From Serendipita indica DSM 11827 (Eukaryota > Basidiomycota > Agaricomycetes > Sebacinales > Serendipitaceae): DNA of 64,000 nt. The position numbers and the translations under genes are program-made. The notes under the pieces are model-generated. The model saw nothing but the letters and a program-made list of their open reading frames with translations. It was not told the origin of the DNA and searched no databases. Shown here piece by piece: positions 1 through 64,000 of the stretch (position 1 is the first letter of the stretch; each line of letters opens with the position of its first letter). The stretch is from contig CAJVGD010000013.1 of assembly GCA_910890315.1 (NCBI GenBank), positions 248,001 through 312,000 of the forward strand, in the 5' to 3' direction.

Positions 1-1072
1 CGGGCTATTCAAATATTGAGTGCCATTCTCAAACGAGATGCTGTACACTTACATAGGGTACGCCCAGCTCCGCCGTCTGTGGGGGAGCCGAATTAAATGA
101 ACGTCGTCATTGATGGAACTAGAAACAATGTGCGCTATCAACAAATCCCATGGAAGAGGCTCCATATGACTCACACTAACTCGTAGTTGTTGTCAGATGC
201 CATAAGCAGACGTGTTCGGCTGGGTCAAGATCAAGGCGAGCCAGAGGTGTTCTCTCTTTCCGAGGTTAGGCCTATTGTATCTTTGGGTGTCTGGATTTGA
301 TGTATTGGCGTGCGTGTGGATGGGTGATGGGCAACACGGACGGGCAACGAGGGTTGGCGGGGGCTAAAGGGCTAGGACAAAGCAAAGGCCTCTTATAGTG
401 GCAAGGTACGTCGGTGCTTAAAACTATAATCTTTGCACGTGATCACGAGCGCGTCACAACTCGCAGGACCGCGGTCCTCCAAAGGCGGGTACGTGAACAT
501 ACACCACCGCGATGCAAATTTGATTTTGTGCTGATTTTGTTCATTTTAGATGAATTTATACGACCTTATTTTGATCTGCCACATACCTGGCTGCAAATGT
601 GGCACAACTCGTCCTCCCAACCACATCGTGACACTGCAGTTGTGTCGCGTCAAACTGTGCCGAATCATGTCTATATGCGAATTAAAATTGTTTACGGGTG
701 CTCTTACACGATCCAGTGAGAGGCTTCGAGCTGTACCGTCTGTGGTTCGTCGCCGAAACGGTCAGTGACACGCCTCGCCGGCTTTATAATGCAAGCTAAA
801 GCAATAAATCTTTCGAACTTTGCCTAGTGCTGTTTTCTCTTACTCCCTACAAGAGGTCTAACGTTACAGCCACATCCCTCTCCATTCCCCGCTCGGCGCT
901 CGTACCCTGTTTGAGCATGGAGAGACCTCTACTAGAGGATATGAAGTTTGGTTACATCTCGAACATGCTTACTTTGGTCCAAATATTGTCGGAATGTAGT
1001 ACTCGTTCGGGGAAGAGATACAAACAAGGGCACTTTTCAAATACGGTATACGTACAGAGATCACACTCTAAT
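1..1072. other. Intergenic, no gene recognised
   Basis: Only short overlapping open frames lie here, with no recognisable domain and no convincing chain of splice sites. The right end is the 3' flank of the minus-strand F-box gene. I see no repeat or RNA gene. Confidence 0.5.
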
Positions 1073-2434
1073 TTAGCATTGATCCCCCACCCCAGAGTCC
1101 AACCAATCGGCCGTCGCCCGAGGCATTTCAACACCATGCCTGTCTACAACCGCAGCTCCAAGGTCTTGAAATCCATTCAGAAGGGCCGTAATCTTGGTTT
1201 TGAAGTCAATGGCGTGCTTTTGGTTTCGGCCTAGGGCGACTCGGATATCTTGCCATGGTTCGTCCAGCATGACACGAGTGAGCACCCTAAATTTATTGAT
1301 TATACGACTTGGGGTCGACTCAAAAGCAGAGCGCTTGAGTATTATATTGCAAGGATCGCAGATCCCCGTAAGAAGTAAAATGGGGGATTCGCCGTGCATT
1401 TGAGGAGGGAGTGTACTCGGAATATTATGTAGTCCACGTCCAAGGATTGATCCCACCTCAACGCTGTACACCTGTAGCTGCTGGAAGTGAAGTATTACCA
1501 GGTACAGAGGCCTAATATGGTCCCAGCAGGTAAGATCATTAGCAAGATTGATGACAATGGACGCGTGTCGATCGAGGAATGGCTGCAACTGTTGACAGAC
1601 GACTATGTCGACCTTGCCCCTCAAAGCAAGTGTCCTTAGAGAAGGAAGCGTCCAGGGGATGAGCTCCTCTGGAGCAGGTGCATATAAATCGTGCATCGTA
1701 AGCTCAAATTGAAGGACCGTGAGAGATGGGAGTGTGAGCTCTGGAAGCGGCACATTGATGGCCAGCGTCTTGGCTGGATACAGAGAGAGGTGAGTAAGTT
1801 GATTGAGTTGGGGATGAAGCAAGACCGGGTACATGTCACCGGTGTCTATACGGTCGGTTCGCAGCCCACAGCCCAATAGTCGTAAATTTGGAGCTCGGGA
1901 GAGTATGGGGATGGGATCGAAGGGAAACCCCGAGTTGAGTACGAGGGACTTTAGGGATTGCCAGGATTGTGTGGACCAGCCGGGTGGCCATGGGACGGGA
2001 CCGAGAGTGTTTGAACCATGATCTATAGGAGCAGAGGCCTCGAGACGTTCCGTATCATAAACTGAATGCCCGGTTTGTGTCGTTGTGACTGTGATCGCTG
2101 GCGATTCTCCGTCCCTGTATTCGAGGATGGTGAGTTGATTCCGTGGGGGTTGCAAAATGTCTCGAAAGTAGCGACAGGTGAGCAAGAGATGTGTCCTTTC
2201 AACGCCTAATCGCAGGAAAAGGGGCATTTTCGTCTCAAATTGGCCAAGATCCTCGATCGCGCCTACTCCGGTGTCGTCTTGGGCAGATAGATAATTGAAA
2301 AGAGAGCCGAAGATTTCTGCCCAAATTTCCACTGGCAGCTTATAGATGAGACGGCTCTCCGACGTCGTGGTCGACATGGTCGACATCAAGCCATTGTCAA
2401 TACTCGCCCGTCTCTTTACAACAGACATTGACAT
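1073..2434 (-). CDS. F-box-like protein, family A (intact member)
   Basis: Single-exon frame of 453 residues; the ATG at 2434-2432 is used because the frame has no other ATG upstream. A degenerate F-box begins near residue 32 (LPVEIWAEIFGSL, later LLLTCRYFRDIL). It is followed by about 350 residues rich in Leu, with repeated 'LPSLTVL' and 'LPSLRTLAL' turns typical of irregular leucine-rich repeats. F-box proteins usually tether a substrate to an SCF ubiquitin ligase; that role is inferred from family knowledge. The C-terminal block (RVMLDEPWQDIRVALG, later VVDRHGVEMP and DWLDS) is shared with a broken copy at 7215-8147 and a collapsed relic at 52640-53097, which marks these three as one family. 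It is divergent from the coiled-coil gene at 2781. Confidence 0.8.
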   Translation of the reverse strand: MSMSVVKRRASIDNGLMSTMSTTTSESRLIYKLPVEIWAEIFGSLFNYLSAQDDTGVGAIEDLGQFETKMPLFLRLGVERTHLLLTCRYFRDILQPPRNQLTILEYRDGESPAITVTTTQTGHSVYDTERLEASAPIDHGSNTLGPVPWPPGWSTQSWQSLKSLVLNSGFPFDPIPILSRAPNLRLLGCGLRTDRIDTGDMYPVLLHPQLNQLTHLSLYPAKTLAINVPLPELTLPSLTVLQFELTMHDLYAPAPEELIPWTLPSLRTLALRGKVDIVVCQQLQPFLDRHASIVINLANDLTCWDHIRPLYLVILHFQQLQVYSVEVGSILGRGLHNIPSTLPPQMHGESPILLLTGICDPCNIILKRSAFESTPSRIINKFRVLTRVMLDEPWQDIRVALGRNQKHAIDFKTKITALLNGFQDLGAAVVDRHGVEMPRATADWLDSGVGDQC

Positions 2435-2780
2435 GGTCAACCGTTGTCTATGATAGTAATGGGTAAATAGACGATATTAAAATGAAGGAAATTTAGTCAA
2501 TAAAGGACTTAAATCACTTGTTACACTGTCTGCTGCGCCGAAGCGGCAGAACAGATGGTGACCGGTCACCTTGGAAGAACTATGACGCAAAGTTCTTGGT
2601 ATTCTCTATACATTTGGATAGAATGAGATGGAAACTAACCATACATAATGGGGCGCTGCGAATTTCATACAGTTCCCTCTGCGCCCTGACAGGGCAGTCC
2701 AAAGGAGCGCAACGAAGCGTTGAACCGTAGACTCCTCCATCACTGTTGAGCTTTTCATATTCTCGAGGAGATTCAACTAC
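2435..2780. promoter_or_regulatory. Divergent intergenic spacer
   Basis: A 346-bp gap between the start codons of the minus-strand F-box gene and the plus-strand coiled-coil gene. It should hold both promoters. No clear TATA box or other motif was recognised. Confidence 0.35.
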
Positions 2781-3434
2781 ATGTCTGTCGCAGCCAGTGA
2801 CGGTATCCTCGTGTCTCCTGTCATGCGCTCTTCGTCACTCTCAGTGACAAATAACTGTGCTACCGCTGAGACAGATGACCAGCTGGAGACGCTTATGGAC
2901 GATTACGTCCGTGCAACGCAGTTGCAGCAGTCTCTCAAGAAGCGTATCACTGCTCTCATGAAGCAAAAAGAGGCAGAAGCGGAGCGCAGGGCAGATGAGG
3001 CGCGGATAGTTTTGCTAGAGGCCGAAGACGAGAAAGTCCGGCTGAATAGGAAGAACCAGATCCTCAAGGAGAAGATGATGCAGCTTGAGACTGGCGACAA
3101 GTGCGAGAAGGCTCCGACGACGCCGGTCCCGATTAGCCTCGCACAAACGCCTTGTTCCCCTCATTCTGCGATCATTCCAACTTGCCAAGACCATAGCCCT
3201 AACATTTTTTCTTTCGATCCTCCCCCTTCCAGTCCTCCTCACAGCCCGGCATCGGAACAACCAAGCGTAGGGAGACCCGCAACACCGTACCTCCCGCAGC
3301 CGCAAGAGGAGGTGCACATAATGCCAGATATGAGGCACTTATATTTACCTCCCGATGAATATGTTCCCTTTGAGGAAGCACCAGACTTTATTTCCCAGGT
3401 CCGTCACCTCTCCCAAATGATCGGCGCTTCCTAA
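2781..3434 (+). CDS. Small coiled-coil protein (unrecognised family)
   Basis: Uninterrupted 217-residue frame from an ATG to a stop. Residues about 38-110 are charged and heptad-like (YVRATQLQQSLKKRI, KQKEAEAERRADEAR, LNRKNQILKEKMMQLE), a likely coiled coil. The rest is Pro/Ser-rich and probably disordered, ending in a short acidic and aromatic segment (HLYLPPDEYVPFEEAPDF). No signal peptide or membrane segment is visible. I do not recognise the family. A decayed duplicate with the same YVRATQLQQ core lies at 15641-16105, so this looks like a small lineage-specific family. The host function is unknown; the coiled coil suggests protein-protein binding. Confidence 0.65.
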   Translation: MSVAASDGILVSPVMRSSSLSVTNNCATAETDDQLETLMDDYVRATQLQQSLKKRITALMKQKEAEAERRADEARIVLLEAEDEKVRLNRKNQILKEKMMQLETGDKCEKAPTTPVPISLAQTPCSPHSAIIPTCQDHSPNIFSFDPPPSSPPHSPASEQPSVGRPATPYLPQPQEEVHIMPDMRHLYLPPDEYVPFEEAPDFISQVRHLSQMIGAS

Positions 3435-5590
3435 CAGTTTCAAGTCTCTAAAAACAAAAAATTCAAGAAGAAGGGCAGGATAGTGAAATAATAGATCATG
3501 TATATGCATATAGCAAGTAAAGCAATGCCAGTCGCTCTGTGACTTTACCGTCCAGTCAGATGTTTAGCAGGCGAGAGCGTGGACCCTTGGGATTCCTTAA
3601 AGCTGCGTCAATATTGTCATCGACTTGGAGGCGGATGGAGATATACATAAATGGAGAGCCTAAATTACCAAACGTTCGATGGTTCCTCACGATTCCGCAG
3701 CAAAACAATATACCGTATATGAAGGAGAGCGACAATTATGATGTCCCAAGCCTTATTTATATGATTACTTCAATTGAGAGGTATGGTATCACCGTCAAAG
3801 TGCAAGAGGCGGATTTATCCACAAAGGGTGCGCTCCGCGACGGGCGGCTGAGGTAAAGTGACACGATCATAGAAAAGCAAGAAACATGGCTTAGTTCGGC
3901 GTTGGGAATGGGTGAAGAATTGCCTTAGCAATATCTGCCCAATGCCCAATGCTTGTGGGCGACGGAATGAGAGTAACTATTCCACTACGCATTTCATATA
4001 CATGGGTTTATTCTGTATACCTTGAGATAGTGCGGGTGCAGTGCTCAGTCAGCCAGGGTGTATCCGGTTTCACCGCAAAAGACTGGTCTAGATTATGAAT
4101 TCAATATATTGCATACGGCGGACAGAACAAGTGGTTCCTGTTTCGTGGATTGTATTCAGTTTAGCTGGCCGGCGGCTGTAGAGTAGTGACGTGAATGTGA
4201 TGAACTGTGGTGCGAGTTCAAGTCATACTCAGCGGAAGCAGTTCAACAGCCCGGAGTCTGTGAGCAGATTGACCCTCATGTCAAGTAGGGTACCCAGAGT
4301 CTCGGACAGGTCCCGAGCTGGTGCACGGTGAGACCTTTCTTGATTCTCGGACGTCTCGTTTCACCTCTAGTATTTGGCCCAGCTTCTCGAATACTCTATA
4401 CTTGGACGAATCAAATCTTTTGATCTACCGACATCTCCCCACAGAACCGTGCCTCGGATCACTGCTTTTGATTTGCACGCTATGGCACGTGTTTGCTAGT
4501 TTGGACTATCGACTCTCGAAACTGACCAATATTTATAGTCAGCGGGTCGTCACTCCATAGTAAGTACCGTCAAATCAAAGCTCGGTACCGTCTGGACATC
4601 CTTTGATCACTTTCCGGTTGCACTTGTCAGATGCATGGCTTCGAGGCAGATCCCAACGCTGGAATTGATCAGCTTCCGAGCTTGGCAGAGGGATACTGAC
4701 TATTCGAACGAGAGATTTGCAATTGGTGCAAGGATCTAGATTTCCCCGCATCACCACTTTGATGAGATTTGGTTTCCTGGTTTAAATGGTTCATTGAAAT
4801 CCGACTAGACTAATTACAAAGTCGAGGCGCTGATACCACGGATCACAGGGATGGCGTGCACAGGAAGGAAGCAGCTTTTGATAGCAAGAGATTACCCGTT
4901 GCAACTCCACCACCCTCTGGTGTGCTCGTCCACTCCTATTTTTTCCCGTACCCGGCATAATGGGCAAATAAAGCTGAATGAGGGGGTATAACCTTCTTCC
5001 GCTTGACTTCCTCGCCAGATGAGCAGTCGAGGAGAGAAATCGCCCAGCACGGTTCATATCTCATCAAAAGAGAAGATTGGATATCATTTCTTGGACAGCA
5101 GGTCAAGAAACTGGTCAATACTTTTCCTGAGGGATCTCAGAGACGGTCTACATGATCCCTAGCTCGATCATGCTGTCGAATTGGGAGTCTTCGACGAAAT
5201 TATTGTAATGATTTCGTCGCAGAAGTCACAGTAAGGGGCGTCCTCCCTTACTCGCTGATTCCCGGTCAGCATGTGATCCAGTTGGCCCAGGCAGGCATAC
5301 AATTGTACACAGGAGAAGGATCGCGAAGCTTTCGCTCTGGAGAGAGTTCGTAATAGAATGCGGTGCAACCTTGTTGACGACGATGTGTCAAAACTCAACT
5401 AATTTTATTTCTCCGGCGTATGATATTTCTCAATGGCTACTGCGTCGCGTGATGGCGATGAAGCATCAAGAGCCGTACACATTGAGACGAATTCGGAGGT
5501 AGTTCGGGCCAGGGTAATCGTTTCTAGGACATCTTTTTATTTGCCAAGAGATAGAAGCTGATGAATGCCCCCTCCTGTCTCTTAAAAGAC
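3435..5590. other. Long intergenic stretch with possible coding scraps
   Basis: No recognisable gene. A plus frame at 3539-3856 (105 residues, containing NGEPKLPNVRWFLTIP) is open but has no recognised domain. Around 5010-5140 on the plus strand one frame reads like real protein (EQSRREIAQHG, REDWISFLGQQVKKL) and is then lost; it may be a gene remnant. The region is AT-richer than the neighbouring genes. The last 100 bp should contain the esterase promoter. Confidence 0.4.
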
Positions 5591-5646
5591 GAGTGGGAGG
5601 ACAAACCCACTTTCTACCAACCGTGCCACCACAGGTCACCGATAAT

Positions 5647-6740
5647 ATGCGCTCCCTTCTCACAGTCTGTCTTCTTCTCGCCGCAGCGACTATTGACGGC
5701 GTGCTCGCTCGCTCTTCCGGTTGTGGAAAGAGCCCTCCGTCCAGCGGCACAAAGACCATGACGGTCAACGGCAAGAATCGAGAATATATCCTGCAAGTTC
5801 CTAACAACTACGACTCTAACAAGGCCTACAAGTTGATCTTTGGCTTCCATTGGCTGAATGGAAACATGAATAATGTGGCACCTGGTTATTACGGTCTGCG
5901 CAACCTTGCTGGCGAGAGTGCCATCTTCGTCGCTCCAAACGGACTCAACAGTGGCTGGGGTAACAATGGCGGCGAGGACATCACGTTCGTCGACAATATG
6001 ATCAGCACCATTGAGAGCCAACTCTGCGTTGACGAGACGCAGCGCTTCGCCACTGGGTTCAGCTACGGCGGTGCCATGTCATACTCACTTGCCTGCTCAC
6101 GTCCTAGTACGTTTTTCTCAGCGAAAACCTCTTAAATATAACTGATTCAAATCCTGCAGACGTCTTCCGTGCCGTCGCCGTCATTGCTGGTGCTCAGCTC
6201 AGCGGCTGCAATGGCGGTACTCAGCCAATTGCCTATCTTGGTATTCACGGTGTCGTCGACAGTGTCCTGAACATCAGCAATGGTCGCCAGCTGCGCGACA
6301 AATTCCTGTCCAATAACGGCTGCGCCTCCAAGAATGCCCCCGAGCCGTCCTCGGGGTCTGGCACGCATATCAAGACGACCTACACCTGCCGTGCTGGATA
6401 CCCTGTATGGTGGATTGCCCACAGCGGTGATCACGTTGGTGACCCGCGCGACAGCAATGGAAACTACTGGGCACCGGGCGAGACGTGGACCTTCTTCACT
6501 CAGGCCATTTACGAGGGCGTGCAGTCTACGCAGACACAATCTCAGACACAATCTCAATCTCAGACACAATCCCAGTCGTCTTCTTCCTCGCGATCATCTT
6601 CCACGACCTCGTCCAACGGCGGTGGTAACTGCTCCGCCAAATGGGGCCAGTGCGGCGGTCAGAACTGGTCTGGAGCAACGTGCTGCCAGTCTGGAAGCAC
6701 GTGCCAATACTCGAACCCTTGGTACTCGCAATGCTTGTAA
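5647..6740 (+). CDS. Secreted CE1-type esterase with C-terminal CBM1
   Basis: Two exons, 5647-6106 and 6160-6740, joined by a 53-bp GT-AG intron; phases agree and give 346 residues. The start is the in-frame ATG that opens a signal peptide ([21 protein letters not shown]). The alpha/beta-hydrolase part has the nucleophile motif GFSYGGAM, and a His in [13 protein letters not shown] is the likely catalytic base; this matches feruloyl esterase / polyhydroxybutyrate-depolymerase-like CE1 enzymes. A Gln/Ser/Thr linker leads to a C-terminal CBM1 with its typical Cys and aromatic residues ([24 protein letters not shown]). The enzyme is expected outside the cell, freeing ferulate or acetate from plant hemicellulose while bound to cellulose. 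Feruloyl versus acetyl-xylan specificity cannot be decided from sequence alone. Confidence 0.9.
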
Positions 6741-7214
6741 ACACCTGGAGCACAAGGATACATGGAGAGGACGGGCTCTTGTCTCTATGTACTGTTGCTA
6801 TTCGGGGTGTTTCCACCTCTTCGAATCCATACCCATCTTTACTAGGATTTAGCTACGCGTAACTTCCCTTGTCGTCTACGAACATTGAGCCCTGTCGGTG
6901 GCCGGTTCTGTACTGTCCTCACCTGGACTTCTTTTTGAGACATGGATCAGAACGCTTAGAATACTCTACTGGTGAGAATACTATGCGAGGACGAGGCGGT
7001 TGGACTGTACATATGCCCTTTCTTGTGACGGCATCTCAGATGAATCCCAACAGGTTCACGTAGTAATCGATTACCGGATTTTGGCGGTATGAGAGTACCT
7101 CTTTGAAGCGGCTCGCTACGAATCTCAGACGAAGGGATCAGATACCGACATAAATTTTCGAGCTTCTCGAACAGATATACAGGCCTGGTGTATCTAAAGA
7201 GGCTACATCCTACG
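6741..7214. other. Convergent 3' spacer
   Basis: A 474-bp gap between the 3' ends of the esterase and the broken F-box copy. Only short frames are present and nothing is recognised. Confidence 0.45.
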
Positions 7215-8147
7215 TTAATCATTACCCTTTGCATCAGAGTCCAGCCAATCGGGGGGATCTCGAGGCATCTTGGCTCTATGCCTGTCCATGACTACGATCC
7301 CGAGCTTTTGAAACCTGGTCAAGAGCGCCATAACCTGGGCCCTTGGCATCGAGTGTGGTGATACTTTTGTAGTGGTACGTAAATCTTGCCACGACTGTTC
7401 GAGCATGACATGAGTGACGCAATTGATAATACAACCTGCGATCCGTGCGAGATCAGTCGTGGAAATAGAATGAAACTTGGTATGAAGTAAGTCTATGAGG
7501 AGCAATGTGCGAGGTCCGCGCTCCAGTTCCTTGTTAGGGAGTGGAGGCACGAGATTAGGATCAGAGTTATGGCGTGAGAGCAAAGTGGGTACAGTATCGC
7601 TGTGCAGTTGCAGGTGATCGAAGCGCCATTGCATTCAACAAGATTTTGTGATTCCAGGGAGTAGTTTGTTGATAAAATTGACGAAGATGGATTTATGCCG
7701 ATCTAAAAGTTGTCCTAACTCTTGACAGACAACTTTATCCACATGTCCACAGAGCTCTAGGGTCCTGAGGGCTGAAAGCGTCCAGGGAAGGAGATCTGGC
7801 GGCGCCCAAGTTTTCTCGAAGTATGGGAGTTTTATTTGGAAGTCCATTCTCAGCACTTTGAGCAACGGGAGCATGATTTTTGGCAGCCGCGCGTTGAGTT
7901 GATCCACATCGAGGCTAAGCGACAGATGAGTGAGCTTTGTGAGTTGGGGGTGGAAGAGGAGTGGGTATTTCCCATCGGCTCCTTTGTGCACTATGCAGGA
8001 GATTAATCGTAAGTTTGGTGCTTGGGAGAGTATGGGGATCGGATCAAAGGATAGTAGAGTAACAGACATTTCAGAGAACTCCATAGCTATGTGAGCCAGC
8101 CAGGTGGCCAACTCTTTGACGGTGAGTAACACGTTGGATCCCGACAA
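7215..8147 (-). pseudogene. F-box family A, broken copy
   Basis: One reading frame on the minus strand is interrupted by a single in-frame TGA (7637-7635), directly followed by an ATG. Both halves align with the intact family-A gene at 1073-2434: FDPIPILSQAPNLRL versus FDPIPILSRAPNLRL in the upstream half, and HVMLEQSWQDLRTTTK plus VVMDRHRAKMP and DWLDS in the downstream half. The N-terminal F-box is not in frame: the segment matching PWPPGW appears shifted near 8090 and upstream similarity is lost. Together the missing F-box, shifted frame and stop indicate a pseudogene of a host gene. The Leu-rich part alone could still be translated from a later ATG, but nothing supports that. Confidence 0.75.
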
Positions 8148-8539
8148 GGCTCAATGAATATGCCGTGGCAAGCAATGATATTACATCTTCCAGAGGGCAT
8201 TCTAGCCGGGTGCCTTGTGGGCGGAGTGATGCTACGACCAGCAAGTTTGAACAAATCTATCATGATTTCATACATGCTGCCAGCATAGAGCATTGCCAGG
8301 GGCCAATCCCATGTTGCTCGCTACCTTGAAACCTAGACATTCCCATATGGCTCATCCTGTGCAGCTTGCTGAAGACCACGCACACCAAGCCTCCAATATT
8401 AGGCGTTTGCCTTGGTATGCAAGCTGTGAGAAATGTCAGTGGGAAGACAGCGAATTCTTTGCATATGATTGTCGTTACGATGTTCAGAAAGGTCTTTACG
8501 ATTGTCTTTGAGACAAAAGCCGGCTGACAATATCTCTTG

Positions 8540-9048
8540 CAGAAATCTTCGATTTTTGAAAGCTTATTTTCCAAGGGAAGAAATGGGAGTTTGTCTTTGA
8601 CATCTTCCAAGAGATATATAACGATGTTCCAGAAGAAGCCAGACAGCGAGTCAAAGACTCATTATGCGCTGTTGAACATCAGATGTCATGTATATGGCGT
8701 CAAACTGCAGTGGGAACCCAAGCCGAGGACGAGAACTGGCTTGACGAAAGTAAGTAAAATTATGTTCCTAACTCAAAATCTTATATCAAAATAGTTCTAC
8801 GAGTTCGTTTTCTGGAAGCAAAGGTCAACCATGACCGTTGGCAGGAAGAGTCTGAGCTTGTACAAGCTGAATTACAGTATACACAAAGGTAATTTATGCA
8901 CTGGAATCAAAAATGGATGCAGAAAGCTCAAAACGCGCAATATATGGGTGAAGCTGCCCACGCCTCCTCGATGGCCAATCAGTATAGAAGGCTAGCAGCT
9001 CAACTAGAGGATAGTATTGAGCAGTGTAACATAATTCGCAACTATTAA
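8540..9048 (+). mobile_element. Relic of a KDZ-type DNA transposase (C-terminal part)
   Basis: Read in one frame the plus strand gives KKWEFVFDIFQEIYND, then VPEEARQRVKDSLCAVEH and AVGTQAEDENWLDE. A 47-bp-class GT-AG intron follows (GTAAGT near 8751 to AG near 8794), then RVRFLEAKVNHDRWQEESEL, VQAELQYTQR, an in-frame TAA at 8890-8892, and FMHWNQKWMQ to NQYRRLAAQLEDSIEQ. The RWQEE...LVQAEL...HWNQKWM pattern, followed by a 'YRR.A..LE' end, matches the C-terminus of Kyakuja/Dileera/Zisupton (KDZ) transposases common in basidiomycetes. Another stop lies upstream near 8555, and the catalytic core is not seen. It is therefore a truncated, inactive DNA-transposon fragment. No terminal repeats were found. 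Confidence 0.6.
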
Positions 9049-9164
9049 CACTCCTCTATCTACACTTGATGTGTTCTGTGCTGAGCGGGGGACAGTAAGG
9101 ATGGATCATCCCAACGTATTGCTAAGTCAATGAGTCATATATTTGATGTGAGTTGCATCGTATT

Positions 9165-9835
9165 ATGGTTTGACTCTGGGCTGTGGATATGATCAATCAG
9201 TGGGAGAGCCACTCCGGAGTCACACAAGCCAAATCAAACTTGCAACCTTTTCACCAGATATAGCCATCAAACCGAATATATCATCAATATGACACGGTTC
9301 GACTTTCCGATGCAAAATTGGTCAGTTAGTGGGAGAGTCCTTGAGGTATCGCTGACCAAAGGACTCTCACAGCATTTCCGCTGGATATAACACTTATCCA
9401 GACGTCTCATGGGATCTTTATGGTCTTTATAATGCCGCGATTTGATTCTGGGATGCAGAACTGGTCAGTTATAGGGAGGGTCACTTCGAAGTTGCACTGA
9501 GTGAACTGCTCTCACTATGTTTCCCCTGAATCTATCGTGAAGAAAGTGAGCTTATAGATCTTTGAAAGTGATGTAGATGATATAATTCAACTCTGGGACG
9601 GAAAATTGGTCAGTTATTAGAAGAGCCACTTCGAGGTTGCACTGACTGAACTGCTCTCACTATGTTTCCCCTGAATCCATCGTAAACAAAATGAGGTTAT
9701 AGGTCTTCTACAGTCATGTAGATGATATGATTCAACTCTGGGACGCAGGACTGGTCAGTTATTGGAAGAACCACTTTGAGGTCGCACCAACCAAATTCGT
9801 CTCACTGTAGTTTTACTGGATACATTGCGCATCTG
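9165..9835 (+). pseudogene. Fossil WD40 repeat array (no ORF)
   Basis: About five tandem units of 130-145 bp repeat the DNA signature that encodes WD40 units in the HET-E-like genes of this window: a 'ttcgactctgggacgcag' type stretch (TIRLWDA), then 'actggtcagttattg' (TGQPLG) and 'gagccacttcgaggt' (EPLRGH). Unit cores begin near 9168, 9290, 9440, 9580 and 9725. Stops and small length changes fall in all frames, so it is not translated. Neighbouring units resemble each other (9530 and 9660 share 'ctatgtttcccctgaat'), so the array kept duplicating after it began to decay or was homogenised. NACHT and N-terminal parts are absent nearby. Confidence 0.75.
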
Positions 9836-10655
9836 AAATGGCCCTTAGGTGTAAGATGAACGGAAGGAGGTGCTATATTACAATCACTGTGAAAACACAG
9901 CCGGAAGGCCGAAGGGGAAGGTAGGTAAACCTGAGGCAGAGGATGAGTAGTATCGAATGGAGGAAGGAGAACAATGGGGGAAACACGTAGGGAACACTTA
10001 GAACTTGAACGTTTAGATGGCGTCATGAAATCACATATGAAGAACTACCTGAGAGTACAGGTGGTTTATAAAGAGCGCATCGGTAAAATGTAAGGGAAAT
10101 GTGAGGGAATTTGGAAGAGAAATAAAGGTGTTTCGTGCGAGAATAATGACGAACGAAACGTTGACGGGGAAAGTGGATGAGTTGGAAGGCGAGCGACGCA
10201 TGGAAACAAAACGTCAATGTGCCGAGGAAATAGTATATGAATGGTGAGTGAAACAAATGTAACGAAGTTGCGAGAAAAGATGAGGGATCAACGGCGAAAC
10301 GGGGGAGGGGTGAGAGAGCGTAGGGAGGCAGCAGTCCACCGCAGACAGAGTTTCTACGGGTAAATGTGCGACGCTGGGACTCTTGATGAAGGAGAATGGC
10401 CGAAGTAATAACTGAAAAGGGAAGGGAGGTGAAGGTCGTGTTGATCGAGTGGCTGAGGCTGGAGGTCGAAATGAGCGCTTGTAGGCCTGCTCATATCGTC
10501 TTGTGGTACAACTGTAACAGGGAAAGAGCCACCTTATTGCGATCCCTGCACTCAGCCCGCAAGGGCTCACAAGCCTTGCTCCGCATTTCTGACATATCCC
10601 AGACAAATCCAATCCTTTCATTGCAAAGATCTGTGTGAATATAGATTTGACAGGC
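9836..10655. other. Purine-rich strand, no gene recognised
   Basis: The plus strand from about 9840 to 10450 is strongly G+A-rich (for example 'ggccgaaggggaagg' and 'cgggggaggggtgagag'), so minus-strand frames look Ser/Pro/Leu-rich and are open by composition. No domain or splice pattern is seen. It lies 3' of the minus-strand gene that ends at 10656. Confidence 0.4.
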
Positions 10656-13149
10656 TTACAGAGCTATACGACCACGACCTCGACCCCGGCCACGTCCGCT
10701 TGCATTCCTGGAGTTTCCATTGCGGTGGCGCGTCTCCCGAAGTGAAACCTCTGACATCTGCGAAGTCAATGTCTTTCGACTACTTACGCACTGTCCTTTA
10801 GCACGCAACCGGGATGATCTCTCTGCACGGTTGCTAGGGGATCACTTTGGTTGTCTCCCTCTGCAGTATCACCTTGATTGTCTAGAAAAAGAGGAATAGC
10901 TGGCTGGGGCTGATGCAAAATTGATGCTGACGTTCCAAGCAGATGTGCATCTTCATTTGTGTTCATAGACCGTGACGATATATGATTTGGATGGGCCATA
11001 TTAACTATAATCTGTCAGTGTACCGATTTTATAACAGTGGCAGGACATACTGATTGGGCCAGCAGGAGTACTTGGTAGTCCAGCAGTTCTGAGCTCGAGA
11101 CCAGACAACAAATAATCAGCTTCTCAATGTCAAATCAAGTTCCCGTACGTGAAAGAGACTACAAACCGTCTTGTTCTTGCACTGAGAATTATATTAGAAC
11201 CCAATATCCATCAAGAAATCCTGACGTACCCTGGACTTGGGATTCCTGGTCGGGGTATAAAGCCGAGTCTTAGTTTAACGTATTAGGAATGGAACAACTA
11301 ATAGTTGAGTAATATACCATGAGCAAACGCGGCCAATGCCTTCGCCTTTGGTGTTAGTTTGAAGAGTAACCCCTTTTCCCAAGGAATTCTGTGGGACTGG
11401 TGGTCTTCAAAGAAGTCTAACCAAAGCGCTATATGCGCCTTGGTCGCGTTTTTGGGTGCCAATGGAAGTGGGATGGGCACGTCGAGATTGTCAACCTTTG
11501 TTGTAGGAAAGAATTTGTACCAGGCAATGTCGGCAAGCTGGCTCTCCAAAATGGTCCACTGAATAGGCGCTTCAATATCGCTAGCTCGACCAACACGGAC
11601 TAGCAAGGATATTAGGACGCTCTGCATGTAATATAAACACACATACCCAGACGATTAGCAGTCAGGAATCGAATAAGCGTCTTGTTTTTGTGATGATTCT
11701 CGAAGCCACCAGTTTTGAGCTCTTTGACCAGATAGATACCGTCGCATATGCCATATATAGTGAGTGCTAGCCCCTGAAAAACCACTGTGGTTGGAAATAT
11801 GTCGCCTTCTCGGGGAAGCTGAGGTGTTGGCTTCTTTTTCTTCAACCGACGACCATCTTCAATTGCATCCGCTCCCCGTTTCCGTGCAAGGATGGATACG
11901 GTGTCAAGGGCAACATTGTGGTTACCATCCGACAAGGACCCGTCATCGTCAATCTGGACTAAGGGGCTATTAGCTGATGAATGAATCATAGGATATGACA
12001 AACATTCTTTCCAATGTTTTGTCCACAGAAGGTTTCCATAGGCTTGAAGCGTTGCTTGAAGAGGTCGGGCTTTCGGGTCGTCTTGTGCATGCCAGTCAAG
12101 TATTGTGGGGGACTTCTTTGGTTTGAGAGCAAGGCTAACCAATAACTAGATATTAGACAAGATGGCCAAAGACTACATACGTACATTTTTGCCTCTGGTG
12201 GCGAACCATTAGGACCCGCAACAAAGATGACACAAATTGATGGCCATCGAAAGCCCTCATAAGTGTCCAGCATTACTGAGGAATAGTGAGCCTCAGCAAG
12301 AGCACGACGATGCCTAGAAGAAATCTCATCAGATATATTCCTTTGTAATCTTGACTTACTCAAAAGACAACAGCTTCATTCCCTGGTGGCAAGACGTGTA
12401 TATCTCCATAAACTCCCCCCATACGCGAGCGTCATCACCTTCCAAGGGAAATGCAACCTGTGTGTGGAGGCGGCGAGTGATAAGTTCGCGCATCTCCGCC
12501 GAGACTTGCTCATAGTGGTTGATCACGGCACGAATTTTCTCGGGATTATTTGCAGATGTGGCGTGTAACCATAGCTTTTGTGCGTTGGGTACAGGCCCTC
12601 TATAGCGATTCTTGCGCCGGGATAAATTGATACGGTATCCAGTGTGCACATAGCGGACTGAATTGTAGTCTCCGTCGTCGTCACTCTCCGAGTTGTCGAG
12701 ATGAAGGTGTCTCTGTGGTCTCTCGGAGGTGGGCTGACGAACGAGTTGTAAAGACTTCGTGTGAGCGTTAACATTGTAGTCCGATAGCTCACTCTCCCCG
12801 GAATCTTCAGACCAACCTAACCCATCTTCCAACTGTGCCGCCACCTGTCGCTCATCCTGTTGATCATTGATATTGCCTAGAGAATGTTAGTCGAGAAAGC
12901 TAGCAGTCAAGCTATAGCCGCACCGTGTTGGGAGTGAATGTCACCCACATCTCGAAAACTGTCGAGATTTTGACCGTTAAAGGCATTGTAAGATAGCTGA
13001 TTATGCATTCCTTGTATGGCCTGTGGGTTGTATTCCTCGTATCCGGGTCCGTTTGATAAGGCGGTTGAGTACGAAGGCAATGGCGGAGGCCAACTGGTGT
13101 TACCCTGGTGTTCAACTGGCTCGTGTTCATTGGAGGTGGACCCCTTCAT
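10656..13149 (-). CDS. Multi-exon protein of unknown family with RG-rich tail
   Basis: A chain of open exons separated by about 45-55-bp GT-AG introns, roughly 13149-12920, 12844-12360, 12340-12180, 12140-11645, 11630-11318, 11268-11229, small exons to about 11150, 10999-10790 and a last piece ending at TAA 10658-10656. The ATG at 13149 (MKGSTSNEHEPVEHQ) is the first ATG in the first exon; an upstream exon cannot be excluded. Visible parts: an acidic Ser/Asp stretch (LDNSESDDDGDY), a conserved-looking core (VINHYEQVSAEMRELITRR; HYSSVMLDTYEGFRWPSI), a nuclear-signal-like run (GRRLKKKKPTP), and a C-terminus GRGRGRGRGRIAL. The RG tail and basic run suggest a nuclear, nucleic-acid-binding role; this is inference. 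I do not recognise the family, and the exact exon borders are uncertain. Confidence 0.5.
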
Positions 13150-13667
13150 ACGTATTAGCAAGCTAATTCAAACACTATCGACTATGTATATGTACCAGAT
13201 TTACAGCAATGTTTGTTGCTCCTTGGTACAGATAGCTGGGTTGAGGGTGTATGATATGTGAATGTTCCATTGTGTTCGTCGATGTTCAGGTGAAAATATG
13301 ATTGGAAAGCACGATTTCTTGCTAACCTGCTTAAATACCTCAGTTTTGTTGTACTATCATCGGTCAAGTCTTCAGGTTAGCCATGAAATCACGGTAATCA
13401 CCCCTGACGGGTGGCAGACATGTGTCTCGGGTTCGCAAAGGATATCACAACAAACTTGACGAAGACTGTCTGTGATATCATGGTGCCATTAGCCAATGTA
13501 GCCTATAATCTCAATGTAAATTCTTCTGTATACACGAGCTTTGATTCACATAATTAAGACGAACTTCCGCAATCTGACTGGCATGATGCAAAGCAACCAA
13601 GAATACTGTCGATAGCTTGACAACAGTTTGAGGTCACTCAAATTAGTCTGAACGTAAGGACTCAAAG
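13150..13667. other. Divergent spacer
   Basis: 518 bp between the unknown minus-strand gene and the zinc-finger ORF. A minus frame at 13182-13367 (LSRLARNRAFQSYFHL) could be an upstream exon of the former, since a donor-like GT follows it. Nothing else was recognised. Confidence 0.35.
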
Positions 13668-14265
13668 TTGATCACTTATACTTCCAACCTTGTCATGCCA
13701 TCGGCCAATCATGCTGGCGACATTGTAGCAGATCCTAGGTTGATTTGCCCACTATGCAGCTATAATTTCAGTACTTCATCCAGTACAAGGCGTCATCTCA
13801 TGCGACTCAAACCCTGTTGGCTTGGGAAGAAGTTGTCAAAAGGGCATTCAAAATCACAGACACAGAGACGTGAAAGAAAGAGACGCTACACTGCTCGGTA
13901 AGCAACCAAAACAACTTTGCAAACAGCTCATCAACCCGTTATGGACAGTTGTGACAGAGCACGTAATAGGGGATCTCCATAGTCCGATATGTCAATTCTT
14001 CGCATATTTATTACAAATTGGATCTTTTATTACCAGATATCAGCGTCTAGCCAAGCTAGGCCTGTATAATATGGCTAACAAGTTGTTGGATGTCGAACAT
14101 TACAATCATCCTGATGGTATTTACTTAATTCCACTAAAGATAGTAAGATCTAATCTAGCTTTCACTCCTCAATGTATACTTAGGGAATCTTATTGCACCT
14201 CTGTAGACCACGGTGCAGGTTTGCCACATCCTCTCTTTGGCCTTATCATCAAGACGCCATACTAA
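13668..14265 (+). CDS. Short zinc-finger ORF, possibly a fragment
   Basis: An open stretch (ATG-like starts from 13668, clear ATG at 13695) encodes one C2HC-type finger: Cys-Pro-Leu-Cys, 12 residues, His, 6 residues, Cys, then a Lys/Arg-rich segment (GKKLSKGHSKSQTQRRERKR). A GTAAGC at about 13899 could be a splice donor. Downstream the other frame stays open to 14265 (CQFFAYLLQIGSFITRYQ) but with no recognised domain. Single degenerate fingers of this type occur at the N-terminus of some basidiomycete transposases, so this could be a transposon piece; no terminal repeats prove it. The tandem array at 14326 starts 60 bp downstream. Confidence 0.35.
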
Positions 14266-14325
14266 ACCAGCAAGAGTCCTGTGAGATATCATTTTTTCCA
14301 TTGCGACTTTACACAAACCAGCTAT

Positions 14326-14935
14326 GTTATCATTACGGCTCATGGCTATGGCCGATCACGTACACAGTGATGTAATTAAGCTTAGCGTGATATCAAGTGT
14401 GGCAATTACAAGTCAATTTGAACTAGTTGTGTTATCATTACGGCCATGGCCGATCAGGTATCAGTGATGTAATTAACATTAGCGTGATATCAAGGGCGGC
14501 GACCACAAGTCGAGTCAAACTACCTGTGTTACCATTACGGCCACGGCTGTTCAGGTACATAGTGATGTAATTAAGCTTAGCGTGATATCAAGGGCGGCGA
14601 CCACAAGTCAACTCAAACTAGTCGTGTTATCATTACGGCCATGGCCGATCAGGCATCAGTGATGTAATTAACATTAGCGTGATATCAAGGGCGGCGACCA
14701 CAAGTCGAGTCAAACTACCTGTGTTACCATTACGGCCACGGCTGTTCAGGTACATAGTGATGTAATTAAGCTTAGCGTGATATCAAGGGCGGCGACCACA
14801 AGTCAACTTAAACTAGCCGTGTTATCATTACGGCCATGGCCGATCAGGCATCAGTGATGTAATTAACATTAGCGTGATATCAAGGGCGGCGAATACAAGT
14901 CGAGTCAAACTGGTTGTGTTATCATTACCATGCTT
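14326..14935. repeat. 97-bp tandem repeat with 195-bp dimer structure
   Basis: Seven starts of a 'gttatcattacgg'-type motif lie at 14326, 14431, 14528, 14626, 14723, 14821 and 14918 (spacings 105, 97, 98, 97, 98, 97). Two monomer types alternate. Type A has 'ccacggctgttcagg' and 'gtaattaagcttagcg'; type B has 'ccatggccgatcagg' and 'gtaattaacattagcg'. The higher-order period is 195 bp. All share 'agcgtgatatcaaggg' and 'cacaagtc'. Type B contains the 12-bp perfect palindrome CGGCCATGGCCG, type A the palindrome TAAGCTTA, and both carry TGATATCA. The outermost copies are most diverged and the inner ones nearly identical. No reading frame is conserved. Confidence 0.9.
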
Positions 14936-14974
14936 AACTTCAACTACCGAGATGTCACACTAAGTAAGCCTGCA

Positions 14975-15527
14975 CTATGTCACAAAATTATAGAACATCA
15001 CGGCATGATCTTCTAGACTAGCTTTGATTGCATGATAAACTTGCTCAAGTCTGGCGAACTGAAGGGTGCTTAGGCCGTAGCTGATAGCAGGTCTCTCAAG
15101 AAAAGTATTCTGACAGCTTAAATCAGACTTGATTAATGTAGAAAATATTGATGTCATACGATGGCGGCTGGATGATCTCATCGAATATCTGTGTAGATAT
15201 GCCGTGAAAGTATGATATCTGTAGGGAATGATGTCCATTGTCAGGAAATTCACGCAATGTGTGATTTGGATCACGGCACCCGTGCTCGTGATCTCCCGTG
15301 ATTCCACAGCAGATCTGCACCTTTTTCCTTAGTAATCTCCCGCAAGTTGCATCGTACCTGACTGCCAGTTCTGGAATAATCAGTGTTTCTGATGAAGTGT
15401 TCAAGGCCGCTGTCCCAAAGTGACCGACGAGGCGGAGACGAACAGACTTTGGCCGCAAACCACACTTGACCATTTGGCCATTCTCTTTTGCAGTGTATAC
15501 AAGCAGAGAATCTGAAATATGCACCAT
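14975..15527 (-). CDS. Hypothetical ORF pair, unrecognised
   Basis: A minus-strand frame from an ATG at 15527 runs 134 residues to 15123 (GHFGTAALNTSSETLIIPEL, KKVQICCGITGDHEHGC). An overlapping frame continues to 14975 (RLEQVYHAIKASLEDHAVMF). No domain, signal peptide or membrane segment is recognised. It could be a real small gene with an intron, or chance. It lies between the satellite-like array and the broken coiled-coil copy, a setting that favours decay. Confidence 0.25.
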
Positions 15528-15640
15528 GGAGTGTCTGAATCCTATATCTATCTGCGCTCGATCAGATGAACTTGACGAAACTCTGAGCCCTCGCCCTCTC
15601 CACGAGGATCTTGCTGACTATGCTCCACTGAAACAACAAA

Positions 15641-16105
15641 AATGTCTATCACACCTAGCGATAAAGACCTCGTTTCTCCGCCCATACTCCCATTCAGACC
15701 TGCCACCCTCGTCTCGAGTCCCAGATGGGTGACTATGTCCGAGCGACGCAGCTGCAGCAGCTCCTCAAAAAGCGCATCATGGTGCTTATGAAACAAAAAG
15801 AGGCAGAATCCGCACACAAGGAAGACGAGGCGCGCAGGGTTCTACTCAAAACCACATAGGAGACGAGGGAATTGACCAAGGGAAACCAAGAACTCAAGGA
15901 GAAGATACTCCAGCTCGAGATGAGTGGCCAGGTCGAGCACAGTCCGTCACGGCAAAGTCGAGCACCCAGTCCGCCTTCTGAGGACCGTCAAGCGTGCTGG
16001 AGATATAGTCCCATGTCATCACCTATGCACAGGCACAGATCCTCCGCAGTGTCTCTATTAGATTCCCTCGACCTTTACGATGAGTCCCCAACCACAGAAT
16101 ATTGA
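15641..16105 (+). pseudogene. Broken duplicate of the coiled-coil gene
   Basis: The protein reads as a diverged copy of the gene at 2781-3434: start region MSITPSDKDLVSPP resembles MSVAASDGILVSP, then after a frame change GDYVRATQLQQLLKKRI, LMKQKEAES, an in-frame TAG (15857-15859), then TRELTKGNQELKEKILQLEM, matching DYVRATQLQQSLKKRI, LMKQKEAEA and NRKNQILKEKMMQLE. The last part (RHRSSAVSLLDSLDLYDESP) is not shared. About 25 residues of the parent are deleted just before the coiled coil, which causes the frame change. One frame change plus one stop make it a pseudogene. Confidence 0.75.
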
Positions 16106-17197
16106 GCCCTTCAACGGGAAATTGCTCCGTCCTCGGTATGTCTCAAGTTTTCATCGTCAAGTTCATGTAATTAGATCTCAATTCCTTAGGTTGGCTTCCT
16201 TAGGTTGTCTAATAGTGAGACAGCGAATGGTTGGCGTATGTACAAGGAAGTTAATTGGATGCACACTTGGATCCAAAGTCACGAGGCCTAAGCATACATC
16301 GATACCTACGGGTGTAGGGGCATTGAGTTGGCTCAGCGCCACCTCATCAGAGACTGGCTTTTCATCCAGCTCTTCCATTCCATGAGTCTTGGCCCCGAAC
16401 ACCACGGCATCTTGTAAGGCTGATCCCATCGCTCATTAAACATCCAGAGCTCAATGTCAGCACCGTGCGAGCCTGCTACTGAGCATTCTGGCCGATCATC
16501 CAATGACTCCAAGACCAAGTCCACACGGTCACGAAAGAATCAGCGTGGGTCTTTTATGGTAGGTAACAGACGCTGGACAGTGCTCCTTTATATAACGCTA
16601 GTTAATAGCAAAGGATTAGGTCCCGACTTGCCCCCACCATCTCTGAAGCGGTCCCTTCAGTGGCAGATCCACCGACAACCCCTAATTCATCATCATCTCA
16701 GGACTCAAAAACAGCTCAAGAATCATCAACGACGTATGGAGAGCCACCAGCACTCTCCGATACGCCGTGGCCACGCGACAATCGAGAGGATGGCCGGAGT
16801 CGTTGCTCTGGGTGTGGATTTTTCCCAAGGCCTCAAGGGTGCACCTACTGTTACGAGCAAGACTGGTTTGAGAGCCACGCATGACCGAGCCAGAGATCAT
16901 TTCAAGTATGAGGTTTCCAGTAGCTGGGCAGTGGCAAAATTCTTGTACTATTAGTATCAATCTCGGATATCTTCCTAATAGACGAGTCCGCGTATACGAG
17001 TTCCCGAGCTAATGGCTAGATAGAGAGGGTCTAAGGGCTATGAATGCGGATCAGCTGCGGCCCCTGTAACGAATTGAAGACATACACTCAAAACAGTCCT
17101 TTATCTTGAATCCATCCCTTCAAGCTATATAACTCGCGCTTCCGTCTGGGAGGTGGCCAGCGCAGCTAAACGCATCTTGGAATCATCCACCGTCGCG
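16106..17197. other. Intergenic with a Cys-rich scrap
   Basis: About 1.1 kb without a recognised gene. One plus frame ends at 16884 with a Cys-rich tail (CSGCGFFPRPQGCTYCYEQD) after a Ser/Pro-rich lead, like a zinc-ribbon end, but no start or acceptor is clear. The last 60 bp before 17198 resemble the leader of the second HET-E-like gene ('cttggaatcatccaccgtc' versus 'cttggagtctcccaccttc'), so the duplication included 5' flank. Confidence 0.4.
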
Positions 17198-20100
17198 ATG
17201 TCGGACCGAAAGACAGCCAAATCCATGAAACAGCACAAAAGCGCGAATTCATCGAGATCTTCATCTCGCGCTCGACCCTCAACGAGTAAGAGGGATCAAG
17301 TATACGACGCTGTCAACTTTGGTCTCGATGTGACCGTAAATATAGCCGAAGGATCAGATATACTTGCGCCTCTAAAGGCGGCCTGTCGAACAACCAAATT
17401 GATCCTTGAAGTCGTCCAGGTGGTTTGATGAAACTAGCACGACTTCGTCTAATGGATGCGACAGGCGACAGAGAACAACCAAGAAGAATGGATCGACTTG
17501 GCTCGACGCCTGAAAGGATATATATCAGCACTTGAGGAACGGGTTGCTATATTTGAGACATATCCTCCGGAGGACAGGGTTGTCGACAAGGCATTTAGCC
17601 AGCCGCTCATTCACTATACTGAGTACGTGAACATATCAATTCTATCAATATACTGAGCGAGGCAGATTCCTCGAAACGATGAATGACATGGTTGTCGACC
17701 TACAGACGAAACGGAGCCGCAGCAAAGCCGGCATCTTTACCGCGTTCATCAAAATCAAAATTAACGCTGGGAAGATTTCCAAACTTAATTGAGATATCGA
17801 AGATCAGCATAGACAGTTTATGGTGCGAGCCTTGATCTGTCGCGTTTACAAGTTGACCACAAGCACAGGAGGCGTTGAGCCTTTTTACCGCAATGCGTAT
17901 TCAAGCGATTGAACGGAATACAATGGCTACCAAAGACGATGTACGGGCTACCAAGGGCAACGTGGAGGTCACCAAGGCCAATGTGGAAACACTTCTGTCG
18001 GACGGTGTGTTGAAGCCTCTCATGAGATGCTTACTTACCATTCCAAGTCGACACCGCTGCAATACTACAGCCGCCAACAGTTGCATTCGTCGCATCTTCG
18101 GTCCACAACACCTGTTTGAAAGGGACGCGCGAGGCCGTTCTTCAGACGACCTGGCACTGGGCCGACGATGATTCCTCGGACAAGCCAATCTTTTGGCTCT
18201 GCGATATCGCTGGTTCCGGCAAGTCTACCGTCGCAATGTCCGCAGTCGAACCATGGCGCAAGAAGGGAGTGTTGGGCGGCCGGTTCTTCTTCTCCATAGC
18301 AAGTAACGAAAGGTCGACCACCGACAAAGTCTGCTCGACTATAGCAAGGGATCTTGTCCAGTACATCGCCGAGCTCGCGCCGCACATTGCTGAAGCAGTG
18401 AAGCAGAACCCTTCCTTCATGCGAAGCGCTCTTGATGAACAGTTCCAAGTGCTTGTCGGCAATCCTGTCCAACATCGCCAAGGGCGCGTGATACTTGTCA
18501 TCGGCGCCCTCGACGAGTGTAAACTTGGATCACAGCGAAGGGAACTCGTAGGCATGCTGTCTGCGACTGTCAGAGAATACAAGAATCTCAGGATATTCAT
18601 AACAAGTCGGCCAGATCCCGTCATCCAAGCAGCCTTAGGCCCACTCTCCATCAAAGCCAAGTTGGAGGACCGTCTCCACAATGTCAATTACGGCGACAAT
18701 ATAAAAGACATCGCTGTATACGTACATCAATCGCTAGATGGAGTATTACCGGTAGACAAGAGGCAGAGACTGGCCGACAAAGCCAACGGCTTGTTCATCT
18801 GGGCTGCCACAGCATGCCGAATGCTGAAGGACGAGACTAGTTTGAGCTCTCCCAAGTTCACCTATGATCTTCTGATTTCCATCGACCAAGCTGGCGCCAT
18901 TGACAACCTATACAGCCTCATCTTCGAGCGCATAGACCCCGTGCACTATGAGGTGATGTATAGCATGCTTGCTCTGCTGCTCGCAGCGTTTGAACCCCTC
19001 ACCACAGCGGATCTCGACGATATTCTCGAGCACGCTGGAATACATTGGAGCGCCAAAACCTTGGTGCGGAATCTCGGGAGTGTACTGATTGAGGACGCGA
19101 GTACAAATTTGATCCAATTCCACCATTCCACGCTCGTCGAGTATCTTCGACGTTGCTCCGTTAACCCGACTGTCAGTAGCTCCAATAAGATGTACATCAA
19201 CGGCACCAATGCACATGAGCAAGCCGCATCGTGGTGTCTCGAATGCTTCAAATCGCCGACTGAAGGCCTCAGGTTCAACATATGTCAAATCGAATCTTCG
19301 TTGTCCCTAAACAGACAGATATCTGACCTTGATGCCAGAGTTTCAAGGTTTATCTCAAGAAAGCTTCGATATGCCAGCTCTCATTGGCTATTCCATTTGG
19401 TGGAAACTGGTGACGAGTGGCGAGGTGCGCTCGAACGCAGACTTGAGCACGCTCTTAGAATTCCCTATGTGCTATACTGGATGGAGATTCTTAGCTTAAC
19501 TGGAGGAGTGCCACGAGCGATAACCGACCTTCGAGCTGCAACGCGCTGCACAGGGGTGAGTAATCCACCTGTACGATTTCTCGTATTTTACGCCGTGAAT
19601 AGATTGAAGAGATCAAGAGCAGAATGACAGACATTCGACGTTTTCTAACGTCATTTTTGGTGCCGATTCAAGATAGTGCTCCCCACATCTACATCTCGGA
19701 GCTTCCTTTCAGCCAAATAAATTCAGTACTTCATGTCGAGAGCTTAAAACGACATGCAAATACCCTCACTGTGACTCAAGGCCTCGAGGAGATGTACCCT
19801 GGGCTCCCAAGAAGTCTCAAAGGCCATGAGGGATCTATACTTTCAATCAACTTCTCGCCAGACGGCTCGCGAATCATCTCTGGCTCGGAAGGCAACACTA
19901 TTCGACTTTGGGATGCAGACACTGGTCAGCCACTGCGAGAGCCACTGCGAGAGCCACTGCGAGAGCCACTGCGAGAGCCACTGCGAGGGCATGAAGGAAT
20001 GGTCTGGGCGGTTGGGTTCTCGCCAGATGGCTCTCGAATTGTTTCTAGTCCGGGTGACAGTACCATTCGATTGTGGAACGCAACGACTCGTCAGCCACTG

Positions 20101-20815
20101 GGGAAGCCACTCCAAGGTCATGAAGATCGGGTGAGGGCCGCAGGGTTCTCGCCAGACGGCTCACGAATCGTCTCTGGTTCGGACGATATAACCATTCGAA
20201 TATGGGATGCTGAGACTGGTCAGCCACTAGGAGATCCACTTCGAGGTCATAAAGGCTGGGTGAGGGCCGTACAGTTCTCTCCAGACGGCTCCCGAATTGT
20301 CTCTGGCTCGGACGACCAGACCGTTCGACTATGGAACGCAGCGACTGGCCAACCTCCGGGAGAGCCAGTCCGAGATTGTGAAGGGCCTATCTACTCGGTT
20401 GGGTTCTCGTAGGATGACTCACGGATCGTCTCTGGCTCGGCCGACGATCTTCCACCACTGAGTGCAAAGATTGGTCAGTGGTAGTTTTGATTTATGGCGG
20501 CAGGCTGACGAATCTCGTTAGATGACACTGAGGAATCTGACTCGAGTGCCAGAACTGACTCGCGGGGTACTCCACCGAGAATCCTTGTACCCGGATTCAG
20601 TCACTGCTCACTGTCCCAAGATGGCTGGGTGCAATCTTCGGGTCAATTTCTCTTCTGGGTACCTCCAGACAATCGACATGGACTTCAATACCCGTCTGCT
20701 CTTCTGACTTTACCGACAAACAGTCCGCTGCGTCTAACCAAAGTTGATTTCACCCACTTTCAATGCGGTACCTCCTGGATAAACGTTCTACCAAATGCCA
20801 ACCGGTAGATCGATC
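17198..20815 (+). pseudogene. HET-E-like NACHT-WD40 gene, decayed copy 1
   Basis: Exons by eye, phases consistent: 17198-17419, 17465-17622, 17666-17822, 17869-18004, 18048-19555, 19603-20412, plus a detached C-terminal piece around 20560-20815. Parts: a helical N-terminal region (DILAPLKAACRTTKLILEVV), NACHT with Walker A CDIAGSGKST, then about four WD40 units. Faults compared with copy 2: an in-frame TGA in exon 3 (17790-17792) where copy 2 has CGT; the Walker B position reads ILVIGALDEC instead of ILVIDALDEC; a TAG at 20410 inside the fifth WD40 unit; and scrambled sequence between there and the tail. The tail (VPGF..C/DGW, FWVPPDN, LTLPT) is still recognisable. HET-E-type proteins are fungal STAND/NLR-like sensors that can trigger cell death in nonself recognition. 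This copy is very probably dead. Confidence 0.85.
19931..19990 (+). repeat. 12-bp minisatellite inside WD40 unit 1
   Basis: The unit 'cactgcgagagc' is repeated about four to five times in phase with the reading frame, turning the usual GEPLRGHE turn into QPLREPLREPLREPLREP followed by LRGHE. Other WD40 units in the window have a single EPLRGH. It adds about 16 residues to an outer loop. Confidence 0.9.
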
Positions 20816-21064
20816 TGGTTGATGTGGCTATTCTTATATAATAAAACTATTATACATCAACCTATAAATAATAATAGTGTGAATGCCTTCCTGCTTCCAG
20901 TGGGATCGTAGTACTATCCTTTCTGATTAAATTTTCTGCCTAAGGAGCTGCAGCTTGTCCGGGCTTCATCAGTCAACGGACTTGACCTCGACGACGACTT
21001 GGCACGCTCGGTCAAAATTGCTTTATGAACCTATAGGTGCCAAAACTCACCTTGTTCACTCATT
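20816..21064. promoter_or_regulatory. Spacer upstream of the spermidine-synthase-like gene
   Basis: 249 bp, AT-rich near 20830-20880 ('tataataaaactattatac'), then a more mixed stretch before the ATG at 21065. It probably holds the promoter; no specific site can be named. Confidence 0.3.
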
Positions 21065-23279
21065 ATGTCGTCCAAGAAGGCATCAAAAGCGATGAACCGA
21101 CCTCAGCTGTCCAAAACTGCGGCTGGAGAATCGCCCGCTGCTGGCAATATCTCATGGGCTGGACCCGCCGTGCTCGTACTTGAAGCGCTTTCAATCCTTT
21201 TCCTCATTCCCGTTGCAACAGTCGCATCCCAACTTGCACTACACCCACTCTATGGCTCGACAACCGCGTCGTTACACTTCAGCACGCTCGCGCAGGTCGC
21301 ATGTCTTTCGTCTGTCACACGTCCGACAATGCCAGCGCATCGATTGTTGCTATTCATTGCTATCATCCTCGGAGCCGCGCCAATGTCGGCAAAGGTCCTT
21401 GGAAGCTGGACAGGGCGAATGGGCGATCACACCTTGGGGCCAGTAATCACACAACTCGCAATTTCTGTTCCCCTTATTGGGCTCGCCAGTGTCCTGCTGC
21501 GAACTCGACTCGTACGTTGCCCCCTTCTTCCGATGCACGCCTCTAATCGACTCAGGCACCTCTTTTGCGCGGCACAAATCCGATTCTACCAAATATTCTC
21601 GCTGCGGCCAGTTTATACGCTGGCATTCACTACGGGGAACCTCTCCTGTGGAGGCGCATGTCATTTGGTGGCTTCCTAACCAGTTGTAACATGGTGCGTA
21701 CTACCAGCTCAAACACAGGCCGAATCTAACAGATCACAGTTTCTGGGACTGTCGATTACCTCATCTGTCGCAGCGGCCCTCTCGACGCCAATCAAAGGCT
21801 CAAAGCCACACGAGGCATCCCGTTCGCTCATTTCATCTGGAATACTCCTCACAATTCCTCTCTTTATTACCGCATTTTCCAGATCCCAGTCGCCTTGTAG
21901 AACTCCCAGCCTCCCCGCGACGTTCCGGTCCGTCTACTACCCCACGCCGACAAATGCTTCGGCCCTCTCAAAGCTGACGCAAAGTTTTGGAATTGGCGTA
22001 TCAACACTCGAAGCTGATCCAGAGAATCAACCACGCAACGTTACCGTCAATCTGCTCGCCAGGTCCGACTCGGTGACCGGTACGATTGTGGTTGGTGAAT
22101 CTGTCGAGGATGGGTTTCGCTTTCTCCGTGCCGACCATTCCATACTCGGTGGTCGGTGGATTGGTGACAAGACCTACGGGGCACCGCTTGGGGAGAGCGT
22201 ATATGGAGCATTTACATTGCAAGAAGCCGTACGCCTGGTCAAGCGTGAACACGTCAAAGAGTCGGAGAATGTTCTCAACATGTGCGCGCTACTCTGTTCA
22301 GTAATCACAGGAGATTGACCTACCATTGCAGTGGCTTAGGGATCGGTATTGCCGCTGATGCCTTGATCAAGCATGGTCACAAGGTCCACATAGTCGAAAT
22401 TGATCCAGCGGTATATACCTATGCAAGGGGTTTCTTCAACTTGTCCGAACCGTATGCCGTCCATCTTGTCGATGCCCGAGGTTGGGTACACGAGCAATAC
22501 AAACTCCACAAGGCCACGTCGGACAAAGTCTTCCACCTCGATTATTCCGACGCATCGTCCTCCTCGAAACCTGGACAATCTACAGGCGATCTAAACGCAG
22601 ACAAGTTCGCCATGGTGATCCATGACTGCTTTTCTGGCGGCGGCGTACCCGCGCATATCTTCACGCTCGAGTTTTGGGAAGAGCTTAAGGGGATCATGAC
22701 ACCCGACGGCGTCCTGGCTGTCAATTTTGCTGGCCACATCGGCACTGAAGCCGCGCGTGCTATTTGGTACACGCTCGAGCATGCCTTTTCGCCTGCAAAA
22801 GGTGGAAGAGGATGTCGTGTATTCCATGATCGCGTCAGTGACCCTTCTAAGCCTATAGAGGAGCAGAACGTCCTCGAGGAGGATGCGTTCCTGAATATGG
22901 TGTACTTCTGCCAAAAGGACGAGGGCGCATTGACGGATGTGGATAGCAAGGATGACAAGAAGGTGGAGTTTAGGAGAGCAACAGAGGCGGATTACTTGAG
23001 AAGTTGGTTGCGACACATGATCCTCTCGACGATGTTGGATCGTGAGGTGACCAAAGAGCAGATTACAGGAGCAAAGGCAGCGCAGGAAAAGGGCACAGAA
23101 ATCAAAGCAGACGAGTGGATACTGACCGATGCAAACAATCGGTTAGGGGAGTGGCAACACCACAGTGCCGTGGAACACTGGGGCCGTGCGTATCTTTTCT
23201 CGTGTTTGAAGCGAGCTGATTTCTTTGGTGTGCAGTTATGCGGACCGTTATGCCGTACAACGTTTGGGAGATCTATTAA
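21065..23279 (+). CDS. Membrane protein with spermidine-synthase-like domain
   Basis: Five exons with consistent phases: 21065-21511, 21556-21693, 21740-22281, 22332-23185, 23236-23279; 674 residues. The first ~310 residues hold about six hydrophobic segments (AVLVLEALSILFLIPVATVA; RLLLFIAIILGAAPM; LAISVPLIGLASVLL; LISSGILLTIPLFITAF). The second half is a Rossmann SAM-binding domain of the polyamine aminopropyltransferase type: IGLGIGIAADAL, acidic VEIDPAV, then FAMVIHDCFSGG and DGVLAVNF. It ends LMRTVMPYNVWEIY. The soluble spermidine synthases that make polyamines lack the membrane part, so the substrate here is unknown; a membrane-bound methyl- or aminopropyl-transferase is an inference. 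It converges on the SWIB gene with only 56 bp between stop codons. Confidence 0.85.
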
Positions 23280-23335
23280 CCATCTCGAAATACATTTTTT
23301 TTCCAGAATTCTTACCCCTCGGATATTAAACAAGC

Positions 23336-25506
23336 TTATCGCATTGGAACACCACCTGGAGGTCCCATCATGCCCATACCCATAGGCGGAGGAACGCCTG
23401 GCTGCATACCCATAGGCATTCCCATCCCTGCGTTCATATTTGCTTGTTGATGCGCAGCCTGGTGAATTTGCGAGACCGTATTTCCCATTCTGAGTGCTTC
23501 GTATACGCCGACACCTTCATATACCCAGTCTTCATGGAAAAAGTCGCTGCGCATGAGATCGCTCTCGTGAACGCTCAGCCCAGCGTTTCCGCCGCTGCCT
23601 CCACCTTCTGCAGCGCGTTCATTGCCGTAGATGACCTCCAAGTCGCGCGCTTGCGATTCGACAAAGGTTTTCATAAACTTGGATGGGTTTTCGGCGAGAG
23701 ATGTGAAAAAGTCGCGACGCATGCGCAGAAGGCGAAGCTCTTGGAGTCGTTGTTTGATCTAAATGATGATGAATATGAAAATGAGGAATAATTCGAGCGT
23801 ATAGGTACTAACCTCGTCATCTGCTTTTAGGATTGCGTTGAATTGACCAGTGCTGGATGCAGGCGCCATGGGTGTCCCTGCAGTGTCTGGCTGCATACTC
23901 ATGATAATCTAAAAAAAAGGTCGTGTCAGAGCAAATGGATTATTCGAGAACATGGACGCACCTCGCCAGCTTTAGCACGCATCCACAAATCGTCCATATC
24001 GAGCGCAACGTCGTATACCGTCAAACCTGACTTGCCATCCTTGTCTACACCAATTCCGCCGGGCTTGGGAACCGCAACACCTGTGCTGTCTGACATTTCC
24101 ACGTCTCCGCTGATAGCAGGGTCGATACAGTGCGTGCCGATTTCGTAGCGGAGCATGATCGGGTCCGGGGGAGTGAGGTGCATATTTAGAAGGGTGATTA
24201 TGTCTTGAAAGTTGAGTGACTCGTATCTGCCATTAACAATGAGTGCTCGACGCCGACAGATATGAGAGATACATACTTGAATACGGCGCGCAACTTGTCG
24301 TCCAATTTGATCAACTTGCGATCATTCTTGTCTTGTAATCCGTTTGCCTTGACATAGTGCCAGAATGCGCCACAGATGTTCCCCCGAGTATCTTCGTAGA
24401 TGCCCAATAATTGTGCCAGAACAGGGGGAAGACGGAAGCGTTCGGGGTTATGATGAACATGAAGTGTGATTCTAAGTGCAGTTGGGGCATCTCCCGAACG
24501 CGTGAGAGTGAAGCCGTCCAGGGGTGCAGCAGGATTGACGGGTGTGGTCGAAGGCGTAGCATTGGATGCAGAAGCAGGTGCAGCTGAATCCGTACCAGCA
24601 TTTCCGTCGGTCCCTGTCGTCCCCGTGGCAGAGGCAGCGGCGGTAGCTTGAGATTGCTGTTGCGCAACAAGGTGTGGGTAGAATCCATACGTGGAGTAGA
24701 CCGCCCAGTGCTGCTGAGGTGTCCACTGTACATGATTTGTGTCCGCGTAGACGTTTGGATCTCGGTCCATCTCGATGGATAAGCTTTTGAGCATTTGCGA
24801 AAACTTGCGTTCGGGAAGAGGCCAATGCTTGGGTCTTGGTACATGTTCGGGCTACAATGGCAGTTGTGCTGTTAGACATAATCATATATAGCAAAGCGGC
24901 CTACCTCTAGCAGTTTCCCTTCAATTTTAAACGTCCATGATGGGACGTTTTGACCAGATTCCAGACCCTCTTTTGCCTCTTCTCCTTCTGCACCCTCTTC
25001 CGTTTTCTCTTCATTGTTTTCTGTTCCAGAGGACGACTTTTGCCATGTCTGGTTGTTGACGGTGTGCGAGAGATAGATTCTCAGTGTCCTTCTCGTCTAT
25101 TTGCATCAATATTTGCATTTCAACCGATTAGGCGCCGAAAACACGTCAATGGATGCGCAAACACGCGCAAGAGGACGTTACCAAAAAGGAGCCGCGATGG
25201 AGACTGTCTGTGAGTTCTTGTCTGCGACGCGTCATCGTCCAGTCCAACTTCTTTTCCATCTCCAAGAGCTCGTCGAAGAGGGTTGCATCTGGCGAGATGG
25301 ACGACAAGCCAGGCGGGAGCGAACGGTCTGTAAGACGGCGTGGCCTGTTGCAAGCAATGTTTTAGAATATTTCATTTCGATTTACCGTCCTCTCGGGCGT
25401 CTTACATGGCAAAGCTTAGAAATGGGTACGTGTGGTTGGGAGAAGGTGTTGTCGACTACAAGATTCTGACTATGTAGGCACAAGAATCAACTACCACTAA
25501 AATCAT
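23336..25506 (-). CDS. SNF12: SWIB/BAF60 subunit of a SWI/SNF-type remodeller
   Basis: Exons read 3' to 5' at about 23336-23758, 23813-23908, 23962-24225, 24277-24851, 24905-25095, 25182-25344 and at least one further exon to about 25470-25506. The middle carries the SWIB/MDM2 fold (RFRLPPVLAQLLGIYEDTRG, AFWHYVKANGLQDK, LDDKLRAVF). Upstream are the family's conserved helix (LFDELLEMEKKLDWTMTRRR) and strand (RRTLRIYLSHTVNNQTW). Downstream lie the conserved YESLNF and acidic segments, then FFTSLAENPSKFMKTFVESQ and a Met/Gly/Pro-rich tail. This is the order of yeast Snf12/Rsc6, S. pombe Ssr3 and animal BAF60: a core accessory subunit of nucleosome remodelling complexes in the nucleus. A Ser/Thr/Ala-rich insert of about 40 residues precedes SWIB. 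The first exon is unresolved because the upstream aldo-keto reductase ends at 25515. Confidence 0.85.
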
Positions 25507-25514
25507 GAACAGTT

Positions 25515-26752
25515 CTATCTCCACGATGTCGGTGGTGGCGGCTTGTTCTGGAAAATCTCTTCAACCTCATCCACGACAGCCGCGTCAATCTTTCCGAGTA
25601 CATCAAGCGCACCAAGCTGCTCAAGCATCTGAGCTGGAGATTTGCACCCCATGATAATTGTCCCCGTGCTCTCCATCTTCAGAATGTACGCAAGGCTGAG
25701 CTGGGTCACGCTCGCACCTAGGCGCTCTGCGATTTCCGTAAGCTTTTTCACCTTTTCAATCTGCTGTTTCCCCTCATCCGATGTCAGAAGATGTTTCACC
25801 CGTGACTGCAGCCAGTCCATCTCCGTATGCACTGCGAATCGCGAATCTGGGGGGACGACGCCAGAGTTGTATTTCCCCGTGAGGAAACCGCAATAAAGCG
25901 CACTGAACACCGTGATACTCGTCCCGTAGCGCTGGAAGATGGGCTTGTACTCTCCCTCGACGCGGTCCCGCTTGAACAGACTGTGCTCCGTCTGTTCAGC
26001 AATGGGCGGGATGAGGTTCAGTCGTGCACAGGTCTGATGTGCCTCTTCGAGTTCGAGTGCAGACCATTCGGATGTACCCCAATAGTGCGTCTTGCCGCTT
26101 TGGATGCAATGGTTAAAGGCGCGAACCACTTCATCCATCGGGACAGAAGGGTCGGGCCGGTGTGCAAAGTAGATGTCTACATAGTCCATTTGCAGACGTG
26201 CGAGCGAGGCGTCGAGGGCTTCAATAATGCTACCCGGTACGGTGAGTGATGAAGGTGGCTGATTTAAGGCGGAGTCTTACTGCTTCCTAGAGAGTCCGAT
26301 TGCATTGGGACTTTCGCCATGCCCCCAGAATACTTTGGTCGAGATGACCAGGTCGGAACGACGGATGTTTAGCTCCTTGACGCAGCGGCCACTGATTTGC
26401 ATCAGCTGAGCCTCAACGATTCGATATTGCTTACATCTCCCTTTCTGACTGGCCATCCGCATATTCTATACTCGGTGAGCTTCATCATTCAAAAGCAGAA
26501 ACCAGACGAACCTTCAGCAGTATCGATAAAGTTTACCCCATTCTCCCAGGCACACTTGATAATATCCCGTACGGGATCTCCCTTGACTGTTCCACCAAGG
26601 GTGAGCCACCCTCCGAGCGAGAGACAGGACACCCTCAACCCCGAGCGCCCAAGCCTACCCAGCATAAGTACTCCAGCTTTTCAATACTATTGAATGTACC
26701 TTCGATACTCCATCTTTTCATTCTTCTTGAACGCAAATACCTCCTCGGCCAT
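25515..26752 (-). CDS. Aldo-keto reductase, Kv-beta-like
   Basis: ATG at 26752 (MAEEVFAFKKNEKMEYRRLG). Short introns separate the first exon, the exon with RLGRSGLRVSCLSLGGW and NGVNFIDTAE, the small exon EYADGQSERE, and the rest; the last intron (GTAAGA..TAG near 26280-26230) joins GLSRK to HIIEALDASLARLQMDYVD. Catalytic pattern: Asp in FIDTAE, Tyr in EYADGQ, Lys in ISTKVFWG, His in DIYFAHRPD, all as expected for the (beta/alpha)8 AKR fold. The end (AYILKMESTGTIIMGCKSPA) is the NADPH-binding region. The sequence most resembles the fungal 'voltage-gated K+ channel beta subunit' AKR group; the true substrate is unknown. It is probably cytosolic. The stop lies only about 9 bp before the earliest ATG of the downstream SWIB gene. 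Confidence 0.9.
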
Positions 26753-27165
26753 GGCTGCCTTGGTCTATGGTCGGTTGGGGAAAGACATCTGACATCGAGT
26801 ACTTATATAGTCCAAGCCATTACCAGGGTCGAGGCTTATTCGGGTGTTGAGACGAAGAGGAAGTGCGGCCGGGCAGATGGTGAAAGCTACGATTGGCCAC
26901 TGACGCTGTTGACGGCACATCTGCTCTATGAATCGGCATCTGCCTCGACTGGAACTGGCCTTTGTTCCGATATTACGCCGCTTCGCCTACTGTTATTCGG
27001 ATCCTCGCCTTCTCGTGGGTATTAGAGCGTATGGAATCAATAACGATCTAGTACTATTACATCTTCTCTACTGGTTAATTCAGAAGTTCTATCAAGGCTC
27101 GGTGAGTGGCTGACACATGGTCTGGACAGAGTAACGCACCAAAGTGGCAAAGTCAAAGCGACAGC
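26753..27165. other. Spacer
   Basis: 413 bp between the start of the aldo-keto reductase and the end of the small protein gene, both minus strand. It should hold the reductase promoter. Nothing distinctive was seen. Confidence 0.4.
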
Positions 27166-27762
27166 TTAAGAATCTCCCTTATTCATCAATCCAAGCCCAC
27201 CATCTCCACCTTTTGCCATCTCGCCAGGTGCACTCCGGAACCTTACAGCCGAGCTACTCCCCACCCCCTCTTCGCTCCTTGGCACCTCACCCGCGCGACC
27301 CAATCCACCACCTTGATCCTTTGTCGTCGTTGTCGTAGGATGCGCAGGTGACACACTCGCACTACTCATCCTCGCCTCTCCCTTGGTATCATTCAACTTT
27401 GCGACGAGCTCCTCTGAGGCGGGTGGGTGATGTGTGTAGAGTCCTGATGTAGGGAATGGACCAGGTGACTCTCCGTGGTCTTGTTTCTTCACACGAGGAT
27501 CCGAAATTTTCTCTCCTTGGGATTGTGGCGCCGTCGCATGGACGTATTTGGGACTCTCGTTCGAAGACGACGTATGAGTGCCACTGTAGAGCTCCCTATT
27601 ATAGTCTTGCGATGCAGCCCTTTTCGCTGCAGCCGCTTCACGCTCCGACGAGGCCGAATGGAGTGCATTCGACGCTCGCGCATGCGTATACGCCGTTGTC
27701 GCAAGCGTTCGACGCGTTTGTGAGCTCGTAACAGTCACTATAAACTTGGATCCGCGATTCAT
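27166..27762 (-). CDS. Small, probably mitochondrial protein, unknown
   Basis: 198-residue frame if started at the ATG at 27762 (MNRGSKFIVTVTSSQTRRTL). The first 50 residues are Arg/Ser/Thr/Ala-rich with no acidic residue until EREAAAAKR, and RRTLATTAY looks like a presequence cleavage region, so import into mitochondria is likely. The rest is low complexity: RELYSGTHTSSS, many Pro/Ser/Thr/Gly, no membrane helix. The frame is open further upstream, but without a convincing start. Similar short, disordered proteins are common in Agaricomycetes; I cannot name a function. Confidence 0.5.
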   Translation of the reverse strand: MNRGSKFIVTVTSSQTRRTLATTAYTHARASNALHSASSEREAAAAKRAASQDYNRELYSGTHTSSSNESPKYVHATAPQSQGEKISDPRVKKQDHGESPGPFPTSGLYTHHPPASEELVAKLNDTKGEARMSSASVSPAHPTTTTTKDQGGGLGRAGEVPRSEEGVGSSSAVRFRSAPGEMAKGGDGGLGLMNKGDS

Positions 27763-27929
27763 TTTGTAAAGGTCAAGAGCGTTGAGGTCTAAGTCGTTTA
27801 GCCTTGACGTCACTAACGAGTGGCGACCAATGTTAAAGAGAACCTTGGAGCCATCCAAGAAGAGTGTCCATGAGAAAGGAAATATACACGAAATGACACG
27901 ACTTCAACCCAAGAAAAACAAGGGCTAAA

Positions 27930-30900
27930 TCAGCTCCACATGAAATCGAAGGCTCGCCCCTCTGCCTCTTTATCCAACTGCATCTGCATCTCCTCCCCTC
28001 GCCGCTCGTATGTCCCATCGAACAATGCACCCGTGTCGTATATGCTCGTATCCGTCTCGTACCCCGCAGGCACTACAGCACATCCATTTGCGGTAACCTC
28101 TGGAGCGACAATCTCGTACATGGCTCGTGTCGAATGATGATGGTGCATGTACGATTGCTCAAATGTATCGTCGAATGGGTTTGGATCATAGGGGCTGGAC
28201 CCGTATTGATAGTCAACATTGAATCCGCTCGAGGCGCCGACGGTGTGCGGCATCGATAGCGACGTCGCACTAGAAGTTGACGCATGGGTCAATGAGATGC
28301 TAGGCGTATTTGCCCATCCAAACTGCGAAGCGTCCAAGGAAGGGTACGGCGATTGAACTGAGTAGGACGAAGACGATTGAGATTCAGTCAAAGACTGAGC
28401 CGACCTCGTCAAATCTTCATAGTCCTGATCCGCATCGTAGCAGAAATTGTCCAACGAGCCTCGTCTGCTCGCCACCTCGTTGGCCACCGTCATCGTAGGG
28501 TCGACATAGAGGAGATCATGGGCTTGAAATCCAAAGGAGTGAGTCGAATGTGAGCGTGATCGCCCAGAGACCGAGGCCGGGTGGGACGCTGGATGAGATA
28601 GGTCGCTGATACTCGGAGCATGGGAGAGTACCGAGCTAGTGTAGCTCGACGACGAATGGTGTCCGTAAGGATGAGATCCCATCTGTGATTGGCCGACTTC
28701 ATCCGCGCCTTCGTATGCCAGTTGGCCAAACGTCTCATTACCCATCGGCGTAAAGCCCTCGTCAAAATTATTGGGAAAGAGTCCTCCCAATTCGTCGTTC
28801 GGATGTTCGTTTGGGACCAATTGCGGCGAGGGTTGGTGCAGGCTTGCATAGTCTGGTTCGGTTATCGTCGACGGCTGCATAGGGCCAATTCTCCGTCCAA
28901 TAGTAGACAAAGGACCATCCAACTCGTACTCGGAATCAGGAACGATCCACTCATCGTCTCCATCTCCCGAATCCGACGTCAACCTATCATCCATTTCCAA
29001 CACGCGCAACCGCGATGGGAGGTGCTTTCCTCCAGATGTTCTTCCTCTTTGACCATGCGCAGAGTGACGCCTCGCAGAAGAAGAATCATGCGATCCAGCG
29101 GTCCCTCTCGGCAACGACTTTCCCTTTCCACGTCCAAAAGGCCGGATGGCATCCAACGTCATCTCCTCATCACTCGACTCGGACAACTCAAAGCTTGGCA
29201 TCGGAGACTCGCTACGAGCCTTCCAGATATTCGAATCAAACCCCGCCTTTTGCGCAGGCGGCTTGAGGCGTGCGAGTGGATCATCCCCGACGACGCCCAC
29301 CCACTGCTCTCGCACAGTGTATCCCCATCCTTGACCAGTCGTCATCTCATCAGGCGTACGGTGCGCCATTGCGTTCCAAACAATCGCCCTCGTCATCGAA
29401 AACGACGAAAACGCGTGTCTCTCGCGCGAAATCATGTGCAGTGGAAAAGTTTGGTTGCCTAAGATGTCGATTGATGGATCAGAACCCGCATCTTTGCTCG
29501 AGGACTCGGAGAGGGACGGCTTGGAGAGGTCGTAGATGTGCAGTGCGACGAGTTTGGGCAACCGTCGAAGAAAAATTCCCCAAAAGGACTCGAATAATTG
29601 CTAGATATAAAGTCAGCGGTGCTTTAAGAAATCTTGAGAGAGACGAACCGAGTCCGGTCCCTCAGTGAGACAACGAATTTCGAGTGCGGTCAACTGAGGC
29701 AACTCCTGGACGATCATCCACAACAAGTCGATATCCCACCGTACGACAGTAAACTCCAATCTTTCCAACGCACCCGCCAAAGTCTTGAGGGAGGAAACGG
29801 TTGTATGGAGGGCATTGGTGAGGTATTTTGTGACCTGTCGCTCGATGCGCTCCATCAAGTGGGCCTTTGGGTGTGCTCCTTGCTCAGGTGGACCGAAAAA
29901 ATTGTAAACGGCGCCCCACTCTGTCGAGGGAGACAACGCCGTATGATTCGAGGGTAAGGCAAACACATTTTGAGCAAGGTGAAAGTGCATCGTCCCGTTC
30001 GTTGCACCCGGGAAAATCGCACCAGGATGCGTCCCGTCTCGCCAGAGAATGTCGTTGGCGACTTTGCTAAACGAGTCGCGGATGCACAAGCTTTTGATAT
30101 TGGCCGCCTGGAAAAAGAGGGGTGCCAGGCATGATGGACCAGTGAAGGATTGGAGGGATTGGAGAAAGGGTTTTGCATCCTCGAAGGAGTGGGAAGCCAT
30201 GCCCAACCGATCGCGGAGGAGCATCACAAGATCGACACATTCTTCCTTGGTCGTCTCTGCAATCTCGAGATGGGAAAGACGGTGGCCAAACGACTCGAGA
30301 AAGTCGAATAGCCGTCGTGCGCCTCCATCCGCATTGGAATAGACAATACGAAAGTCGGTGAGCTGAGAGGGGATATAATGTTCGTCGGTGGCGTTGGTGA
30401 CCAACAAGGCCTTTTTGTATGCCTCGAAAACGGTACGAAACGCCTCTGATGTCGTTCGAAGGGAGCAAAGGTGCGGGGAAATGATGGTGGCATACAGTTG
30501 CTCGACACCGTCGAGTCGTGTGAAATCGTAGGACATGGCGCCACCGTGCATACGAAAGTCAAACATTGTCGGAGCAGATGCGATGCCACTTAGGGACACG
30601 CGTGTGAGACGAGGGGGCCATCTCGGGGTCGTAGAATTGAACAAGGGGACGCCAGCCTCGTTGCTCGATTGGTCGCCCATCAGTAACTGAACTTGTATCC
30701 CATTCCCCTCTTGAATACGCTGGTTGACCAACTGATCAGAGATGGGTGTCTGGTCTAGAACAAGAATGGTCTCGGCTCTGCATCGTTCGAGTTCCAATTC
30801 TTCGAGATTCTGCAGATCCGGAAGCGCGTTTATTAGCTCGCCGGGGAGAATCACGTTAGAGAGGGAGAGTTTGCGGAGATTGGTCATAAGGAGGATAGAG

Positions 30901-31512
30901 CCGGCAATGCTCGTCGATGGCAATGAGCTACGACGGCGGTGGTTGGCGACAATATGGACAAACGGACCGACTGATGGATCGCGTTCTTTTCTCCAGGCCT
31001 AGTGATAGATTAGCATAAGAGCCAAGTGGAATGCAATGCATTGGATAAGAGACGCAGGGTCGTGAGGGGGGATTGCTTACTGAAACAAAGGCATTATCCG
31101 TTCCAATAACATTAAACGTGTCTAATCTCTGTTTAAATTTCTGCGTTAGCATCTCTCGTCTGGCTGCTGGAGGAGAGGTGGGACGACTTGCCTGTCGTGA
31201 ACGCGTCGCGCTCTGGGCGTGGGGCGCAAAAGAGCGCAGAATACGACACTCTCTGACGTGTTCGAGTATCGAGCCATTTCTGTTCAAGTCGCGCACCAGG
31301 GCCTCTGTGCACAAACTCGACCTGAGGAGCGCCTGCTCGTCTGCGACGGCCCAGGAAACATTCTGGTAGAGGAGTGGAAGAGCTAGCTGATAAAATGTTC
31401 TTGATAAGCAGATTGCATTCAGCAATTCTGGCGTGTGCAGCAAGGAGAGAATGTGCAACCAGAGCTCGGGCGGGAGACGTGTATACTCGTTTGTCGTCGC
31501 TGTATTCTCCAT
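27930..31512 (-). CDS. Large F-box protein
   Basis: Three exons with consistent phases: 31081-31512, 29649-30998, 27930-29600; 1150 residues. The start ATG at 31512 gives MENTATTNEYTRLPPELWLH. The F-box is at about residues 11-55 (LPPELWLHILSLLHTPELL, AICLSRTFYQLALPLLYQ). Residues ~145-640 are Leu-rich with repeat-like turns (LRKLSLSNVILPGELINALP, NLEELELERC). The last ~500 residues are Ser/Tyr/Pro-rich and acidic, probably disordered (FELSESSDEEMTLDAIRPFG). F-box proteins of this plan are SCF substrate receptors; the long disordered tail is unusual. It is tandem with the giant F-box gene upstream (214 bp apart). Confidence 0.8.
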
Positions 31513-31725
31513 TTTTATGGCAATTAGTTGACGTGTCCTTTGGAGCACCCAGCCCGGTCGCTCCACGGACGTTGGGGTTCAAGAAGCAGGATAGGCGGTG
31601 GCAGCCGCAGAATGGAAAAAAGACGAAAAGAGACGCGGTTTACAAGACACGGATGTTTATATACACGACAGCCTGCACACTGTCACAGCTTCCAAGGAGA
31701 CCCTTGAGCTCCAGAGCGTGGCTCC

Positions 31726-34700
31726 TTAGCCAACCTCTGAATCCTCTTTGCCCTCTGTAAACTCATACGAGTCCAACCAGTCACTCTTGACCCCTGAAAC
31801 AAGTGTTAGCATCCACACAAACATAAAAAAGGAGTGCATACCGCTCAGCGTGTCCTCTGTAATCTCGACCAGGTTCTCCGGATCATGGCGCAGACAATAC
31901 CCCTCGCGATAGTACTTTGCCGTCCACTCGCGAAACCGTCGCTCATTGGCATCATACGTCTTCCACCACGAGCTCATCCACTCGCCCTCATCTTCCCTCT
32001 CGCCCTTTTTCGCAGTAGACGGCCCACTTTCCGGCACCGTCTCTCTCCCAAGCGACTGCGGATCCGGTGCCGAAGCCGATAGTGGTGATGATGATGGTGG
32101 CTTGTCCCCACTGGTCGACGAAACAGGCGCAATACCCTTGTCAACAGGGGCCGTCGCGTTGGTTGGATCACGCTCTTCGGAAGATTGCGAGCGCAAAGAG
32201 CCTTCACCTTCAATATATCTTGCGGAAGCAGAAGAAGATGCAGCAGTTCCTGCTGCTGCATCGCCATTCTGCGTTGTTGTCTCTTCTGGCGCACGCGGCG
32301 GCGACGTCTGGCCGTTTGTCATTGGACAAGCCCGACTCGAACCTGGTCGAGCTGAGATTGTCAGATCCAAATCTTTGGCGCACCCTGAACTCTCTCCTTC
32401 GGCATCGTTCCCGGTCCCGATGTGCCCAGGCGAGGCGTCGGACATGTCCTCTTTCGAAAGCGCCGGCGAGACGAGATCATCCCCCTCTTGGGCCTCCACC
32501 ATCTTGACTGAGGGGTGTCCATTGGCAAGGGAGCCATTCGGGTACGCCCTCTCTGGACTCTCCTGTATACTCGATTCTTCTGAACCAGCAGCACTCGATT
32601 CTCCGAGTAACGAATCGAGCTCGAGTGTCCCTACTTCCAACGCATCCAGCTCGTCTGCATCCGCAACGTCTCCTTCTGCTCGCACGGTACCTTCCTCTTG
32701 CGCATCTTGATCCTGCGCGTCCTCGTCCTCGCCTTCCCCGTTATTCTGAACGAGATCATCAAACGAGTAAGGCTTGGGATGCACGGGCGTCTTGCACCTC
32801 CATCCACTGGCAAAGCAATAATGGCACCCGGGTCTGTCATCATTAAGTACAAGACGAATAAAAGTTTAGAAAAAGAGACGTACACTTTTTCCTTGAAATA
32901 CCGCTCGTCGTATGAAAAAGTCACGCCCTCGCCATCATCCGGCGTACTCAGCCGTTGACCAAGCAATCTGACGATACTCGACAACGTATCCGGAGCAGGA
33001 TACCCAGGCAACAAAATCCTCGTAATCTTCCTCGGCGGTTTCGACCCACCACGAGAACCAGGCGTGCCCGCACGTTCTTTGCCTTTATCTCGACTCGTCT
33101 CGCCGTTGAGCCGCGGAGTCGTGGCACCGTCCCCCTGTGTAGCCAACAAAGGCGGGAACCAAAGATTTCTCGTCTCTAATACTCGCAACAAGAGATCAAA
33201 CGCAGGGTAGCCTCCAAATGCCATGACCTCTAGATTCGGACACGGGAAATGGCACTCCTCATCGGTTTCTTCTTCGAAATCTTGCCACGTCGTCATACTT
33301 CTCCTCCACTCTGCACCAGGACCCTTTCGTGTGCTCAAATTCGACTGCGGGCGTGAGGACGAGGTGCATTTGTCCGTCTTTCCTAGTCCTTCGAGAAACT
33401 TGAGCACCTCGGGCATGATCGCCTCTGAGCCAAATTTAATCTCTTCAATGGATGGGATGAGGAGGGAATACGCGGCAATACCCATCGCCACGGGCGGACC
33501 CCGCTCGCTCTCGTCGTTGCTTTCCTTTCTACTTGGCCCTTCCTCTTTTTTCTCGTCGACGATGCCATTTCCCGAAAAGGATGGCTGCGTCGTGGTGAGC
33601 GATTCTTGGAGGAGCATCTCTCCATACTCGTTGACTTCAGCCCACTCCCCCCGCGCACCACGCACTTCTTCACCTCCACCAACCCAGTGAAGAATCTTCA
33701 AATGCGACGTATCCATGATAGAAAGAAGTGGAGCTTGAGCAGGGTGAAGTATCACTTTTCGAAGCGACGACCCAGCGCGTAAGTGAATCTGTCTTCGGGC
33801 GCGGTTTCTCGAAGAGTGCGTGATGCGTTTCAACTGGGGTGGTGGTTTGGAGGAACTAGGGTCTGGTACGGATGGCGGTGTCAGAGGTGGTGGAGTAGAG
33901 AGGGCCGACGAGGGTTTTGGAGACGGGAGTGACGACGCGCTTCGTTGCTTGCTCGCCATGTACGACGTGAGCGAGAGGAACAAGGGTGTAGGATCAGGGC
34001 AGTGTAATGTATGCAAATTTGGCGCCTCGATGAATCGCAAAATGGTCGAAGTGAATGCTGTCAATTCGTGGAGAGCAGGGAGAGAGGCAAAGGATTGGTG
34101 AGGTGTTCGCTGTCGTTGACGTTTCGAGGTTCCGTTGACTTTGGGCAAGGAAGAGGAAGTGGTGTTGGGGTAGAGGGCACCTCGTCGACTGGTGCTGAGC
34201 ATGCCGCTGACGCAAATCTTTTCCAATACGCTGGAAATGCTGGATAGGTATCCGACCACGGGCCAGACAGAGACGCGTATTCGAAACGTCAGAGTCAAGT
34301 CTGTCACGCCAGAGAGCATGGTCTGGCAGGCATGCAAGAGGTGTGCAAACATGGGCGAAGCGGTTCGGCGTCGAGGAGAGGGGGATTGGGAACGTGTAGG
34401 CGGTCGCTCATTTCCAGTGGATGTTGTAGCCTTTTCTGGTGAGATTTCGTCGTCTTCCGTGTCCGAGTTGGAGGAGAGCGACTCGGCATCTTCATCCATA
34501 CCGTCGCCTAGTGGCCAGTACTCTGTATCATAGTTTTGAAGAATCAGAGTACGGACAGAGGAGAGGTCAGGAAGGATACTCGGAACGATAAAGCCCTTTG
34601 ATCGCTCCGGGCTGGTCCCCAGGCCAATCTCGTCGCTCTCCTTCATGCCCAGTTCCAGTCTTGTGAGCTTTGGTAGAGTGGCGAAACTCTGTAGAAATTC

Positions 34701-35888
34701 GGATAGTGAGGGCCAGGTCAGGTCGAGGCAGAGTACAGTGAGGGTGGGAAGATGAAACAATGGATGGTGTGCTGGTGCAATTAGTTGGCTACATTCTAGC
34801 ATAGAGAGCTGGGTGGATGCGAGAGTGGATAAGAGGACTGGATCAGAATGAGATGGAGACGAAGCATAGAGGTTGTCACGGGCATGGGGCGAGGTTAGCA
34901 TGAGATGTTGAAGAGAGGGAAGTCGTGAGAGAAGACTGCAGGCGCGTTCGACAGTCATATTGGTGGAAAGATGCCGGAGTTCTGGCATTGCTGAGAGACG
35001 AACGTCGGACAAGGCGTCGCTGGGCATAGTATCTGATGGCATCTCCTGTAAATTGTAGAGATCGTTCATCATCCGTTCTAATGTGATGCCTGGAAGACAC
35101 CAACGCCAGACGCCACGCAATCGTTTGGAGACGGGGAATCCCTCCTCGAGGAGGGTGCGCGAGTAATAGTCAAACTCGTGACGCATCTTGACTTCTTCGA
35201 GACTTTCGAGTTGCTTGAATGGTTTCAAAAGAGAAAAAGCGGTATCGTAAAAGGCGATAAAGGGGCCGTCGTCTCCGGGTTTGTGGGCACGATGGGAGGC
35301 GAGTGACTGGGTAAAGATGATCCGTCGTATCCTCTTTTTTGTTTGTGGTTCCAGCAGAGGTGCATAAGCCGTGTCTGGGAGGACGGCTGAATCTGAATCG
35401 ATAAAGAGCGTCGGTGGTGGGAGCTGAATCAAGACTGTGAGTGGGAGAGTACCAGACAGATGGAGACCAGCGTGTAGACGGTGAAGAACATCGGGGTTGT
35501 CGTCGAGAACGAGCGTGTTCCAGAGAGCGTGGACGGCAAGGAGCTTGCGGGACCAGGAGGAGGAGACGAGAAGGAGTGGATAGATGACATCTGGGCCATT
35601 CTCATCAGACAGCAAATACAGCAGACATTCGATCCACAGCTCGGGCGGGAGAGCCTCGAGTGGGTCTGCAAGAGGCTGTCTGCGGAGTTTGTTGCGCTGA
35701 TCTACAAGTGCATTGTATTCTTCATGCAGTTTCTGGAGTGTTGGTGCTGTTTTTGAACTGGATAAACGAGCGGGTGAGGTGCTGGAGGCAGGCTCTGGCT
35801 GGACAGATGGGCGGCGTGCAGATTTGATAGCAGCAAGTAGACGATAACGCTCCTGTTCCACCTCTTCGGGGATATTCAGTCCGTCCAT
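31726..35888 (-). CDS. Giant F-box/LRR-like protein
   Basis: Three exons, phases consistent: 32884-35888, 31842-32833, 31726-31793; 1354 residues. The ATG at 35888 opens an N-terminal coiled coil (EEVEQERYRLLAAIKSARR; LQKLHEEYNALVDQRNKLR), the common lead-in of Agaricomycete F-box proteins. The F-box follows near residue 80 (EALPPELWIECLLYLL, PLLLVSSSWSRKLLAVHALW). A long Leu-rich region has acidic and Ser-rich insertions (AESLSSNSDTEDDEISPEK). Exon 2 starts with a Cys/His cluster, PGCHYCFASGWRCKTPVHP, then a ~250-residue acidic disordered region, and ends SWWKTYDANERRFREWTAKY and YCLRHDPENLVEI. The C-terminal CHYC...C cluster could bind metal; this is unproven. It is divergent from aconitase. 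Confidence 0.8.
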
Positions 35889-36226
35889 GGTTCACTAGAA
35901 GACGACAAGCGTTGGGCGCTTAGATTTTGCCAAACAGCGCGGGGGAATATCAATAATATTCAATATAACGTCGAATGGGAGCTGTCTTTTGCACGTGATA
36001 TATATATGTTGCTCTCGTTTGTAGACTACGCTTATGTTCAATTTAACAACTCGCATTCCGTCGAATCTTCCGCGGCCGAAATCCGCGCAATTCGATTGGA
36101 CGCTACCCGACAAATTCACGAGCAACCCAAACGGCCAAACTGGACACTCGCAACTTGGACCCGTCCACTTCCTCGCCGGCCTCTCCCCCGCCGTGCTCCT
36201 CCAATTCTTGTCCTCCATAGTTCATC
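35889..36226. promoter_or_regulatory. Divergent promoter, F-box / aconitase
   Basis: 338 bp between two start codons. A TA run ('gatatatatatgttgctc') lies at about 35998-36012 and a CACGTG-containing 'gcacgtgat' at about 35991. These may be promoter elements, but neither is diagnostic. Confidence 0.35.
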
Positions 36227-38843
36227 ATGCTCACCGTTGACAAGCGCGCTGTGGCAATGGCCCACTCGCTGCGCCGTCTAATGGCCACCGCCGCCCCTAG
36301 AATCGGCGACACAAAGGTCCAAATGTCCCTCTTGGAGCCTGGAAAGTACATCAACTACCAGCGTATCGAAGACAACTTGGCCATTGTCCGCAAACGGTCC
36401 GTATGCGCTCTTTTCTTATCTCCACCCCGTTCTGACGTCGCATTCGACCGTCCGTAACCGCGCCTCGCTAACTCGCTAAAACTAGACTCAACCGTCCTCT
36501 GACACTCTCCGAAAAAATCCTCTACGGTCATCTGGATGACCCCCACCACCAGGAGATTGAGCGTGGAAAGACGTACCTCAAGTTGAGGCCAGACGTAGGT
36601 CAAACTGTAGTAACTATTGATGTGTATACTCATTCTACATAGCGTGTTGCTTGTCAAGACGCAACTGCACAAATGGCCCTCCTCCAATTCATGTCAGCTG
36701 GCATGCCCACCACTGCCGTTCCCACCACCGTACACTGCGACCACTTGATTGAGGCCCAAGTCGGTGGTGCTCAGGATCTTGCCCGTGCCATTGATATCAA
36801 CAAAGAAGTCTATGATTTCCTCGCTACCGCAACCGCTAAATACGGCATTGGCTTCTGGAAACCAGGATCCGGTATCATTCACCAGATCATTCTCGAAAAC
36901 TATGCTTTCCCCGGTGGTCTCATGATCGGTACCGACAGTCACACTCCCAATGCCGGTGGTCTCGGAATGGTCGCCTGCGGTGTGGGTGGTGCTGACGCCG
37001 TCGATGTCATGGCCAACATTCCTTGGGAACTCAAATGCCCCAAGGCAATTGGTGTTCGTTTGACCGGCAAGATTGGTGGATGGACGACGCCCAAGGGTGA
37101 GTTTATCAACAAACCGAGGTGACAACCCACTCAATCCCCTCAGACGTTATTCTCAAGGTTGCTGGTATCCTCACCGTCAAGGGTGGAACTGGTGCCATTG
37201 TCGAGTACACCGGCCCTGGTGTTGAATCGCTCTCGTGCACGGGTATGGCCACCATCTGCAACATGGGTGCCGAAATTGGTGCAACGACGTCGCTCTTCCC
37301 CTTTAACAGCCGCATGGCTGACTATCTCAACGCCACGAAGCGTCCCGAGATTGCCAAGTATGCGCAAAGCTTTGCGCACAACTTGACGCCAGACGCGGGT
37401 GCCGAGTATGACCAAGTCATTGAGATTGTGAGTCGTTCAAGTAGTAACCTCTTCATTTCTTATACCATGGTAGAACCTCTCCGAGCTCGAGCCACACATC
37501 AACGGTCCATTCACTCCTGATCTCGCCACTCCTCTCTCCCAATTCAAGGATGCCGTCAAGGCCAATAAGTGGCCAGAGGAGCTCAAGGTTGCACTCATCG
37601 GCTCTTGCACCAACTCTTCGTACGAAGACATGTCGCGCTCGGCTTCGATTGCCAAAGAGGCCATTGACCATGGTCTCAGCGTCAAGTCCAAGTTCACCAT
37701 CACCCCCGGTTCGGAACAAGTTCGTGCTACGATTGAGCGTGACGGACAAATTGCCGCCTTTGAAAAGGTTGGCGGTGTCGTCCTCGCCAACGCGTGCGGG
37801 CCGTGCATTGGCCAATGGGATCGTCGTGACGTGAAAAAGGGTGAAGTCAACTCGATCATCACCTCGTACAACCGCAACTTTACCGGTCGCAATGACGCCA
37901 ACCCTGCCACGCACGCCTTTGTTGCTTCGCCGGATATCGTCACTGCCATGGCCTTTGCTGGTGATCTCACGTTCAACCCTGTCACGGACACGCTCAAGGG
38001 TGCAGATGGCAAAGAGTTCAAGTTTAGCGATCCGACCGGTCACGAGCTCCCACCGCGTGGATATGACCCTGGAGAAAACACTTTCCAGCCACCACCAGAG
38101 GACCGCGCGAGCGTCAACGTTGCCGTCGACCCCAAGTCTGACCGTCTCCAACTCTTGAAGCCATTCAAGCCATGGAACGGCGAGGACCCGAAGAACATGC
38201 CGGTGCTCATCAAAGTAAAGGGCAAGTGCACGACGGATCACATTTCGGCTGGTGGGCCTTGGCTCAAGTACCGTGGACATTTGCAAAACATTTCACAAAA
38301 CTGCTTGATTGGTGCGATCAACGAGGTCAATGGCGAGGCAAACAAGGTTCAAAATCTCGAGACGGGCGAGTGGGGAGCTGTCCCTGCTACGGCTGCGTAT
38401 TACCGTGATCGTGGAATCCCGTGGGTCGTGATTGGTGATTCCAACTATGGTGAGGGATCGTCGCGTGAGCACGCTGCGCTCGAGCCTAGGTACCTCGGTG
38501 GAATGGCCATTATCGTCCGCAGCTTTGCTCGTATCCACGAGACCAATCTCAAGAAGCAAGGCATGCTCGCCCTCACGTTTGTTGACCCAGCCGACTATGA
38601 AAAGATCAGGGGAGATGATCGTGTTGATATCGAGGGTCTCAAGACGTTTGCAGAGGGTAAAAACTTGACGCTCGTCGTGCACCACAAGGATGGACAAGTT
38701 GACGTGCGTACTTTTACTTTCATGATATCATGATACCGATACGTGTTTAGCGAATCCCATTGGCCCATTCATTCAACCAGGGACAAATCGAGTGGTTCAA
38801 GGCCGGTTCGGCGCTCAACCTCATGGCAGCAAAGGCCAACTAA
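36227..38843 (+). CDS. ACO1: Aconitate hydratase, mitochondrial
   Basis: Six exons with consistent phases: 36227-36396, 36486-36594, 36643-37096, 37144-37427, 37474-38703, 38751-38843; 779 residues, the usual length for mitochondrial aconitase. An N-terminal presequence ([17 protein letters not shown]) directs mitochondrial import. The [4Fe-4S] ligands are the Cys in [10 protein letters not shown] and the two in [11 protein letters not shown]. Other family marks: [40 protein letters not shown] and [20 protein letters not shown], which carries the catalytic Ser. It isomerises citrate to isocitrate in the TCA cycle and no key residue is missing. Codon use is C-ending and regular, as expected of a highly expressed gene. 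Convergent with the kinase gene. Confidence 0.98.
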
Positions 38844-39541
38844 ATGTCACCTCTTGACTCGACTGGATTCACTGCATTGTCCGTCCCGACTGGCATCTCT
38901 CTCTCTCTTTTTACATCTGCAAATATACTTCCATGGCGAGTTGCCGCCTCTCTCTCGAAGCCACCCTCATTCCCTCCTGCCCCATAGCCGACTTCGACCC
39001 TCTTACGTTGATGTCGGCATGGTAAAGGCTCGTTGGAAAAGGCAATTCCGCTTGGATGCTCGGTTTGCCCCGACTCTGCGCTTGGCCCGTTTTTCTCAAC
39101 TGTATAGTCTCGTCTTTGAATCGAACTACGTTTCTCTCCATTCCGTATCCGTTGATTACATTTCATGCACATGTTCAAAATCAATGGTTTTTATTGGCAC
39201 GCATGCAAGCTACACTGCGAACCGTGTCATGAGTAGATGCAGTATGAATCATCGTTCGTCAGGAATGGGTCATGAATAAATCCACGTCGTGATAGATAGA
39301 AGAGAAGGGGCGACGTCGTGATGCGCCCCCAGGGGGTCATTAAGGATTATGGTACATCCGTCCATGAGTAGTGAGGTTGAAGATGGAGAGTACTTTCGTG
39401 GTGGCCATCGTTTGCGTGATGGGACATTAGCCAAAGGATGAAAAGTCGACGCTTGCGAAATTCAATTAGGTGGATCTGAAAGTAGGACCGAGAAGTTGAC
39501 TGTCCGAGGGCACGAGATTGACATGAAGTAACGAGAATCGA
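38844..39541. other. Convergent 3' spacer
   Basis: 698 bp between aconitase and the kinase. Pyrimidine-rich 3'-UTR-like sequence follows the aconitase stop ('ctctctctctctttttac' near 38896). No gene or repeat was recognised. Confidence 0.45.
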
Positions 39542-41840
39542 TCATCGGAGTCGCGCGTTGGATCGGAGTTTGCCAGCGGGCGGGGACGCTGCCATACGTT
39601 GCATTCCGACACCATTCGTGCCTGACGTACTCCCTCGCAAACCACAATCACGCGGTGCGAGCTCGCCGCACTTGATATGCGACCTATACACAAAATCAAT
39701 ACCCTAGATGCAAAATATATAGAGGCTCACCTAAGGCCACAATCGTCGCATTCCAAGCATGGCTTCCATCCCAGCCTCTTGCCACACAAATCACACTTTG
39801 CTGTCGCGGCCTTATTCGCACTACTTCCAAACCCAAACCCAGAAGAGAAGAAGAATTCGAATGGACTCCAGCTTGACGATGACCCGACAAACGCAGTCTG
39901 CGTTTTGGCTAATTTACCATTCGCCGCCTTGCTACCTGCGGCCGCAGGAGCTATGCCAGACTTTGGGTTGAGTGCACCGGGCTTGATAAGAGTGAAGCGG
40001 TGAAGACCACCGATAATCTCGCTGCGGACAGTACTTCCTCCTTCAGTCGCTGCAGCAATCGAAGCCGCGTCAATCGTCGAGCTCGAGTACCCACCGCCGA
40101 CGCGATCACCTTTGTCGTTGAGATGAGAGGCGTACGGGTTCGTGATGAAAGACGAAGTGGGTCCTTCTGCGCGAGCGGTATGGTAAGAGTCGACTGATAG
40201 ATGCGAGTCGGTGGTGAGAGACTTAAAGCCAGATTGAGAGAGGGGCTCCTGCTCCTTTGTCTTGCCCTCTACTGTATCGTCGTGCTTTGTTCCCCCAATA
40301 GCAGCGGCAGGTGTGGGATTATTGGGACGGACGGTCAGGATGCTGGAAAGGCTGGGCGGACTATTGCCCATCTTTTTGACGACACTTGTCGAATAGTCCG
40401 TGTATGCGATACTCCCAGCCCCGTCTCTCTTCAGCAATGGCTCCTGTGAGAGCGTCGAGCCTTCTTGGTCTTCGGCATGCCTCCTCACATGCTCCTTTTG
40501 CAGCGGTAGTGAGTCGTTTGCCTTTTCAAATGTACGAGGCTTTGCTGTGCCTGCACCTTGAGAGGACCTGTCGTCCTCTGATTCAGAACGAGCCACGCGT
40601 AGGCCAGAGATGGCCTCCATCAGCTCCTCGTCTTCACTCGTCTCTTCAGGTGTCGTGTCGCCATCGCCATCTCCGACTGGCCCGCGCTTATGCTCGCCCT
40701 CTTTGCGACCACGTATCTCGTTCCCAACACCCTCCCCAAAGCTAGGAATACGCGGACCGATCCCTGGTCGTCCCTTGCCTTTGGTTCCAACCCCCGTGAA
40801 GAGCTTGACCGAGCCGACATGGAGTTTGTCGGCATCGTCTTCGCGATTGAGTACTTCAAGTTCGATCACGCGGAGGCGGTCCAGCACTTGGAGCATTGTA
40901 GGGCGGCGCTCTGGCATCGCATGGCAGCACTCCAAAGCGAGCCGAATAAACGCTTCTGGCGCCCCTGGGCTGGCCAACGATCTCACTTCAGCCACATCAA
41001 TGTCGTAATATGGCGGTACGCGTTTGAATGTGTTGTCATCGGCGAGCTTTCTCGAAAGAAGCTCACAGTAGATGATGCCGAGCGAGAAGACGTCTGTGGG
41101 GAGGCCAAACTCGTTTCCTAGTTGAATCTCTGGGGACATGTAGGAGTCTGTCCCACAAAAGGTCAGACGCTTGCGCTCCTCCATTGTCTGAGCTGCAATA
41201 CGTGCAAATCCAAAGTCGGTAATCTTCAGTCGTCCGTTGGAGGTGACCAAGAGGTTCTCGCCCTTGAGATCACGATGAATACATTGCCTCGCATGGAGAT
41301 ATGCAAGCGCGCGTGCAATGTCCGTCGCAAACGAGAGTCGAAGCCGCCATGGGAGCGGAAGGCTGCGGTTGAAGATGTAGCTCCGTAGGTTGCCAGCAGG
41401 AATAAACTCTGAGATAATGTAAATGGTGTTTGATGGTGGTGGAGCACGAGAGAGTCCCAGGTAGAGCACGACGTTTGGGTGCCGCGCCTCTCTAGGTCAC
41501 CGGGGTCAGCAGAGTGGCTCGAGGAAAGGAGAATGCCCACTTCATCAGCCGCCATTCTCGTTCAAAGTATTTTGCTACATCATAATCATTGCTCGGAAGA
41601 ACCTCTTTGATCGCGACATCGATGCCCAAGTAGGACCCTGTCGCAAAGTTTCAACAAAACTAGCGTCAGAGAGTGCGTTGTTCACGTACCCTTGTAGACA
41701 TTTCCAAAGCTACCACTTCCAAGCTTCTTCCAATCACCCTTAATGTCCTGTTTACAGCAGATCGCCCCAGGCTTTGGTCAGCGTCCAGCCCCGATGACAT
41801 CCAGATGACCGACCTCGAACGGAATCACGTCAAAATCCAT
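39542..41840 (-). CDS. Ser/Thr (LISK/TKL-like) protein kinase with C-terminal C1 finger
   Basis: Short introns split the N-terminus: MDFDVIPFE, then DIKGDWKKLGSGSFGNVYKG, SYLGIDVAIKEVLPSNDYDV, FEREWRLMK, EARHPNVVLYLGL and a long exon 41469-39727; the last exon (39542-about 39680) completes the finger. Kinase marks are complete: Gly loop GSGSFGNV, VAIK lysine, HRDLKGEN, DFGFAR, SYMSPE (APE position) and DVFSLGI. LISK/LIMK-like features include EFIPAGNLRSYI. After ~200 disordered residues the C-terminus reads CDLCGKRLGWKPCLECDDC, GLR, SHIKCGELAPRDCG: CX2C, CX2C, X4 His X2 Cys X7 Cys, i.e. a C1-type zinc finger. It probably signals in the cytoplasm and at membranes. It could also be called a MAP3K-like TKL kinase. 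Confidence 0.85.
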
Positions 41841-42061
41841 CGTATGCAGCGACTTTGATGTTAAATACAAAGAAAATGCACGATCCGACGTCTGCGTTGA
41901 GCGTCTGCGAGGGCGGCTTGCGAGACGGTGCTGGGCAAGTGGCGAGGCAACTTGGACCGCCATCCAGCCTGGCGTCTAGACGCGCATCAGTATCTACTGG
42001 AATAATTAGACGCGTAAATAGGTATACAAAAGTATCTAAATAGTTTTGTGCAGTCGAGCTA
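41841..42061. promoter_or_regulatory. Divergent promoter, kinase / TDP1
   Basis: 221 bp between the two start codons. It contains AT-rich runs ('agtatctaaatagtttt') close to the TDP1 start. No specific site can be named. Confidence 0.35.
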
Positions 42062-44499
42062 ATGTTTCGTCGATCAGGTGCCATGGATCACGGGGTAGAA
42101 GACGACGAAATGGCTGCGTAGGACCTTATTCCTCTAATTTAAGCAATATATCTTACAAATACAGAGCTATCGCGGCCAGTCTTGCTACCTACGAACAAGA
42201 AGGAGCGCGTCACAAGCCAGTCGAGATCGGCGACTCGGATTCAGAAGATGATGAAGGCGAAGAGACCTTTCAAGCAGACTTGAAACGCGCATTGGAAGAG
42301 TCTAAACGCGAAACAGAACTAGTGGCAAATGCAACCGCAGGATCCAGCAAAACTACAGAAGAAGCCTCCACAACCAGCAAACAAGACGAAAACCCTGCAA
42401 TTTCGTTTCTTCGACAACGAGCGCAACTCGAAAAGGAACGGTTGGAGAGAAGTAAAGGCATTGTCAACGTCAATGTCAACCAAACGTCCACTGCATCCAA
42501 AAAGAGGAGCTACAGTGCTTCTCAAAGCGAAGATGATGACTCGTCGAACGGCCCACCACCAAAGCGAGCCTCCACGACTTCCAACGCGGCGAAACCCAAT
42601 GAGACGGCAGAATTATTCTACCAGGGTGAACTAAGGCAGACGGCAAACAGAATAACAGAACGAGACGACATTGCCAAAGGCGTAAAGACATTTCGAATCA
42701 GCGAGATTATTGGAGACAAAAACAGCGTCGCTTTTGCCATTCTCAGTTCGTATTCGACAGACATTGCATGGCTATACGGCATGTTCTCGCCAATGGTGCG
42801 CTATCTCCTCCCAATCTCTCTCGTCGCTCACCCAAGTCAGACTCCTGTGATCCTCGTCAATCAGCCGACCGAGACTGGCAACTCGGATGTTAAGGGCATT
42901 CTTCCAAACTGGATTATGACTATGCCGTTTCTTCGAGGTGGTCGAGGGGCTATGCACGTTAAGGTGGCATATTTCATCGCCGAGGTCGTTGGCTAATCCA
43001 ACGTAGCTTATGTTACTATTTTATCGTTCGGGTCGTCTACGACTGGTCCTTCCTACTGCAAACTTTATCGATTATGACTGGCGGGATATCGAAAACGTAA
43101 GCAAGCAGCTCTACTGCCGGATTACGCTGACGTATGCAGACTGCCTGGGTTCAAGACTTTCCTCCTTTGTCAAAGCCTGCTGTAGGACGTGAGGCCACTT
43201 CATCAGCGTTTGCCTCGACGCTTCAAATGGTCCTTACAAAACTCAATGTCTCGCCTGCTCTTGCTTCTTTACTCACGGATCATCCAAATCTTCCAATCAA
43301 GTTTATAGGGGACCTCGGAAAAGGTTGGAACTTTACGAAGGCCGCAGTATGTACCTCCGAGCTTGAGATCCAATAGGTGCTAATAGTAAACCAGGTTAAG
43401 CTTATACCTTCAATGTCCGGAAAATATGAAGGATGGGATCAAGTACTGAAACAGGGCCATGTTTCCCTAATGAAGGGTATCATGGACATTGGCGCACATC
43501 GTGGCCACACCAAACGTAAGATCTTATCAAGCATATGAATGAATACTGATCATTTGAGTGTAGGGGATAAAAAGAAGCCGCCGGAAGAGCTCATTGTAGA
43601 ATGTCAAGGGTCCTCTATCGGAACTTACTCTGCACAATGGCTCCAAGAGTTTTATTCGTCATGCTGTGGTAAGAGCATATTGACCTTTCGGTTCGTCGTC
43701 TCACTTGATTAGGCATATCCCCTGAAACCTGGCTCGACAAGTCGAAAGCCTCTCGCAGTAAACTTCCAAAGCCACCCCTTCGAATCTTATTTCCAAGCCT
43801 TAAAACTGTGCAATCAAGTGTACTTGGAGAAGACGGCGGAGGGACAATGTTTTGCAGAACGTCACAGTGGGAGGGAGCAAATTTCCCAAGGGATCTCTTC
43901 TATGACTCAAATTCGAAGCGTGGAAAGGTTCTGATGCATACAAAGGTTCAAATTAAATTGATTATTTTACCCAAACTGACCTGGAACTAGATGATCTTGG
44001 GTCTGTGGAGAGATAGCTCATCTGACGAACGCTCTTCCACGACACTTCGCAAGTATGCGAAGCAGAAAGAGGTTTTGGAGATTGATTCGGACGACGAAGT
44101 GGAGATTATTGATCCCTTCGCGGCGGGATGGCTCTACGTCGGGTCGCACAACTTTACGCCATCTGCGTGGTAAGCTCACACACAGACACCCCTTCACGAC
44201 TCTAAAGCACAAATAGGGGTACTCTGTCTGGATCAGCATTTACTCCTGTCCTAAATGTTCGTCTTCACCTTCCTAAGGCATTCTTGCCCAACTTATGTTT
44301 ACAGATTACAAACTACGAACTCGGAATTCTGATCCCACTCCCAGAAGACATCGAAGAAGCCGAAAAACGTGGCAACGACCTCGTAAGTTGGCAGCGACCG
44401 CCACGAAAGTATGACATTCAAGGCGGCGACATACCATGGGTGCGTTTTACTATGGGCAATGCGATAGCGACTAACGTGGATTGATAGTGCCAGAATTGA
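42062..44499 (+). CDS. TDP1: Tyrosyl-DNA phosphodiesterase with two predicted UIMs
   Basis: Eleven exons with consistent phases: 42062-42117, 42165-42963, 43007-43096, 43140-43346, 43395-43515, 43564-43668, 43713-43945, 43991-44169, 44217-44256, 44305-44439, 44488-44499; 658 residues (651 if the second in-frame ATG at 42083 is used). Both phospholipase-D-type motifs are present: AMHVKLMLLFY with ANFIDYDW, and VLMHTKMILG with YVGSHNFTPSAWG. It hydrolyses the bond between topoisomerase I tyrosine and DNA 3' ends in the nucleus. The N-terminus has two segments fitting the ubiquitin-interacting motif: EDDEMAAAIAASLATYEQE, built across intron 1, and FQADLKRALEESKRETE. A Ser/acid-rich linker follows. 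The last exon encodes only four residues (CQN plus stop, after TGG). Confidence 0.9.
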
Positions 44500-44593
44500 T
44501 TGAAAATTGTTCTATTACAACCTACATAGACCTCTTGTTTTCGTGCAATCCATTTACTTGGTATTTTCCTTTCTTCAAAAACTTCTACCACAT

Positions 44594-46288
44594 CTACTTG
44601 GAAGCGACCTTGTGGTGCTCTTGGAGGACAGCGTTCAAGCCATCACGCTTGGTGCAATTCTCAAACTTGAAGCTAGCGGCGAGCTCGTCGAGCTGCTGCT
44701 CATCGAGTCCGCGGAAGTGCTCGGCCCACTCGCGGACCATGTACTCTGCGAGCATGATGTTGCGGTAGAGACGGCCAATGCGGTCGCTAAACGTCCAGAC
44801 GGGTGCTGGGTAGAGAGCGCGGTGAGATGGGTCGGGGATGGCGTCGATGATAAACTTCTCGAGCATATCTTGCGTGTCCTTGACGCTCTTGGTGTCTGCA
44901 CCCCACGCGTCGACGGCGAGCTTATACTTCTTGAGGAGGAAGGCTTCGAAGCGCTTCATGTAGGGCGTGTCGAGACCAACGTGGACCATTCCTATACGAG
45001 ATGAGTATCAAAGCAATTGAAATAGGTTGATGGTACCTTGGAAACCGATATCCTTATACAGCCAGATGCTCCAGCTGATTTGCTCCTGGTCGTAGACGTC
45101 GAGCTGATCCTTGAGGAGCAGGTATCGGCTCTTGTTGATCTCATCCGTCTCCTCGCCATCATATTGCCTGCGCGCGTACACCGGTCCGAATTCGCCGTTC
45201 CAAATCGGGAGGCCTCTCTCCCGCATCCATGCCGTCTTTTTCAGGTAACCTCTTCGCACACGTGCCTTTTGCTCGTCAGAGCTCACATACTTCTCTGTCG
45301 CGTTGGGGAAACCATAAAGGTTGTAGTCGTGGACAGAGTAGACGCAGTTGGGCCAGCGCTCGTGAAGGTCACCCTCAAAGCGTGAAAAGTCGGACGCAAA
45401 GGTGTTTCCATCGAGGAAGATGATGTGCTCGCTATCAATGGCGTGGATGGCCTTGATGCAACGGTCATACCATTGCTGGAGACGGACATGGGTAGGGTCA
45501 GTAGGCTCGTTCAAAATGTTGTAGCCAGCAATCCATGGGTTTCCTTTGTAGTGCTCGGCAAGTTGTTCCCACAGCCAGATGGTACGGTCCTGGAAGTCTT
45601 TGTGGACCCAGAACGAGGCGACGTGCGTTGGGTTATCCGAGTGCCAGTCCTATTCGCCATAAGCTTGGCTATACTTGGCACGGTATTGGGACGTACGGTA
45701 TTTTGGCCACCAGCGGCCGCATGGTAGTCGAGGATGGTGTAGATACCGGCCTTGGCGCAAATATCAACAACACGGTCGAGGTACTTGAACCCTTCAGTCT
45801 TGAGGACGCGAGGGTTCATGTCATCTTCGAAGTGGCGGTAGTTGAAAGCAACACGAATGGCGTTGAGGCCAAGCGACTTGTAGAAGGTGGCATCCGACTC
45901 GGTGAAGAAGTATTCGAGAAACTGTGGACTGTTAGACTATGAGATATGAACATCCAAAGCGTACCTTGTCCCAGTAGAAGGCAGCCTTTTCGGGGCCGAG
46001 AACATCATCGAGGGCCTCGCGGATCTGGAATTCACGGCCCGGGTAACCTGAGTATGCCGAATTTCACCTCAGGGACATGCTCTTCACGTGAAATACCCCC
46101 CGTGGGGGAGTGGTTGCGCACCTGTGATGAAGTTTTCCTGTCATAGGTCAGTTGGTCGCCCAGTGGTGGTCAATCGAACCAACCTGGTTCATCCATCCAC
46201 CAAGACCTGCGCCACGCAAGAGGACTGGGTTGCCCTCGCCGTCGACAATCTTGTCGCCCTTTACCTTGAGGATGGCTGGAGCGGACAT
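44594..46288 (-). CDS. Intracellular GH5 glycoside hydrolase
   Basis: Six exons, phases consistent: 46184-46288, 46122-46137, 45965-46047, 45697-45921, 45037-45649, 44594-44991; 479 residues. Exon 2 is only 16 nt (ENFIT plus one base). No signal peptide: it begins MSAPAILKVKGDKIVDGEGN, so it acts inside the cell or leaves by another route. Family GH5 marks: LLRGAGLGGWMN, ILNEPTDP with the acid/base Glu, VHDYNLYG, and WNGEFGPV with the nucleophile Glu. The C-terminal ~130 residues extend beyond the barrel (SDRIGRLYRNIMLAEYMVRE). GH5 is broad (cellulase, mannanase, glucanase, glucosyl-lipid hydrolases); lack of secretion argues against a cellulase and allows a glycolipid or storage-glucan role. 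The subfamily was not assigned. Confidence 0.85.
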
Positions 46289-47051
46289 TCTGGAGCGTTG
46301 GATTGAGGTGCCTCGGGTGATAGAAGGATGTGGGAGGGAGAAAATGCTGGAAAGAGCTCATTCTGGCTGGTCAGCCTTTTAAACCACAGAGGACGAGGAC
46401 CGAGGATAATCCGCATCCGCGGGGAGGCCAAGTCAATGTCATATGATTGTGCAAGTCTCGAGTTCGATTTGACGACGAGAAATGCAACGGGAATGCTTCG
46501 GCGTTTCGTTTACTGCAAAAGGCTTGGGTGCTGTCGGGGTCAAGTGTGTGAGCCACCCAGACCTGACCAAGATCAGTCGAATCGAGATGAAAAGCGGGAA
46601 ATGTCAACCTGAGAGAAGTAAAGGGGAGGATATGACCATCAGAACGAAAGCAGCCGCCATATTCTCACTGGGACTGGTTCCAAGGGCGGAATCCGCTCAT
46701 GGAATTGTGGAAATAGGATAAAGTGCTGGGAATATGAATCTACGCCGTTACGCCCGTAATATCATGGCTACCAATCCGAGCCACAGACCTCTGCTCTCAA
46801 CTTGTCACCCAGGTTGCGTTTTGGGAACCGAGACACTGGCTGATAGAGCCAAGACGCTATTCGGTTGACGCGGTAAGCTCATTTCTACCTGTGTACCTCC
46901 TATGACACTGATGAATTCCGTCATACAGTAAATAAAAATAGCTGCCACCGAACCTTGGTTCATATGGATGGTATCAGGCGATGTCCTGTTTGGCACGTGT
47001 ACGAGAGTGGCAGACGCCGACCATCTAACCTTGGAGTCTCCCACCTTCACG
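46289..47051. other. Divergent spacer
   Basis: 763 bp upstream of both the GH5 gene and HET-E-like copy 2. Only short frames. The last ~60 bp match the leader of copy 1. No repeat or RNA gene is apparent. Confidence 0.4.
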
Positions 47052-50000
47052 ATGTCGTCCAAAACCCCCAATAGTCAACATGAAGCCCCGAATCTACCGG
47101 AGCCTTCGTCTACTGCAGGACCCTCGTCGCGCAAGAGGGCTCGGGTGTACCACACGGCCAGTACCGGTCTCGACATCCTGGGAAACGTATCCGAGGCGTC
47201 AGATATACTCTCTCCTCTTAAAGCTGCCTGCAGAGCGACCAAATCGATTCTTGATGTTGTCCAAGTGAGTGGGCGAGACTGACACAACTTCATCTCATGA
47301 ATATGGCAGGCTGTCGATGACAACCAGGAAGAATGGAATGATCTAACGCAGCGTTTGGAGGGCTATATGTCCGCTATTGATGACCAGATTGATGCGTTCG
47401 AAAAGTATTCTCCAGCGGAGAGAGCCGTCGACGATGCACTCAGCCAATCACTCGCTCATTACGTCAAGTACGTGCAAACTCGAATACTCGTTCGGGTTTC
47501 TGATTGGTTCAGACTGCTCGGGGAATTCCATGACAAGGTCGCCCAGCATAGGCATAAGAGAAGCCGTATCAGCATCAGCGCATTAACTACGATAAGCAAA
47601 ATCAAACTCGACGCAGGAGATATCCGCAAGTTCCATCGTGATATCGAGGACCAACACAGGCAACTAATGGTATGAGACCCATCAGCCAATTTCGTAATCT
47701 CATTGTAAATGACAGGAGAAGCTGGGTCTTTTTGCCGCACTGCGCCTTCAGATCATCGAACAGAACACCAAGGTTATCCTGACAGAGGGTAGGTAGAAAA
47801 ATATGCGTTGGGCGTCGCTAAACATTTAAAGTCGACGCGTCTGCTATTCTCCAGCTGCCGATCGTAGCATTTTCTGCATCCTCGGTCCACAATACCTGTC
47901 TTCAAGGAACACGCCAGGCTGTGCTTCAGACTATCTGGCGCTGGGCAGCTGACGACCTGTCAGAAAAGCCAATATTTTGGCTCTGTGATATAGCTGGGTC
48001 CGGAAAGTCCACAGTCGCAATGTCCGTGGCGCAAGTATGGAGAACAGAAGGAGCTCTGGGGGCCCAATTCTTCTTCTCCCTCGCCAGCAGTGAGGGCTCT
48101 ACCACAGAGAAATTCTGTTCAACCTTAGCCAGAGAGCTTGTCCAGTACATGCCTGAACTTGGACCTCATATCGCCGACGCCGTGAAGCGAAATCCTGCGA
48201 TCATACGAAGTTCGTTCCACGACCAGATCCGAACATTGGTCACCGCCCCGCTCCAGCATCGTCAGAAACGGACCATTCTCGTCATTGACGCCCTCGACGA
48301 ATGTAAATCTGGAACGCAGAGAAGGGAGCTATTGGATAGTCTTGCCATGGCTGTTCGAGAAACCCGGAATCTCAAGATATTTATCACCAGTCGGCCAGAC
48401 CACGTCATAGAGTCGGTTCTACAACCACTCTCGATCAAAGCGCAGCTAAAGGACCGTCTCCACGACGTCAGCCACCACGATAATATTGACGACATTGCGT
48501 CCTACGTGCATCAATCGCTGCACGATATACTACCGCAGGACAAGAGACAGCAGTTGGTGGACAAAGCTAATGGATTGTTCATCTGGGCAAGCACTGCATG
48601 TCGAATGCTCACAAGCAAAACCAGCTTGAGTCCGCCTGAGGACATATACGATCGCCTAATCTCCATGGACCAGCCCGGAGCAATAGACAGCGTATATAAT
48701 CTCGTCTTTGAGCGTATAGATCCCGAATACTACGGGGTCATGTGTGCGATGCTTGCGCTGTTGCTTGCTGCATTCGAGCCTCTCACCATCGACGATCTAG
48801 ACGACCTCCTGAAGCACTCGAGGGTACCCGGAAGAGCCAAAGCGCTGGTACAGAATTTGGGAAGCGTACTCAGTGTGGATCGGGGTACAGATCAGATTCA
48901 ATTTCGCCATCCTACCCTCGTGGAGTACCTTCGACGCTGCACCACAGCACCAGTTATCGCTAAACATAATAAGCTCTATCTCAACGCGGTCGAAGCACAT
49001 GGTCAAGCAGCATCTTGGTGTCTCAAACGCCTCAAATCGCCGAACGGAGGGCTCAAGTTTAATATATGCGAAATCGAATCTTCCTTCTTTCTAAACAGGC
49101 AGATACCTGACTTGGATGCCAGAGTTACAAGGCTGATTCCAAGAAGGCTTCGATATGCGAGCTCCCATTGGCTGTTCCATTTGGCGGAAACGGACGACAA
49201 GTGGAGGCGCGCGCTCGTGAGGGAGCTCGAACCCATTACCACATACCCCTATGATCTATACTGGATGGAGGTTCTTAGCTTGACCGGAGGAGTCCCACGA
49301 GCGATACTTGGTCTTCGATCGATTGTTGGTCGCACAGGAGTGAGTGATATACCCCGATGATTTCTGTTTTTCACCCCAAACTAGCTCGAGAAGCCTAGAA
49401 GTAATCTGAAAGAAATCCGAAGGTTTCTCATGAGATTTTCAGTGCCGATCCAGGAGAGTGCTCCGCATATCTACATCTCAGCGCTTCCATTCGCTCCTAA
49501 AAGATCGTTGGTACATATCGAGGGCCTGAAACAATACGCGAATACCCTCACCGTGACCGAGGGGTTGGAGGAAACGTATCCTGGGCTTGTCACACCTCTT
49601 AAATTTGTTTGTAAGGTGCTGGCTGCCGGATTTTCACCAGACGGTTCACGAACTGTCTTTGGGTTGAGCGACCATACCCTCCGAATATGGGATGCAGACA
49701 CAGGTCAACCACTGGGAGAACTACTCCGAGGTCACCAAGAATCAGTCAGTGCCGTCGTGTTCTCACCAGATAGCTCACGAATCGTTTCTGGCTCGTATGA
49801 CACGACGCTTCGAATTTGGGACGCGGACACCGGTCGACCACTGGGAGAGCCACTCCGGGGTCACAAGAGACCGGTGAAGATTGTCGAGTTCTCACCAGAA
49901 GGCTCGCGGTTTGTCTCCAGCTCGGATGACGCGACGATTCGAATGTGGGATGCAGACACTGGTCAGTTACTAGGGGTCACGCTCCCAGGCTATAACGGGG

Positions 50001-51718
50001 GTGTTTTAGCCATGAGATTTTCGCCATGCGACTTACGAGTCGTCTGTCGCTTGGACAACAAGACGATGGGACTGTGGAATGCGGACACTAATCAGCCATT
50101 TGGAGAGCCACTCAGAGGGCATGAAGATCTGGTGACGGCCGTCGCTTTCTCGCCAGACGGATCACGAATCGTCTCTGGCTTGTGGGACGGAACGATTCGA
50201 ATATGGGACGCAGCCACTGGTCAGCCACTGGGGGAGCCACTCCGAGATCATAATGGTTTGTTAGTTGTCGTCGCGTTCTCGCCAGACGGATCACGAATCG
50301 TCTCTGGCTCGTGGGACGGCACGATTTGAATGTGGGACGCAGACACTTGTCAGCCTCTGGGAGAGCCGTTCGGAAGTCGCGATGGTTCGCCTTGTGACTT
50401 AAGGTTCTCTCCAGACGGATCCCAAATCATCTCTTCCTCAGGCGACGGTTTGGTTCGACTGTGGAATATAGACACTGGTCAGACACTGGGAGAGCCATTT
50501 CAAGGTCACGAATCATCAGTAAAGTTCGTCTCATTTTCGTCAGATGGATCACGAATCATCTCTGCCTCATTCGACAATACGATTCGACTCTGGGACATGG
50601 ACACCGGCCAGCCACTTGGGGAGCCGCTCCGAGGTTTTGAAGGAGAAACTTTGGCCGTCATATTCTCACCAGATGGATTCTTAATCGCCTCTAGCCCTGA
50701 CGGTGACAACAGGCTCGATCTCTGGGACGCTGCCACTAGTCAGACACTGAGAGCATCACTCGAAGGTCACGAGGATGATGTAACAGCCGCCAATTTCTCG
50801 CCAGATGGTGCACGAATTGTCTCTGGTTCACAGGATCACACGATTCGACTGTGGGACACTGCCACTGGTTGGCCTCTGGGAGAGCCACTCAGAGGTCATG
50901 AAGGACCAGTCAGGGCCGTCGTGTTCTCACCAGATAGCTCACGAATAGTCTCTGGCTCGGATGAAACGACGTTTCGAATATGGGATGCAGCCACTGGTCA
51001 GCCACTGGGGGACCCACTCCGAGGTCATGAATGTGGTGTGTATGCCCTCGCGCTCTCGCCAGACGGATCACGAATTGTCTCTGGCTCGGACGACAAGACC
51101 GTTCGACTGTGGAACGCAGAAACTGGTCAGCCATTGGGAGAGCCACTCAGACGTCATGAAGATTTGGTGGAGGCCGTCGCATTCTCGCCAGACGGATCAC
51201 GAATCGTTTCTGGCTCGAGCGACAGGACGATTCGACTGTGGGACGTGGCCACTGGCCAGCCGCTTGGAGAGCCACTTCGAGGTCACAGAGAGGGTATCAG
51301 CGCCATCGGTTTCTCGCCAGACGGCTCACGAGTTGTCTCCGGCTCATGGGACTCCACGATTATTGTCTGGGATACAGCGACTGGTCAGTGTTTTTTCGAC
51401 TCACTACTGAATGTAGGGACGACCTGACGAGTGTCTTTAGTCGCAAGCGCAAATCACTCCAACACAATTCTTGGGCCTGAGTCGCAGACAATTTCCGTCC
51501 CTGGATTCAGTCACTGCACACTTTCCCAAGATGGCTGGGTGCAATCTTCTGGTAAATTTCTCTTCTGGGTACCGCCAGATAATCGGCAAGGACTTCAATA
51601 TCCGCATCCTCGTCTGACTTTACCGACAACGAGCCCCCTTCGTGTAACCAAACTCGATTTCACCCATTTTCAATGCGGTTCCTCTTGGACAAAGGTTCGA
51701 ACGGATGGCCATGAATGA
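47052..51718 (+). pseudogene. HET-E-like NACHT-WD40 gene, copy 2, complete except one stop
   Basis: Seven exons, phases consistent: 47052-47264, 47310-47467, 47513-47669, 47716-47788, 47832-49339, 49385-51383, 51441-51718; 1461 residue positions. Order: a helical N-terminal domain (~residues 25-200: DILSPLKAACRATKSILDVV, DIEDQHRQLM); NACHT ATPase with Walker A CDIAGSGKST, Walker B ILVIDALDEC, and FITSRPD; a winged-helix-like region (LAAFEPLTIDDLDDLL; HPTLVEYLRR); 14 WD40 units of 43 residues (two seven-blade propellers); and a C-terminal cap (VPGFSHCTLSQDGWVQSSG). One in-frame TGA (50327-50329) replaces the usual CGA in unit 6 (DGTI-stop-MWDAD); everything after it stays open for 365 codons. 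By family these are STAND/NLR-like nonself sensors leading to heterokaryon incompatibility. It is a young pseudogene, a sequencing error, or an allele making a five-blade product. Confidence 0.85.
49600..51383 (+). repeat. Array of 14 WD40-coding units, ~129 bp each
   Basis: Tandem units share near-identical DNA, for example 'ccagacggatcacgaatcgt' followed by 'ctctggctc' in units 5, 6, 12 and 13. Variation is concentrated at the positions just before and after the SPDGSRIVSG strand. Units 3, 4, 7 and 9 are more diverged. High internal similarity is typical of fungal NLR repeat domains that are reshuffled by recombination. Confidence 0.9.
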
Positions 51719-52607
51719 TCGGTTTTGATGACTTTCCTATCGCTGTCTCCATTAAATAAGAACAAGTTACTACCTCCAATTTAGAATATAGGATTTCTAA
51801 TTATGCGCTTTATCTACTCTCGACCTATAATGAGAATCGACTGATATCCGCGCGCATGTCACCTGGAGCTGTTCTCTATCATACTCCCCATCTTTTTGCC
51901 GTGATGGCATTATTTTGACGATGAATTCCCCTGGTATGTATTCTCCCGAATAGTCTGCCACTATACACCGGAACTCGAGTCGTGGTCGAGGCAGGGTTTT
52001 ATCTCTCTCGTCCAGTCACCAACGATTCATGGCCCAGCGATGCCCCTTCTGTTCCAGATATTGAACTGTGACCAAATATGTGCTCTTTTGACGCACTTTG
52101 ATCCATATTGCTGAGCGATTCACCCTGTTCTTAACAGTCGTTTCACCATTGGCATCACTTTTAGGCATCTTTCCCTTGTATGTAATTCTGGAATGCAATG
52201 TACACAGTTCTACGCACGAAAGGGGGAAGAGAGAGAAAGATGGTTGATGGAAATGAGTGGTCACGACGGTGGCCCGTCAGTACAAGAGGTATAGGGTGTC
52301 ACAAAAGAGTGGTATTGATTGCCATTCCTTCATCTTCTCTTCTTGACATGTCTTGTATCGATTCAATGCCGCGTTACGATGGGCCGTATAAGGGTTCGAT
52401 GTCGAATACAACAACGCTGGGCATCCTCCAGAGCACGCGGATATCTGACGACACTGCTGGGCTGTGGCGTTGGATCAACGCAGTTCGTATATTAGGCAAT
52501 AAAGGAGCCCCGAGAATGAAACAGTTGCAACCCTGTATTATTACACGCTAACCTAGGTTATATCGCCTGCTCCTCTTCAAAACTCCCTTGCCTTCTAATA
52601 GCCCTCG
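51719..52607. other. Intergenic, no gene recognised
   Basis: 889 bp downstream of the HET-E-like gene. Short frames only; no domain, repeat or RNA gene seen. Confidence 0.45.
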
Positions 52608-52639
52608 TTGATCCGGACCACCATCGCCAATCCGAACCA

Positions 52640-53097
52640 TACACCGATGAAAGTGGCCGAACGAGTTCCTACAGAGGCTTGGTTACAGATCTTTCGTCTT
52701 CTCACTCGGACGGAACTCATTCCAATCGAGAATGCAACATTTGTTGAGAATCTCAGGTTGCTTATTATCAATAGTCGCTGGGAGAAGCCATTTATGGCAC
52801 GTATAAAGTAAGGAACGACTTATCTCTCGTATGTCGCTACTTTTGGAACATCTTGAAGGACGAAGGGGCCAAAGTGCTCCTTGTGGATAGGCACTCGAAA
52901 GTAGAAAATTAATCCCACGGCAACTAATAACTCTAGGTTCTTATTCAGCGCAGGCAATTATGCTCGACCAATCTTGGGAGGAGCTGAAGACTTGGGATGG
53001 ATGGCTCCCTGGACTTCTAGGAATCCTTTTGAATGCACTTCGACAATTGGACTCATCGACTTGCCCTGTCGTTGAACGACATCTCATTCGACTTTGA
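52640..53097 (+). pseudogene. F-box family A, collapsed relic
   Basis: The plus strand first encodes an F-box start (RVPTEAWLQIFRLLTRTEL). After a frame change comes NDLSLVCRYFWNILKDEGAK, which corresponds to LLLTCRYFRDIL of the intact gene. It then jumps at 52951 to the family C-terminal block (AIMLDQSWEELKTWDG, VVERHLIRL), equal to RVMLDEPWQDIRVALG and VVDRHGVEMP at 1073-2434. The ~300-residue Leu-rich middle is deleted. With several frame changes and the deletion it is a dead remnant. Confidence 0.65.
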
Positions 53098-53641
53098 CCC
53101 AACTAGGACTTGGCCTATGTTCTTTACCTCTGGATTATTACTTAGGACCCCCTATAAATACCGTTGATATTCTGTAAGGTGTCGGGAAAGCAACGGCCTC
53201 TCCCGGTTTCAGTGTCGAGAGAAATCTGCATGTGGTGATGGTTGGACAGTATTTTTGTAAATATTTGATCTCTGAGTGTTCGCTCGCAGCGACTACAAGG
53301 TGCGGCTGGCGGTTGTTCAAGCTGTAGTCACAACTTTGGACCCAGCCGTCTCCACCTCCCCAAGGTCCAGGCGCTCAGCCATTATATCTGACGCCGTCAA
53401 ACGGCATTCTTCTTATCAAATAAGAGTAATTAACGATAGAAAGGGTATCCCAACTTGCCTGGGAGACAGAACTCGATGTGAGTGGCCATAGGCGACAACG
53501 TACGCATGTTATGGAAACATTTCTTTCCTATTCCATGGTCTCTTGATACTAAAGATGACTCCGAGAGCCTATAGAGTATGTTCTCATGTCCCAAGGACAG
53601 AAGTGGCCGCCCTTGGTTGATTGGCTCGCCCCCAGCCCGCA
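53098..53641. other. Intergenic, no gene recognised
   Basis: 544 bp with short frames only (for example 53276-53491, 71 residues, no domain). It separates the F-box relic from the small zinc-finger-like gene. Confidence 0.4.
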
Positions 53642-54137
53642 TCAGTCTTCTTCCTCCTCTTCCGCACCCAGAGGCTCGCATCCAGAGTCGACGCTTGAAT
53701 CTTCGTCAGAGTCCACACGCTTTCTCTTTCTCCTCGCGGACGGCTGGGCCGCTGAGAGTCTCGCCTCTGAATGGGGTGTCAATCGGGGTGCAGGCTAAAA
53801 ACGGCTGAAACATACGGATGGACTGTTGCAATGTCTCCTTTTTGCCCGGACGTCCACACCCAAGATGGACGCAGATTACGTGGCGACGGTAGCTGTCCCA
53901 AGTGCGAACGACGGTTCCGCAGGGAGAACCCAATTGACCCCAGACAGGACGCCCCACAGTCGGAACGCACCTGCGAATACAGCAGGTCACATTTTGCACG
54001 ATACCGTTTGTCACCTCTACAACTGCCTTGTCCGACAATGGAACGAAGAGGCCGTCAAACCTCTGCACATGCAGGTTCGGCGGTTGCAGGAGCCGCTTGT
54101 ATGCCTCGATTGGATCCACGTATCCTTGCGAGTCCAT
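53642..54137 (-). CDS. Small protein with finger-like Cys/His cluster and acidic tail
   Basis: The ATG at 54137 gives MDSQGYVDPIEAYKRLLQPP. The exon continues through CCIRRCVPTVGRPVWGQLG and SPCGTVVRTWDSYRRHVICV, whose Cys/His spacing resembles a C2H2 finger. The last exon starts near 53807 after an acceptor and reads PRLTPHSEARLSAAQPSARR, KRKRVDSDEDSS, ending in Glu/Asp (GAEEEEED) at a TGA, 53644-53642. The donor is not certain. KRKR before an acidic tail suggests nuclear localisation. I do not recognise the family; the neighbouring gene at 54290 has a similar basic/acidic make-up, but no clear sequence match. Confidence 0.45.
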
Positions 54138-54289
54138 GGCTAGCAGGGCATTAGTATCTCTCGAGGAGGTTACACGAGACGTACCCAGCGGATTTTCGAT
54201 GTGCTTCGTCTCGCTCACTTTATTTGCATAGTGAGTCCTCGCAAGATATCTGGGACGCTCTAAAGGAGATTATTAGGGTACAGAGTATT

Positions 54290-54986
54290 TCAAGGATCCG
54301 CTGGCGTACTTTTTGGAACCAAGCCCACCGGAAGCAGCGTTTCGCTCGGGCCAATATCGATCTGCGGAACAAACCTTGAAGGTCGAGCCTTCTTCTTCCC
54401 TGTTGCGTGCCTTTTGCGCGGCGGATGGCCCACGGATCTGACAGGGGCCCCTTGCACTTCGTCGTCGCTCAACGAAAGCACCACAAGACCGGGCGAGTCG
54501 TCCTCTTCTTCCTCACCAAAGCGTCCCTCATCTACAGGTCTTTGACGACGTTTGCCTTTCCGTTTATCGTTCTCGTTGTCGGTGTCGGATGCAACCAAGC
54601 TTGAGGTAGATGCACCGCCACCGCCCACCGAGCGATACCGGGACAGGCGACCCTCGTCGTCTGTAGAGGGAGGGACTGTATGATGGTCCGAATCGTAGGT
54701 ACCTCCCTCGACGACGCTCAATCGGCTGGCTGAGCGGCTGCCGAGGGAGCTCCTTGACCCGGAACCATAGGACCAGCCAGGTTTTGCGGATGCGTCAGTT
54801 GGCGACGCTTGCCTTGCACAAAAGTCTCAGCATATGCTCGGGTTATGCACAGAAGCATGCTACTTACCGGCTCTTGTCCAAAGGCTGAGCAGAGGGCTTC
54901 CTACGCGTCGTCCAGCCAGCCGAGTCCAAGAGCACCGTTGCAAACTTCGGTGCAAGCCTGTACGCGATGGACTTTTGTCGAGGCAT
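54290..54986 (-). CDS. Small basic/acidic disordered protein, unknown
   Basis: Two exons, 54868-54986 and 54290-54812, joined by a 55-bp GTAAGT-AG intron in phase; 213 residues. The start ATG at 54986 gives MPRQKSIAYRLAPKFATVLL. The rest is Ser/Gly/Asp-rich (GSGSRSSLGSRSASR; DTDNENDKRKGKRRQR; EEEEDDSPGLVVLSLSDDE) with a basic stretch GHPPRKRHATGKKKARPSR. 'LVVLSLSDDE' resembles a SUMO-interacting motif: a hydrophobic patch followed by Ser/acid residues. It is probably nuclear, with function unknown. Confidence 0.5.
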
Positions 54987-55854
54987 GACTGGTTAGGAGA
55001 TGGCGATGATATCTGCCGACCTTATATACGGCGGGCTGGTTGTGGTTGGGGGAAAGTAGTGAGTCAAGCTGCTCTCTGGGCCATCTCAGGCTTTATAAAC
55101 CTGATTTGATGACGTTTCATATCGATAAGCAGACTCCCAGAAGTCCATCTAGACCCTGGGGTTCCCTTGTCTCTGTCAGGAGTCCGAGAGCAATGCCTCT
55201 TTTTCTCAGAATCTTCTCTCAAAACGGCTCTAATACCAAGAAATCTCTTCTAGAGAGCGATTTGCATTTTCTCTCGAGGTAGCATCCCTAGCGGACAAAT
55301 GTTGTGCGCGACTAAGCTACAACGGGAATAAGAAGCCAAATTTACGTGCTGGAGCTGATTTTTCGGGGGATATTGGTTCAATCGTATGAGCTGCCTCTGC
55401 CACAATGTCCGTGTCTATGAGGTTCGAACTAGAACAGCACGTAACGCGCGAATTAGATGTATGTATATCCGCTCTAATCGAATTGGATGAACGAGCCTGA
55501 ATGCCTGCGTCTCACACGAGCGGAGTTTGAAACCGTGGTTGGACCCCTCGGTAGGAGTATCTGATATACTGGAAACAACACACCTGCGTCTCTATCAATA
55601 TTTACGTGTCACTCGGACACACATGAAATGAATGATCTTGAGGAACAATCGGCCAACCTAGCTAACTGTAGAAAGATCACTTTCAGAGGATCTTATAGGT
55701 TTGCTGTCGTCGTCATTGTGACTGCCAGGTCCTTAATATGAGTTTGACGATCTTCCCTAACTGGCATCTACGGCCAGATTCGTACTCGCGCATGAGATTT
55801 GTTTGGATTCAAACGGGAGGAACTCGTTCAATCGTCACATTCTACATTGTCAAG
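54987..55854. other. Intergenic, no gene recognised
   Basis: 868 bp between the small gene's start and the 3' end of guanine deaminase. Short frames only. A plus frame starting at 55738 is open because it lies opposite the deaminase coding strand. Confidence 0.45.
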
Positions 55855-57447
55855 CTACTGAGAATGTCCCCAGCCACCCACCCGTCTTCCACAAACATAG
55901 ACCTCTTTGATGTTTCGGTCGTCCCCACCAAAGAGGAAGCGCTCGACAAGAGTTTGAATATCGTCATCGGCGGAGTACCAAACAGCCGGGTTTGCCCTCC
56001 CTTGCTCTCCGGGTGTATTGTCACCAGTTATACTGGCAACAATAGCGTCAAACTCTTTACCAACTACGAAGTTGCCGACTTTGTCCTTGAGGAGACAAAC
56101 ATCTGCGCCTCCTAGTGTCGCGAGGTAGAGCAGTGTAGAGATAGGAAGATGCTTTCCTTCCAATTTCTCTGGGTCCTCCTTGTAATCGAGTGGTTTTGGA
56201 GGAGTAGAAAGAGAAAGAATCTTGCTCGTCACGCATGCATCCTGCAGTGTGCGTAGTATAGAGGGACAATACCCGCCAGAGCAGTCCGTCCCAAGACCGA
56301 CCTTGATTCCTCGGTCGAGGTACTTGCCTACGTTGGCCATGCCGCTGCGGATATTGAAGTTGCTCGTCGGACAATGCGCAATACCGGCGTTCCTTTGCTT
56401 TACCAGCTTGACTTCTTCTTCGGTCAGATGACACGCGTGTCCGAGTACAGTTCCGTCGCGGAGTAGACCGTGCGTATCGTACACACCGGCATAGTGCGGT
56501 GCGTTGGGGAAGAGCGCATGTGTGTACGCAATCTCCGAGGCATTCTCAGAGATGTGGGTTTGGATGAGCATGCCGGGGTTCTCCTTGGCAAGAGTTCCAA
56601 GTTGGGAAAGAAGCTCGTCGGTACATGAGATGGCGAAGCGGGGGGTGATGATGGGGTTGACGAGTGGCGAAGACGTTGGGAGTTTGGGCAATGACTGGAT
56701 GTACGAGATGAGGGACCGAGTGTCGGCAACAGAAGACGAGCATGAAGCCTCAACGTATGTCGGCGAGCCATTGCGATCCATATTACATTTCTTACAAAGA
56801 TCAGAATGGAGTTATGTATACTCTATTGAACTTACGCCAACAAATGCTCGCTGGCCTTGTGCCTGACATTCGTCCGCGAGGACCTTGGTCGCCTCTAGGT
56901 GTAAAGACCCGTAGTAGCAGCACGTTGTCGTCTAGGAGTATTTCAGTGATTATCCATTTCAAGGAAGAAATAAACGTACGCCCAGTGATATTACCCTTCG
57001 CACGACTTCGTTGTACAGACGCTTCGCGACGGCAACATCCGCAAGCTTCTCCTCCTCAGGAAAGGTGATATACTTCAGCCAATCAAGTAGCTCGTATTGC
57101 TGCCCGCGACAAATGTTAGGAAACTGCGGGGCTGCCAGGGCCGATCAGTCATGGATAGTCAGTAATCAAGGGCGCATACCATGGGTATGTGTATCGACAA
57201 ACCCTGGAACGAGAAACTCTCCATGACCCAGCACGGTCCTCTTGACATTCTCGGCCTTCCAGCCCTTGTCGAGATTCGCCTTCTGGCTCAGCTGCTCTTG
57301 AATTATCCGTTCGACGTCTCCTGGTGAGAGATCATGTACAGCGAAGTCGATTACACCGTTATCGGACACGCCCACAACTGACAGGGAGGAATACTGGATC
57401 GTCGTAGGATCCAAAGTATGCACAAGTTGGCCAACAAAGATTTGCAT
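55855..57447 (-). CDS. GUD1: Guanine deaminase
   Basis: The ATG at 57447 gives MQIFVGQLVHTLDPTTIQ, the usual start of the family; upstream frame lacks homology. Exons: about 57447-57180, one around 57132-56970 (QFPNICRGQQYELLDWLKYI, FPEEEKLADVAVAKRLYNEV), a short one, and 56781-55855. Metal and active-site residues: VDTHTHAPQ built across intron 1, QTHISENASE, GHACHLTEEE, AHCPTSNFN and LGTDCSGGY. It hydrolyses guanine to xanthine and ammonia in purine salvage and nitrogen use, in the cytosol. All expected catalytic residues are present. Confidence 0.93.
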
Positions 57448-57787
57448 CTGGATGACTTTTGGCTTTGAGTCTTCTGAGGATAAAACGCTGTAGAAGAGGC
57501 GGGGTCGAAGTTCCAACGCACAGTGAGGGGGTAGATAAGAACATTCTAATAGATCGCCAACAACTCCACGCCTGCGTCGGCTGGCGCGACGAGGGCGCAG
57601 TCCGGAACCGCAGTCCCGTACGCCCACGGAGATACAGTGAGACAAACATTTCATTGCAAGTTAGAACAGACTCCATCCGATACACGATGTCGTTACATAA
57701 CGAACCATTTGAAGGACCGCATAGACAAGAAAACAAGCAAACATTCATACCGGTCATGCCCTTCGTCTCTAGTTGACGCCCAGCGTG
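57448..57787. promoter_or_regulatory. Spacer with guanine deaminase promoter
   Basis: 340 bp between the F-box stop and the deaminase start on the same strand. No site was recognised. Confidence 0.3.
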
Positions 57788-60476
57788 TTACTTTATGTCC
57801 AAGGAACTCCTCCGATCAAGTGATGCGCCGCGTCGAGCAGTCCATCGCGCATGGGTTTCCGTGTCTCCAGTCGACCGTCGAGTAGGCTTCTCTCGTTCCC
57901 TCGACACTGCACTCTCTCGTTCTCGCCTTGTACCTGTAATGGCGCCAGTGCTTTCTGTTCTTGCAAGCTTGCCCGCACTCTGCGGCCGTGTGATTCCGCC
58001 TGTACTCTCTCGTCGTGACATTGCTGCCGCACTGGTTCTCTCCCGAATTGAAATAGCAGCGGGAATGGTAGCAGTGCTGTCCCTCTTCACGTTGATGCTA
58101 TTCCTTGCTGTGGCCGTACTCTCCCTCCTGCCAATGGCGCTCGTGCTGTCCTTCCTGGTCCTGATGACGGTACCCTCGCGTGAGCCAGTATCCCGACTGG
58201 TGCTGTCTTTCCTGGTTCTGACGACAGTGCCTTCACGTGAGACAGTATCGCGATCCTTCTTTGGAACAGGAGGCGGGCCAGTGCTACCCAGTCCAACACT
58301 TGTGATAGTTTCCACACTATCGTTTGCACCTGGTCCAAGTTTGAGTCCAGCAAGAAGTTTGGTCGGAATAGGAGGGCCTTTTCTTCCTCTTCTACTTCCT
58401 CTTTGCCCTCTTCGTCATCACCAGACGTCGGTTCGACCTCGATAGGTCCTTCGTTATCGTCATTGTCGTCCAGCCAAAGAACTTCTTCCGGATCCAGATC
58501 GGCCATGGTAGAGAAACCATCCCAATCAAGTTCGCCATCCCACTCGAGGTCTTCGACAAGCCAGCGCATATCACTGACTGCCCTACGTCCGACAGCATCG
58601 CAATTACGAATACGTAATTTACGAAGCGTCTTACCGCGCAAGTCGCGACCGCGTGCCAAGTCCAGGACGACTGGACCAGGGAGCGAGCGGCATCGCGAGA
58701 TAGCAAGGTACGCCAAGTTTGGACAAAGCATATCACTCGCACTCGCATCTGCTCCAGTAGGAGTACCAGTGCCGCTTCTTCCTGTAGCAGGCGGCGTCGT
58801 GGCAGTCGGGGACGCAAGCCCAGACGCCGTGAGCAGCCTAAGTGCGTCTGCAACAAAGGCACAGTCGTCGAATGCCAGGTCTGTGATTGTTGGCCTGTCC
58901 ATCAATATGCGGATGTAGATGCCCGGGCCAATGATAAACTTGCTGCTCATGTTACTCCACGCGAGACATCGTGGTGTATACCGTTTGAACAGCGTCACGC
59001 TGAGCAGCCAGATTAGCAGCTCGACTTGCTCGCGAGATTGAGGGCTACGGAAAACAATGGCAAAGGCCAGTTGCGAGTCGGGATCCCAAAGGTGAATACC
59101 GAGCTTGTCTTTGTCGCTCGTACTACCTGATGATCCGGTGAACATCGTCTCTTGTACGCGAAGAAGCGGTCGAAGACCACCGGACGGATTCTCGAGTACA
59201 GCAAGCAGCGGTGCAATGTTGTTGTGATGGGCGAGGTCAATGCCAATCTTGACACAGCACGACATTGGGATATCGAGAAACTCCAGCCACAAGAGTTCGA
59301 TAGGAGCCAGTCCCTGGACAGCTAGCCTCTTCAAGTGCTGAAGCTTCACCATCTCCACCTTGTAGTTTTGTGGGAATGTTCGGAAGTACGGCTGGTGTTC
59401 CGTTCCGTAGCGCTCGATCACTGCGTCCTCCAGCAGCGGCGCGCACGCTAGGAGATCGAGGATGTAGCGATGCGAGGGGATTTGGCATCCGGTCTTTGGT
59501 CCATGCCCAAACGCAAACTCCAAGTGCGTGATGTTGAGAAGTAGATGGAAGCTACTTCGCGGGAGAATGATAGTGTCCAGTCTGACCTTCTTGAGAAGCG
59601 GCGTGTTCTGGTCGAAGAAGGACAAGTCCAGGTCGGCACTGATCGGCGATTGCGACGGCACCGCGGAGAGCACAAGCTCCTCTAGCAGTGGTGCGGGATT
59701 GTCTAGCCAAGGCTGTAGGTCGGCAATCCATTCGGGTGGGATGTCCTTGATGGTGATGCGCTTGCAACGACCAATGTGTTCGTGAAAGTACTCCCAGTGA
59801 TTTGCGCTCCCCTGTGTGCCGGAAATGGTGAAATCCAGCGCCAGCCCATTGGACCTTCTCAGACTTCTAGCCACATCTCGGACAGACATAGTCGGCCATA
59901 TCGACGTCCAGAGCATGGGAGTCGCAATGGCTACCTTGCGCCAGTGTCGACACACTTGCGTAAGCGTAAGCACTGGGACGTGCGATTTATTTGTTGGGTC
60001 TGCGGCGACGAGTAGAAAGATTTGGCACAAAATCTCCGTCGGGAGGCACGCATAGTCGGCCAATGCGTTGATTTTGAGACGAAGAGAAATGAGCTTGCGC
60101 TGCACTTCCTCGTTGAGCACTTTATACAACCGTGCCCATCGACGCTCCTCGCGTATATGGTTCGCCCGCATTTGCTTGAGTGGCACCGGCGTTACGCTTG
60201 TGAAAATGTGTTGGACAACGAAGGGTACGATATAATGGTTCAGACTTACTTTCCCGATTCATCCGAGCCATTAATGTAGAAACGAAGGTTGCGGATATCG
60301 TTGCGGACTTGATCGATGGACGAGCCGGAGATTGTCGAGCCCCCGTAAGCTGACAAGCCGTCGTCTGCACTAGGATCCCACTGAGCACGTCGTTTGACAT
60401 GATCTCGAATGGGGTCGAGCCAGACTTCGTCTGGCCAGGACGATTCAGAGGACGAGACCTCACCGTTGACGCTCAT
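57788..60476 (-). CDS. F-box protein with repetitive Arg/Ser/Thr tail
   Basis: Three exons with consistent phases: 60250-60476, 58422-60196, 57788-58377; 863 residues. The ATG at 60476 gives MSVNGEVSSSESSWPDEVWL. A coiled coil (NHIREERRWARLYKVLNEEV) leads into the F-box (ACLPTEILCQIFLLVAADP, TQVCRHWRKVAIATPMLW), the standard Agaricomycete 'LPTEIL.IF' plan, then Leu-rich sequence ending CRSLPGPVVLDLARGRDLRG. The tail is repetitive: SREGTVVRTRKDSTS and SREGTVIRTRKDSTS come from a 57-bp tandem duplication, followed by many RRESTA/KRDSTA/RTESTG motifs with possible Ser/Thr phospho-sites. The intron before the tail is short (44 bp) and purine-rich, so the junction is less sure. It probably recruits a substrate to SCF. 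Confidence 0.75.
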
Positions 60477-61000
60477 TCAAACGAGGATGCGTCACGTATG
60501 ATGGCGTAAATCGAATACCGAGCGTAAATATGAAATTCTGTGCAATTCGTGTACTGTCTGTGTGCTATAGCCCGTGTCAGCGTCCTACAACCGAGCCAAG
60601 GAACGCTGCTCTGGCAAGCGACTCGAGCTCACCTGTTGTGGTCGGGGTTGCTCGAAGTGTTTCACAAGAATATAAACCACAATTGGAGATATTTTACACG
60701 CTTTTCACGCTGCTGGACGCGTTCTCTGGTGTTTCGCTTCGACGCGTGTTGTGTTGCAAAAGCTGGCCGTTGCGAATGTTGCGTCCCAACCCAGTTGAGG
60801 ACGTATACAGAATGGTACAAGTCTGCGGTGTCGAGTATAAAACAGCGAGCGCTCAGCGGGTCAGGAGGGATTCGCCAGTCAATCCTCGCACGAAGCTCGT
60901 GGCAGGGACCAAGCTAAGGCTTGCTGACGGATTCTCTGGCTCAAGCAAAGGCACAATTTCGTGTATAAACAACATATACATCAGGGTATCGCAACGTCTT
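60477..61000. other. Spacer
   Basis: 524 bp between the F-box start and the GH5 stop, both minus strand. Plus-strand frames here have no recognised domain. It should contain the F-box promoter. Confidence 0.4.
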
Positions 61001-62595
61001 TTAGAGGTTAGGCTTGACGGCCTGGATCCAGATTGGCTGGTCGCTACCATCCGGGTTGGGCGTGACGGAGAGCTCGTACTGGGTATTGAAAGAGCCCTGA
61101 AGAGACGATCAGCACATGATATAGAAACAGACGGGCTGCGACTCACAGCAGACCAGACGGTGAAGCCGAGCATGCTCGGGTAGTTGTTCTTGACAAACGC
61201 GAGCTGGTTGTTGAAGCTGAACACAAGTTAGTGGTGACAATTGGTGAAGAGATAACATACTAAGTAAAGCATGACGAAGTGCTTCCCGCACCGGTTTCAC
61301 TGAGAACTGCCTGACGGTTGTTCTGCTTCAACCAGTTGACAAGGTTCTGGAACGCAGAAATGTTGTCTGTCACACAGGTGGTGTGTGTTCCACTGCCGTC
61401 AGAGTCGAGGTACTTGTGGACGTCGAATACAAGCTTGTTTTTGCCACCAGCCGGGTCCGTAACGGAGAGGAGTGAAGGACCAGCTTCGGTAGGGAGCTGG
61501 GCGGCACCAGACCAAGACGAACCAGGGATAAGGATTATCTGGCTCGTAGCTCCAGCCGAACGGATGGCATTGACAGCAGCCTGAACGGCTTGTACCCATG
61601 GGGCGATTGACGGCATGTCGTGAGGCTCATTCATGATACCAAACTGTCCCATTTTTAGCTATATTTCCCTTTTCGCTATCATGACGCACGATAATCTTGC
61701 TGTTACCAGCATATTTCTGAGCAAGCTGGGACCAGATACTGGCATACTGGGAAGTGGTCGGGCCACCCTGGTTGATGATTGCGCCATTCCAGCGAGCATA
61801 GTTGTGCTAATATCCCGATTAAGCAGGCTATTTTGTGTGACAAGATTTGAACGCACGAGGTCAATGATCACATAGGCACCCGTTGCCAAACCAGCCTGTA
61901 CAGTGCGGTCGTATATGCTAAAGAAGTTGTTATCGATGTTTCCACCAAGAGTTGGTGTCATTAATTGCCACGCTACGCGCTGGTGAGCTCGACGTTTTGA
62001 CAACTAGTTTAATCGTACCGAACGGAACACGGAAGGCGTTCACGCCCTGAGATGCAAAGTGGTTGAATTGGAACGAGGGAGGTGTCACATATGCATCAGT
62101 GTAAGAGCCGTCAGTCTGCAAAGTTGTGAGCAAATGGAACGTCAACGATGAGAAAGAAGACGAACGCGAACGGTGAAATCTAGAATGGTCAAGTTAACTC
62201 TATAATACTCGATAGAATATTGCTCTGCGTACCGAATCCAGCAATGTTCACACCCTTAAGACGAGGCAAGCCAGACAAACCACCGCCGCTGGTACTCGTC
62301 GACTGCGATGAGCTACTGGTGCGAGTAGATGATTGCTGGCCGCCATTGCTGGTGGTCGTCGCACCACCACCTCCTTGGAGGCACTGGTAGTACCAGGGAG
62401 GAGAGACCGCCTGGCAGCTCCACCCGCTAGGGCACTGGGTAGGACCTGTGTAACCAGTTCCACCACACTACCAGAGATCAGTACGGCATATAGGGATCAA
62501 TAAGTGCTTACTTGTCCCCACTGTCCAGCGGTTTGTGCGACCGCAAGGGTGATGAACGAGCTGAGTACACCCGCGTAAAGGAGTGATTTGACCAT
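61001..62595 (-). CDS. Secreted GH5 endoglucanase with N-terminal CBM1
   Basis: The ATG at 62595 opens a signal peptide (MVKSLLYAGVLSSFITLAVA). A CBM1 follows, split by intron 1 (QTAGQWGQ, then CGGTGYTGPTQCPSGWSCQ and PPWYYQCL), then a Gly/Ser/Thr linker, then a GH5 barrel: LKGVNIAGFDF, NAFRVPFG, IDLHNYARWNG, KIIFGIMNEPHDM with the acid/base Glu, LVFDVHKYLDSDGSGTH, and AVLSETGAGS with the nucleophile Glu. It ends IWIQAVKPNL with TAA at 61003-61001. At least seven introns of about 45-60 bp; the one before FGIMNEP is 46 bp. The pattern fits GH5 subfamily 5 fungal endo-beta-1,4-glucanases (EG II type), which cut cellulose outside the cell. No key residue is missing. Confidence 0.93.
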
Positions 62596-63173
62596 GGTCA
62601 AAGAAAGAATGTCCAACGAAAGAGAGACGGGGAAACTCGAGACGACCAAGGGAGTGTGACGGCTTCATATCCGGTATAAATACCATCGCTACGGGTCTAT
62701 AACCACGGATATACGAAGCACCCGTGGAGATTGAGGCGCTAAAAGAGCGGGGAAACGACCCACACCAACCCTAGACGACTGATTACGGAACCTCTGGCAA
62801 ATGTCAACAGAGAACCACAAATCGTCCATGACTATACACTATAAATAGAGATTTCTTGTACCATCAAAATGTTCCAGCCGACCGCCGACGTTACTCCTTG
62901 TCGTCATCTGACAGATGAACGCACGGTTGCAAGTCGGGACGTTGATGGACTTCGCATAAAATTGAGGGACTGTCATTGCGCGGCCTGTTCGGGTCAACGC
63001 GGACGTGTTTGCAATTACAAATGGGCTAGAGTGTTGATGCTTCTTGGCGATGTGGTTCGTCAAACCCAATCACGGCTATCACCTAGGACACTCCTTCCGT
63101 CAGAGGAGTCGGAATCCATCAGTAGAATTCCGCCTGGGGATTCCGCGAGGAGAGGCCGTACTCGGCTCTCCGC
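62596..63173. other. Spacer
   Basis: 578 bp between the endoglucanase start and the 3' end of the dehydrogenase. 'ccggtataaataccatc' lies about 80-90 bp upstream of the endoglucanase ATG; read on the minus strand this is a near-palindromic TATA-like element. A plus frame (62869-63177) has no recognised domain. Confidence 0.35.
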
Positions 63174-64000
63174 CTAGTTCTTCACGAGAATGCTCCCTTC
63201 CTTGTTAAATCTGACATCCCAGGCACCTCCAGCTTCACGTGGTTTTTGAATCAGGGTCCAATACGCGATAGCGTGAGCTTCTCCGCTGAACTCGCTCTCC
63301 GAGGGCGCCCGACCCAGGGCGTCCACCTGAGCAGCCAAATAGAATCTGAAACCACGCGAAGCACCGTACGCTTCGTTTGCTCCCTGAACGTAGTAAGCCA
63401 GAGCACGCTTCTGACTACCGACTCCAAAGTATGCTATTGATGGTTTTTGCGACGTTCCGAGAAAGTTGGAAGTGGCAATAAAGACCTGTTCATATTTTTA
63501 GCGATCATATTACATAATTGAACCGTATACCTTTGGCTTGTCGTCTTCCACTCGCTTGAACGCCTCGACCGTATGCTGTAGTGTAGAGTACGCCCCGAGT
63601 GCGCCAGCAGTAAAGTCGCTAGAATTTATCCATTAGTACGTCAAGGTAAATACAGATGCCACGTTACCTAGTGAACTGCTCGTACGGCAACGAAAATGGC
63701 TCGCCCTTGTTCGGTAGCGATGAGAAGGCAGCCACTTCCCCTGATTCAGAGCCAAAAATAGCACGATTTGAGAGGTAGATCCGCACCATTATATATTACG
63801 ACGTTTGCAGGTGCGCCAAAGGTCCTCTCTACCTCCTGAAACGCGGCAGAGACTTGAGCCGGTTTTGAAACGTCGACTTTGATTGAAGTCATTGATTTTG
63901 ATTCGATGCTAACGCTCTCGCTGCGAGATCCCAGCGCAACATGAAAACCATTAGAGGCAAGCTTAGACGCAACTGCCTGAGTGTGCGAATTTTGAGTCTT
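63174..64000 (-). CDS. Short-chain dehydrogenase, 5' end outside window
   Basis: Stop at 63176-63174; the gene continues past the right edge, so the first residues are missing. Visible exons encode Rossmann strands AVASKLASNGFHVALGSRS, SIKVDVSKPAQVSAAFQEV, APANVVIYNG, then SSLPNKGEPFSLPYEQFT, DFTAGALGAYSTLQHTVEAF, and the last exon IATSNFLGTSQKPSIAYFGV ending EGSILVKN. It is an NAD(P)-dependent SDR-fold protein. The usual Tyr-x3-Lys pair is not in place: the region reads AYFGVGSQKRALAYYV, with Tyr and Lys seven apart. It may therefore be an atypical or non-catalytic SDR. Substrate unknown. Confidence 0.8.

Follow-up and report, generated by a model that had tools for sequence, protein, structure and literature searches.

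A Candidate Null Allele, Probably of Recent Origin, in a Large Fungal NACHT-WD40 Receptor Family

The forward-strand gene at 47052–51718 of the 64,000-nucleotide stretch of DNA that we analyzed (the window) is, judged by its sequence, a NACHT-WD40 (NWD-type) receptor whose coding sequence is interrupted by one in-frame TGA. We consider it rather likely that the gene is a young nonsense allele, most probably null, in a known NWD-type family; the most likely history is the ordinary loss of one member, by a null allele of a known kind, from a fast-changing family. That family appears to comprise at least 150 paralogous WD40 exons and is very probably that of Serendipita indica, so the gene would be a specific example of a loss allele whose age can be roughly estimated, in the fungus in which a 2014 survey counted the most NLRs. 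In the literature, which was available to us in part, we found no publication that names the locus and no PIIN gene number that matches it.

Gene Architecture

As a previous reading of the letters (the sequence-only reading) had proposed, the gene has seven exons that all keep phase, giving a 4,386-nt coding sequence with one internal stop; all introns are GT..AG, 43–57 nt long, and in phase. The exons are on the forward strand. The N-terminal region begins in exon 1 (47052–47264) and continues in exon 2 (47310–47467, with 45-nt GT..AG introns on either side) and exon 3 (47513–47669), and tblastn found all three to be conserved in paralogues; exon 4 (47716–47788) is placed by the gene model. 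The N-terminal region was matched by tblastn in all 20 of the paralogue loci that span it. Its score against PF17111 (PigL_N, which we take to be the former Helo_like_N) was 20.6 bits, under the cut-off of 27.2, and PF17111 was present in three of six N-termini at E values up to 0.1. Among the Pfam matches of the N-terminal region with E values of 0.1 or less, in this gene and in five paralogues, no HET family appeared.

Exon 5 (47832–49339) encodes an NPHP3_N/NACHT module, whose motifs the sequence-only reading called intact, with scores of 53.2 bits for PF05729 (cut-off 26.7) and 97.3 bits for PF24883 (cut-off 24.8). A search by sequence at E values up to 0.01 gave no relative of solved structure for this exon.

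Exon 6 (49385–51383) contains the NACHT-to-WD40 linker (49385–49618), which we used as a family probe and which has at least 150 matches in the genome, followed by the 14 WD40 units (2 × 7) that the sequence-only reading had counted. Profile matches place units 1–7, the first propeller, at 49631–50530 and units 8–14, the second propeller, at 50531–51391, 3′ of the stop, where the last match enters intron 6 by 8 nt. The C-terminal propeller matches PF00400, and the array is interrupted by the stop in this copy. AlphaFold2, run on the intact paralogue L012 with ten sisters, predicted two seven-blade propellers (mean pLDDT 84.7, pTM 0.52; the five L012 models span 84.7 to 64.8), and a Foldseek search with the double propeller of the intact paralogue returned the repetitive double propeller 2ymu first and Apaf-1 second. 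Unit statistics were restricted to profile matches starting no later than position 4 and ending no earlier than 22; on this basis the mean nucleotide identity between pairs of units is 0.63 (12 full units), below the >80–85% of the HNWD/HIC criterion. The separate exon for the C-terminal cap is kept, again as claimed: exon 7 (51441–51718) encodes 92 aa that tblastn matched in 34 of 36 paralogue loci, and in the two others (L040 and L044) the stretch stops near or before the expected position of the cap.

The In-Frame Stop Codon

The gene model and profile matches place the TGA at 50327–50329 on the forward strand, in codon 19 of WD40 unit 6 (codon 1018 of the coding sequence). In the structural model this column would fall on the third strand of blade 6, at Arg316 of L012. 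Most units do read CGA at this position, as had been stated: the other 13 units of the gene have CGA (10), GGA (1), CTC (1), and ATT (1), and among 470 other units examined, the same codon is CGA in 351, CAA in 24, and TGA in none. Across 11 intact paralogues the column holds Arg in 10 and Gln (CAA) in one, and CAA is the product of the same CpG transition on the other strand. Most simply, then, the stop would have arisen by a C-to-T transition at a CpG. The observed/expected ratio of CpG is 0.98 across the window, and because CpG is not depleted, strong methylation-driven decay is not indicated; nor is methylation required.

The sequence-only reading reported 365 open codons after the stop. 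The frame is indeed open, but the count is too high, as it extends into intron 6; once that intron is spliced out, the downstream codons number 351 in exon 6 and 92 in exon 7 (by arithmetic). An open and conserved frame 3′ of the stop, together with an ATG that directly follows the TGA, would be compatible with bypass of the stop by splicing, read-through, editing, or re-initiation at the adjoining ATG, but a very recent stop accounts equally well for the conserved downstream frame. We scanned for introns across the stop, taking GT/YAG pairs of 38–120 nt in multiples of three, and a single weak, stop-free candidate passed lenient filters for donor and acceptor (50256–50342, with a donor score of 2 and no branch-point match). 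The base after the stop is A and not C, which is the leakier base in this position. We know of stop editing in fungi from ascomycetes only. Re-initiation, for its part, would yield propeller sequence without the NTPase. The proposal that the stop is edited, read through, or spliced around is thus not supported, and we regard bypass as the least probable of the explanations considered here.

Broken Members of the Family

A genome search with the NACHT exon gave 87 near-full-length matches, the best of them 75% identical and none with an internal stop; these are the best 87 of 319 candidates and are biased to intact copies. The linker probe identified 150 WD40 exons (the best 150 of 183), 48 of which have an open frame shorter than 550 codons, and a probe from the end of the NACHT exon gave a frame shorter than 480 in 34 of 150 (the best 150 of 181). 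Pairing of the probe lists yielded 143 genes, with the NACHT exon open in 112 and short in 31. The WD40 frame is short in 24 of the 112 genes with an open NACHT exon versus 20 of the 31 with a short NACHT frame, and the rarity that the sequence-only reading had implied for the stop is therefore wrong. A short open frame is not always a break, as some belong to coherent short arrays and some to contig ends (C32:119). In 10 of the 143 paired members, the NACHT and WD40 matches lie in open frames of equal length, as would be expected if intron 5 were missing or read through and both matches shared a single frame (for example, C19:383707, C16:349144, and C43:28688).

We inspected 20 of the 48 short frames as sequence, by manual reading. 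One in-frame stop was the sole lesion in this gene and, within its available stretch, in L039; a stop was accompanied by further damage in L023 and L031; frameshifts were present in 12 (L025, L029, L035–L038, L040, L041, and L043–L046); and L032, L033, L034, and L042 proved to be short arrays with a cap, which in L032 is frame-broken. The stop of L039 is a TGA at a conserved Trp of unit 8, after seven full blades. L033, L034, and L042 are coherent, near-identical arrays of seven to nine units with a normal cap, and are either length variants or collapsed repeats. Among 21 genes taken by NACHT similarity (this gene and 20 others), manual reading revealed seven broken WD40 exons (this gene, L013, L017, L020, L023, L025, and L029). 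The break pattern is common, and we attribute it in part, probably, to real birth and death; another part may be assembly error.

Two further patterns were considered and rejected. A link between near-identical arrays and breakage (three of five versus four of 16 in the 21 NACHT-picked genes) involves too few genes, and a common end point of truncation was suggested by a uniform test whose p value of 0.0065 is void, as the range ran to 640 codons and the frames were cut at 550 (n = 48). The window also contains a second NLR of the family, at 18080–20805, in which the NACHT exon is open but the WD40 array, of about five units, is degraded; this array has an in-frame TAG at 20410–20412 and is followed by a conserved cap.

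Age of the Loss

The loss had been described as very recent, and we agree: the 4,386-nt coding sequence carries one lesion, and there is no excess decay 3′ of the stop. Over a comparison segment of 492 residues (47864–49339), the NACHT exon deviates at four of 233 columns conserved in at least 90% of intact paralogues, and 11 sisters deviate at 7–19 of 239–247, which makes the NACHT exon of this gene the most consensus-like of the 12 compared. The WD40 exon deviates at 39 of 259 conserved columns (sisters, 22–48 of 273–288). The term “near-perfect” is thus apt for the NACHT exon but not for the WD40 exon, which lies on the divergent side of the family. When properly aligned, the gene ranked second of 12 for WD40 columns at the 90% conservation threshold and seventh of the same 12 for columns without any variation. 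Unit-by-unit scores for 11 open genes and this one had ranked it as the worst decayed of the 12, a result that we discarded because it stemmed in part from a one-residue insertion in unit 9.

The WD40 columns 5′ of the stop deviate at 24 of 139, the highest of the 12, and those 3′ of it at 15 of 119, inside the sister range, so the segment freed by the stop is not more decayed than the segment 5′ of it. The divergence 5′ of the stop may reflect some loosening of constraint before the stop arose. Under assumed rates in which indels amount to 10% of substitutions and CpG transitions are fivefold elevated, the probability that no further lesion would be present is 0.22 at 0.26% neutral divergence, the difference reported between the two nuclei of S. 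indica, and 0.003 at 1%.

An old, decaying pseudogene would be expected to show a WD40 exon more divergent than that of most intact sisters, as this one is, and the counts for genes with open and short NACHT frames given above show that lesions do accumulate in the family. However, there is no second lesion in 1,461 coding positions, the introns are in phase, and the NACHT exon is closer to the consensus than that of any sister compared. We consider great age highly improbable and favor a young stop.

Assembly, Alleles, and the Reality of the Stop

S. indica is most likely a heterokaryon with two distinct nuclei that differ by 2.6 SNPs per kb, according to the 2011 genome paper (PMC3192844). 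A search with the WD40 piece and two flanks found no near-identical second copy in the assembly (the best other matches were 76% and 69% identical, with short pieces at 71–86%), so two alleles would be merged at this locus. The earlier suggestion that the stop is allelic accordingly stands as a possibility, and the stop is perhaps carried by one nucleus alone; as the loss and the divergence of the nuclei are of about the same age, a one-nucleus allele is plausible but unproven.

The present assembly comprises 24.7 Mb in 55 contigs, and the window lies at 248001–312000 of contig 13. A phosphate-transporter exon of this genome shows full identity, over ∼248 residues, to PDB 9b49 (“Phosphate transporter”), the PiPT protein of Piriformospora (Serendipita) indica, so the species is very probably S. 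indica. We infer that it is the published S. indica assembly of 24.7 Mb in 57 contigs, for which 324 Mb of MinION reads were called with Albacore and polished in Pilon with 5.46 Gb of MiSeq data (PMC8385953). The resemblance to an assembly built from such reads lends some weight to the proposal that the stop is a base-call or consensus error, but if the two assemblies are the same, the MiSeq data used for polishing amount to ∼220-fold coverage (by arithmetic).

Small indels in sister arrays bear on the same question. In 13 near-identical arrays with 156 full units, codons 14, 16, 38, 39, and 41 are off-consensus in ∼30–53% of units and most other unit codons in <5%, the exceptions being codons 13, 33, 37, and 40 at 5–17%. 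This set comprises 13 of the 16 arrays with mean identity >0.9, the short, coherent L033, L034, and L042 being left out, and eight of the 13 had been chosen for short frames. Codons 14/16 and 39/41 lie on either side of codons 15 and 40, which by our own arithmetic is the spacing of the four selected codons of Podospora WD40 repeats, 25/27 and 7/9 (PMC1805685). Outside the last unit, 25 of 28 indels of 1–2 bases (in L023, L025, L029, L036–L038, L040, L041, and L043–L045) fall at codons 13–16 or 37–41. Single-base deletions account for 22 of the 28; L043 holds 10, and without it the count at these codons is 16 of 18. The simplest explanation is that they are probably nanopore deletions left unfixed by short-read polishing where sister units disagree, although they may instead reflect real mutational targeting of hypervariable codons. 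In Podospora, the laboratory mutants sequenced in the WD domain were all frame-keeping (PMC2873952), and a deletion in one nanopore assembly was judged to be a misassembly (PMC12222747). We also observed a TAG exactly at hypervariable codon 14 in unit 7 of L023 (gene-orientation 3587–3589 of the locus), where two neighboring units have TCG.

The clustering of indels in hypervariable zones resembles failed polishing, and to that extent favors an error at 50327–50329 as well. The array of this gene, however, is not near-identical, and its lesion is a substitution outside the hypervariable codons. The closest listed match to the 121 nt around the stop (among the best 40 of 325) is 91% identical over 99 nt and is the gene's own unit 5. 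Because the array has diverged, short reads should map uniquely, and because none of the 470 other units examined has TGA at this codon, mis-mapped reads from them could not have imported it. Base-call error, which the sequence-only reading had allowed for, is thus possible but unlikely, and at least one of the two nuclei probably does carry the stop in its DNA.

Discussion

By analogy with Podospora, the intact protein would act as an NTPase switch that stays at rest until its two propellers sense a ligand; sensing would release the N-terminal effector, and the fused or invaded cell would be killed. A C-to-T change at a CpG would have placed a nonsense codon in unit 6 of the first propeller. 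In the predicted truncated product, the N-terminal region and the NTPase would be followed by five complete blades; the remainder of blade 6 would be lost together with blade 7, the whole second propeller, and the cap. In addition, the messenger may be decayed, with an intron ∼1 kb 3′ of the stop. The stop probably disables the sensor.

One could propose that the stop is real and that truncation left a five-blade protein with a separate role, such as that of a regulator or decoy. The NACHT exon is very well kept, and L039 likewise has a single in-frame stop after several complete blades. But the end points of the 48 short frames are scattered between 109 and 540 codons, and an intron lies downstream of the stop; we find a separate function very unlikely. 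It is distinctly unlikely, too, that the stop is confined to one nucleus and was selected for silencing an allele that, if active, would be lethal to the mixed mycelium. If that were true, the stop would be an escape mutation arisen in nature, by which a heterokaryon with more than 100 NLRs is able to persist, and the wild counterpart of self-incompatible Podospora strains with hnwd mutants. The locus allows a simple test of whether the two nuclei of one mycelium have different NLR states. More generally, frame breaks of this family in the present assembly should be checked against reads before they are labeled as pseudogenes.

Among known systems, Apaf-1, which Foldseek ranked second for the double propeller of the intact paralogue (26% identity in the aligned part), combines an NTPase with a double propeller and triggers cell death; it has a CARD effector and 7 + 8 blades. 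The architecture of the present gene is shared with the NWD expansion of S. indica, for which the 2011 genome lists 99 NWD ORFs and the survey by Dyrka et al. counts 274 NLRs, the most of any species surveyed (PMC4986451). The HNWD/NWD genes of Podospora anserina (het-d, het-e, het-r, and nwd6/nwdp-1) are alike in joining a NACHT domain to a WD40 sensor modeled as two seven-blade propellers. In contrast to the HNWD genes, the gene described here has no detected HET domain, its units are not highly alike, it comes from a basidiomycete, and it is known from sequence alone. Natural and laboratory alleles of the Podospora genes have been inactivated by stops or repeat changes (PMC12222747, PMC2873952, PMC1805685). 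For example, reads support two stops in the sixth repeat of het-d in strain Wa87+, and some strains have an nwdp-1 free of stops (PMC12222747). In the sequenced Podospora strain, the WD domain of NWDp1 is interrupted by one stop, but RIP has introduced many mutations into the NACHT domain of NWDp1 (PMC1805685), whereas that of the present gene is well kept. In self-incompatible Podospora strains, the 143 mutants recovered all had affected hnwd genes (PMC2873952).
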